Positions 1 to 36,273 of a stretch of 36,273 nt of DNA are shown here, one piece after another. The translations under genes were made by a program, and so were the position numbers. The stretch's first letter is position 1. Every line of letters begins with the position of its first letter. The notes below the pieces were generated by a model. It had not been told where the DNA came from, searched no databases, and worked only from the letters and a program-made list of their open reading frames with translations. The stretch spans positions 1-36,273 of IMG/VR virus record IMGVR_UViG_3300017724_000021; one strand, 5' to 3'. Source of the DNA: a virus.

Positions 1-2201
1 GCACACCAAGGAGGCACAGGGTCGGTCGTTTCACCAGCATCGATCTGAGCCCTTTGACTTTCAAACAGAGAATCTTTTACAGCGGGTCCAACCACACCTG
101 AAATCAGCTCTGCAATAGTTTCCTCCATTTCGGATTCCAGAACGCCTGGCTTTACAATTCCAAGAAGAGTTTGCTTTGTTGCCTCTCTCTTCTCTTCTAT
201 TGGTGCGTCCACGCTAACCTCAATTGCCTCTCCAGAATCAATAGAAGCCTCTATTACTGAAGCGGCTTTAGGGGCTCTGTCTTTTATTGGCTCAAGATTA
301 ACATTAACAATACCTTTAGGATTTATTATTGGATCTTTATCAAGGTTTTGAATTGCTGACGCTTTCTCGGTGTATCCGAGCGCGTCACTCATTTTTTCAA
401 GCTCCTCGGTATGCTTGATGTTCTCATCCATCTTGATTTTGACACTCGGAGTGCTCTGCTTATTAGACAGATCATTAAAATTGTTTTTCAATACATCAAG
501 CTCTTCCTGAATAGCCTTATTCTGCTCCGTTGGGGTTAAACCATCAATCTTCTTGGCTAATTTCTCAGACGGAGTGCTTGACCTGAACCATCTGTCACCC
601 TCTTTTACTTGTTTAAGGTACGAGTCAAATTCTTCGTTTGAAGAAAAACCTGAATCATTGCTTGAAATTACACCTAACCTTTCTTCAATCTCTTCTTTTT
701 CTTTTTTCTTCTCTTGAAGCTTCGAAATAGTTTCAAGATCTTGATTGGCTTTTGGGGTTGAAGAAAGACTGCTTTCCAGTTGTTGAATTTCAAAATCCAG
801 GTCTGCTACCTGAGACTCTAAGGTTTCTGACACCTTAGCTTCTTCTTCGCTCTCTTTGACTGCATCTTCTTCACCTTTTTCTCCGCCTTTTCCGCCTTTT
901 CCGCCTTCTTTTACTGTACCTTTATTAACACTAGACGTACCCTTCAAGTCTGTCTGTCTTGAAATAAGATCAACTAATCCCGACTCACCTCCTATCTGAT
1001 CCATAAGCGACCTAGCAGCCCCTGTGGAAACTCCCACTGTCTCACTTTGAAGCTCACCGTCTATCTCATAAACCATAGTGAGCACGGTGTCGTCACCCTC
1101 TCCGCTAGCGTTTACGTAAGAGACTTTAACCGAACCCGCATTTTGAAGAGAAACCTCTGGCTTTACAGGCTTCTTAGTTTTAGGGTCTAATATTTGATAA
1201 GCGTTAACGGAGGTGCCGTTTACCTCAACAGAAACAGAGCCAGAACCAATCCTAGAAGAAGACATGTCAACCTGATAGTTGTCGTTCCAGAAATCCTCAA
1301 TCTCTTTAAGATAACTTTCTTTTAATTCCGATTGACCTCTAAGGTAATCGCCTTTCTTTGTCGTTACCTTTCCGCTCCCGTCTGTTACATCATTCTCAGC
1401 TACATCAAGCCAACCTCCCTCTGGCTGATCCTCAGCTAGGCTAGCCCTGTAGGGCTGTTGTATGCTAGCCGCCTTGGGGTCAAAATCCCTTGACGCTTGT
1501 GAAAGCGCCTGTTCTACGCTGTTAAACTTTAAGTAATTATCAGCAGGAATTAAGTAACTGTCTTTTACTACCTCTGGCCTAAACAGATAAGAAGGGTCTA
1601 TAGCAGAAACGCTAGAAAGAACGTTTACTCTTTCCCCTGAAGGCACAAAGCTTCCGTCGCCTAAGTCAGACTCTATAAGTTCAAACCCCGTTATTGTGTA
1701 GTTTCCTGCACTGCCTTCGATTTGAATATCATCCAAACCTCCTTTTTCATAAGCTCTGTATCTCGCGTCGTAAACCTCTTTGTTGCCAGCAAAAGCCTGA
1801 CCGTCGGGAAGCGTTACAGATCCGTCAAGGTAGCCCCTGTACGTGCCAGCAGATGCCTGACCTATTTCAGTATTGCTTTTTGCTACATTGTAAATACTTT
1901 TTAGAGTATTGGTATCCTTTATAAGGTCTTCTTTGCTCTCGTATACTTCACCTGAATTAGGATCTAAGTGACCCGATATCTTAGCCTGTAAATCACTTAT
2001 AGTGGGAAGAAAGGCTGGATTTATTCCAGTAGTGTCAAAGCTGTAGGTGTCTGCTATTTGCTTTTCCCTGAATGCCCTATTTCTATCTTCTTGAGCTAAC
2101 TCAGCATTAAGGTTCTGCTGCCTTCTCTGGTTTATAAGATTGGCTTGTTCCCTAAGCTTATCTGAATAGCTTACGCTTTCCCCTATTTTAGCTACTGGCA
2201 T
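1..2201 (-). CDS. Large virion-associated protein, C-terminus beyond left edge
   Basis: An uninterrupted leftward frame runs from an ATG at 2201 to the window edge, giving 733 complete codons with no stop. The ATG shares one base with the stop of the preceding gene (TAATG), typical of coupled genes here. The N-terminal part is rich in Gln, Asn and Glu with predicted helix. Near residues 430-445 is a Gly/Lys low-complexity stretch (GGKGGKGG-like), followed at about 445-500 by a heptad-like coiled coil rich in Leu, Glu and Lys. Its position after the nozzle-like and internal-virion-type genes suggests a structural or ejected internal protein. I recognise no enzyme motif. If the window ends join, the frame would end at 36207 and the protein would be 755 residues. 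Confidence 0.9.
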   Translation of the reverse strand, partial: MPVAKIGESVSYSDKLREQANLINQRRQQNLNAELAQEDRNRAFREKQIADTYSFDTTGINPAFLPTISDLQAKISGHLDPNSGEVYESKEDLIKDTNTLKSIYNVAKSNTEIGQASAGTYRGYLDGSVTLPDGQAFAGNKEVYDARYRAYEKGGLDDIQIEGSAGNYTITGFELIESDLGDGSFVPSGERVNVLSSVSAIDPSYLFRPEVVKDSYLIPADNYLKFNSVEQALSQASRDFDPKAASIQQPYRASLAEDQPEGGWLDVAENDVTDGSGKVTTKKGDYLRGQSELKESYLKEIEDFWNDNYQVDMSSSRIGSGSVSVEVNGTSVNAYQILDPKTKKPVKPEVSLQNAGSVKVSYVNASGEGDDTVLTMVYEIDGELQSETVGVSTGAARSLMDQIGGESGLVDLISRQTDLKGTSSVNKGTVKEGGKGGKGGEKGEEDAVKESEEEAKVSETLESQVADLDFEIQQLESSLSSTPKANQDLETISKLQEKKKEKEEIEERLGVISSNDSGFSSNEEFDSYLKQVKEGDRWFRSSTPSEKLAKKIDGLTPTEQNKAIQEELDVLKNNFNDLSNKQSTPSVKIKMDENIKHTEELEKMSDALGYTEKASAIQNLDKDPIINPKGIVNVNLEPIKDRAPKAASVIEASIDSGEAIEVSVDAPIEEKREATKQTLLGIVKPGVLESEMEETIAELISGVVGPAVKDSLFESQRAQIDAGETTDPVPPWC

Positions 2202-3178
2202 TATGCTTCGTTAAATTGTGGTTGACTAAACACCTCGTGAACAGCATCGTATAGGTTTTGCAACTCTTCCATCGAAGGCTCACCTCCTTCTTCTATCATT
2301 CTAGCTATTTCGTCGTACTGCACCTTGATTGCCTCTCCCTGTTCTGGGTTGAGTATGTACTCGCCTCCAGTAGCCTCTCCCTCCTTCACCCCTGTCTCTT
2401 CGTCTATAATAGCCTTCTTGTTGGTGTCGTGGTTAAACTCACCCTCTGTCTTCTGTACTGGCCGCTGCTCCTCAAGGATACGCATCATAACGTCCTTGTT
2501 CATTTTCCCACCTTCTTCGTACTTTACCCTTCCGCCATTTTTCGCTCCAGTAAAACCAGAAACAGTAGCCTGAACCGCACCAGAGGCAATGTTTGCAAAT
2601 GCATTTCTTCTGTCCTGCTCTAACTGCATCTTGTTTTGTGCGGCCATAGTAGCGTCAGCAAACTGTTCTTGACTGTCTTGAGCCAACAGATTAAAATCTT
2701 TCGCCTGGTTTTGAGACAGCACTTGCTGCTCAAGGCTGGCTAGCCCTTGCATAGCACCTAACTCTCTAGATAGATCTGCTTGTTGTGTAGCTTGAATAGC
2801 CTGATTTGCCCTCGCTGTAGAGGCACCAATACCCCCCATTAAAGCTCTGGGGTCTGAAGACAAGGCAGCTAACTCTGTGGCCTGGACCCCTTGCATGGGC
2901 GACAAGTCTGTTGGTCGAATACCAGCTGTAGCTAGGTCTCTTTGCGCTTGAGCAATGCCAAATTTAAAGTCGTCTTGCTTACCCCTTGTTAGACCCCTCA
3001 AACGCATGGCCTCGTCGTACAACCCTTGCTGCTTATTGATTCGACCTTTAGATCCAATAAGATCAGCTATACCGCCCACTACTGCTGCCCCTCCTTCAAG
3101 AACCCCTTGATACGGGACTACGCCAGATGCTTGGTCGAGATAAGAGCCACCCTCATTATCTTTCTTTAATTTACTCAT
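2201..3178 (-). CDS. Ala/Gln-rich putative internal virion protein
   Basis: This frame encodes about 325 residues. An upstream TTG at 3187 would add three residues, but I prefer the ATG at 3178, which begins MSKLKKD. The N-terminal third has a Gly/Ala-rich hydrophobic stretch near residues 20-45 (possible membrane-interacting helix). The middle is Ala/Gln-rich helix, as in ejected podoviral proteins. Near residue 215 lies a GGRVKYEEGGK segment resembling the Lys-Tyr-x-x-Gly-Gly-Lys motif of several small proteins in this genome. A GGEYILNPEQGEAI-type stretch follows, a pattern I associate with virion proteins of environmental phages. The function is inferred from composition and from its place between tail and internal-protein genes. 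Confidence 0.85.
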   Translation of the reverse strand: MSKLKKDNEGGSYLDQASGVVPYQGVLEGGAAVVGGIADLIGSKGRINKQQGLYDEAMRLRGLTRGKQDDFKFGIAQAQRDLATAGIRPTDLSPMQGVQATELAALSSDPRALMGGIGASTARANQAIQATQQADLSRELGAMQGLASLEQQVLSQNQAKDFNLLAQDSQEQFADATMAAQNKMQLEQDRRNAFANIASGAVQATVSGFTGAKNGGRVKYEEGGKMNKDVMMRILEEQRPVQKTEGEFNHDTNKKAIIDEETGVKEGEATGGEYILNPEQGEAIKVQYDEIARMIEEGGEPSMEELQNLYDAVHEVFSQPQFNEA

Positions 3179-3189
3179 GATCTGCAAAT

Positions 3190-4206
3190 TTAAGTATTTT
3201 GAGTTAAACGCTTGTCAAGCTTAGAGAATTCGTAATCTACGTTAATTGCGTGGATTTCCGCATGCTTATCCGTTTGTGTGGATATCTCTACGTTAACGTA
3301 AGGGCCTCGTAGCTGATCACCGTCAATTTCTGGTTTTACTGCAAACACAAGCTGGTTGTTGTATAAGACGGTGCCTTCACTAAAAAATATGTTGTTTTGA
3401 AACGGTGCAACTCCAAACGAATTAATTGAAACAATTTTATACGCCAACATCAAAAGCACCTTTCCTTCATATTTTTTATATCCCAAAACATAAAGAGCAA
3501 GAGGGTCAGCGGAATACTGTGAGGACCCTTCTGGTGCAGGCGGCACGTCAAACAGTTCTAGCAATGACCCGTTTTGTACGTTATAAAGACTAACGTTAAA
3601 CGTTTTACTATACGCATAGTCTTCGGGAATAAAACCCTCTTCAGCAATTACGGGGAATAAAGTAAAGCCTTGTAAGTCTTCATAATTACCTTCGTATATT
3701 TCATCTCTAAAATCGCCGCTAATTGTGAAAGCGTCCCCAAAGCCATACTCTTCTGTAAGGCTGGAAACGGTAAATGGCTTGCCAATTATGTTTTCTGTCG
3801 AGTTCAACACGTCCCTTGGCATCTCAGCATACTGAAAACCTTCTTTCTTTTCAAAAGAAGATATACTTCCCTTTTGCTTTTCTTTACCCTCGTACTCTAG
3901 ATTAGTGCAAACCTCTGCCGTCCAGTTCTTTGTGTTTGTCTCTAGCGATAAAGACTTATAAATCTTAACCGCAGAAGGGTCTTGATTAGCAGAAACTGTA
4001 ATAGATGACTTGGCGGCTGGGTTACCGTAGAATTTATTCCTAGTAGATAGCTGATCGTGAAGCCACACGCCTGAACCGTCCTTTGATGACAGCATCTTAT
4101 TCCCAGAAGTCATATAACACGTTGGGTCAAAGCTGTATCGGGAAGTCCAGGTATCGGACCTCGTAGAGAAAGCAAACGTTTTTTCGTTTATGTTTATCTG
4201 CGCCAT
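3190..4206 (-). CDS. Conserved podovirus tail/virion protein
   Basis: The 338-residue protein starts with ATG at 4206, five bases after the nozzle-like gene ends. It reads as a mostly beta, soluble protein without transmembrane segments. The N-terminal half has a stretch with DPSAVKIYKSLSLE and a following Trp/Asn-rich segment that I recall from tail-associated proteins of crAss-like phages; I cannot verify this without a search. It lies between the nozzle-like gene and the internal-virion-type gene and shares their leftward transcript. A tail hub or nozzle-capping role is an inference from order only. Confidence 0.8.
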   Translation of the reverse strand: MAQININEKTFAFSTRSDTWTSRYSFDPTCYMTSGNKMLSSKDGSGVWLHDQLSTRNKFYGNPAAKSSITVSANQDPSAVKIYKSLSLETNTKNWTAEVCTNLEYEGKEKQKGSISSFEKKEGFQYAEMPRDVLNSTENIIGKPFTVSSLTEEYGFGDAFTISGDFRDEIYEGNYEDLQGFTLFPVIAEEGFIPEDYAYSKTFNVSLYNVQNGSLLELFDVPPAPEGSSQYSADPLALYVLGYKKYEGKVLLMLAYKIVSINSFGVAPFQNNIFFSEGTVLYNNQLVFAVKPEIDGDQLRGPYVNVEISTQTDKHAEIHAINVDYEFSKLDKRLTQNT

Positions 4207-4211
4207 CTATT

Positions 4212-7200
4212 TTAAAATTGGAAGGCGATGTCATTTGGTCCGTACCCTTCTTCACCAAACTGAGGACCTCCAAAGACCTGCAAGTAACTGATGAGATCGG
4301 AAGTAGTTAAGCTGTTGCTTTGGTCGGCGTCTGCTTTGCACTCAGGCTTTATGTACTGAGCTAAATTAAAGTATTGACTAATTGTCATCGTTCCGTCATC
4401 AATTAACCAGTTTATTGTTTCTTGAGCGGTAACACCAACCAGAATACCTCCTTGATTGTTTGGTAAGAAAGCAGGGTCGCTATTTTCCGTGACCGCTCCG
4501 AACACCTGCAAGAACTCAATAAGATCAAGAGCAGAAACATTTCCTGATTGGTTCATGTTTAATGCAACGTCTTGACGCAAGAAACTTCTTAGCTGCAAGT
4601 ACTCCCCAACGGTCATGGTCCCTTGAACTATAAGGTAAGATATTGCGTCGGCAGCACTTTTGAATTCTGTAGTGGCCCTTGGTTTGGGTTGGTTCGACCT
4701 GCTCTTAGCTTGTGCGGTTGATATAACTTGAGGTTCAGCCAAAACGGACCTATTGTAATCTAGTGGACCCCCAAAAACATTAAAACTACCGAAGCGTTCC
4801 AAAAACTTTAGTAAATCAGAAGCACCAACAGATCCATTAAAGTCCTGATCAGACTTCAGGAGGTCCATATGATCATCATCTCCTAGATTAATTAAATCTA
4901 TTAAGTGGGTGCTTTTTAGGTGGTTTTCTACAGGTTCGGTCTCAACCGTCTTGCTAGTTATATATTCTATTGCTAAATCTACGCTCATGTCTTCATCGTT
5001 TAAAGATGTGTTGTTGTGTTCGTTGTATGCTACTGTAAATGGAAGTAGGTTTTCTACTGGAGGTTCAGCAACTACCGCGCTACCCGTTATAGAAAGTGTA
5101 ATTCTAGGCTGTTCTAAGTTATCTGTATTTATTTCTAGCGTTCCGTTTTGTTCGCCTTCCTCTAAGGCTAAAGCATTAACCGTAAGGTTGAATTCATTTA
5201 ATATACCCGAACCAGTACCAAACAACGCAAGAGGGAATGACAAACTACCAACATCATAAGTTGGGTTGCTTGACGTGATGCTTGTTATATTAATAAAGTC
5301 GGTTTCGTTATTCACTATGTTTACAACACTTGTTTCTCCCTTATTTACCTCCATTTCCCCAAATTCAATAGGGTCTGGAGAGACAACTAACCCGCCACCA
5401 CCATCTACGTCTGGAACTATAGTGTCAGCGTTAGGCTGATCTGCAAATACAACGTCAGTAGTTGATTTAGTTTCAACATCAACAACGCTAAGCAAGTATT
5501 CTTTCTTAAATGGATCCCACCCACCAACTATTCTTGACTCGTTAGGGGATACTGTGGTCAGGTTTAACTCAACAGCCTTTTTAAATATAGCTCTAAGAAC
5601 GGAGGACACACCTATATCAGATATGACCTGAGGCCCTGCGTTTTTGCTCCACCTGTACACCTCGCCAAGATTCTTGTTTGCAAAGAAAACCTCGGTTCCA
5701 GAATCAAATACTGAAGAAGGGTCTATGTCGCAACCAGACCTCCCTGGATAAACAACAGCCTCATTGAGTACATTCCTAGAAGCAATAAGCTGTTGGTTGC
5801 CAGAGGCGTCAGATAAAATGTTTTTGCCTACAGGGACTAGAGACACGTTATCTCGCTGTATAACGACAACAAAGTCTCCGTGGTCACCCATATACTGTAT
5901 GCCCCCAAAAGTCTCTGAGAGGTCCTTAAAATTAGCCAGAGAAGAATTGAAGGATGAGTATCTTACCTTAGTAGACTCTGGGTTGCTAGGGTCTGAATAC
6001 GTGATAGTGTTTTCTCTTATCGTTTCTGAAGCGTCTTCAAATATTACGTTTGGCCTTCCTATAGACAAGGAGTCCGACCTAAACAAATCGCTGAACGAAG
6101 GCGTCTCCATATATATCGTAGTAAAATTAGGCTGAGGAGAAGGATCCGCCCCATCGTCATCAGGTATGATATCAATAAACTCCCCGTTTTGAAAAGGCTT
6201 TACGTTTGTAGCAACCCTTCTAAACCAAACATCCCCTTTAGTTATTAATACGGTTTCTTCTGAGTGAGATAGCTCGCCAGACGGTTCTTTTACAACCTTA
6301 TAGCTAGGGCTAGCCTCGTAATATATCTGCTCGTCTAAACCTAAAACTTTTTTAGGGGTTCTAAGCTCTACGATGCAGTTTTCGTTCCATTTGTTGCCAC
6401 CGCTATCGCTACCAAAAGCAACGCTGTTATGGTTAAAACCTTCAGCGTTAGGGCTATCCTTTAGAACTACAAATTGACCAACTTGATTTGACGAAGGATC
6501 GTTGGAGAGGGGGTTTTCGTCATCAAGACCTAAGTCAACCAAATCAACAACATCAAATTCATAGCTATGAAAAACCCTTCCCTCTGGGGGTCCATGAGAA
6601 ATAACTTTTAATTTATCACCGCGCTCAAATTTATAGAAGTTTAAGCCGCCCTCAGGTGTTCTGGCTCCAAATGAACTAACGTAAGAAACTGGATGTCCTT
6701 GCAGATAGTTTAGAGAGACGTATATGTTCTTGTTGGCTTCGGTAACTTCATCGTCGTTAGGGTCTCCGCCAACAAAAGCGCCACCAACTGAGTACTGGAT
6801 AAAGTCCTGAACGCTACTGTTTTTTGCATAAACAATCTTGTAAGTATGAGCCCATTCAGGCGGAGTCCCTTGAAGATCAAGCTGTATGTCCACAGCCCCC
6901 GTGTTGTCCCCTCCCCTTTCGGTAATCGTATAGCCCTCTACAAACGCTGTAGCTAAATGATCTACAAAGCCGTGCCTGCCGCGCTCGTCATAGTAAACAA
7001 TACCAAAATCATGATTAGCTTCTGTCTTGAAAGATTCTCTTCCAAAACCTAGACCCTCATTATTTAGTATCGTAACGGGGCTTAGGGTTTGTTGCTCAAG
7101 TATGCTTTGATTTCTCTTAAAGTTTACGCTATCAGCATTTAGAGCTCCAAATTCTTCGTCACCCTCTGGCACTTGATATTCGAACGTAGCTGAATCGCTA

Positions 7201-9992
7201 GTGCTTGTGTTTTTTAAAAAAGGTAGTATGGTGACTTCTTTAAAGTTACCACTAACCTCAGATTGAGGAAGAGGAGAAATATAACCACTATAAAAAACAG
7301 TGTCACGGTAAAGATGAATAAGTGACGGTCCAGGAACAACAAAAGGATTTACCGTTACAGATCCTTGTTTATTCATCTTTAGGGCGTCATAAGGGTGATC
7401 GCTAGCAGGAGATCTGGCTGGCCCGCCTCCAGGCCCCCCTTCCCCATCCATTAGTGAGTGAGGAGACGCAATGAATTGACCTCCACCACCCCCAAGGCCA
7501 ATCCCAATGCCTCCAGGAGTTACAATAGACGTTTGTATAAATGGTTGCCCTGGGCTTGTCGATATCCTTCCTATTTGCTGGCCATACCCCAGTGTAGAGT
7601 TAGTTATACTGACTGAATTAATTCCAGTAACGGGGTGATTAGCAAATCCGTGAAAGCTGTCAGCCACGTTCTGTCCTAGCTTGTTAGCAATCCAATCAAA
7701 TATTCCTGATCCACCATATAAGTTATTAAACAGGGCGTCTAAATCTGGCGCTGATATACACACCCATTCGTTTTTAGAGTTATTCCCTAAGCCCGTTTCA
7801 GCCGTGTCGTGAATACAGGTAAGTACGTCAGAGTATGGGTTGCAATCAAAACCCGTAAGCCTAAAGGTAAAGTGAGATCTGGCCTCGTTGTCGGGATAGT
7901 CAACTCCTGATTGACCTGTGTTTGTGTTTTTTTGTAACCTAAAAGTAGGAGTTGCCTTATTTACTATAAAGAAACCGCAAGGCACTCCAGATTCAGTCGT
8001 CCCTCCCTTGTTTGCAACAGCAACTATCCTAGAGCAGTTAACGTCATATCCGCCGTCCTGACCAACATAATTTTGTGTTATTACACTACCACTAAAAAGC
8101 CCTAGGTCTATATCGTATGATGACTCATTGTTACTAGACAAAATCTCTACACCAACAGGGGATAATGGACTGCTTTCAGTAAAGCAAGCCTCAACTGTTT
8201 GTTTAATAAGATCTTGAGCGTTTGTAACATCCACAGTAAACTTAAAAGAAGCGGAAAAACTAATTGGCTGACCTTCAAATATAAAAGGAGCGGCAGCAGA
8301 GGTTCCGAATGTAGCATCTGTTACTTCAGGCGGAAAAGAAAAATCACCTGGGATAACTCCGTTTACCAGAGGATTGTCTTTTCGTTGCCAGCTATTAGAG
8401 AATCCAGCGCCTGAATTGTTTGCAGATCCGTCAAATATTTGACCTAAAGGCAGCCCCCATATTAAACCATTAGCTGCGTCGTCCGCTGTGGAGGTTACAC
8501 CGTTTTCAGAACCAAAGTTTTCAGATCCGTTTTGCTCTGAAGTGGCAGCGTAACTTTGTTGAAAATTAACCTCACTGAATATTTCGTCATCTGTAGAGGA
8601 AGGCTGTGGACCTCTTTGTCTTGTTTGTCCTGCCGATCCAGCCCTGTAGTAGTGAAAATTCTTTTGAGGTTTAAAAGAAAAATTAACATTTACCTGGGTT
8701 CCCGCTGGCATAAAGTTAGGGAGGCCAGAATAGTCAAGAAAAAAACCTGCTGACTCACCAGTTACAGAGTCACCTGAATTTCCTGGAAAACCAAGATCTA
8801 TAGAGGGTATGTCTTCTATGTCAAACTTAATAAAATCTTCGGGCCTGTCTAAATACCTTACGGTTGCTATAGCTGTAGTGTTAGATTTATCAAAGCCGTC
8901 TAAATAGTTTCCATACATAAGCCTGTTAGAGGTAACAGATTGAGATTTAGCGTTTCTAGGCAATGAATCAAACTGTTTGTTTACCTCATCGGTGCTAACT
9001 CCCTTTAAAACCCTGTCATTAAAGAAAGCGTATTCTTGGGGTTCTTCAGATGATTCTATTTCATCAATAATTAAAAAAGAGCCTGTATTCCCTTGCTTCC
9101 CAAGTATTCTTATTTCTTTTATCTCTGGACCAGCCCCAGGTATCGTCAAAAGACATCTATAGTTGAGGTGCTCTACGTAACTTTGAGAGCCTTGATCAAC
9201 GACAGAGGGGAGAACCGCTAAGTCAGAATAAGACGATATAGCACTCTCCATACCATCAATATAGACATGCTGATAAGCAAATTGAAAGCCAGGAGATCTT
9301 TCGAAGTTGTTTACAGACCTCCTATCTTCTGTAGCTGCATCAGGGTCAGAGTCAAATTTAAATGTTATAGGCTTTAATTGAGTCTTAGGACACGCTGTGA
9401 TAAAGTCAGCTTCGGCAAACTCATCGTTATCGTGTATAAGGCTGCCAACCTCAAAAGCCCTATATGCGTTTATCTTTCTAGGCTCGTTTACCCCATCAGT
9501 AAAGTAAATGATAGCATCTTTCTCGAAGTCCTCACCCAAGTTTTTAAATGTTCTAACAGCGGAACTATAAACAATGTCTGCTTTTACAAACCCGTTTTGA
9601 GGGAAGTTAAACTGAGAACTTGTGTATATTTTTCTTAAGGTTGGACCAGTAGAACCAGGCAATAAACCTTCGCTGTCATAAGCAAAAACACCTTGCTTGC
9701 TGGCGCTTGAGTGATAAACAAAGATGTATGTTATACGAGTCTTCTTGTCTTCAACACCACCTACAACCCTTGACCCTTCAAGAAGTGCTCCCTCTACCTT
9801 TTCATTACCCTTAATGTTCTTAAGTATTCCGTTACCTGCATCCGACTTAGTTAGCTTACCTTCTAAAATGGTTAGGCTGTCGTTGTCTGGCCCTGAGTAC
9901 AAATTCAAAGCATCAAGCATAGAAACCTTACTGATAGTTTTGTTATCAGCGTCGGAGTCTAGTTGTCTTGGGGTTAATTTATCTATCGGCAT
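4212..9992 (-). CDS. Giant tail nozzle-like protein with Ig-like and dockerin-like repeats
   Basis: This is the largest gene (1926 residues). Its start ATG overlaps the preceding stop as TGATG. The N-terminal region has features of podoviral nozzle/stabilisation proteins: a KIKGNEKVEG-like start, then VVGGVEDKKTRITYIFVYHSS, typical of tail beta-propellers. The middle is long, beta-rich and has a Gly-rich stretch. Residues about 1531-1637 look like an ASPM-SPD-2-Hydin / choice-of-anchor D Ig-like domain (DPIEFGEMEVNKGET; final SITGSA). The last 250 residues hold three dockerin/EF-hand-like loops near 1715-1735, 1810-1832 and 1888-1908, each of the type D-x-N-x-S-G...DL-x-x-FL-x-x-FG; the last two sit in a repeated unit of roughly 75 residues. 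The likely role is a tail tip/nozzle with Ca-binding or host-surface extensions. Confidence 0.85.
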   Translation of the reverse strand: MPIDKLTPRQLDSDADNKTISKVSMLDALNLYSGPDNDSLTILEGKLTKSDAGNGILKNIKGNEKVEGALLEGSRVVGGVEDKKTRITYIFVYHSSASKQGVFAYDSEGLLPGSTGPTLRKIYTSSQFNFPQNGFVKADIVYSSAVRTFKNLGEDFEKDAIIYFTDGVNEPRKINAYRAFEVGSLIHDNDEFAEADFITACPKTQLKPITFKFDSDPDAATEDRRSVNNFERSPGFQFAYQHVYIDGMESAISSYSDLAVLPSVVDQGSQSYVEHLNYRCLLTIPGAGPEIKEIRILGKQGNTGSFLIIDEIESSEEPQEYAFFNDRVLKGVSTDEVNKQFDSLPRNAKSQSVTSNRLMYGNYLDGFDKSNTTAIATVRYLDRPEDFIKFDIEDIPSIDLGFPGNSGDSVTGESAGFFLDYSGLPNFMPAGTQVNVNFSFKPQKNFHYYRAGSAGQTRQRGPQPSSTDDEIFSEVNFQQSYAATSEQNGSENFGSENGVTSTADDAANGLIWGLPLGQIFDGSANNSGAGFSNSWQRKDNPLVNGVIPGDFSFPPEVTDATFGTSAAAPFIFEGQPISFSASFKFTVDVTNAQDLIKQTVEACFTESSPLSPVGVEILSSNNESSYDIDLGLFSGSVITQNYVGQDGGYDVNCSRIVAVANKGGTTESGVPCGFFIVNKATPTFRLQKNTNTGQSGVDYPDNEARSHFTFRLTGFDCNPYSDVLTCIHDTAETGLGNNSKNEWVCISAPDLDALFNNLYGGSGIFDWIANKLGQNVADSFHGFANHPVTGINSVSITNSTLGYGQQIGRISTSPGQPFIQTSIVTPGGIGIGLGGGGGQFIASPHSLMDGEGGPGGGPARSPASDHPYDALKMNKQGSVTVNPFVVPGPSLIHLYRDTVFYSGYISPLPQSEVSGNFKEVTILPFLKNTSTSDSATFEYQVPEGDEEFGALNADSVNFKRNQSILEQQTLSPVTILNNEGLGFGRESFKTEANHDFGIVYYDERGRHGFVDHLATAFVEGYTITERGGDNTGAVDIQLDLQGTPPEWAHTYKIVYAKNSSVQDFIQYSVGGAFVGGDPNDDEVTEANKNIYVSLNYLQGHPVSYVSSFGARTPEGGLNFYKFERGDKLKVISHGPPEGRVFHSYEFDVVDLVDLGLDDENPLSNDPSSNQVGQFVVLKDSPNAEGFNHNSVAFGSDSGGNKWNENCIVELRTPKKVLGLDEQIYYEASPSYKVVKEPSGELSHSEETVLITKGDVWFRRVATNVKPFQNGEFIDIIPDDDGADPSPQPNFTTIYMETPSFSDLFRSDSLSIGRPNVIFEDASETIRENTITYSDPSNPESTKVRYSSFNSSLANFKDLSETFGGIQYMGDHGDFVVVIQRDNVSLVPVGKNILSDASGNQQLIASRNVLNEAVVYPGRSGCDIDPSSVFDSGTEVFFANKNLGEVYRWSKNAGPQVISDIGVSSVLRAIFKKAVELNLTTVSPNESRIVGGWDPFKKEYLLSVVDVETKSTTDVVFADQPNADTIVPDVDGGGGLVVSPDPIEFGEMEVNKGETSVVNIVNNETDFINITSITSSNPTYDVGSLSFPLALFGTGSGILNEFNLTVNALALEEGEQNGTLEINTDNLEQPRITLSITGSAVVAEPPVENLLPFTVAYNEHNNTSLNDEDMSVDLAIEYITSKTVETEPVENHLKSTHLIDLINLGDDDHMDLLKSDQDFNGSVGASDLLKFLERFGSFNVFGGPLDYNRSVLAEPQVISTAQAKSRSNQPKPRATTEFKSAADAISYLIVQGTMTVGEYLQLRSFLRQDVALNMNQSGNVSALDLIEFLQVFGAVTENSDPAFLPNNQGGILVGVTAQETINWLIDDGTMTISQYFNLAQYIKPECKADADQSNSLTTSDLISYLQVFGGPQFGEEGYGPNDIAFQF

Positions 9993-10858
9993 CAGTACTT
10001 AGGTGCTTGCATAAAGTTCTTACGAATCGTCTTCAACGCCTCTTCCTTAGTGAAGTTGCTTAATCGGGCGTTAGCCTTTCTTCTTTCGTTATAGTACTCT
10101 GCTCTAGCCCTAGACTTCTCGTTTGCTGGGACGGATGATTTACGCTCTATAATCTTGTAGTACATATACGACCTCAACGCCTCCTCTGCGTACACATGAA
10201 CCTCTGGGTCGGTTGATCTTGCCTCATCAGCAATATACTCTATCACCACTTGAGAGTACCCGCTGTTGGTCTCTATTTCAATCCTATCTTGATCTAGGTT
10301 GAGTCTATACTCACCAGCTAAGTGACCACCCCCTGCTCCATACAGCCTTCCTGCGCCACCTTGATAGATGTAGTTCTCGAATACGTATTGACCAAAATCG
10401 TCATCAGAACCTCCTGTAGCGCCTGTAGAACTCTTGCTTTCAATAGTATCGTTTATGAGGTTGTCTTGAATATTTAAAGGACCACCATCGCTTTCACCAT
10501 TAGTTGAGTTTTCGGTGTCAGAAACCTCAATATTGATATTAGCGCCAGCTCCAGATCTCCGCCTCGAATAATTTATATTCTTGTTATTTCCAAACACCCT
10601 AACAATACCGTCATCATCAACAATACCCACCTTTAATAAATCAACAAAATCTTCTGGAAGTATAATCGTGTCGTTAGGCTGTATGTCTCTTTTTAAAGAT
10701 TTTATCTTTTTACCAAGATCAAAACCAATCTCTCTAATACCTCTTAATGCAAAGTTTCTTATAGCGCTGTCTGAAGCGTTACTTGCGTAGTCGTCTCCAT
10801 CAAGCGTTATGATGAAGTCCCTGATTATTTGACTTAGCTTTACTTTATTATGTGCCAT
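9992..10858 (-). CDS. Tail tubular A / ring-type connector protein
   Basis: This 288-residue protein has the layout of T7 gp11-like or crAss-type ring proteins. An N-terminal helical part (ALRGIREIGFDL) is followed by an LKRDIQPNDTIILPEDFVDLLKVGIV-type strand region, a variable Gly/Ser/Asn-rich middle, and a helical C-terminus (EEALRSYMYYKIIERKSSVP, then Arg/Ala-rich helix). Its ATG overlaps the preceding stop as TAATG, and its own stop overlaps the next start as TGATG. It probably sits between the connector and the nozzle. The family call is by recognition of sequence character and order. Confidence 0.8.
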   Translation of the reverse strand: MAHNKVKLSQIIRDFIITLDGDDYASNASDSAIRNFALRGIREIGFDLGKKIKSLKRDIQPNDTIILPEDFVDLLKVGIVDDDGIVRVFGNNKNINYSRRRSGAGANINIEVSDTENSTNGESDGGPLNIQDNLINDTIESKSSTGATGGSDDDFGQYVFENYIYQGGAGRLYGAGGGHLAGEYRLNLDQDRIEIETNSGYSQVVIEYIADEARSTDPEVHVYAEEALRSYMYYKIIERKSSVPANEKSRARAEYYNERRKANARLSNFTKEEALKTIRKNFMQAPKY

Positions 10859-11625
10859 TATTCAGATGCTTCTTCTTGTGTTGCGAACTGAGTTACATTA
10901 GGGTCTCGCAACCTAACACCTATTAATTTAGCAATCTCCATAACTACCTCGTTGAGGTAATGAGGGGGAAGCATAAAATCCCTACAGGAGCTAGAGGGAA
11001 GCTCTAAATCATCTCCATTATAGCTTACAACATCATAATCATAATAAGGAGACCCCTCGCTTATATTTCCGTCCTTGTCAAACGACGTTGGCTTGGCGTA
11101 ATATGTTAGCTCGACAAACGCAGGATTTGGAAAAATCTCAATATCTATAGCGGAAACTAAAGCTATAGGAAAGTCATTAGTCGGATAAGAAAGATTGCTC
11201 CCTATAATTCTATCTATTTTTTCTGGGTCGTAAACTATCTCACAGTTGGTTAGTGCTTCACTACTAGAAAAGTTTGAAACCTCAACTGGAGAAAAAGGGT
11301 AACCACAGTAAACGGATATTAGCCTTGATAGATCAAGAGGCTTTGAAAGCAACCCACTAGAGTAGGATAGCTCAGTAGATCCTTTTCTTCTGTGATAAAA
11401 AGAAAGGTCTTCTAGCTTCTGCTTTCTTACAGACTTGTCTCTGCCTGGATCGAAGTTCTGCCTGCTTATACGCTTAGCGTCCACAAGCTCTGAGAACATC
11501 TCATTGTAGATGTTCATCTGCGCTATAGGGGCAAAGGAATTAAACACGCCAGGTGTAATAAAGCCCTTCTGCTCCTTGTTGGCGATATCCTTTACGGCGT
11601 TATATACTTGTAATACGCTTACCAT
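10858..11625 (-). CDS. Head-to-tail connector / ring protein
   Basis: The 255-residue protein opens with a helical segment of the type VYNAVKDIANKEQKGFITP and ends with LPPHYLNEVVMEIAKLIGVRLRDPN. I associate this combination with connector or ring proteins of Bacteroidetes podoviruses. It precedes the tail tubular A-like gene and is translationally coupled to it. The ATG lies only four bases after a perfect TAnnTTTG promoter box (11630-11637), so the transcript is probably leaderless. Confidence 0.8.
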   Translation of the reverse strand: MVSVLQVYNAVKDIANKEQKGFITPGVFNSFAPIAQMNIYNEMFSELVDAKRISRQNFDPGRDKSVRKQKLEDLSFYHRRKGSTELSYSSGLLSKPLDLSRLISVYCGYPFSPVEVSNFSSSEALTNCEIVYDPEKIDRIIGSNLSYPTNDFPIALVSAIDIEIFPNPAFVELTYYAKPTSFDKDGNISEGSPYYDYDVVSYNGDDLELPSSSCRDFMLPPHYLNEVVMEIAKLIGVRLRDPNVTQFATQEEASE

Positions 11626-11629
11626 AAAA

Positions 11630-11637
11630 CAAATATA
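11630..11637 (-). promoter_or_regulatory. -7 promoter element four bases before ATG
   Basis: On the minus strand this reads TATATTTG, an exact match to the Bacteroidetes TAnnTTTG element. It is followed by TTTT and the ATG of the connector gene. With the usual short distance from this element to the transcription start, the mRNA would begin at or next to the start codon. No TTG lies at the ideal upstream spacing. Confidence 0.65.
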
Positions 11638-11655
11638 CGAAAAACAAATAGGCTG

Positions 11656-12954
11656 TTATTTTGTGCCGTAGACCTTAGACAACTGCTTTGCTAGATTAGC
11701 AGCGTCGTTTGCACCGATGTCGTTTTTTATAACCCCAAATCTATACAGGTAAAACTTTGACGGTATGTTTTGACCCCCAACCATACCTATTAATCTAATA
11801 ACAAGATCTCCGTCTGTTCTCCCAGGTGAGGAAGAAGTTAACGACGGATTTAGTAGGGTTGTTTTACCTGGTATTTTAGAGATTATGTCTCCATCCCTGT
11901 TGTGTAGAAACATATTGAAATCCTTATCCCTTCTGATTATGAATATATGGTTTGGGTCATAGCTATCCGATGTTGGGTCGGAGTCTGGGATTGAGAATGA
12001 CTTAGTTCCATCAATGGGTGACGTTGTGCTACTAAATGCTGCTGCTCCATCTACCCCTGCGTGCCTTGCGCAAAACACATCTTTTGTTCTTAAAAAATCG
12101 TTATTCGTTGAACCTATAGCTCCGCCATTTCTAGGTACACCGCCAAAACCAAAACACTCTCCATTACCACTTCCGTATAGGGGGCCTAAGCCGTATTCTG
12201 GGACGCCCGCCCCTAAGTTGGAATTTAAAGCAACATATATGGTGTAATCGGAAGAGGTTATAGTGGTGTCAGGGCCAAGACTTATGGCAGATCCAGAACC
12301 TATTGCGAGAGATTTCTTAACTAATGTTTTGTCTGTATTTTCATCAAAAACAGCTACACCACCAACATCTACAATATCAATATTATGAGTGCCTGCGTTT
12401 GGTGTATCTGCGTAAGCGTCCGTATTTGCAAAAGAAGACAGCATTTCATGGTTGAAATCAATGAAAGGCAAATCGCCAGGAAACGTAATTTCAGCTATGG
12501 TTTGTTGAAACTTCTTAGCCTCATCACCAACAGATATTTCTTTTGTTATTGTGTTTATAGGGGCTGAAGGTATTACAGACCTAACGTCATCTACTGTATC
12601 AACTACAGCCTTGTCAAATGTAGACTTACCCTCTACCACATCAAACTTCATTATGTTCTTGGCTGTATCTCTAGACATAAAGTTGATCACATCCTCTATC
12701 AGCCCAGCCTCGTCCCCCTCTTTACAGGCTACGGTGATGTTCGCTTTAGGTATTGACTCGCCCTCTTGAAGGACAGACTCATCAAAGCCGTTGCAATCCT
12801 TGAACGTAAAGACTACTTTCTTTTTGCCAGCTGTAATAAAAGTGAGGTTCTCTGAAGGGATGGCGATAGTACTCAATCCCACACCTGTGTCTGAGAACGA
12901 AGCGCTAGTCTCTGACTCTGGCTCCCTACGGAAAAAGAAGAATTTTCTGTCCAT
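11656..12954 (-). CDS. Virion protein with C-terminal lectin-like domain
   Basis: The protein has 432 residues. The N-terminal half is a mixed region beginning with basic/aromatic MDRKFFFFRR and containing KKVVFTFKDCNG. The C-terminal half looks like a concanavalin/LamG-type sandwich: a YTIYVALNS strand, Gly-rich loops, a SKIPG turn and a final FYLYRFGVI strand followed by a helix near the end. It is flanked by a terminator and promoter upstream and by another promoter downstream, so it may be transcribed alone. It is probably an adhesin or decoration protein; the exact role is unknown. Confidence 0.8.
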   Translation of the reverse strand: MDRKFFFFRREPESETSASFSDTGVGLSTIAIPSENLTFITAGKKKVVFTFKDCNGFDESVLQEGESIPKANITVACKEGDEAGLIEDVINFMSRDTAKNIMKFDVVEGKSTFDKAVVDTVDDVRSVIPSAPINTITKEISVGDEAKKFQQTIAEITFPGDLPFIDFNHEMLSSFANTDAYADTPNAGTHNIDIVDVGGVAVFDENTDKTLVKKSLAIGSGSAISLGPDTTITSSDYTIYVALNSNLGAGVPEYGLGPLYGSGNGECFGFGGVPRNGGAIGSTNNDFLRTKDVFCARHAGVDGAAAFSSTTSPIDGTKSFSIPDSDPTSDSYDPNHIFIIRRDKDFNMFLHNRDGDIISKIPGKTTLLNPSLTSSSPGRTDGDLVIRLIGMVGGQNIPSKFYLYRFGVIKNDIGANDAANLAKQLSKVYGTK

Positions 12955-12958
12955 GAAA

Positions 12959-12966
12959 CAAATATA
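12959..12966 (-). promoter_or_regulatory. -7 promoter element four bases before ATG
   Basis: The minus strand reads TATATTTG, then TTTC and the ATG at 12954. The same order (T-rich, CG, TATATTTG, four bases, ATG) occurs before the connector gene at 11625. The terminator of the upstream gene lies directly before it, so this gene likely starts a new transcript. Confidence 0.65.
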
Positions 12967-12972
12967 CGAAAC

Positions 12973-12994
12973 AAAAAAGCCACCCGAAGGTGGC
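12973..12994 (-). terminator. Intrinsic terminator after the AT-hook gene
   Basis: On the minus strand a 6-bp stem GCCACC/GGTGGC closed by a TTCG tetraloop is followed directly by six T residues. It begins eight bases beyond the stop codon of the gene at 13002-13835. Confidence 0.85.
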
Positions 12995-13001
12995 CTTTCT
13001 T

Positions 13002-13835
13002 TTATGCTAGGCGTTCAAGCCTCTCCTCAAGGGAGGATAGAACGGAAGATCCTTTCTCTGTTAGGCAGAACCTAACCATTACGTCTAGTTGGTCCTGGCC
13101 TACAGGCACAGATACAATCAGCCCGTTAGAGTCAAACCAGTAAACACCATCAGACTTTACGTTGATGATTTGATAGTCTTTAGCTTGAGTTACAACAGAT
13201 CGGGCCTGCACTTGTGGTGAATCAAAGGACTCAATGAACTCCTGAGGCTTGCTCTTAGCGATTCTAAGGAGGTTAAACCGAATCTCTGATACTGGAGAGT
13301 TAATGTTTACTTTAAAGTACATAGCGATAGGCAGTAACTCATGTATGTCCGTGTCTCTAACTAAAGCTACAGCGTCGGTAAGCAAGAACTCTCTCTTGAG
13401 TTCCATCTCAGCGTCTTTCTTTTTGTTTACCTCAGAAAATACAGAGCCTCCATTAGCCTTGTTTAAGGGGTGCAGCTCAATAAACTTTCTCATGTTGGGT
13501 TTATCCTTGGGGACAAACAATTTTCCCTCCCTGAAAGCTATAGATTCTCGTCGAGCGTTTGGAGATTGTTCGTCTCGAAATATAGACTGTTCGTTAGGGC
13601 AGTATCGTATTTCTCTGACAACGTCGTTATCAGCGTCATAAACAGTAACGCCTTTCTGAGGTAGCACAAACACAATGCCTCCACCTGTCGTAATCTCATA
13701 CTCTTTGTTGTGATTAACCTCTTCCTTCCTTTTAATGGTAGGCTTCTTCCTTTTAGCTGGGGTGGGAGGCGCTACTTGAGCGTCGGGTTGGACTTTTTTA
13801 GGCCGTCCAGGAGCCTTTTTAGTTGGGGTATTCAT
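13002..13835 (-). CDS. AT-hook-containing capsid-region protein
   Basis: This 277-residue protein has a very basic, Pro-rich N-terminus with an AT-hook-like core (KKAPGRPKK, residues 6-14), consistent with minor-groove DNA binding. The remainder is a soluble mixed domain with IRYCPNEQSIFRDEQ and KLFVPKDKPN segments; similar proteins occur in capsid regions of environmental phages as far as I recall. It has its own promoter (13857-13864) and terminator, so it is probably monocistronic. It could help hold packaged DNA or be a head-completion factor; neither is shown. Confidence 0.8.
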   Translation of the reverse strand: MNTPTKKAPGRPKKVQPDAQVAPPTPAKRKKPTIKRKEEVNHNKEYEITTGGGIVFVLPQKGVTVYDADNDVVREIRYCPNEQSIFRDEQSPNARRESIAFREGKLFVPKDKPNMRKFIELHPLNKANGGSVFSEVNKKKDAEMELKREFLLTDAVALVRDTDIHELLPIAMYFKVNINSPVSEIRFNLLRIAKSKPQEFIESFDSPQVQARSVVTQAKDYQIINVKSDGVYWFDSNGLIVSVPVGQDQLDVMVRFCLTEKGSSVLSSLEERLERLA

Positions 13836-13856
13836 ATTGAATTAAATTAATTACTG

Positions 13857-13864
13857 CAAATATA
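13857..13864 (-). promoter_or_regulatory. -7 promoter element for the AT-hook gene
   Basis: The minus strand reads TATATTTG 21 bases before the ATG at 13835, leaving an A/T-rich leader of roughly 15 bases. It lies just downstream of the preceding terminator. No clear -33 TTG is visible. Confidence 0.6.
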
Positions 13865-13871
13865 GGGAAAA

Positions 13872-13895
13872 TAAAAAAGGCCCCCGAAGGAGCCT
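13872..13895 (-). terminator. Intrinsic terminator after the capsid-associated gene
   Basis: On the minus strand a 7-bp stem AGGCTCC/GGGGCCT (one G-T pair) with a TTCG loop is followed by a T-rich tract. It follows the stop codon at 13917 by about 20 bases. Confidence 0.85.
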
Positions 13896-13916
13896 CTTTT
13901 AATCTGAGTGTAGGTA

Positions 13917-14720
13917 TTACTCTGTTCCGAGAAGTTCAATCAGTAACTTACCAGCATCGTAGTCGGCATCTGTTGTGGCGCCAGCCGTCAAGTATAAAAA
14001 CTCGTTAGCGGCAGGGAAAGCAGTCAAAGACTTAAACGCATCAGCTGCGTGATCTCCCGCATCAATCAACAGGGTCTCAGTAAGACTACTTATTGCTCCG
14101 TCTTCAACGCCAGTTCCTTCTGTTGCAGAATGAATGTTGATGTCTGGATCTCCACCACCAGGCGCTTCAAGGCAAGCGACAGTTCCAGCAAAAATAGTCC
14201 CGCTTGTAGCGGTTACAATTTGACCGATGTGACATACGTCTGACGTTCCGTTCACACCGATAATGTCTCCACCAGCTGTTGAACGCAAACCCGTCAAGTC
14301 AATGTAAATTGAAGTCTTGATAATGTTTCCGTTTTTCTCTACGAAGCTGTGGTAGACAGTACCCGTACCTCCAGTAATACCAGCTCCAGCTGACAACCCG
14401 TTGTTATTAGCACCAGAGTCATCTACTGAGACAGCAGTAATAGAAGAATTAACAAAAATGCTGTTTACTGAATCAGCAACAACAACGAACTGATCCTTAC
14501 TGAAAGCAATAGCATTGGAGATGGACTCCATTACAGCTTTTTCAGTTCCAGCGGTAACCGTTAGGTCAACCTTTGTGTGTGAGCTAGAAGTTCCTAGGAC
14601 GTGCTCAAACGTCATCAACACACTTGTGTTGTCTAGTTGGTCAATAGACAGAAGTCTATCAACGGGGAAGGTCATAGCGTTGTCGCTACCACCGTCAAAG
14701 TACAAAAATTTAGCAGCCAT
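13917..14720 (-). CDS. Capsid-associated structural protein
   Basis: This 267-residue acidic, beta-rich protein starts with ATG at 14720. It contains ITGGTGTVYHSFVEKNG followed by IKTSIYIDLTGLRS, and a GDPDINIHSATEGTGVEDG segment. From memory these mark an abundant structural protein found next to the major capsid gene in many marine phages. Hairpins on both sides suggest separate, high-level expression. It is probably a head decoration or fibre protein. Confidence 0.8.
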   Translation of the reverse strand: MAAKFLYFDGGSDNAMTFPVDRLLSIDQLDNTSVLMTFEHVLGTSSSHTKVDLTVTAGTEKAVMESISNAIAFSKDQFVVVADSVNSIFVNSSITAVSVDDSGANNNGLSAGAGITGGTGTVYHSFVEKNGNIIKTSIYIDLTGLRSTAGGDIIGVNGTSDVCHIGQIVTATSGTIFAGTVACLEAPGGGDPDINIHSATEGTGVEDGAISSLTETLLIDAGDHAADAFKSLTAFPAANEFLYLTAGATTDADYDAGKLLIELLGTE

Positions 14721-14742
14721 TTTTTTAGTTTATGCAGTAAAA

Positions 14743-14751
14743 CAAATCATA
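14743..14751 (-). promoter_or_regulatory. Imperfect -7 element before the capsid-associated gene
   Basis: The minus strand reads TATGATTTG, one base longer than TAnnTTTG, 22 bases before the ATG. The spacing matches the exact boxes before 13835 and 19018. It is a weak candidate. Confidence 0.3.
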
Positions 14752-14765
14752 CATGGTGAAAAGCA

Positions 14766-14777
14766 GGGCCAAGGCCC
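14766..14777 (-). terminator. Short hairpin, possible terminator
   Basis: The perfect palindrome GGGCCTTGGCCC is followed on the minus strand by TGCTTTT. It lies just after the stop of the 14794-15261 gene. The stem is short and the T tract is weak, so termination may be partial. Confidence 0.5.
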
Positions 14778-14793
14778 CCTTTCCGTAATAGAA

Positions 14794-15261
14794 TTAGTTA
14801 AGGTGAGTGAACACAAAGTTCAGCTCAATCTCGTTGTCTCCAGTAACCGTTTGGTCAGCGCAGATTGTAGTAAAAAACAATGTTCTATCAGTATCCGTGT
14901 ATCCCGTAGCGGCAGCACCAGAAGTATGGTCTTGCGTACTATCAGAAGCCCAACCAGCCGCACCGCTACCACCCTTCAGGTAGTAAACTGTGTTTGCAGC
15001 GATGGCTGTTCCACCGTCGAGAAAACCGTCAACGTTAGTGCCAAGTTGAGCTCCGCTAGAAGCAGTACCGATCTCGTAACCAATGTCGTCAGCCGAACCT
15101 AATGTAACCCCTCCAATAAATCTAACGATGACGTCAGAGAGGATAGTTCCAGCAGGTTGATCGACTTCAGCGACAACCTCAGCGTTTTGAACAAAAGCAG
15201 TTTTTACAACAACTCTCTTTGAAGCCGTAACAGCTCCAGACCCGTGTTTATATGTAGCCAT
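14794..15261 (-). CDS. Capsid decoration-like protein
   Basis: The 155-residue protein starts with MATYKHG and is rich in Gly, Ala, Thr and Val, with alternating strands (DVIVRFIGG, NTVYYLKGG, final IELNFVFTHLN). It lies directly after the major capsid gene, separated by a strong hairpin, and is followed by another hairpin. Size, composition and position fit a head decoration or cement protein. It lacks recognisable catalytic motifs. Confidence 0.8.
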   Translation of the reverse strand: MATYKHGSGAVTASKRVVVKTAFVQNAEVVAEVDQPAGTILSDVIVRFIGGVTLGSADDIGYEIGTASSGAQLGTNVDGFLDGGTAIAANTVYYLKGGSGAAGWASDSTQDHTSGAAATGYTDTDRTLFFTTICADQTVTGDNEIELNFVFTHLN

Positions 15262-15285
15262 AATAGAAGGTATTATGAAGCTAAG

Positions 15286-15307
15286 GGGAAGGGCCGAAGC
15301 CCCTCCC
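15286..15307 (-). terminator. Strong hairpin after the major capsid gene
   Basis: On the minus strand a 9-bp stem GGGAGGGGC/GCCCTTCCC (one G-T) has a TTCG tetraloop. The following tract (CTTAGCTTC) is only weakly T-rich. It may be a partial terminator or an mRNA-stabilising 3' structure that adjusts capsid expression. Confidence 0.6.
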
Positions 15308-15323
15308 TTTCACTTCAGGTTAA

Positions 15324-16748
15324 TTATCCTTTGATAACAACGTGTTGGTTTGCAGCACGAGTACATAAAGCAATCTCAGAGCGGTAGTGGAACGTAGCAA
15401 CGTCCTTACCAGCATCTCCGTTATTGCTGTGACCCAATACACCGCCACCAGTTACCCAGTGCTCCATCTCTCTGTTGTAGCCGTTAGCCTCCTTGTAGTA
15501 CATAGCGAGTGAAGGTGATTTAGCTCCAGTTCGAGCATCAGCAACCTGGCTCATAGGAATCATAGCTCCTTGGAAAGCGTTAGACGCGCCCAACAAAGTA
15601 GGATCGTTCATCAGCTTCCAGTCATGATTGTGGAAAGTATATCCGCCACGAGTAAACGACTTAAAGCCAAGCTTCACAGCCATGTCAGAGTCGTTATTAA
15701 ACGCACCGAACTGACCAGCCAAACCAGCAGTTACACCAGTAGCGATACCTCCTGCCAACATATCATCGATAGCCAAGTCTTGCTTTCTGTTCAAGTACAT
15801 AGCGTACTCAGAAGGAGCTCCTTGCTTGTCGAGTTCAATAATGATGTCATCAAATTCAGCGAATGAATCGAGTGGGTTAGCGTTAGCATTGCTTACGTTA
15901 ATTCCTCTGTCTTCAAGGGCTGTGAAGTAACCTTCAGATCCAGCCATAGTCTTTCCGAGGTCGTTTTGAGCGTCATCGCTAGCGGTGATTGCGTTCTTTT
16001 GACCAAACAGCATCATCATTTCACGACGGTCTTCAAAGCGCTTTCGTGCTTCTTGCTCACCATACATGAACCATCGGTATTCACCTCCTCCGAGGTCAAC
16101 CCATCCGATATTCGTTGCTTGAGAACCGTTCACTTGGTAGCGGTCCTTAACAATCATAAATGGATTTTTACGTCTTATGATATCTGAATCAGTAAAGTGA
16201 GTCGGCTGATCAGAACCCTGAGGATACATATTTCCGAGGTGGATCATTGTAACTCCACTAGCATCTTCGGCTGGACTGGCATTAAGACCGTCAAGACGCT
16301 CCATTTTAAGAACAGGGTCAGTAGCTGTTGAAGCCTCGTTAACCAAGTATCTTGTTCCAGTGCTTGCGTTCATCAAAACGTCAAACTGCTGAATTAATCC
16401 CGCTACGTGAGCAATGCCGTCGCCTGAAGCAGAAGTGTCGATTGTATAAGTAGCAACACCAGGACCAACAGAAGCGCCAGCGGCTGAAGCCGAAATAGCA
16501 CCAGTGTATTTTCTGTGACGACGACCAGCTTCCCACCAATCAACTTGATCAGCAGTTCCGCCAGCGTTTACCGCGCCAGTAAGTTTTAAAAAGCCAGTGA
16601 TACCTTGATCACCATACGATTCGACAAGCTCAGGAATAACGAAATCTTTAGTCGCTTTTAAGAGAGTGTCTACAGTTGTATATCTCTCAGGAGTCAACCT
16701 TAAGTCTGGTGACGCCTGATCAATAGTAGCTCCAGTTGTAGTAGCCAT
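15324..16748 (-). CDS. Major capsid protein
   Basis: This 474-residue protein follows the scaffold-like gene by 12 bases and precedes decoration-like genes, the usual order for a major capsid gene. It is soluble, has no transmembrane segment, and has features expected of an HK97-type fold: a helical N-terminal arm (TTVDTLLKATKDFVIPELVESYG), a DQVDWWEAGRRHRKYTG stretch, and a helix-rich middle around ERGINVSNAN-like sequence. A strong hairpin follows the gene. The call rests on size, order and sequence character; no search was done. Confidence 0.85.
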   Translation of the reverse strand: MATTTGATIDQASPDLRLTPERYTTVDTLLKATKDFVIPELVESYGDQGITGFLKLTGAVNAGGTADQVDWWEAGRRHRKYTGAISASAAGASVGPGVATYTIDTSASGDGIAHVAGLIQQFDVLMNASTGTRYLVNEASTATDPVLKMERLDGLNASPAEDASGVTMIHLGNMYPQGSDQPTHFTDSDIIRRKNPFMIVKDRYQVNGSQATNIGWVDLGGGEYRWFMYGEQEARKRFEDRREMMMLFGQKNAITASDDAQNDLGKTMAGSEGYFTALEDRGINVSNANANPLDSFAEFDDIIIELDKQGAPSEYAMYLNRKQDLAIDDMLAGGIATGVTAGLAGQFGAFNNDSDMAVKLGFKSFTRGGYTFHNHDWKLMNDPTLLGASNAFQGAMIPMSQVADARTGAKSPSLAMYYKEANGYNREMEHWVTGGGVLGHSNNGDAGKDVATFHYRSEIALCTRAANQHVVIKG

Positions 16749-16760
16749 AATTTTCTAGTT

Positions 16761-17870
16761 TTAGATTTTAAAAGTCATTTTGTTAGACTGACCGCCAAGA
16801 ATATTTTTAAGTTGGTCAGCTAACGGATTGTTTTGATTTTGATTCGTAGTAGGGGCTGTCTGCGTAGATACGTTAGCCGCTGTGTTCACGATAGTTTTTT
16901 GACCGTCACCCAACCCTTGGGTGTAAACAGACTTGACAATTTTGTCAATGTTATCAATCAAAGCCCTATGCGAAGACAGCAGGTCGTAATCCCAGCTTCC
17001 GTCCTCTCTCACGTAATCATCGAAGTACTCGTCAAGACGAGCATTCTTATTTATTAGTTCTGACTTGTAGTTGTCGTCAAGGCCAAACTCGAAAGTCTTC
17101 TCGTTCCCTAGGTCAAACTCTAGACCTGTGAGATCGTTAACTTCCTGTGACATTTCTGACACCCACGCATCATCAATAACAGATTCAGGAGCGCTAGACT
17201 CATAGTCAGGAGTAGAGTATTTACCTCTAATCCCTTCGATGTCTTGACGCGCCTTGTCTCCGTCCATTTTAAGCTGTAGCTGTGCAAGCTGAACCTCGCT
17301 CTCAGTATTGAGATCTGGATCAACTTTGTACTTGCTATTAACGAGTAAGTCTAGCTCATCGTAAGAGAGGTTAGGGTATTGATTCGCCATTTGAATGCGA
17401 ATAGCCGTCATGTCATCCATACCTTCTGGATTCAATGACTGATACCTAAACCAATCCTCTGGTGCTCGGCCCGTTTCCTCCACGAACCTCGCGATGGCCT
17501 CAACACGCTCGTCAATAGCGTTTGCTTCAGCTTGTTGAGTACCTTCAAACTCATCAAAAGAACTGATCTCCCTTCCCAAGCGGTTGCTTAGAAATTCCAT
17601 AACAGCTCCTTCGAGTTCGCCTTCCGAATACTCCGTATCATATGTTGGCTCGGCAGTTTCCTGCTGAACCTCGTTCTCTTGTGTTGGTTGCTCCGCCTGC
17701 ATCTCCTGTACAGGAGTTTCTTGCATTGGAGTCTCTTCTACCGTAGGCTGTTCAGGTGTTACCTGTTCTGCTTGTGGTTGTTCTGGTGTGCTACTCATTG
17801 ACGCAGCAAGGTCCTCAGGATTACTGAAGACCTTCATTCCACCAATCTCTTCGATTGTATTTTGTTCCAT
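16761..17870 (-). CDS. Capsid scaffolding protein
   Basis: The 369-residue protein is highly acidic. Residues about 30-75 are a Pro/Gln/Glu/Thr repeat-like stretch (EQPQAEQ, VEETPMQETPVQEMQ); helical segments follow, and the C-terminus is Asn/Gln-rich before a short basic tail (GGQSNKMTFKI). This composition and its position immediately before the major capsid gene are typical of scaffolding proteins, which fill and then leave the procapsid. No protease motif is visible, so it probably has no maturation activity. Confidence 0.8.
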   Translation of the reverse strand: MEQNTIEEIGGMKVFSNPEDLAASMSSTPEQPQAEQVTPEQPTVEETPMQETPVQEMQAEQPTQENEVQQETAEPTYDTEYSEGELEGAVMEFLSNRLGREISSFDEFEGTQQAEANAIDERVEAIARFVEETGRAPEDWFRYQSLNPEGMDDMTAIRIQMANQYPNLSYDELDLLVNSKYKVDPDLNTESEVQLAQLQLKMDGDKARQDIEGIRGKYSTPDYESSAPESVIDDAWVSEMSQEVNDLTGLEFDLGNEKTFEFGLDDNYKSELINKNARLDEYFDDYVREDGSWDYDLLSSHRALIDNIDKIVKSVYTQGLGDGQKTIVNTAANVSTQTAPTTNQNQNNPLADQLKNILGGQSNKMTFKI

Positions 17871-17894
17871 TATATTTAATTAATTGTGTTCAAT

Positions 17895-18176
17895 TTAAGC
17901 CACGTAGCAAACTACGTTAGCGGCTGAAGACTCCACGTTAGTGAATCTCCCGTAAAGAGTTCCTCCAGAAGGAATCGGAAATCCTGTTGTCTCTGTTGAA
18001 AGCTCTTTGTATGCATCAGTCTGGTAAGTGTATAAACTACCAGTTATATCCACTGTAACCGCTGCTGCGGTTGGGTTGTATATAGCAAAAACATGACGAC
18101 CATTAGTTAGTGTAAGATCGTTAGTCCCGTTAAGGATGTACATGTTTTTAGGTAAAGCTTCTGAAGGATGTGCCAT
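17895..18176 (-). CDS. Small beta-rich structural protein
   Basis: A 93-residue protein opening MAHPSEALPK. It is made of short strands (HVFAIYNPTAAAVTVDITG; GGTLYGRFTNVESSA) and has one Cys near the end. It lies between tandem decoration-like paralogs and the scaffold gene. The pattern suggests an Ig-like or jelly-roll virion protein. No function is recognised. Confidence 0.7.
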   Translation of the reverse strand: MAHPSEALPKNMYILNGTNDLTLTNGRHVFAIYNPTAAAVTVDITGSLYTYQTDAYKELSTETTGFPIPSGGTLYGRFTNVESSAANVVCYVA

Positions 18177-18188
18177 GTCTTATTTATT

Positions 18189-18596
18189 TTATGCTAGAGA
18201 AACTGCTGAGTTGTCATTACCAAATACACCGTACTCAATAAGGCTGTCAACTCTAGTTGCAATAACCTCGTAAGTCTTGTCTGGAGCTAAAGGAATAAAA
18301 GCGAACTCACCACCTCCAATCTTGGCTACAAGTGCGGTGTTGCTTTCGGTTTCATTTCTTACGTAGATGTAATTCTCTAGCTCCCCCTCTAAATTCTTAA
18401 TATAGATATAAGCTCTTTCGCTTTTATCGTTTGCTTTATATACAACCAGATTGTCCGTATCCGCAGCCGTGCCTTTTACCTTGGCTCTGATCAAACTACC
18501 AGAATCGCAAGTAAGATTAGCCACCGTGCTTAAGGCCAACGCGCTCGTAAGCACGTCAGCACTATTAAGGCTGAGTGAAGCGCGTACTATAGCCAT
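18189..18596 (-). CDS. Decoration-like protein, tandem paralog B
   Basis: The 135-residue protein starts MAIVRASLSLNSADVL and resembles the gene immediately upstream: both have a SLSLNSADVLTSALALST-type N-terminus, a central YIYIKNLEGELENYIYV strand pair and a FAFIPLAPDKTYEV-like turn. It is translationally coupled to that paralog (TAATG). It is a probable virion surface protein that arose by tandem duplication. Confidence 0.75.
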   Translation of the reverse strand: MAIVRASLSLNSADVLTSALALSTVANLTCDSGSLIRAKVKGTAADTDNLVVYKANDKSERAYIYIKNLEGELENYIYVRNETESNTALVAKIGGGEFAFIPLAPDKTYEVIATRVDSLIEYGVFGNDNSAVSLA

Positions 18597-19018
18597 TATG
18601 CTTCGTAAATTACCAAGTACTCAACGGTCATGTTTGGGTCAGAAGTAGTAACCTCAATGTCTTTTGTTCCCTCGTAAGGCAAGAACAAAAAGTCACCAGC
18701 GTAAAGCATTCCAATACCAATAGTATTAGAACCATCGTCAAATCCGATTGTGATATACTCGCCAGGAGTTGTAGAAAGGTTCTTGATATAAACCTTATGC
18801 GCCACCTGATTGCTTGCAGACCAATCAGAAAAAAGAGCCTTGTCAATCAGCTTTTCTGCGCTAACAGCACTTGAAAAAAGTTTTCTGGCAACGCCAGTAG
18901 TCTGATCAAGACCAGTAACCGTACCAGCCTTAGTGAGTGTTGCTGTAGTAGAGAGCGCGAGAGCGTCACCCGTAAGGTCCCCGCTCGAAAGTGTAAGTGT
19001 TGCAGTGGTAGTAGCCAT
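18596..19018 (-). CDS. Decoration-like protein, tandem paralog A
   Basis: The 140-residue protein (MATTTATLTLSSGDL) is the first gene after a TAnnTTTG promoter and is coupled to its paralog downstream. Shared features with paralog B are the Ser/Thr/Leu/Ala-rich start with ALALSTTATLT, a KVYIKNLSTTPGEYITIGF strand pair and a FLFLPYEGTKDIEV turn. It is probably a capsid decoration or fibre protein. Confidence 0.75.
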   Translation of the reverse strand: MATTTATLTLSSGDLTGDALALSTTATLTKAGTVTGLDQTTGVARKLFSSAVSAEKLIDKALFSDWSASNQVAHKVYIKNLSTTPGEYITIGFDDGSNTIGIGMLYAGDFLFLPYEGTKDIEVTTSDPNMTVEYLVIYEA

Positions 19019-19038
19019 TGTTGTTGGTTGTATGAATG

Positions 19039-19046
19039 CAAATATA
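19039..19046 (-). promoter_or_regulatory. -7 promoter element for the head-gene cluster
   Basis: The minus strand reads TATATTTG 20 bases before the ATG at 19018. It heads the run of decoration-like, scaffold and major capsid genes (19018 to 15324), so it may be the main late head promoter. No clear -33 TTG is visible. Confidence 0.6.
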
Positions 19047-19057
19047 GCAATAATTTA

Positions 19058-19318
19058 TTACCTGAATCTGGAGGTCTTTTTCTTGATCGCTTTAGGCTGA
19101 GAAACGAACTGCTTGTTACTACTGGCCTTGGCTTTATTCGTTGCTGCTTTCTCACCTGATGATAGTGAGTCCCATGCTGCTTTAGGTAAGTAACGCCCCT
19201 TGCCCTTAGACTTAACCTCTTTAGACTTACCGCGCTTCTTGTTAGCGTGGGTGCCTGAGGTCATCCATTTCTGGCTACCCCAATCCTTAAGGCTTTTCTG
19301 TGATTTCTTAAGACGCAT
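19058..19318 (-). CDS. Small basic protein, DUF5872-like
   Basis: The 86-residue Lys/Ser-rich protein has LKDWGSQKWMTSGTH, then GRYLPKAAWDSLSSGEKAAT and a KQFVSQPKAIKKKT tail. From memory this resembles the DUF5872 family seen in phages and large viruses. It is one of four consecutive small basic genes, where nucleic-acid binding or packaging with virion DNA is plausible but not shown. Confidence 0.75.
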   Translation of the reverse strand: MRLKKSQKSLKDWGSQKWMTSGTHANKKRGKSKEVKSKGKGRYLPKAAWDSLSSGEKAATNKAKASSNKQFVSQPKAIKKKTSRFR

Positions 19319-19710
19319 CAGTTCTTGTATCCCCCTCCAGACTTCTTGTATCTAGAAGCGAGAAGCTGTGCTTTTCGTGCTGACCACTGACCAGGGTTTC
19401 CTCCTTTAGATCCTGCTTTGATAGAATTAAATAGGCGCTTACGCATGCCAGGCTTCGTGTAGTTACCCGCCTCGTTTACACGAGACTTTACCTTACCTCC
19501 GCTTTTATACTTCTTCTTAGCGGCTGTGGGGTAATCCTTAGGGTTTAATTTAGCCGTAGCTCCCAAGGCGCCAACTATTGTACCTCCGACCATTGCCTGA
19601 CCGATAGCCTTCTCTTTTTTTCCAGAAGCTATTCTAGCTCTGACTATATCAGCCTTGGTTACCTTTCCGTCGCCATTTAGATCTGGAAACTTCTTTTTCT
19701 TAGCTTTCAT
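19318..19710 (-). CDS. Small basic protein with EF-hand-like loop
   Basis: The 130-residue protein begins MKAKKKKFPDLNGDGKVTKAD, where DLNGDGKVTKAD is an EF-hand/dockerin-like Ca-binding loop. A hydrophobic Gly/Ala stretch near residues 38-52 could insert in a membrane. Later KKYKSGGKVKSR and a C-terminal SRYKKSGGG repeat the Lys-Tyr-Lys-x-Gly-Gly motif of other small proteins here. It overlaps the preceding gene by 11 bases. Function unknown. Confidence 0.75.
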   Translation of the reverse strand: MKAKKKKFPDLNGDGKVTKADIVRARIASGKKEKAIGQAMVGGTIVGALGATAKLNPKDYPTAAKKKYKSGGKVKSRVNEAGNYTKPGMRKRLFNSIKAGSKGGNPGQWSARKAQLLASRYKKSGGGYKN

Positions 19711-19888
19711 GACTTGCTATTTTAAACTTCGCTTCTTTTACAGCTCCAGGATGAGGTTTGTATCCCCCTTTCATTAGATAGTACCTCCCCTGCTCCTCCA
19801 TCCAGTGGTAACCGCTTGGTGGGTCTACAGATACTTTTTTACTAGAGACAGAAAGCTTTCCGCCTTTTTTGTATTTCATGGCTTTCAT
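19700..19888 (-). CDS. Small basic KYKKGGK-motif protein
   Basis: A longer reading starts at an ATG at 19900, but I prefer the ATG at 19888 because it overlaps the preceding stop as TAATG, the coupling used throughout this genome. The 62-residue product begins MKAMKYKKGGKL and has a GYHWMEEQGRYYLMKGGYKPH core. It belongs to the group of small basic proteins with an N-terminal Lys-Tyr-x-Lys-Gly-Gly-Lys motif. Function unknown. Confidence 0.7.
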   Translation of the reverse strand: MKAMKYKKGGKLSVSSKKVSVDPPSGYHWMEEQGRYYLMKGGYKPHPGAVKEAKFKIASHES

Positions 19889-20181
19889 TAGCAGTTCCAT
19901 TTGCGCAAGGCAAGAGCCTTCCTGGTTGGTTTACCATTACGCTTCTTCATAGGCCCTTTTACTCCAGACATCCTGGCGCAGAAAGACTTTCTTCTTTTTG
20001 CTGCTTTGCTTCCTTTCTTTAGTTTAGAGGGTGGTGTTGTTACAGCAGTTTTCAGGTTACTACCTGTTTCCCTGTTGTATTTCCTTACACCCTCAGCAGT
20101 AAGCCCTCCAGAACGAGATTTATGCTTACCCATCTTGAGGCTTACGTTACCCCCTTTTTTATACTTCTTGCAACAGCGCAT
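19888..20181 (-). CDS. Small basic protein, DUF6321-like
   Basis: The 97-residue protein begins MRCCKKYKKGGN, continues with SRSGGLTAEGVRKYNRETG, and ends with a Lys/Arg/Cys-rich block containing RRKSFCARMSGVKGPM and KPTRKALALRKWNC. This conserved C-terminal block matches my memory of the DUF6321 family in marine phages. Its ATG is four bases after a TAnnTTTG box, so its mRNA is probably leaderless. Its role is unknown; tight nucleic-acid binding is plausible. Confidence 0.8.
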   Translation of the reverse strand: MRCCKKYKKGGNVSLKMGKHKSRSGGLTAEGVRKYNRETGSNLKTAVTTPPSKLKKGSKAAKRRKSFCARMSGVKGPMKKRNGKPTRKALALRKWNC

Positions 20182-20185
20182 GAAG

Positions 20186-20212
20186 CAAAGATAATAAAAA
20201 CAGAATAGTCAA
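20186..20212 (-). promoter_or_regulatory. Promoter before the small basic gene cluster
   Basis: The minus strand has TTG at 20212-20210, a 16-base spacer and TATCTTTG at 20193-20186, then CTTC and the ATG at 20181. It fits the Bacteroidetes TTG/TAnnTTTG pattern with a slightly short spacer and predicts a leaderless transcript. Confidence 0.65.
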
Positions 20213-20463
20213 ATCATACCATCGTCTTCTTCGGGAGCGGTCCAATCTTCACCAGAAAGAATACTTAATATTTGATCGTTATCGTACTCTTCACTTTTAG
20301 TCTTTAAGTTAACCACCGATTCAGGTGCTAATCCAACGTACCTGATTAGCGTAAGACCACCTGAAAGGCTTTTTCTTGCGGTTTTCTCAGAGTCTTCCAA
20401 GATCTGACTGTAGTCTACAGACCCTGCTTCTGACGAGCTTATTATGATGTTCTTTTTATCCAT
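20209..20463 (-). CDS. Small acidic protein of unknown function
   Basis: The 84-residue acidic protein starts MDKKNIIISSSEAG and ends in EDWTAPEEDDGMI. It has a central TARKSLSGGLTLIRYVGL stretch. Its ATG overlaps the lectin-like gene's stop as TAATG, so the two are translated together. No motif is recognised. Confidence 0.65.
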   Translation of the reverse strand: MDKKNIIISSSEAGSVDYSQILEDSEKTARKSLSGGLTLIRYVGLAPESVVNLKTKSEEYDNDQILSILSGEDWTAPEEDDGMI

Positions 20464-21467
20464 TAGTAACCATATCTAGACTTAGTGGCGTTAAAGTTAG
20501 ATAGAACTTCAGCGTCAGTCAACACGTCGTTGTAAATAGCTATTTCTGATGAATAACCAGCGTCGAAGCTGTTTCTTCTAAGCCCAATTCCGCCATCATA
20601 CTTGTCCGTCTGAGAGCTATTGCCCTTCATTCTATACCCTAATCCTTGACCAGTACCTCTTCTATCGTTCTGTAGTTCAGACCCAGTTGCTTTTACTCCA
20701 TTTATATATATGCTTCCAGTAAAAGATCGCCCAGAACCAGATGGTCCAGTGACCCCAGCATCATCCTCCATAATTACACAGATGTTTACCCAATTTCCGA
20801 CAGAGACCCCAACGGTAGAGGTATGAAAAGCAGCGGTTGTTCGAAGGTCGATTCTTTGATTACCGTTGTTTTGATTTCCTCCTCCAAAACAATAACAGAG
20901 AACTCTTCCGTCAGATAGGTATATAAGCTCAATCCCTTGATAAAATTTGTACGCGGTGTTGTTTCCGCTTGCACTTATTGCGGTGTTGTTACACCAAACC
21001 GCATGATGACCAGAGCTGGACAGTTTTGCCCAGGCGTAAATTGTAATCCCTCCGTCGGTATCTACGTCGCCATAGGTTCTGCTTCCGCCGCTAGTCTGAA
21101 TCAGATCAACCTCTCCAGAATCTTCTCCTATCCTAATTGGAGTGGAATCATCATAAGGAAACTTTACATACTCGCTAGTTCCATCAAAGAAAAAAGACCC
21201 ACCTCCCTCTATAGTGGAATAAGTAGGAGAGTTTATGAGGGTTCCGTCCACTCCGTTGCTAGTCAAATCTGACCAAGTTGATCCGCTCCCACTGTAACTA
21301 CTTGAGTCTCCCGCGTCTAAATGCTGTACGAGATTTGCCGATATTATACCAGTAGATGCAGCCGCAATAGATATACCATTAATATCTGTGATATTAGCTT
21401 TTGCTACACCATTGATGTCTGTAATGCTAGATAAGGCAACTCCATTTATATCTGTTATATCAGGCAA
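20463..21467 (-). CDS. LamG/concanavalin-type fibre or decoration protein
   Basis: This 334-residue protein starts with TTG at 21467, overlapping the preceding gene by 8 bases; no ATG is available nearby. The N-terminus contains three short repeats of the type ITDINGVA. From about residue 45 the sequence is a lectin-like sandwich: LVQHLDAGDSSSY, GSTWSDLTSNGVDGTL, FFFDGTSEYVKF and the ending DVLTDAEVLSNFNATKSRYG, a hallmark of phage LamG domains. It is probably a surface protein or fibre tip that may bind glycans. Confidence 0.85.
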   Translation of the reverse strand: MPDITDINGVALSSITDINGVAKANITDINGISIAAASTGIISANLVQHLDAGDSSSYSGSGSTWSDLTSNGVDGTLINSPTYSTIEGGGSFFFDGTSEYVKFPYDDSTPIRIGEDSGEVDLIQTSGGSRTYGDVDTDGGITIYAWAKLSSSGHHAVWCNNTAISASGNNTAYKFYQGIELIYLSDGRVLCYCFGGGNQNNGNQRIDLRTTAAFHTSTVGVSVGNWVNICVIMEDDAGVTGPSGSGRSFTGSIYINGVKATGSELQNDRRGTGQGLGYRMKGNSSQTDKYDGGIGLRRNSFDAGYSSEIAIYNDVLTDAEVLSNFNATKSRYGY

Positions 21468-21945
21468 GGTCTATATAGTCTTGAGAGGGTGAAAAAAACA
21501 CCTTATTGTCTGCTAAGCAGTGACCGACTACTCTGTGGAAATCACCAGCGTCGCTTGGAGCTGTAGAGGTGATCTGACCAGTATTTGAGTGACTTATGTA
21601 TAGGATATCGCCAGCAGATCCAGGATCATGACTAAGATAGCCTACCCCGTGTACAAGCATGCCGTTAGTACTAGAGTTACCCCCCAAAGCCATCCCCAAA
21701 AGGCCCTTAGTTTTTACCTCGGAGTTTGCATCAACTTCAACCCATGTGCCGCTAGAAAAAGTATAAACCTTTCCCGCAGTAGTACTGTCGTCTCCAAACC
21801 TTACTATAGTGCCTTCTGCCTCCCCAGCAGCGTCAACCGCTGTGGTTTGGCTGACAAATTCAGCCTCAGCGCCATCAACGCCCCCAACAGAAAGATTTGG
21901 CGCAGAAGTACTTGCCTCCGTTAATATGTTCTTCCACGTTGCCAT
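21460..21945 (-). CDS. Fibre-associated protein with shared MATWKNILTEA N-terminus
   Basis: The first 11 residues (MATWKNILTEA) nearly match those of the long fibre at 22259-23566. The rest (161 residues in all) is Gly/Ser/Thr-rich and beta-like, with AGKVYTFSSGTWVEVD and GMLVHGVGYLSHDPGS segments typical of phage fibre or capsid-spike domains. The shared N-terminus probably docks both proteins to the same virion site. Confidence 0.75.
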   Translation of the reverse strand: MATWKNILTEASTSAPNLSVGGVDGAEAEFVSQTTAVDAAGEAEGTIVRFGDDSTTAGKVYTFSSGTWVEVDANSEVKTKGLLGMALGGNSSTNGMLVHGVGYLSHDPGSAGDILYISHSNTGQITSTAPSDAGDFHRVVGHCLADNKVFFSPSQDYIDLA

Positions 21946-21949
21946 TTAC

Positions 21950-22099
21950 TTAACCCTTCTGTTGTATTTTATATAGTCTCTCGAACTCTTTCTCAAGCTT
22001 TATGATTATATCCGATACAGATTTAGCGTCTGATCCTTTAATCGTTGAGTTACTCATTGCTTGATTTAATATCTGCACTTCATTTATTTCCAGTTTCAT
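21950..22099 (-). CDS. Tiny helical protein, paralog of neighbour
   Basis: A 49-residue frame from ATG at 22099 to a TAA four bases before the next gene. It is lysine-rich and helical: EVQILNQAMSNSTIKGSD then DIIIKLEKEFERLYKIQQ. It resembles the preceding 59-residue gene (pattern L-x-x-A/L-x-S...G-x-D...V...I/V-x-K-L), so the two look like paralogs. Tight packing between fibre genes supports it being real. Function unknown; perhaps a fibre assembly factor. Confidence 0.65.
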   Translation of the reverse strand: MKLEINEVQILNQAMSNSTIKGSDAKSVSDIIIKLEKEFERLYKIQQKG

Positions 22100-22259
22100 T
22101 CGATTTAATTTTAGCTTTCAATTTATTTACAACGTCAGCAAGAACAAAAACATCCCGTCCTTCGAAGTTAGACCTAGAAACTAAGGCTAACAAATAATTT
22201 AATTCCTGCTGAGTGAAGGCATCTGCTTCGACGCCTTGCTTCCTCAGTATTTGACTCAT
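22080..22259 (-). CDS. Tiny helical protein coupled to the fibre gene
   Basis: A 59-residue frame whose ATG overlaps the fibre gene's stop as TAATG. The sequence has FTQQELNYLLALVSRSNF followed by GRDVFVLADVVNKLKAKI, two amphipathic helices. It overlaps the next small gene by 20 bases. The coupling and paralogy with that gene support coding. Small proteins of this shape occur near phage fibre genes; a chaperone role is only a guess. Confidence 0.7.
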   Translation of the reverse strand: MSQILRKQGVEADAFTQQELNYLLALVSRSNFEGRDVFVLADVVNKLKAKIKSNETGNK

Positions 22260-23566
22260 TACGCTGTTCTAATGTAGAGCTTGTCGTCTCCAGTGTCGTA
22301 GTGAAAACAGCCAATTCCAGCTGAGTTAGACGTAGGAGCTGTAGAGTTAGTGCTAAACTCCATTACAGCAATAGGGAATGAGGCTTGATTACTTTCTTGG
22401 TGGTTCGTACATGCCCAACCAGTAAGCCCAACAGCAGTACCAGAACCATCATATGTTCCGTCATTAGATGCCCCTAAGTCTTTAGTCCATACAATGCTGG
22501 ATCTTTTTGATGCAGTAGCGCTTGTCTCAACCTCAATTCCAGAAAGGTTTCCTGTATCTGCCGTTGGACTAGCATTAGTACCCAACAGGATGATATGGTC
22601 TTCAACCTCAAGGTTTGTGGTGTTTATCGTAGTGGTTGTCCCGCTAACTGTTAGATCACCAGTGACCGTTAAGTTGTCACCGATAGTAACCTCTGATGTT
22701 GTGTGACCTATTGTTACGGTATCACCTGATGTGTCTGTGCCTATAGTAATGGCACTCCCGTCGGCTATAATAGCGTCTAGCGATATACTACCAACATTTG
22801 TTATATTACCGTCTGAAGCATCAAAGCTACCAGCCGCTATCGAGCTAGCCCCTACATCTATATTACCAAACCCAGACGTAATAGAACCAGTATCAAGAGC
22901 TCCAGTAGTTACAAGGCTAGTATTACCAGCAACTGGACTCAATACAGAGGCGATAGCCGTACCATTGATGGTGATGGCATCAGCCTCTAAAGTTCCGTTA
23001 ATATCGACGTCATTCTCAATATCTAGAGATGGGGCAACGATCTCTCCATTAAAGGTGGCTTTACCAGCTGCCGCCATATCAATATCAAGAGCCGTGATCC
23101 CAGTCGAGCCGTCAGTTCCTTTAACTGTAAAATTCTTATCTGCCGTCAACACTGTTAGAACAGAATCACCAGTGTTAGCATTGGTGAGCTCTAAGACATC
23201 AGCAGCAGACACCCTAAACGTAATTTCATTATCGGCGGTAGCAAAGTCAATCAGGTTGTCTGCGTCCCTACCAATTTTTAAATCAGCAGCAAATGTATCA
23301 CCGCTAACCCCGCTGCTCGCAAGATTTACAATATCACCTACTGTAGTTTTTTTGATCGCGTTGCTGGCAGTCACATCAGCAACTAAGATTTCGTCTCCGC
23401 TTGCAATGCCACTGCCAAGATCGGTTGCACCGTTTATGTCAACTGCGAGGGTAACATCACCGTCAGCCCCAATAAGAACATTGTTAACCCCTCCGCTTAG
23501 TCCAGACCCAGTAACTAAGTCTTTTTGAGCGTCAGCTTCGGTTAATATTTTTTTCCAGGTAGCCAT
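22259..23566 (-). CDS. Tail fibre protein
   Basis: The 435-residue protein begins MATWKKILTEADAQ. Its middle is built of short beta repeats rich in Asp, Gly, Thr and Ile (DADNLIDFATADNEITFRV; SLDIENDVDINGTL), and it carries the stretch NLTVTGDLTVSGTTTTINTT followed by NLEVEDHIILLG, a strong signature of proximal tail-fibre proteins in marine phages. The C-terminus (IGCFHYDTGDDKLYIRTA) resembles fibre tips. It is likely trimeric and receptor-directed or connecting. Confidence 0.85.
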   Translation of the reverse strand: MATWKKILTEADAQKDLVTGSGLSGGVNNVLIGADGDVTLAVDINGATDLGSGIASGDEILVADVTASNAIKKTTVGDIVNLASSGVSGDTFAADLKIGRDADNLIDFATADNEITFRVSAADVLELTNANTGDSVLTVLTADKNFTVKGTDGSTGITALDIDMAAAGKATFNGEIVAPSLDIENDVDINGTLEADAITINGTAIASVLSPVAGNTSLVTTGALDTGSITSGFGNIDVGASSIAAGSFDASDGNITNVGSISLDAIIADGSAITIGTDTSGDTVTIGHTTSEVTIGDNLTVTGDLTVSGTTTTINTTNLEVEDHIILLGTNASPTADTGNLSGIEVETSATASKRSSIVWTKDLGASNDGTYDGSGTAVGLTGWACTNHQESNQASFPIAVMEFSTNSTAPTSNSAGIGCFHYDTGDDKLYIRTA

Positions 23567-23580
23567 TTATGTATTTTTTG

Positions 23581-23588
23581 TAAAGATA
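23581..23588 (-). promoter_or_regulatory. Near-match -7 element before the fibre gene
   Basis: The minus strand reads TATCTTTA, one mismatch to TAnnTTTG, 14 bases before the ATG at 23566, in a short A/T-rich gap. It is a weak candidate for internal initiation. Confidence 0.3.
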
Positions 23589-23596
23589 GTTATTTA

Positions 23597-24289
23597 TTAA
23601 GAAACCCCAAAGTAGAGCTCATCATTGTCATCAGCATACATCCCACCCTCAAAAGGATCGGGTGCAGAACCTGAAGCAAAGCGTTTGAATTTAACAGTTC
23701 CATCTAGGTTTACGCTTCCTGTTCCGTTGGGTGTAAACTGTATATCCCCGTTGCTCGTGCTTGTGAAAAGCGATCTCGCCTGAACGTCTAGGTTGGCACC
23801 TAGCTGGGGAGAGGTGTCCTCCGATATATTAGAAAGAGATCCAGCAGAAGCAAAATCACCGAAGTCAACATACTTAAGGTTGTTGCTATCAGACGTGTCT
23901 TGAATTAAAACCTTATCGTCAGACGCTGGGGTGTTAATATCGGATAGGTCATCCCCTGTAGTTCCTGTGTTGAGGGTACTCCTAAGGAATGAGAGCTGAC
24001 CGCCAAGCTGGTTTATTGCATTCAGGTTCTGAGCATCACCTAAACCACGTTGTGCGATTTCGGCATTAAGCTCAGCAGTCAAGTCTACTCCATCAGCACC
24101 ATCAGAACCATTGGTGCCAGCTGCTCCTTTAGCACCCTGCGGACCTAAAGTATTAGCGACAACCACAGGAACTGATTGATCAGTAGAAACAGAGACGCTT
24201 TGTAGCAATTGACTGAGAGACACAGATGTACCCCCGTTAACAGCAGCGACAATGGAATTTCCCCCACTAGATGTTACCGTTACAGCCAT
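23597..24289 (-). CDS. Fibre protein with short collagen-like segment
   Basis: The 230-residue protein has a Gly-X-Y segment at residues about 49-69 (LGPQGAKGAAG, NGSDGADG), the kind of collagen-like trimerising stalk common in phage fibres. A helical linker follows, then a beta region (FTSTSNGDIQFTPNGTGSVN) and a FEGGMYADDNDELYFG end. It follows the Ig-like gene by one base. It probably forms a trimeric tail or head fibre. Confidence 0.8.
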   Translation of the reverse strand: MAVTVTSSGGNSIVAAVNGGTSVSLSQLLQSVSVSTDQSVPVVVANTLGPQGAKGAAGTNGSDGADGVDLTAELNAEIAQRGLGDAQNLNAINQLGGQLSFLRSTLNTGTTGDDLSDINTPASDDKVLIQDTSDSNNLKYVDFGDFASAGSLSNISEDTSPQLGANLDVQARSLFTSTSNGDIQFTPNGTGSVNLDGTVKFKRFASGSAPDPFEGGMYADDNDELYFGVS

Positions 24290-24290
24290 G

Positions 24291-24737
24291 TTATCTGGAG
24301 ATATCTTCGTTTACAGTGAATGAACCTCTTAATATAGTGGTTACCACTTCGCTAGCTTTTTGCTGAATATCGTAAGTAAAAGAACCAACAGGAAGCTCCT
24401 TCATTGTATCCGCTGAAGCTGTAACAGTAACCACACCAGAAGTAGTGCCGTCGCTAAACACAAACCCATTGCTGAGCTTGCCTTTCTGATCTTCGGTAAG
24501 ACCTTTAGCGTTTGAAGTAGAAGAAGACAAAGAGCTGGAGGCAACAACCTCTCTGTTAGATATACCTGACCTTGTTCTAGTTGGGTTAGTTTTTACATCC
24601 ATCAAAAACTCATACCCAGTCAAATCTAAAGCGGTTCCGCTAGAGTCATTTAGCGTAAGGCTAAGAGAAAAAGTGTCTCCTCTTCTACAGGTGATGTCAA
24701 GCTTTTCAGCTACATCTAAGTTTACTTTACTTGCCAT
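24291..24737 (-). CDS. Ig-like adapter protein, BppU-N-like
   Basis: The 148-residue protein contains LDITCRRGDTFSLSLTLNDS then LDLTGYEFLMDVKTN, and ends with LPVGSFTYDIQQKASEV and TTILRGSFTVNEDI. This RGDTF-led Ig-like pattern is typical of phage baseplate upper-protein N-terminal domains and adapter proteins. It lies between the portal and fibre genes and probably attaches fibres to the connector. The assignment is by pattern only. Confidence 0.75.
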   Translation of the reverse strand: MASKVNLDVAEKLDITCRRGDTFSLSLTLNDSSGTALDLTGYEFLMDVKTNPTRTRSGISNREVVASSSLSSSTSNAKGLTEDQKGKLSNGFVFSDGTTSGVVTVTASADTMKELPVGSFTYDIQQKASEVVTTILRGSFTVNEDISR

Positions 24738-24738
24738 G

Positions 24739-27183
24739 TTATCCTAATAGTGAGTTTACAATATTATCTACGCTATCCCCAGCCTCTGGAAGTTCACCCC
24801 TGTTTCCTTGACGCTGAGAAAGCAATTTGCTTTGCTCAGAAGACTGCTTCTTTACTCTGTCGTCCTTTCTGTCTTCTTTTAAAACTTCAAGTTTTTGCTT
24901 AAACTCTTGATCTTCAGTCTTAAACCCAAGAGTGGCTTGAGCTTTAATAATCTCGATTTCCTTTCTGAACTGATGTTTCACCTCCTCTAGCTGACCCTCA
25001 AGCTGGGTCTTAAGCTGCATTTGCTGGGCCTCTAGCTGAGCTTCCATTTGCATCTCTTGCATCTTAGCCTGCGAAGCGGCTTGAGCGGCTTGTTGGGCTG
25101 ACTGAGCTTGCATCTGTGAGTTTTGAGCAGCTATTTGTTGCTGTTGGGCCATACGCTTCTTGCGTCTTACCACCAAAAGCCTTTCGGCCTGGTTAACATC
25201 CTTCATGTTCCTAATCGCAATCGCATCTTCGAGGTCTATCTCTTTTTGCTGAATAGCCATCTGAACATTTTGCTCTAAGTATGCCTTGTCTTTGTCTTCC
25301 ATCTCCTTCACCACCTGTACACCAAAGTTGTACATAGGGAGGTCATTGAACGAAGAAAGAACAGCCATATTTTCCTTACCTATGGCGTTGCTGTATATCT
25401 CATGAAGAACAGACTCTTCTGGTATTATTTGCAGACACTTAACTATATCTTCACAAACCTTTTTGTAAAGAATCATAGAAGCGTTAGTGATATCGTATAT
25501 AGCGTTATTGCCTGCGGAAATAGCATTTTGCTGAACCCCTACCAGGGTATCACCCTTAGGTGTAGAAGCGTCCATCATTTCATTGACACCTGTAGCGTCT
25601 CGGATCATACGCAGATAGTGATTGTAAAGACCAATGAGCTCATTGATGTTTCGAATACTATTCCCTATCTCTCTTACTGGTGGGTTCTGAAACCCTCCCT
25701 CTGGGTTTTTACTTCTATAGTAGAATACACCAGTCTGCTCGTAGATATCATGCAAGTCCAAAGGCTGTAAATCTCCGCCTTTACCTAGCTGCACATTCTC
25801 CAATCCCTCGATATCAATGATCAATCCGTCTGGTTTCGCTTTAGCGATAGCTTGCTGGATCTTAAGGTGGGTTAGCTGGAGCATGTCAGCAAAACCAGTA
25901 CAGCTAGACACCATAGACTTCGGCATCATGTCCCGAATATTGGTAGCCACTGGAGAATAAGACAGCCTCACAGATGATATATCGTGGATGTTCTTTGGTA
26001 CGTTCTTAGACCTTCCGTAATTAAATACAATGTTAGATCCGTTCATGACATACATGCCACCGTACACAGTGGCGACATCCATCTTTACTGGATTTCTTTC
26101 AAATACACTGCCTGGTTTCTCAGAGTATTCAAAGCCCTTCATGAAGAAGTTTACGTTACCGAAACGGTTTTCCTTCTCTTCGAAGTATATGCAATCAACA
26201 GAAATAAATTCGAACTCAAGTACATCAACCATGTACTCGTCATATCCATAGTCAGTTCTTTGAGATAGGTTGTTATAACTGCTCTTACCAAAAGAGCTTG
26301 GGTTGTTCCCATACTTCCCCTTAACTGATTTAGCCAACTCCTCAAGCTGCTCTTCTGTAATCTCACCAGCAGATATCCTTCTTAGCTCCTGTATAGAAAT
26401 AGACTTAACATGCCCTGCATAAATTAAATCCTCAAAAAAAGGATCTTCTGTATGGCTGTGAATAAACGTAGAGGGATCTACGTAATCAGTCTTAATGCCG
26501 TGATTAGGGTCGTTACTTCTTTTCACAACGCACATGCCCAGGGCGACGAGATCATTAACACACCTTCGTAGGGTTCCGTCGTTGAAATTGTTCCATGAAA
26601 GGGTCATGTTAGTCCCTATCTGAGCTGCAATCTCTGCGTCAGTTTTGACGTTAGTACCCAAAAGTATTTCAGCCTCCTCTAAAGAGTCTGGGAGCTGATC
26701 TGGATCCTCTCCAATCACCATGCCTGTTTGCTGCTTAAGCTGCTGCAACTGCTTCTTTGCCTCAACCTGGATCTCCATCCTTCTCTTCTTGTTGTTCTTT
26801 TCAGAAGAAGAAAGAGGGTCAATAGCCTCTAGGTTAGGATACGGATCTTTGGACAAAATTTTGTTTACTACAACCCTTACGAATTTAGGTAAAATAGGAA
26901 CAGGGGTGTAGTCCATATTCATCAAGCTTCCGTCACCATCGTTAGGATTAAGGGATCTGAGAAGCTTTTTGTATATGTTGGTGTCTTGAGTGCCGTTAGC
27001 GTAATCTCGGCTTCTTTCGAATACCGCATTTCTTTTACCGTAAAGAGATGTAGACTCCTTTATTTTGCCCCACTGGTTTTCAATAGCCTTTGCATACTGC
27101 AAGCCATAAGACATACTCTCCTTAGTTGATGCGTCTGCCAAAGGGTTTGGGAAGGAATGCTTGCTATTTTTATCGAGGCTCAT
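24739..27183 (-). CDS. Portal protein
   Basis: The 814-residue protein directly follows the terminase gene, as portal genes usually do. It has a helical N-terminus (KRNAVFERSRDYANGTQD), a MDYTPVPILPKFVRVVVNKIL stretch typical of podoviral portals, an aromatic middle, and at residues about 675-785 a very long Gln/Ala/Lys-rich coiled coil (for example QMQAQSAQQAAQAASQAK) that could extend the barrel inside the capsid. The length fits large portals of crAss-like phages. A promoter lies 26 bases upstream. Confidence 0.9.
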   Translation of the reverse strand: MSLDKNSKHSFPNPLADASTKESMSYGLQYAKAIENQWGKIKESTSLYGKRNAVFERSRDYANGTQDTNIYKKLLRSLNPNDGDGSLMNMDYTPVPILPKFVRVVVNKILSKDPYPNLEAIDPLSSSEKNNKKRRMEIQVEAKKQLQQLKQQTGMVIGEDPDQLPDSLEEAEILLGTNVKTDAEIAAQIGTNMTLSWNNFNDGTLRRCVNDLVALGMCVVKRSNDPNHGIKTDYVDPSTFIHSHTEDPFFEDLIYAGHVKSISIQELRRISAGEITEEQLEELAKSVKGKYGNNPSSFGKSSYNNLSQRTDYGYDEYMVDVLEFEFISVDCIYFEEKENRFGNVNFFMKGFEYSEKPGSVFERNPVKMDVATVYGGMYVMNGSNIVFNYGRSKNVPKNIHDISSVRLSYSPVATNIRDMMPKSMVSSCTGFADMLQLTHLKIQQAIAKAKPDGLIIDIEGLENVQLGKGGDLQPLDLHDIYEQTGVFYYRSKNPEGGFQNPPVREIGNSIRNINELIGLYNHYLRMIRDATGVNEMMDASTPKGDTLVGVQQNAISAGNNAIYDITNASMILYKKVCEDIVKCLQIIPEESVLHEIYSNAIGKENMAVLSSFNDLPMYNFGVQVVKEMEDKDKAYLEQNVQMAIQQKEIDLEDAIAIRNMKDVNQAERLLVVRRKKRMAQQQQIAAQNSQMQAQSAQQAAQAASQAKMQEMQMEAQLEAQQMQLKTQLEGQLEEVKHQFRKEIEIIKAQATLGFKTEDQEFKQKLEVLKEDRKDDRVKKQSSEQSKLLSQRQGNRGELPEAGDSVDNIVNSLLG

Positions 27184-27209
27184 AATTTACTTGCATTATG
27201 CATATTCTG

Positions 27210-27217
27210 CAAATATA
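27210..27217 (-). promoter_or_regulatory. -7 promoter element for the portal gene
   Basis: The minus strand reads TATATTTG, exact consensus, with a 26-base gap to the portal ATG. It lies in the only gap between terminase and portal. No well-spaced TTG is visible. Confidence 0.55.
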
Positions 27218-27228
27218 ACAAATCGTCG

Positions 27229-29343
27229 TTAGACCTTATATTTTCTAAAAAACACCTTTTCCTTAAAGTCAGACTTAGGTTTTTCTTTTTCTTTTTGAGC
27301 TGCAAGCAAAGCCAGACCAGAACTAATAGTTAAGTCAAACTTAGTTCTTTTGTCTATTTTAAACCCAATCCAATCCTCAAGGGTTTTGTTAAAGTACATG
27401 GCTCCTGTTTCTCCGCTTTCGTAATTTACACCAACGTGATCGTGAATGTATTTCTCTATAGATTGAGCATGAGACTGTATTACGTCCTGAGAGTTAGACG
27501 GTATGCCTTTTGTCTTTACGTTTACGTGAGAAGAGCTGCTCATAAGGTGTCTCGGTCTATCCATTAAGTAGCCGTCATAACCCCTTGACTCAAAGTACCT
27601 TACAATACCGTACTTATTGTTCTCTACAAGTAAAGGATACCCATAATAAAACGCACACATAAGGACGTCCTCATAGAATATACTGGCTAGGTCTGGCCTA
27701 GAGGCATACTCCACAACAAACATGTTAGAGGGACGGTTCATGCTAAACTTATTGTACATATGAAGAGCCCCTTTAGAACCTCTATTGTCCACAGTGGCAT
27801 CTAGGTCATATGAGTCAACTCCTCCACAGCCATAAGAAGTGAACGGGGCTATTTTTTTTCCTCTTTCAGTTTTAGATATATTTCTTTCAGAAGGATCAGG
27901 CATCCAAGACACCCTAAACCTACCGTTAGGGGTGGGCGAGAAAGCAACCTCTTTGTCTTTTTCCTTCCACGTAAAGTTACCGACAACGACAGGATTAGGG
28001 AACAGCTCGTCATTGTACTCTATTTGCTGATATATCTTACCTATATTAAATAAACTTCCCTCAATACTATCTCTAAACGCTTCATCTTCGGTAAACGGAA
28101 ACTGTCTAGTAACCTCGTTTAGTTCAGACGGGTTATCTTTAAACGACTTGCGTTCATTCTTGAGATAGGTCTTACTGCCAATTTCGATGGTATCTCCATC
28201 TATACCATGTATGTGTACGCTTTGGGGCGGATCCTCAACAACAGCATTGCCATAAACATCAAAGAAACCCTCTAAAGCATCATAGGCTGGGATAAATATT
28301 CTGTAGAGTCCTGTTTTTGTCCTGTCGTTATTGTTTCGCTCATTAGGATCAGAATCATACCACAGCCCCTTGTATTCCTCACCCCCTTTGTTCATGGGGT
28401 TTACCGTACTCCCCACAATGGCTTTACCCACCACCTTGCGCCCCACGATTAAACAAGTACGCTCAATCCTCCAGGCTTCTCTAATGTCAGTTGGTTTTTC
28501 CCACTTACCAGCCTCGTCGAGGTAAAGCATGTGTAGTTTTTCACCGTCATACGCATTGTTCGTGGTGTTCTTCCAGTTAATTACCGTGTTTAAAGCGTCA
28601 CCCCTATGTGAGGTCTTATTGTTTTTAGTGATACGCTTTGACGGCTCACGAAATGCAAGTTCCATGCGTGGGTTGGTGGTACCGTCCTGGATAGGCTTGA
28701 AGAAGAATGGGTAGCTGCGAAAGATCGCAACCACCTTCTTCATGAATATGTTCTCTTGCGAGTCTTTACCAGTTTTCGATTGTATGCCAAGAAGCTTCTC
28801 TTTAACTTGACTAGCTTCATCCACAAGGACAGCAGAGCATATGTTAGTGTAGCCAGAACGACGACACTTAGTATAAAGCTGACCGAAACAACGAGGGTCA
28901 GCTTCACAAGCAGCCATGTGCGTAAAGATGTCTTTTTGGAAAGCGAGGTATGATGGATATCCGATATCAATTTTAGACCATTGTAGAAACATATAGTGTC
29001 TCCCTGTAATATACGTAGGCTCCCCATTATTGTAAAACCATACACCGTCGCGCCTACGCTGAAACTCTTGCTCGATGTAAGAACGAAACTTGTTACGAAA
29101 CTCGGCAGGTTTTTCGAGCCACTCATCCATACTGCGTATCCTGCGCATTTCCTCTGGCATAGGTGTGCGCTTCCACAACTGCAACTTCTTTGGCTGGTCA
29201 TGGAAGAGAATTTGCGATTTGCGCGGTTTCTTTGGCAGGACCACGAGTAACCCGTGGAGCTCGACAACTTGTCCTTCTGTACCGTTAGGGTCGATCTTAA
29301 TCCCTTTAGTTTCATACCCCTTTATGTCGATTATAGTGGACAT
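27229..29343 (-). CDS. terL: Terminase large subunit
   Basis: The 704-residue DNA-packaging motor resembles crAss-type terminases: RNKFRSYIEQEFQRRRDGVW, then YNNGEPTYITGRHYMFLQWS. An atypical Walker A (TKCRRSGYTN) is at about residues 158-167, Walker B (MLYLDEAG) at about 272-279 and a coupling motif (GSTVNP) after it. The nuclease half includes a YGCGGVDSYDLDAT acidic site and a VVEYASRPD motif. I choose the ATG at 29343, which overlaps the preceding stop (TGATG), not the TTG three bases upstream. It cuts and translocates DNA through the portal encoded next. Confidence 0.93.
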   Translation of the reverse strand: MSTIIDIKGYETKGIKIDPNGTEGQVVELHGLLVVLPKKPRKSQILFHDQPKKLQLWKRTPMPEEMRRIRSMDEWLEKPAEFRNKFRSYIEQEFQRRRDGVWFYNNGEPTYITGRHYMFLQWSKIDIGYPSYLAFQKDIFTHMAACEADPRCFGQLYTKCRRSGYTNICSAVLVDEASQVKEKLLGIQSKTGKDSQENIFMKKVVAIFRSYPFFFKPIQDGTTNPRMELAFREPSKRITKNNKTSHRGDALNTVINWKNTTNNAYDGEKLHMLYLDEAGKWEKPTDIREAWRIERTCLIVGRKVVGKAIVGSTVNPMNKGGEEYKGLWYDSDPNERNNNDRTKTGLYRIFIPAYDALEGFFDVYGNAVVEDPPQSVHIHGIDGDTIEIGSKTYLKNERKSFKDNPSELNEVTRQFPFTEDEAFRDSIEGSLFNIGKIYQQIEYNDELFPNPVVVGNFTWKEKDKEVAFSPTPNGRFRVSWMPDPSERNISKTERGKKIAPFTSYGCGGVDSYDLDATVDNRGSKGALHMYNKFSMNRPSNMFVVEYASRPDLASIFYEDVLMCAFYYGYPLLVENNKYGIVRYFESRGYDGYLMDRPRHLMSSSSHVNVKTKGIPSNSQDVIQSHAQSIEKYIHDHVGVNYESGETGAMYFNKTLEDWIGFKIDKRTKFDLTISSGLALLAAQKEKEKPKSDFKEKVFFRKYKV

Positions 29344-29531
29344 CAAAAGCTCTGTCCGTGTGAGTTCATTCTACCCAGCAAAGGTACACCATCTTTAGGG
29401 TTTTTAATCTCCATTTGTTCGCCACACTCACACTGGCCTTCAGGGTAGTAAACACTACCTTCTTTGAACTTCATGGTAAGGCTTCTTACAGATTTCTCTG
29501 CTTTACATTTTCTGCAAATTAGATCGGGCAT
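29343..29531 (-). CDS. Small zinc-ribbon protein
   Basis: The 62-residue protein has a C-x2-C pair at residues 6 and 9 and a C-x-C pair at 34 and 36 (CRKCK; CECGEQ), a likely zinc-binding ribbon. Its stop overlaps the terminase start. It may be a packaging accessory or DNA/RNA-binding factor; position next to the terminase is the only hint. Confidence 0.75.
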   Translation of the reverse strand: MPDLICRKCKAEKSVRSLTMKFKEGSVYYPEGQCECGEQMEIKNPKDGVPLLGRMNSHGQSF

Positions 29532-29549
29532 ATTGTTTAATTTAATTCG

Positions 29550-29623
29550 TACACCAGACAGGATTCGAACCTGTGACCGTCTGCTTAGAAGGCAGATGCT
29601 CTATCCAACTGAGCTACTGGTGC
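29550..29623 (-). tRNA. tRNA-Arg (TCT)
   Basis: The 74-base sequence folds as a full cloverleaf: acceptor GCACCAG/CTGGTGT (first pair G-T), D arm with GAGC, anticodon loop CTTCTAA and a TTCGAAT T-loop. The anticodon TCT reads AGA and AGG. No CCA is encoded. It lies three bases after the other tRNA. Confidence 0.95.
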
Positions 29624-29626
29624 ATG

Positions 29627-29700
29627 TGCTCCCTCCAGGACTTGAACCTGGGACCTGCCGATTATGAGTCGGATGCTCTAACCGACTGAGCTAAGAGAGC
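29627..29700 (-). tRNA. tRNA with CAT anticodon, probably Ile2
   Basis: The 74-base cloverleaf has acceptor GCTCTCT/AGGGAGC, D arm GCTC/GAGC, anticodon loop CTCATAA and T-loop TTCAAGT; CCA is not encoded. The CAT anticodon fits elongator Met or Ile2, in which lysidine lets it read ATA. The TTCAAGT loop and the CGACTCATAATCG core resemble E. coli ileX rather than the elongator Met tRNAs. The first anticodon-stem pair is mismatched. Confidence 0.93.
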
Positions 29701-29743
29701 TTAAAGTTTACCTTTAGGTTACAGGCTGTATTGTTTTGATTAT

Positions 29744-29771
29744 CAAAGTTATAGTCGTCCCAGTAGATCAA
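29744..29771 (-). promoter_or_regulatory. Promoter for the tRNA pair
   Basis: The minus strand has TTG at 29771-29769, a 17-base spacer and TAACTTTG at 29751-29744, about 43 bases before the first tRNA. It overlaps the end of the preceding gene. It is a good match to the Bacteroidetes promoter and may also serve the zinc-ribbon and terminase genes. Confidence 0.65.
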
Positions 29772-29781
29772 TCCACTAGCG

Positions 29782-30072
29782 TTATTTTGAGAACCTTTCT
29801 GCAAAACCCCCTGAGTAGTCTTTTTCGTTTTCGATTTCTCCATTGTTCTTGAGTTCTTTAACCATTTGTTCTAGCCTCTGGCGCTCCACCAAAAGCTCTT
29901 TACAGTCAATGGCCGTTTGCTTTATGGATTGGAGCTCGGCCTTACGCGCTGACCCTCCCGCTTCGGGATCAACAGGCTTCTTGACTTCCTCAATCATATT
30001 ATTAATGGCAATCTCCATACTATCCATTAGCCTTTGGGCGGCGCTAACAGTGGTAAACTTAGACTTCGACAT
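29782..30072 (-). CDS. Helical protein, possible small terminase subunit
   Basis: An upstream ATG would extend the frame deep into the GroES-like gene, so I prefer the ATG at 30072 (14-base overlap), giving 96 residues from MSKSKFTTVSA. The sequence is helical throughout (AAQRLMDSMEIAINNMIEEVK; ELLVERQRLEQMVKELKN) and ends with DYSGGFAERFSK. Its position before the terminase, with only tRNAs and a zinc ribbon between, suits a small terminase subunit, but no helix-turn-helix is clear. The coding call is firm, the function weak. Confidence 0.75.
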   Translation of the reverse strand: MSKSKFTTVSAAQRLMDSMEIAINNMIEEVKKPVDPEAGGSARKAELQSIKQTAIDCKELLVERQRLEQMVKELKNNGEIENEKDYSGGFAERFSK

Positions 30073-30643
30073 ATAACAAGTCTTCTGTACGGGTTCTGTA
30101 GTATTCCTTACCATCGATGGTAATTCTGTAATCACGGTTTTCTTTAAACCCAACTACATCACCTACTTCTAGCCCCGCTTCTTTAATACCAGAAGACGAA
30201 AACGCGACCCTACCTCTTGTTGGTAGCTTCTCGCTAAGTTTGACAACCTCGATAAGCTTCGATTCTTGAACTTCTTCCTCTTCGATAGCCTCAAGAAGAC
30301 TCCAACCCGCAAGAGGGTGGACATCACCAGTACTACTATCTTTAAAAGCAATAGCTTGATTATTGATAGCATGATCTTCATCATATCTGACAAGGTAGTG
30401 ATTGTCATCACCAGTAAGTGGCTGGCCTTCATTGATAACCACGAGGTGATGGAAGTAAAGCGTGTCGCCAGGCTTGACCCCAGTCTCGTACTTAAACGGA
30501 ACAGCCACGACAGGGCCTTCTGTAATTCTGTTTTCAAATTCATTAAATCTATTGTCTACGTATAATTCTAATCCACCACTCGTTGTAATGGTGTCGTCTA
30601 TAGTCTTTTCTAACTCGACTACGAATAAGTTAAAAGTCTTCAT
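30059..30643 (-). CDS. Double-length GroES-like co-chaperonin
   Basis: The 194-residue protein is about twice the length of bacterial GroES and reads as two GroES folds in tandem. Half one (1 to about 115): NLFVVELEK, a mobile-loop-like TTSGGLELYVD, EGPVVAVP and the hallmark VKPGDTLYFHH. Half two (about 113-194): SLLEAIEEEE, TRGRVAFSS, LEVGDVVGFKENRDY and a RTEDLLYVEV end, with a much shorter loop. The GD-x-x-x-F signature occurs at residues 59-64 and 161-166. It probably replaces the host GroES lid when GroEL folds phage proteins such as the capsid. Confidence 0.8.
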   Translation of the reverse strand: MKTFNLFVVELEKTIDDTITTSGGLELYVDNRFNEFENRITEGPVVAVPFKYETGVKPGDTLYFHHLVVINEGQPLTGDDNHYLVRYDEDHAINNQAIAFKDSSTGDVHPLAGWSLLEAIEEEEVQESKLIEVVKLSEKLPTRGRVAFSSSGIKEAGLEVGDVVGFKENRDYRITIDGKEYYRTRTEDLLYVEV

Positions 30644-30646
30644 TCA

Positions 30647-30883
30647 TTAAAAATTTAAATCAAATTCAAGTACACAGGGCATCTCATCTACTGCCTTCCA
30701 CAGCATAGTACCTTCATCATTTTCAATGTATATAAGATATCGCTGTTTTCCAAACTTATGGAGCTGTCTTTCGTCTTCAACAATAGCTGAGACCTCTCCA
30801 GATCCTGCTCTCATACCTACGTAATAGGCCATGCCATTTTTAGGGTCTCTTCCGACCACAATTTTTCTAATAAGTCCTTCCAT
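30647..30883 (-). CDS. Small conserved-type protein of unknown function
   Basis: The 78-residue protein starts MEGLIRKIVVGRDPKNGMAY and ends in CVLEFDLNF. It is a mixed alpha/beta fold without obvious motifs. It follows the next upstream gene by one base and precedes the GroES-like gene by three, so it belongs to the same operon. I have a faint memory of such proteins next to phage GroES genes but cannot confirm it. Confidence 0.7.
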   Translation of the reverse strand: MEGLIRKIVVGRDPKNGMAYYVGMRAGSGEVSAIVEDERQLHKFGKQRYLIYIENDEGTMLWKAVDEMPCVLEFDLNF

Positions 30884-30884
30884 T

Positions 30885-31181
30885 TTAGTTTAGGGATATG
30901 CCCAATTCACCAAGGAGGTCATCCAGTGAGTCGTCTTCCTGATAGGCGCTGTCCATAACTTGCTTTACCGTTTCTAGTTCCTCCCTGCTTTCTAGGTTAA
31001 AGCTGTACATTGTTTTCATTTCTGCGCTCTCATCACCAACCTCTACAGCGTCGAGGTCTATAACCCCGATAACTATAGTTGCTAAGGTGCGATCTTTCAT
31101 TTCGAACTCATCAATCGTCTCCTCCATCTTTTTGACGAGGGAGTACATTTCGGCAAAGAAGAGGGTGTCTTTCGGGTTCAT
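30885..31181 (-). CDS. Small acidic protein, first gene of co-chaperonin operon
   Basis: The 98-residue acidic protein starts MNPKDTLFFAEMYS and has a helical YSLVKKMEETIDEFEM segment and an Asp/Glu-rich tail. It is the first gene after a well-spaced promoter and faces the plus-strand gene at 31218. No family is recognised. Confidence 0.7.
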   Translation of the reverse strand: MNPKDTLFFAEMYSLVKKMEETIDEFEMKDRTLATIVIGVIDLDAVEVGDESAEMKTMYSFNLESREELETVKQVMDSAYQEDDSLDDLLGELGISLN

Positions 31182-31185
31182 GATG

Positions 31186-31193
31186 TAAATTTG
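31186..31193 (+). promoter_or_regulatory. -7 element for the winged-helix-like gene
   Basis: The plus strand reads TAAATTTG, an exact TAnnTTTG match, 24 bases before the ATG at 31218. It lies next to the opposing leftward box at 31201-31208, so the two promoters face each other. No -33 TTG is visible. Confidence 0.5.
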
Positions 31194-31200
31194 TTTAAGT

Positions 31201-31232
31201 CAAATATACGAATTAATATGCCTAGGTCTCAA
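31201..31232 (-). promoter_or_regulatory. Promoter for the co-chaperonin operon
   Basis: The minus strand has TTG at 31232-31230, a 21-base spacer and TATATTTG at 31208-31201, 19 bases before the ATG at 31181. It lies partly within the start of the opposing gene, so transcription of one could affect the other. Confidence 0.7.
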
Positions 31233-31634
31233 GTTAAGAAAACAAGGATGTTCAGGGACTTTTCAAAAATGCCCTCTAGGTTCGTAAAGAACAACCATTT
31301 AAAAAATCTCAAGAGTGCTACAGAAGAGTTTGTTGACGGCAGCGAGATTACGAAGAGCTACCTGTACTTTATGCTGTTTGTTTACGAATTGGAATTCTTT
31401 ACTATATCGTGGGTGGCAAGTGAGTACGGCATGAACAAAAAGAACCTAGCTGACAGGATGATATACCCTTTAATGTCTTTAGGCTACCTATACAAGCACT
31501 TCGATAAGTTAACCCCCTCTCAAACCCTGGAGGATCACTTGTTTAGAGATGAAACTAAATTCAACTACCGAGTAAGATATGCGCTATCGCAGAAAGGCAG
31601 AATGGCAGTACAGCGTTTCTACAACTCACTTTAA
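31218..31634 (+). CDS. Winged-helix-like DNA-binding protein
   Basis: A TTG at 31191 would give a longer reading, but the ATG at 31218 is preferred because it is downstream of a TAnnTTTG box; the product is 138 residues. It has a basic N-terminus (PRSQVKKTRMFRDF), helices with YLYFMLFVYELEFFTISWVA, and SEYGMNKKNLADRMIYPLMS, which reads as a recognition-helix region. A possible wing (NYRVRYALSQKGRMAVQRF) is typical of winged-helix proteins. It is one of two plus-strand genes here and faces an operon promoter, so it may be a phage regulator. Confidence 0.75.
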   Translation: MPRSQVKKTRMFRDFSKMPSRFVKNNHLKNLKSATEEFVDGSEITKSYLYFMLFVYELEFFTISWVASEYGMNKKNLADRMIYPLMSLGYLYKHFDKLTPSQTLEDHLFRDETKFNYRVRYALSQKGRMAVQRFYNSL

Positions 31635-31658
31635 GCGTTTTCTAACTTAAGGTTTTTT
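31629..31658 (+). terminator. Possible terminator after the winged-helix-like gene
   Basis: A 7-bp stem CTTTAAG/CTTAAGG (one T-G pair) with a 10-base loop is followed by TTTTTT. It overlaps the stop codon region of the gene and the end of the converging minus-strand gene. Confidence 0.5.
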
Positions 31659-32167
31659 ATGTAAAACTCGGCACCTGCATTTGGGCGATCATTAGTTGGA
31701 TTGTTCCAATAAATATATAAATCAACAAAAGTATTATTAGTAGTAGCGGCAAGTGTTTGATCAAACAAAGTAGCTTGACCTGACGTTATGTCTTGATTTG
31801 CTTGGTTTCCTCCTAAAGCTACGGATGTTGTTGTTGGACCGTTAGGCCAATGAGCCTTGTTTTCGGAATTTGTTCCGTCGCTCAAGAATAAATCAAAGGA
31901 TATCTTGTAGCTTGAGCCAACCGTGATTCCTCCGATCGTCCCAGCAAAGTTAGACGCTAATATGCCTACGTAGCTGGTTTGTTCTGTGGCGAAAACTCCC
32001 TTAAGCCATCCAGTACTTCCGTCTGGAGCCGATTGATTGGCCGTGAAGGACAAAGTTCCTTGAACAGAATCCCCAGTAAAAAAGTCATCAGCAATGGGAG
32101 TAGCTTCAACGGATCCACCCTGCGCCACAAAAACTGATCTATCTATAGATGTTCCTAGTCCTAACAT
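31631..32167 (-). CDS. Virion-like beta-sandwich protein
   Basis: The open frame reaches an ATG at 32215, but the ATG at 32167 is preferred: it lies exactly four bases after a TATCTTTG box, as for five other genes here. The 178-residue product begins MLGLGTSIDRSVFV and continues as Gly/Thr/Asn-rich strands ending in FVDLYIYWNNP and EFYIKNLKLENA, as in carbohydrate-binding or LamG-type modules of phage surface proteins. It overlaps nothing essential and may be an exposed decoration protein. Confidence 0.75.
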   Translation of the reverse strand: MLGLGTSIDRSVFVAQGGSVEATPIADDFFTGDSVQGTLSFTANQSAPDGSTGWLKGVFATEQTSYVGILASNFAGTIGGITVGSSYKISFDLFLSDGTNSENKAHWPNGPTTTSVALGGNQANQDITSGQATLFDQTLAATTNNTFVDLYIYWNNPTNDRPNAGAEFYIKNLKLENA

Positions 32168-32171
32168 AAAA

Positions 32172-32179
32172 CAAAGATA
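32172..32179 (-). promoter_or_regulatory. -7 promoter element four bases before ATG
   Basis: The minus strand reads TATCTTTG, then TTTT and the ATG at 32167. It lies at the stop-codon end of the endolysin gene (stop near 32181). It decides the start of the downstream gene. Confidence 0.6.
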
Positions 32180-32180
32180 A

Positions 32181-32645
32181 CTAAATGACTTTATAGTAAG
32201 TCCGACCCTTTTCATCTCTTAAGGCTCGCTTGATCTGCTTTCTGTTTTTCCCACCTTCTTTAAATGACACATGAACCCAAGCGGGGTCCTCGTCATCCCC
32301 GAATTCCCAGATCATCTGATCCCATTCCAGGTTCTTTTTTATGAAGTCAAATATCTCTGAGTTAGTAACCCTCCCATACATATCGGCGTCTATATCAATA
32401 GCCTCTCCAATCATATGCTGAGAGTATTTGCTCCCACCTATCGCCTTATTTAACTCCTTCGATCTAAATCCAGAGCTGATCCCAATAGGTACACCGAAGT
32501 GATCACGCACTGGTTGAAAAATGTGGTCCGCTACAGCCTGGAGGTTATGTATAGTCCACTTATCTGGGGTGTTGTCTATCCCCTTTCGGGTCGCGGTGTT
32601 GGATTTCACCACCTCCTTTAACATAAGGTTTTTGCTTAATTTCAT
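32181..32645 (-). CDS. M15-type D-Ala-D-Ala carboxypeptidase-like endolysin
   Basis: The 154-residue protein matches the M15A peptidase family: GVPIGISSGFRSKELNKAIGG is followed by SQHMIGEAIDID (zinc ligands His77 and Asp84) and WVHVSF (His125). Glu114 in IWEF may be the catalytic acid. These enzymes cut peptidoglycan stem peptides or cross-links; here it would release progeny. No signal peptide is present, so export would need a holin, and I see none. Confidence 0.9.
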   Translation of the reverse strand: MKLSKNLMLKEVVKSNTATRKGIDNTPDKWTIHNLQAVADHIFQPVRDHFGVPIGISSGFRSKELNKAIGGSKYSQHMIGEAIDIDADMYGRVTNSEIFDFIKKNLEWDQMIWEFGDDEDPAWVHVSFKEGGKNRKQIKRALRDEKGRTYYKVI

Positions 32646-32726
32646 TTTTCTGAGCCACCCAAGAAGGGTTGATTCTTTTGATTCGAGGGTTGTGATAATA
32701 TTTCTTCAATCTATGATTGAATATAG

Positions 32727-32734
32727 CAAAGTTA
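32727..32734 (-). promoter_or_regulatory. -7 element upstream of the endolysin
   Basis: The minus strand reads TAACTTTG about 80 bases before the ATG at 32645. It is the best leftward match in the gap between the endolysin and the plus-strand gene. No -33 TTG is seen. Confidence 0.4.
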
Positions 32735-32744
32735 GAAAAAAAAT

Positions 32745-32775
32745 TTGTGAGATCGAAAAGTTTGTCTTACCTTGA
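32745..32775 (+). promoter_or_regulatory. Candidate promoter for the exported-protein gene
   Basis: A TTG at 32745-32747, a 20-base spacer and TACCTTGA at 32768-32775 resemble the Bacteroidetes promoter with two changes in the -7 element. It is 45 bases before the ATG at 32821. Confidence 0.35.
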
Positions 32776-32820
32776 GATCAGCGAAACCAAAAATACAATA
32801 AACCAATTAATTCAATCGCC

Positions 32821-33243
32821 ATGAAAAACTTCCTCTTAATCCTTTGCCTGTTCTTTGCAGGTGTTGCTTTTAGCCAAGACTCATTCGTTCTTGAGCAACC
32901 TTTCTACTCTAAATCTAAAGTAGATTCTATCCTAGTGTTCCAAGTAAATACAAACGGCCCTGTAGCCAATAAAGCTTTCTTACGGGGTAGTGACCGCGAC
33001 AGATTTGTTCGTACATGTCAACATAAGCGAAACCTTAATCAAATTAGTTCGTACAGCGGACGATCTGCTATCCATACCTTCAACGAGTTCGGATACTACG
33101 CTGTAGTTTGCTTCGAAGACGGAAAACGCAGTGGAGCTACTTTCTTTTGCGTAGATAAGAAATTCCTACGTATCAAGCGCAATACAAATCTCTCCGCCCC
33201 AGAACGTGTGGGCGATATCGAAGATAAGTACGTAATAGGTTAA
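32821..33243 (+). CDS. Small exported protein of unknown function
   Basis: The 140-residue protein has a textbook signal peptide: MKN, a hydrophobic core FLLILCLFFAGVAFS and a likely cleavage before QDS at about residue 19. There is no Cys at the site, so it is not a lipoprotein. The mature part is basic and has three Cys (TCQHK, VVCFED, FFCVDK) and a motif GYYAVVCFEDGKRSGATFF. It is on the plus strand, with its own candidate promoter and strong terminator, between the endolysin and small basic genes, as expected for an independently expressed cargo gene. It may alter the host envelope, for example to block superinfection; this is inference. Confidence 0.8.
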   Translation: MKNFLLILCLFFAGVAFSQDSFVLEQPFYSKSKVDSILVFQVNTNGPVANKAFLRGSDRDRFVRTCQHKRNLNQISSYSGRSAIHTFNEFGYYAVVCFEDGKRSGATFFCVDKKFLRIKRNTNLSAPERVGDIEDKYVIG

Positions 33244-33264
33244 GACAACCTGTAGGTAAAAGAA

Positions 33265-33287
33265 AAGGGGCGCAAGCCCCTTTTTTT
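33265..33287 (+). terminator. Intrinsic terminator, possibly bidirectional
   Basis: A 7-bp stem AAGGGGC/GCCCCTT with a GCAA loop is followed by T residues on the plus strand; the minus strand also shows a T-rich side (CCCCTTTTC). It overlaps the end of the leftward gene whose TAA is at 33286-33288, so it may end both transcripts. Confidence 0.8.
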
Positions 33288-33795
33288 ATCCTCTTCTTTT
33301 TTTGCCTTTGATTGGCTTTACTGTTCGGTTTCGATCACGGCCTTGCTTTGCTAGCTCTTTGTTGTACCGATCAACAGTTCTGTCAGCTCTTCTAATTTGC
33401 CCTTTTGTAGCATCTGGTGAAGCCTCCCCGCTTACTATTTTCCTTGAAGCGCTTCCTGCTGCTTGAGGAGTGTTTAAAAAGCGCCTTCCAGTCTTCCTAA
33501 CGCGGTCTAACGCGCGATCCTCTAGCCTAGCTTTTTTAATAGGATTATATACCTCGCTTCTTTTATCAGAACTTTCTGCATTTCGCGTTGAATGTGTTAC
33601 AAATCTTCCGCCAGATTCGTCGGCTTGCATACCTGCGGTATCTATACCTTTTCGTTCAGCTCTTTTCTTAAGGCGGCGTTTCTTTTTTGTCGCTGCGGTT
33701 GCCTTGACTAGATCAAGCTTTCCTCCTTTTGCATACTTCTTTACCATGTCGTAAAGAGCTGCCTTTCCTCCTTTGTTGTATTTTTTAGTCTTCAT
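33286..33795 (-). CDS. Very basic KYNKGGK-motif protein
   Basis: The 169-residue protein starts MKTKKYNKGGKAA and repeats the motif as KKYAKGGKLD near residue 21. A Lys/Arg-rich block (TKKKRRLKKRAERKG) and a basic C-terminus (KPIKGKKRRG) follow. It resembles the other small basic proteins here. It may bind DNA or RNA or be packaged in the virion; no fold is recognised. Confidence 0.7.
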   Translation of the reverse strand: MKTKKYNKGGKAALYDMVKKYAKGGKLDLVKATAATKKKRRLKKRAERKGIDTAGMQADESGGRFVTHSTRNAESSDKRSEVYNPIKKARLEDRALDRVRKTGRRFLNTPQAAGSASRKIVSGEASPDATKGQIRRADRTVDRYNKELAKQGRDRNRTVKPIKGKKRRG

Positions 33796-33799
33796 AATA

Positions 33800-34270
33800 T
33801 TAGCTTGCTATAAATATTTCTACTTGAACTTCATTTGAAGCGGGATCTACTAAAATACTTTCTAAATCTGTCATTGTTGTGTTGATGTTTTTTGTGTCGT
33901 CGTCAACAGCTATACCATCATGAACTTTTCCAGTTATAAAGCTTTTACCAGCCTCCAGCACTAAAGTACAGGACGAATCTGCAACTCCATTTTCATTTGT
34001 AGAGACCTGTAAGGAAAGATTGACTTCATTGGAAGCATCAAGATTAGTGACTCGAATATACTTGACATCATCAATATTCATAGTGGGCTTTCCTGCAACT
34101 GTATGAGTGGTTGCCTGAAACGCAGCAATCGTAGTGTCCTGGCTAGCGGGACAAGTTACAATTCTGTTGAATGATTGAGTTACGCTTGCTATAGAAGTGA
34201 TGTTCTCGCTACCACGGTTTGATCCGTTTAGCGTGAGCTCTTCTTTAATCGTTACAGTGAGTACAGCCAT
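33800..34270 (-). CDS. Decoration-like structural protein
   Basis: The 156-residue protein has a strand-rich layout with VKYIRVTNLDASNEVNLSLQV then CTLVLEAGKSFI, close in pattern to the tandem decoration-like proteins at 18189-19018. Its ATG overlaps the preceding stop as TAATG. It is probably a virion surface protein, although it lies among small basic genes. Confidence 0.7.
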   Translation of the reverse strand: MAVLTVTIKEELTLNGSNRGSENITSIASVTQSFNRIVTCPASQDTTIAAFQATTHTVAGKPTMNIDDVKYIRVTNLDASNEVNLSLQVSTNENGVADSSCTLVLEAGKSFITGKVHDGIAVDDDTKNINTTMTDLESILVDPASNEVQVEIFIAS

Positions 34271-34719
34271 TACTTACGGTTTCTTCTTTTTCCTCGTCTA
34301 ACCTCTTTCTTAGAAGGTACAGGGATAACAGCTTTAGACTTCTTTAAAGTCTTCTTAGGCGTTTTTGTTGTAATCTTCTTAGGAGATATAGGGGTTGCCT
34401 TTGCCCCGCCTCTTAATGGAGACCCGTCTTTGTTTCTTAAGTTTTGATCGTCAAGAGGTTTAGGCATCTTGAAGTCTGGCCGCTGCTCAGCTCTTCTAGC
34501 ATTAGAGGCATTGTTCCTAGCATTACTGCTTCGTCTTGCAGCCGCTTCCTTGAGCTTCTGTTCGTAGGTCTTTTCTGGCTTTTGCATGGGGTAGCTGCGG
34601 TAGCGTGCCTTGGCATTCTCTAAAACCTGTTCTTTCGTTCTCTCTAAAGTATCAGACTGAGCAGTGCGCTTATTGCCTTTTACTTTACCTCCTTTATTGT
34701 ATGCTTTCTTAGCTTTCAT
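34270..34719 (-). CDS. Very basic KAYNKGGK-motif protein
   Basis: The 149-residue protein begins MKAKKAYNKGGKVKGNK, with long Lys/Arg/Ala-rich helical segments (EQKLKEAAARRSSNARNNAS) and a C-terminus rich in Lys and Arg (KKEVRRGKRRNRK). It has a TAnnTTTG box four bases before the ATG. Function unknown; probable nucleic-acid binder by charge. Confidence 0.7.
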   Translation of the reverse strand: MKAKKAYNKGGKVKGNKRTAQSDTLERTKEQVLENAKARYRSYPMQKPEKTYEQKLKEAAARRSSNARNNASNARRAEQRPDFKMPKPLDDQNLRNKDGSPLRGGAKATPISPKKITTKTPKKTLKKSKAVIPVPSKKEVRRGKRRNRK

Positions 34720-34723
34720 AAGG

Positions 34724-34731
34724 CAAATATA
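34724..34731 (-). promoter_or_regulatory. -7 promoter element four bases before ATG
   Basis: The minus strand reads TATATTTG, then CCTT and the ATG at 34719. It overlaps no gene. Leaderless mRNA is predicted. Confidence 0.6.
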
Positions 34732-34733
34732 AG

Positions 34734-34961
34734 TTATTTCTTTTTCTTGAGTCGGGACTTCTCTCGCCGCCCACGATTCGTGCTCTCTGCCTCAAACCCT
34801 ACGATCTTACCACCCTTATGAGATGCATCAAGGCTGTCCCCATTCCCATAGGTTCCTTTCTCTCGGTTGTACTTGTTTAGCTCAGCCCGTTTCTTCTTTG
34901 CTCTGCCGCCAGAACCAAACTTCTTGTACTCCTCTTTGTAGTTACGCTTCTTAACTCTCAT
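34734..34961 (-). CDS. Small basic protein with conserved KRAELNKYNREKGTYGNGD core
   Basis: The 75-residue protein has KKRAELNKYNREKGTYGNGD followed by SLDASHKGGKIVGFEAESTN and a basic end (RGRREKSRLKKKK). I recall this block from many short proteins of marine phages. The D-x-x-H...N spacing loosely recalls a His-Me finger (HNH) nuclease core, but key residues are too few to claim activity. The ATG overlaps the preceding stop as ATGA. Confidence 0.75.
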   Translation of the reverse strand: MRVKKRNYKEEYKKFGSGGRAKKKRAELNKYNREKGTYGNGDSLDASHKGGKIVGFEAESTNRGRREKSRLKKKK

Positions 34962-35428
34962 TCTGATCTATCTGAAATAAAACCAAGTGATGATATAGGG
35001 TTTTTTACGGTTTTTTTAACGGCTTTTACAGCTGGAGAAATATACCTAGAGGCACCTGTTAAAAGCTTGGCTGCTTTGGGAATTTTACCAATCGCAGGAA
35101 CAACACTTAAAACATCAAAAAACTCATCCATAGTGGGTATATATTTATTTGTATTCTTTATTCTCTCTGTATAAGAATCATACGCTCTAGAAGCATCATC
35201 CCAAGATGATATTCCTGTAGGATCAATAAACTCAATTATGTCTTCAAATAAACTGTCTGATGGTTTGTTTATCGCTCTAGAGGTTCCTTCCTCATTGTAA
35301 GAAGGGGCCAAAGAGGGGTAAGCAACAGCCTCTGGTGGATCAGAAGAAGATGGCGCAGCGTCCATAAGCCTTTCTAGAAGAACTTCAAGCCTTGGATCTG
35401 GCTTTTTAGGTGATTTCTTAGCTCTCAT
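34958..35428 (-). CDS. Protein with DPTG...DVLSVVPAIGKI segment
   Basis: The 156-residue first gene of the leftward block begins MRAKKSPKKPDPRLE. The middle has EFIDPTGISSWDDASRAYDS and FFDVLSVVPAIGKIPKAAKL, a hydrophobic helix-turn-helix region resembling pre-toxin or membrane-interacting segments that occur in polymorphic toxins and some marine phage virion proteins. Its ATG lies four bases after an exact TAnnTTTG box. Function unknown; a membrane-active virion protein is one possibility. Confidence 0.7.
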   Translation of the reverse strand: MRAKKSPKKPDPRLEVLLERLMDAAPSSSDPPEAVAYPSLAPSYNEEGTSRAINKPSDSLFEDIIEFIDPTGISSWDDASRAYDSYTERIKNTNKYIPTMDEFFDVLSVVPAIGKIPKAAKLLTGASRYISPAVKAVKKTVKNPISSLGFISDRSE

Positions 35429-35432
35429 ACTG

Positions 35433-35440
35433 CAAATATA
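35433..35440 (-). promoter_or_regulatory. -7 promoter element at the head of the leftward block
   Basis: The minus strand reads TATATTTG, then CAGT and the ATG at 35428. The nearest upstream TTG is 24 bases away, a little long. This is the most upstream leftward promoter in the window. Confidence 0.6.
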
Positions 35441-35453
35441 ATGAAGACAGTTT

Positions 35454-35480
35454 TTGCGCCTTTACAACTTAATTAGTTTG
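35454..35480 (+). promoter_or_regulatory. Weak candidate promoter for a plus-strand RNA
   Basis: TTG at 35454-35456, a 16-base spacer and TTAGTTTG at 35473-35480 (one mismatch to TAnnTTTG). A start near 35485 would place the first hairpin of the array (35506) close to the RNA 5' end. Confidence 0.25.
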
Positions 35481-35484
35481 ATTG

Positions 35485-36273
35485 ACGCTACGTAGCTACT
35501 GTTTTATTACTTACTTAAGTAATCCTAAAGACAGCTTCGTAGGTTTAAAACATCTATGAAGCTTTATCGCTGAAGAGCTTTGGCGAAGTTACAACTTTTT
35601 TCTTACAAAGTCAAGTCAGCAATATGCTTTAATGAAACCCCCTAAGACTCTATGGTACAGCTTATTAACCAGTATAGAGAGGTGGTTTGTGGATAACTCC
35701 GTTCGTAAGCCACCGCAAGAAGCGGCGAAAAAAGATGATCGCCAAAAAAATCCTGTGTAATACAGAGTTTGGGGATTATATATATTATACACTGCTTGGA
35801 ACTACGTTCCAAAGTCACTTTTCTCGACCCCCTCCCTCAGAATCTCTTGAGATTCTGGCATACATTTCAGCTTTTAGTACCAGAGGTTAACCCTCTGTTA
35901 CTAAGGAGGTTGGCAGCGGTTGATTCTCAACCGACAGAGAGTACAGCAGGTAAACTGCTGAGAGTCAAGTCGAGACAATCCCCCACCTCGACTAAGAGTC
36001 GAACTATTAACCTTCAGAACTGAAGGTTCACTAACACTTCAAGAAGTGTTAAGCAACCCTTTGAAAGCCAGCTGTTTCCCAACGCCTAGGAATCCCTAAA
36101 GGGATCGTGTCTTGGCAGTCAAGGCGTGAGTATCAACTTGTTGATACCGCAGGTTGAATGGAGTAGAGATAGAGTATATGAAGAAGGAGTCTTATGACTT
36201 CTTCATTTACTCTTTATCTCTTAAGGTTGGTTTTGGAAGTCGACCATCCTTGAGGAACTCAAAATCTCTACCA
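35485..36273 (+). ncRNA. Hairpin array, candidate large structured RNA (open at right edge)
   Basis: No convincing gene lies here, but hairpins follow each other every few bases: 35506-35523, 35533-35563, 35568-35585, 35648-35679, 35681-35714, 35713-35725, 35724-35743, 35753-35765, 35796-35812, 35838-35857, 35875-35903, 35917-35933, 35944-35960, 35968-35993, 36009-36028, 36032-36051, 36092-36105 (inside an outer ACGCCT/AGGCGT pair at 36082/36122), 36130-36147 and the long one at 36166-36220. Sequences differ from stem to stem, so it is not a simple repeat. Stems at 35533, 35568 and 35681 contain G-T pairs on the plus strand that would be A-C mismatches on the minus strand, favouring plus-strand RNA. 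It could instead be an origin or packaging region. Confidence 0.5.
36166..36220. repeat. Long imperfect hairpin
   Basis: GAGATA and GAGTA pair with TACTC and TATCTC (two-base bulge), then ATGAAGA pairs with TCTTCAT and AGTC with GACT around a TTAT loop, about 22 pairs in all. If the window ends join, it spans the stop codon of the left-edge gene (36207-36209) and could act as a processing or termination structure. Bases 36163-36170 can alternatively pair with 36264-36271. Confidence 0.65.

What the first reader, a model, noticed from the sequence alone, without database searches (positions are those of the whole stretch)
32821..33243. Isolated plus-strand gene for an exported protein
A signal-peptide protein with three Cys has its own promoter candidate and strong terminator and opposes the surrounding transcription. 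This is typical of an autonomous cargo gene. Exported phage proteins often alter the envelope or block superinfection.
Basis: partly seen in the sequence, partly recalled or inferred. Interest (0 to 1): 0.5.

Follow-up and report, generated by a model that had tools for sequence, protein, structure and literature searches.

The report
Swappable phage gene for exported proteins
Marine phages of this group keep one special promoter beside their cell-lysis enzyme gene and drive from it an exchangeable gene whose protein is probably sent out of the cytoplasm, so that near-identical phages carry quite different exported proteins, perhaps to keep rival phages out.

Summary
In detail: window 32821-33243 (+) encodes a 140-aa protein with a type I signal peptide (cleavage inferred before Gln19), on the strand opposite to its neighbours. 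It is more than an isolated gene. Relatives found through the terminase show an optional, interchangeable cassette divergent from the lytic-enzyme gene: of 28 with readable sequence there, 16 carry one and 12 have nothing. All 16 follow the same promoter-like block, TTTG-N20/21-TANNNTGAGATCAGC, whose TANNN-10-mer part occurs exactly once in each of 10 cassette records of 51-72 kb. In 66 distinct cassettes, 62 complete cargo genes fall into 12 sequence clusters (two of them linkable) plus short membrane-anchored peptides. A relative whose terminase differs in 1 of 705 residues has an unrelated cargo between 97-98% identical DNA. Cargo genes of relatives are under purifying selection. The target is modelled as a generic Ig-like beta-sandwich. 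Best guess: an exported accessory protein acting in the host envelope, superinfection exclusion above all. It is probably not the holin: a conserved holin candidate lies elsewhere in 14 of 14 records over 44 kb. Function is untested.

The parts
32744..32747 (+). TTTG, -33-type promoter element
   Evidence: Spacer to TA is 20 nt in 48 and 21 nt in 18 of 66 distinct cassettes; host consensus TTTG/TAHHTTTG in PMC6847099 (passages). All 66 were selected by the pattern, so its letters cannot be counted as conserved in them; the loci free of that circle are the 19 among L004-L083, found by terminase.
32768..32782 (+). TACCTTGAGATCAGC: imperfect -7 element plus TGAGATCAGC
   Evidence: TGAGATCAGC invariant in the 15 sequences (window's phage and 14 relatives) aligned before any pattern search; 19 occurrences in 903,993 bases of L004-L083 against 2.1 expected, 17 followed by a cargo ORF and 2 cut by the contig end; exactly once in 10 of 10 cassette records.
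32780..32820 (+). inferred 5' leader (about 41 nt)
   Evidence: Start inferred from the -12/-11 register of the -7 element (PMC6847099); sequence.
32821..32874 (+). signal peptide, residues 1-18
   Evidence: Sequence; Q19 invariant in the 16-row family alignment.
32875..33243 (+). mature cargo domain, residues 19-140, and stop
   Evidence: AlphaFold2 model pLDDT 80, Ig-like matches only; 16-row alignment.
33263..33284 (.). bidirectional terminator-like hairpin between convergent genes
32792..33710 (.). exchanged module: leader, cargo, terminator and most of the convergent basic-protein gene
   Evidence: No blastn match here against L322, L156, L004 or L184, while 32206-32791 and 33711 onward match; homology to L319 and L010 also ends at 32791 and resumes at 33713 and 33734.
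32181..32645 (-). divergent M15 peptidase (endolysin)
   Evidence: Pfam Peptidase_M15_3 E 1.6e-19; PHROG endolysin E 3.1e-38.
33286..33795 (-). convergent basic protein with N-terminal KKYNKGGK, 3' part exchanged together with the cargo
   Evidence: no Pfam match and one weak PHROG match, E 0.021.

Best explanation
The gene is one allele of an optional, interchangeable cargo cassette of a group of marine Bacteroidetes-type phages. Shown: a conserved promoter-like block, divergent from the cell-wall hydrolase gene, is followed by a cargo gene that mostly keeps its 5' leader and signal peptide, while the mature part is replaced by unrelated sequence between near-identical phages. Inferred: host RNA polymerase transcribes it from the TTTG/TANN promoter, perhaps with a phage factor that reads TGAGATCAGC; the Sec system exports it; signal peptidase I cleaves before Gln19; the Ig-like domain then works in the periplasm or at the outer membrane. 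Exchange probably goes by homologous recombination between the conserved promoter block and the conserved 5' end of the convergent gene. Most likely job (inferred): to change the envelope of the infected cell to the phage's advantage, superinfection exclusion above all, the diversity reflecting different rival phages or receptors.
For: Site and optionality: 16 of 28 readable relatives have an exported or membrane-anchored ORF with the motif at this site, 12 of 28 neither. Six of six F1 relatives found by protein search alone lie on contigs that the motif scan also found. Turnover: on a TerL tree of 58 rows with 15 states at least 32 changes of cargo state (200 label shuffles: mean 40.7, minimum 34). 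Close pair: L322 has 704 of 705 TerL residues identical, flanking DNA 98.1%, 97.4% and 97.5% identical, and an F2 cargo instead of F1. Real proteins: dN/dS 0.01-0.46, mostly near 0.1, in the 32 of 44 pairs where dS could be estimated. Single site: the motif once per record in 10 of 10 cassette records. Not tied to the lytic enzyme: M15 peptidases 89-92% identical to the window's sit beside F1, F2, F3, F5 or S1 cargo, and F1, F2 and S2 also occur beside other enzyme types. Both models are all-beta or mainly beta with Ig/FN3-class matches, a class common in binding proteins. Precedents for small exported exclusion proteins: T5 Llp (PMC9586334, passages), T4 Spackle (PMC7677548, start of abstract).
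Against: No functional annotation of the target in Pfam, PHROGs or PADLOC (best a Cas11 match at E 0.012, taken as chance) and no solved relative (best E 0.024). No lipobox, unlike Llp. The cassette sits beside a lysis enzyme, not beside a proven receptor-binding gene, and in other lineages again beside a cell-wall hydrolase or DUF5675 protein, which could point to lysis. A more distant annotated phage (MW202828) has the M15 gene without a divergent neighbour. Purifying selection within families shows constraint, not an arms race within a family. Cargo state follows the terminase tree somewhat better than chance (32 changes against at least 34 in shuffles), so turnover is not unlimited. Expression time is unknown.
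Confidence: 0.5

Rival explanations
1. Lysis modulator: a periplasmic antiholin or lysis-timing protein, like T4 RI, encoded beside the endolysin.
For: In every locus where the divergent neighbour was identified it is a cell-wall hydrolase or DUF5675 protein: M15, amidase, DUF5675, SLT. T4 RI is a periplasmic antiholin with a cleavable signal peptide (PMC8385771, title and start of abstract).
Against: Absent from 12 of 28 relatives. A holin candidate, 59-87% identical to the query in the 13 other records that have it, is present in 14 of 14 records over 44 kb, with or without the cassette, while the cargo differs completely, so cargo and candidate do not co-vary. Cargo family is also independent of the enzyme type. 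The candidate is named by hydropathy only, and in the one homologue checked the second segment is weak (1.48).
Confidence: 0.17
2. Host-takeover or anti-defence effector: the exported protein disables a variable host envelope defence or another envelope function.
For: Hypervariable, optional, exported by anatomy. The weak CarboxypepD_reg match of cargo F7 (L095, E 2.1e-4) would fit mimicry of a TonB-dependent transporter domain.
Against: No convincing match to defence-system models among the ten proteins scanned, though that library is not one of anti-defence genes. The F7 match is below Pfam's cutoff (22.0 against 32.3 bits).
Confidence: 0.2
3. Virion protein or spanin-like lysis component that merely has an N-terminal hydrophobic stretch.
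For: The short S1/S2 peptides (55-68 aa) keep one N-terminal hydrophobic segment, as an inner-membrane spanin subunit would.
Against: The cleavage site with Gln19 is invariant in the F1 alignment; orientation opposite to the structural genes; optional.
Confidence: 0.07

Closest known systems
Variable exported genes of the Bacteroidetes 'Cryophage' (Bellas et al. 2020, PMC7468147; section 8 and passages read)
   Same: Near-identical core genomes with exchangeable genes for exported proteins; the authors too suggest superinfection exclusion or inter-strain competition.
   Different: Those three carry T9SS sorting domains (endoglucanase, glycoside hydrolase, PA14 protein). Here a single site marked by a promoter-like block, small proteins with type I signal peptides, about a dozen sequence clusters, next to the lysis enzyme.
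T5 Llp / Cor superinfection-exclusion lipoproteins (PMC9586334, passages)
   Same: Works like: small exported phage protein acting in the envelope (inferred here).
   Different: No lipobox; beta-sandwich model; gene next to the endolysin, whereas llp is adjacent to and downstream of the receptor-binding gene.
T4 Spackle (PMC7677548, start of abstract)
   Same: Periplasmic protein of a phage, if the signal peptide works as inferred.
   Different: Target and expression time of the present protein unknown; no comparison with Spackle itself was made.
T4 antiholin RI (PMC8385771, title and start of abstract)
   Same: Periplasmic, cleavable signal peptide, linked to lysis.
   Different: Here exchangeable against unrelated proteins while the holin candidate is conserved.

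Membership tests
Phage moron / accessory cargo cassette | Present in some and absent from other close relatives at the same site | tested here: met
   16 present, 12 absent of 28
Phage moron / accessory cargo cassette | Own promoter | tested here: inconclusive
   Conserved promoter-like block ahead of the gene; activity not measured; one F1 cargo in record G001 lacks the motif
Phage moron / accessory cargo cassette | Own terminator | tested here: met
   Window 33263-33284; 39 of 57 cassettes; the scored F3 (5) and F4 (5) cassettes and 8 others lack one
Phage moron / accessory cargo cassette | Benefit independent of the core life cycle | not testable with these tools
   needs experiment
Llp/Cor superinfection-exclusion lipoproteins | Lipobox with Cys at +1 | tested here: not met
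   Gln19 after the signal peptide, invariant in 16 rows
Llp/Cor superinfection-exclusion lipoproteins | Inactivates the phage receptor | not testable with these tools
   needs experiment
Cryophage-type T9SS cargo | C-terminal T9SS sorting domain | tested here: not met
   No T9SS domain in the Pfam scan of the target at E up to 1
T4 RI-type antiholin | Cleavable signal peptide and periplasmic domain | tested here: inconclusive
   fits by sequence anatomy only
T4 RI-type antiholin | Binds the phage's holin | not testable with these tools
   indirect evidence against: holin candidate conserved while cargo is swapped
Holin | Retained membrane helix or helices forming the lesion | tested here: inconclusive
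   single N-terminal hydrophobic segment with a cleavage-like site; another candidate exists in related records
Ig-like fold proteins | Beta-sandwich fold | tested here: inconclusive
   model pLDDT 80, best Z 6.9 to pilin SpaB 7cbs, rmsd 4.3 over 111 residues; no Foldseek match at E 0.001 or better

The most novel reading that the evidence does not exclude
A phage lineage has a dedicated, once-per-genome expression site with its own promoter code (TTTG-N20-TANNNTGAGATCAGC), into which unrelated signal-peptide cargo genes are swapped by recombination. Each cargo would define an exclusion type, so that near-identical phages with different cargo exclude different rivals: a modular, envelope-level immunity-type system of marine Bacteroidetes phages.
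Probability: 0.3. Interest if true: 0.75.

Novelty: new variant of a known kind. Interest (0 to 1): 0.57.

Why it matters
It turns an anonymous ORF into a defined, searchable cassette with a promoter-like signature, about a dozen exported protein clusters and natural pairs of near-identical phages that differ in cargo. That makes the question of what small exported phage proteins do in marine Bacteroidetes directly testable by swapping cargo in an isogenic background.

Tried and rejected
Searches for homologues by the target alone gave only near-identical copies in viral contigs and none in annotated phages or genomes; plasmids gave one 39% stretch at E 1, taken as chance. A profile search of viral contigs with A1 could not run, no stretch being conserved enough; a single family member was used instead (6 loci, all on contigs that the motif scan lists too).

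Promoter pattern in genome contigs: 119 stretches in all, about 80 listed, spread over many phyla. I took them as chance from the record titles and did not examine them one by one. In viral contigs 51 of 137 pattern rows had no TerL, M15 or plus-strand-gene match and were dropped as chance before counting; some of those rows also have an ORF behind the motif.

A recombination-site role for TGAGATCAGC was considered: a site-specific exchange would need a second copy, and the window has only one exact copy. Cargo as holin: disfavoured. Cargo co-adapted to the endolysin: disfavoured. A co-varying neighbour (31631-32215): not supported, since L156 matches the window through that gene but has another cargo, and L006 and L322 lack it. 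Profile comparison between the 12 clusters gave no confident link; F1-F12 and F4-F5 have E 0.005 and 0.002 but low probability. A later cargo from record G001 matches both F1 (L078, E 2e-25) and F12 (L326, E 1e-8), so F12 is probably a branch of F1. Fold searches gave only generic Ig/FN3 matches.

A finding against universality of the promoter: record G001 (71.5 kb, the contig of L046) holds two terminases and a second lysis locus, where an F1 cargo lies divergent from an SLT-domain enzyme without the TGAGATCAGC motif.

Papers: apart from PMC7468147, the listings showed no report of this cassette; only listings and abstract starts were seen except where stated, and only open-licence papers are held.

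Full report
Observation. The ORF 32821-33243 is real in sequence and position: 140 aa, ATG to TAA, on the plus strand between minus-strand genes. Its first 18 residues look like a type I signal peptide followed by Gln, which is usual for exported Bacteroidetes proteins (my knowledge). Its GC content (0.42) equals that of the window (0.43). The phage is related to phages of Flavobacterium and Cellulophaga: terminase PHROG match, best listed annotated terminase 45% identical (MW202828), a crAss-like muzzle C-terminal domain at 3190-4206. The window is an IMG/VR virus record of 36.3 kb, while related records of 50-62 kb exist, so it is probably a fragment.

Relatives. By itself the protein finds only the same phage in two other contigs (DNA 99.98% identical). 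With the terminase, 80 related loci were fetched (L004-L083, the best 80 of a capped list). In 30 of them the M15 endolysin could be read from its start. Two contigs end within 250 nt (L012, L037; both have the motif). Of the other 28, 16 have an ORF with signal peptide or membrane anchor on the opposite strand, as a rule about 175 nt from the endolysin start, and 12 have instead a co-oriented neighbour 65-76 nt away (L071 also lists a short ORF at 33 nt) and no such ORF. The list holds near-duplicates (for example L021/L022, L046/L047, L027/L054). The more distant annotated phage MW202828 also has no divergent gene there.

Promoter. The 15 divergent regions aligned before any motif search (the window's phage and 14 relatives) share TGAGATCAGC without exception, also L078, whose endolysin is only 53% identical. 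In L004-L083 (903,993 bases) the 10-mer occurs 19 times against 2.1 expected, once per locus and at this site; 17 are followed by a cargo ORF and 2 are cut by the contig end. With TTTG and TA 20 or 21 nt apart the block resembles the Bacteroidetes promoter TTTG/TAHHTTTG (PMC6847099, passages), but the -7 element differs (TANNNTGA), so the conserved GAGATCAGC is extra information, perhaps for a phage or alternative factor (inference). In whole records TANNNTGAGATCAGC occurs exactly once in 10 of 10 cassette-bearing records of 50.9-71.5 kb (seven of these were chosen because they have it, so the result is the single copy) and not at all in two records without cassette; the reversed control pattern gave 0 in 12.

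Cargo diversity. Of 137 pattern rows from the viral loci then held, 86 belonged to this phage group by TerL, M15 or plus-strand-gene match; 80 of the 86 have an ORF starting within 150 nt and 6 are cut by the contig end. After adding the stretches and merging duplicates there are 66 distinct cassettes, 62 with complete ORFs. Of these, 51 long cargos form 12 clusters by phmmer at E 1e-3 (the target's cluster F1 has 18, of which 2 are the window's own phage), and 11 are short membrane-anchored peptides. F12 links to F1 through a further sequence, and F4 and F5 may be related. Among 44 pairs of similar cargos, dN/dS is 0.01-0.46 in the 32 where dS could be estimated, so these are translated, constrained proteins; the window's own allele has no pair close enough.

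Exchange. L322 shares 704 of 705 terminase residues with the window. Its DNA is 98.1% identical over 26554-31632, 97.4% over 32206-32791 and 97.5% over 33711-34153, but 32792-33710 is unrelated, and the gene at 31633-32205 is missing. The left break at 32791 recurs against L319, L156, L004, L184 and L010; in L006, whose cargo is 37% identical to the target, homology runs on to 32877. On a quick terminase tree of 58 rows (17 of 54 inner branches weakly supported) cargo state changes at least 32 times; shuffled labels give 34-45: only modest agreement with phylogeny. Presence or absence changes 8 times.

Neighbouring enzyme. Where no M15 gene is found, the divergent neighbour is a DUF5675 protein (L190, L133, L136, L141, L143, L177, L198) or a peptidoglycan-binding amidase (L049). 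One representative of each was scanned against Pfam (the amidase domain itself just misses its cutoff), the other DUF5675 neighbours were judged by eye. A second lysis locus in the 71.5-kb record pairs an F1 cargo with an SLT enzyme. This persistent link with the lysis locus is the best argument for a lysis role. Against it stand the optional nature, the lack of matching between cargo and enzyme, and a conserved holin candidate present in 14 of 14 records over 44 kb and in 0 of 7 shorter ones. That candidate has two hydrophobic segments in the query; in the homologue of G001 the second is weak, and my ORF caller had missed that homologue. Among the window's called genes the target is the only one with a hydrophobic segment.

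Structure. The 16-row family alignment gave a model with pLDDT 80: mostly strands with helices at 51-68 and 113-122. No Foldseek match reaches E 0.001; the best VIA Z is 6.9, which that tool calls middling. Family F2 (8 rows, pLDDT 70) is all-beta; its matches are FN3-like, for example Z 6.2, rmsd 3.2 over 77 residues to a monobody. Ig-like folds suggest a binding module, not which partner.

Mechanism. Shown: site, conservation of the promoter-like block, exchange, constraint on relatives. Inferred: transcription by host polymerase, Sec export, cleavage, envelope action, superinfection exclusion. T5 Llp shows that a small phage lipoprotein can jam a TonB-dependent transporter (PMC9586334, passages); the weak CarboxypepD_reg similarity of cargo F7 (below cutoff) makes an analogous target conceivable here. 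I give exclusion or related envelope modification 0.5 overall.

Novelty. Variable exported genes in a Bacteroidetes phage were described for Cryophage (PMC7468147, section 8), so the principle is known. I saw no description of a single-site cassette of many small cargo families beside the lysis enzyme in the listings. Hence new variant of a known kind.

Noticed in passing
window 31633-32205: A second variable island on the other side of the endolysin, covering the minus-strand ORF 31631-32215; in DUF5675-type relatives (L190, L136) a longer protein that looks LamG/lectin-like by eye sits there. It is missing in L006 and L322 and shared with L156, so it does not move with the cargo.
   Followed up: partly
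window 31191-31634 (+): Second conserved plus-strand gene, present in relatives with and without the cassette; weak winged-helix hint in one relative (below cutoff). A possible regulator.
   Followed up: partly
window 33286-33795, 34270-34719, 34734-34961 (-): Basic minus-strand proteins with similar N-termini (KKYNKGGK, KKAYNKGGK, KKRNYKEEYKKFGSGG); several proteins of relatives start alike, suggesting a shared targeting or cleavage tag.
   Followed up: no
L340-L343 (record G001, contig IMGVR_UViG_3300025120_000034) and L344-L347 (record G004): G001 has two terminases (85% and 72% identical to the window's) and two lysis loci; G004 has a full and a partial terminase. Perhaps assembly chimeras of two phages. 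The second locus of G001 has an F1 cargo beside an SLT enzyme without the promoter motif.
   Followed up: partly
L345:17014-17442 and 13 other records: Conserved ORF of about 140 aa with one strong and one weaker hydrophobic segment, 59-87% identical to the query: candidate holin that is not beside the endolysin, no Pfam match.
   Followed up: partly
window 29559-29616: A 58-bp stretch near the terminase that gives an extra alignment of its own at 78-79% identity in several relatives, besides the long one that covers it, hinting at a short repeat.
   Followed up: no
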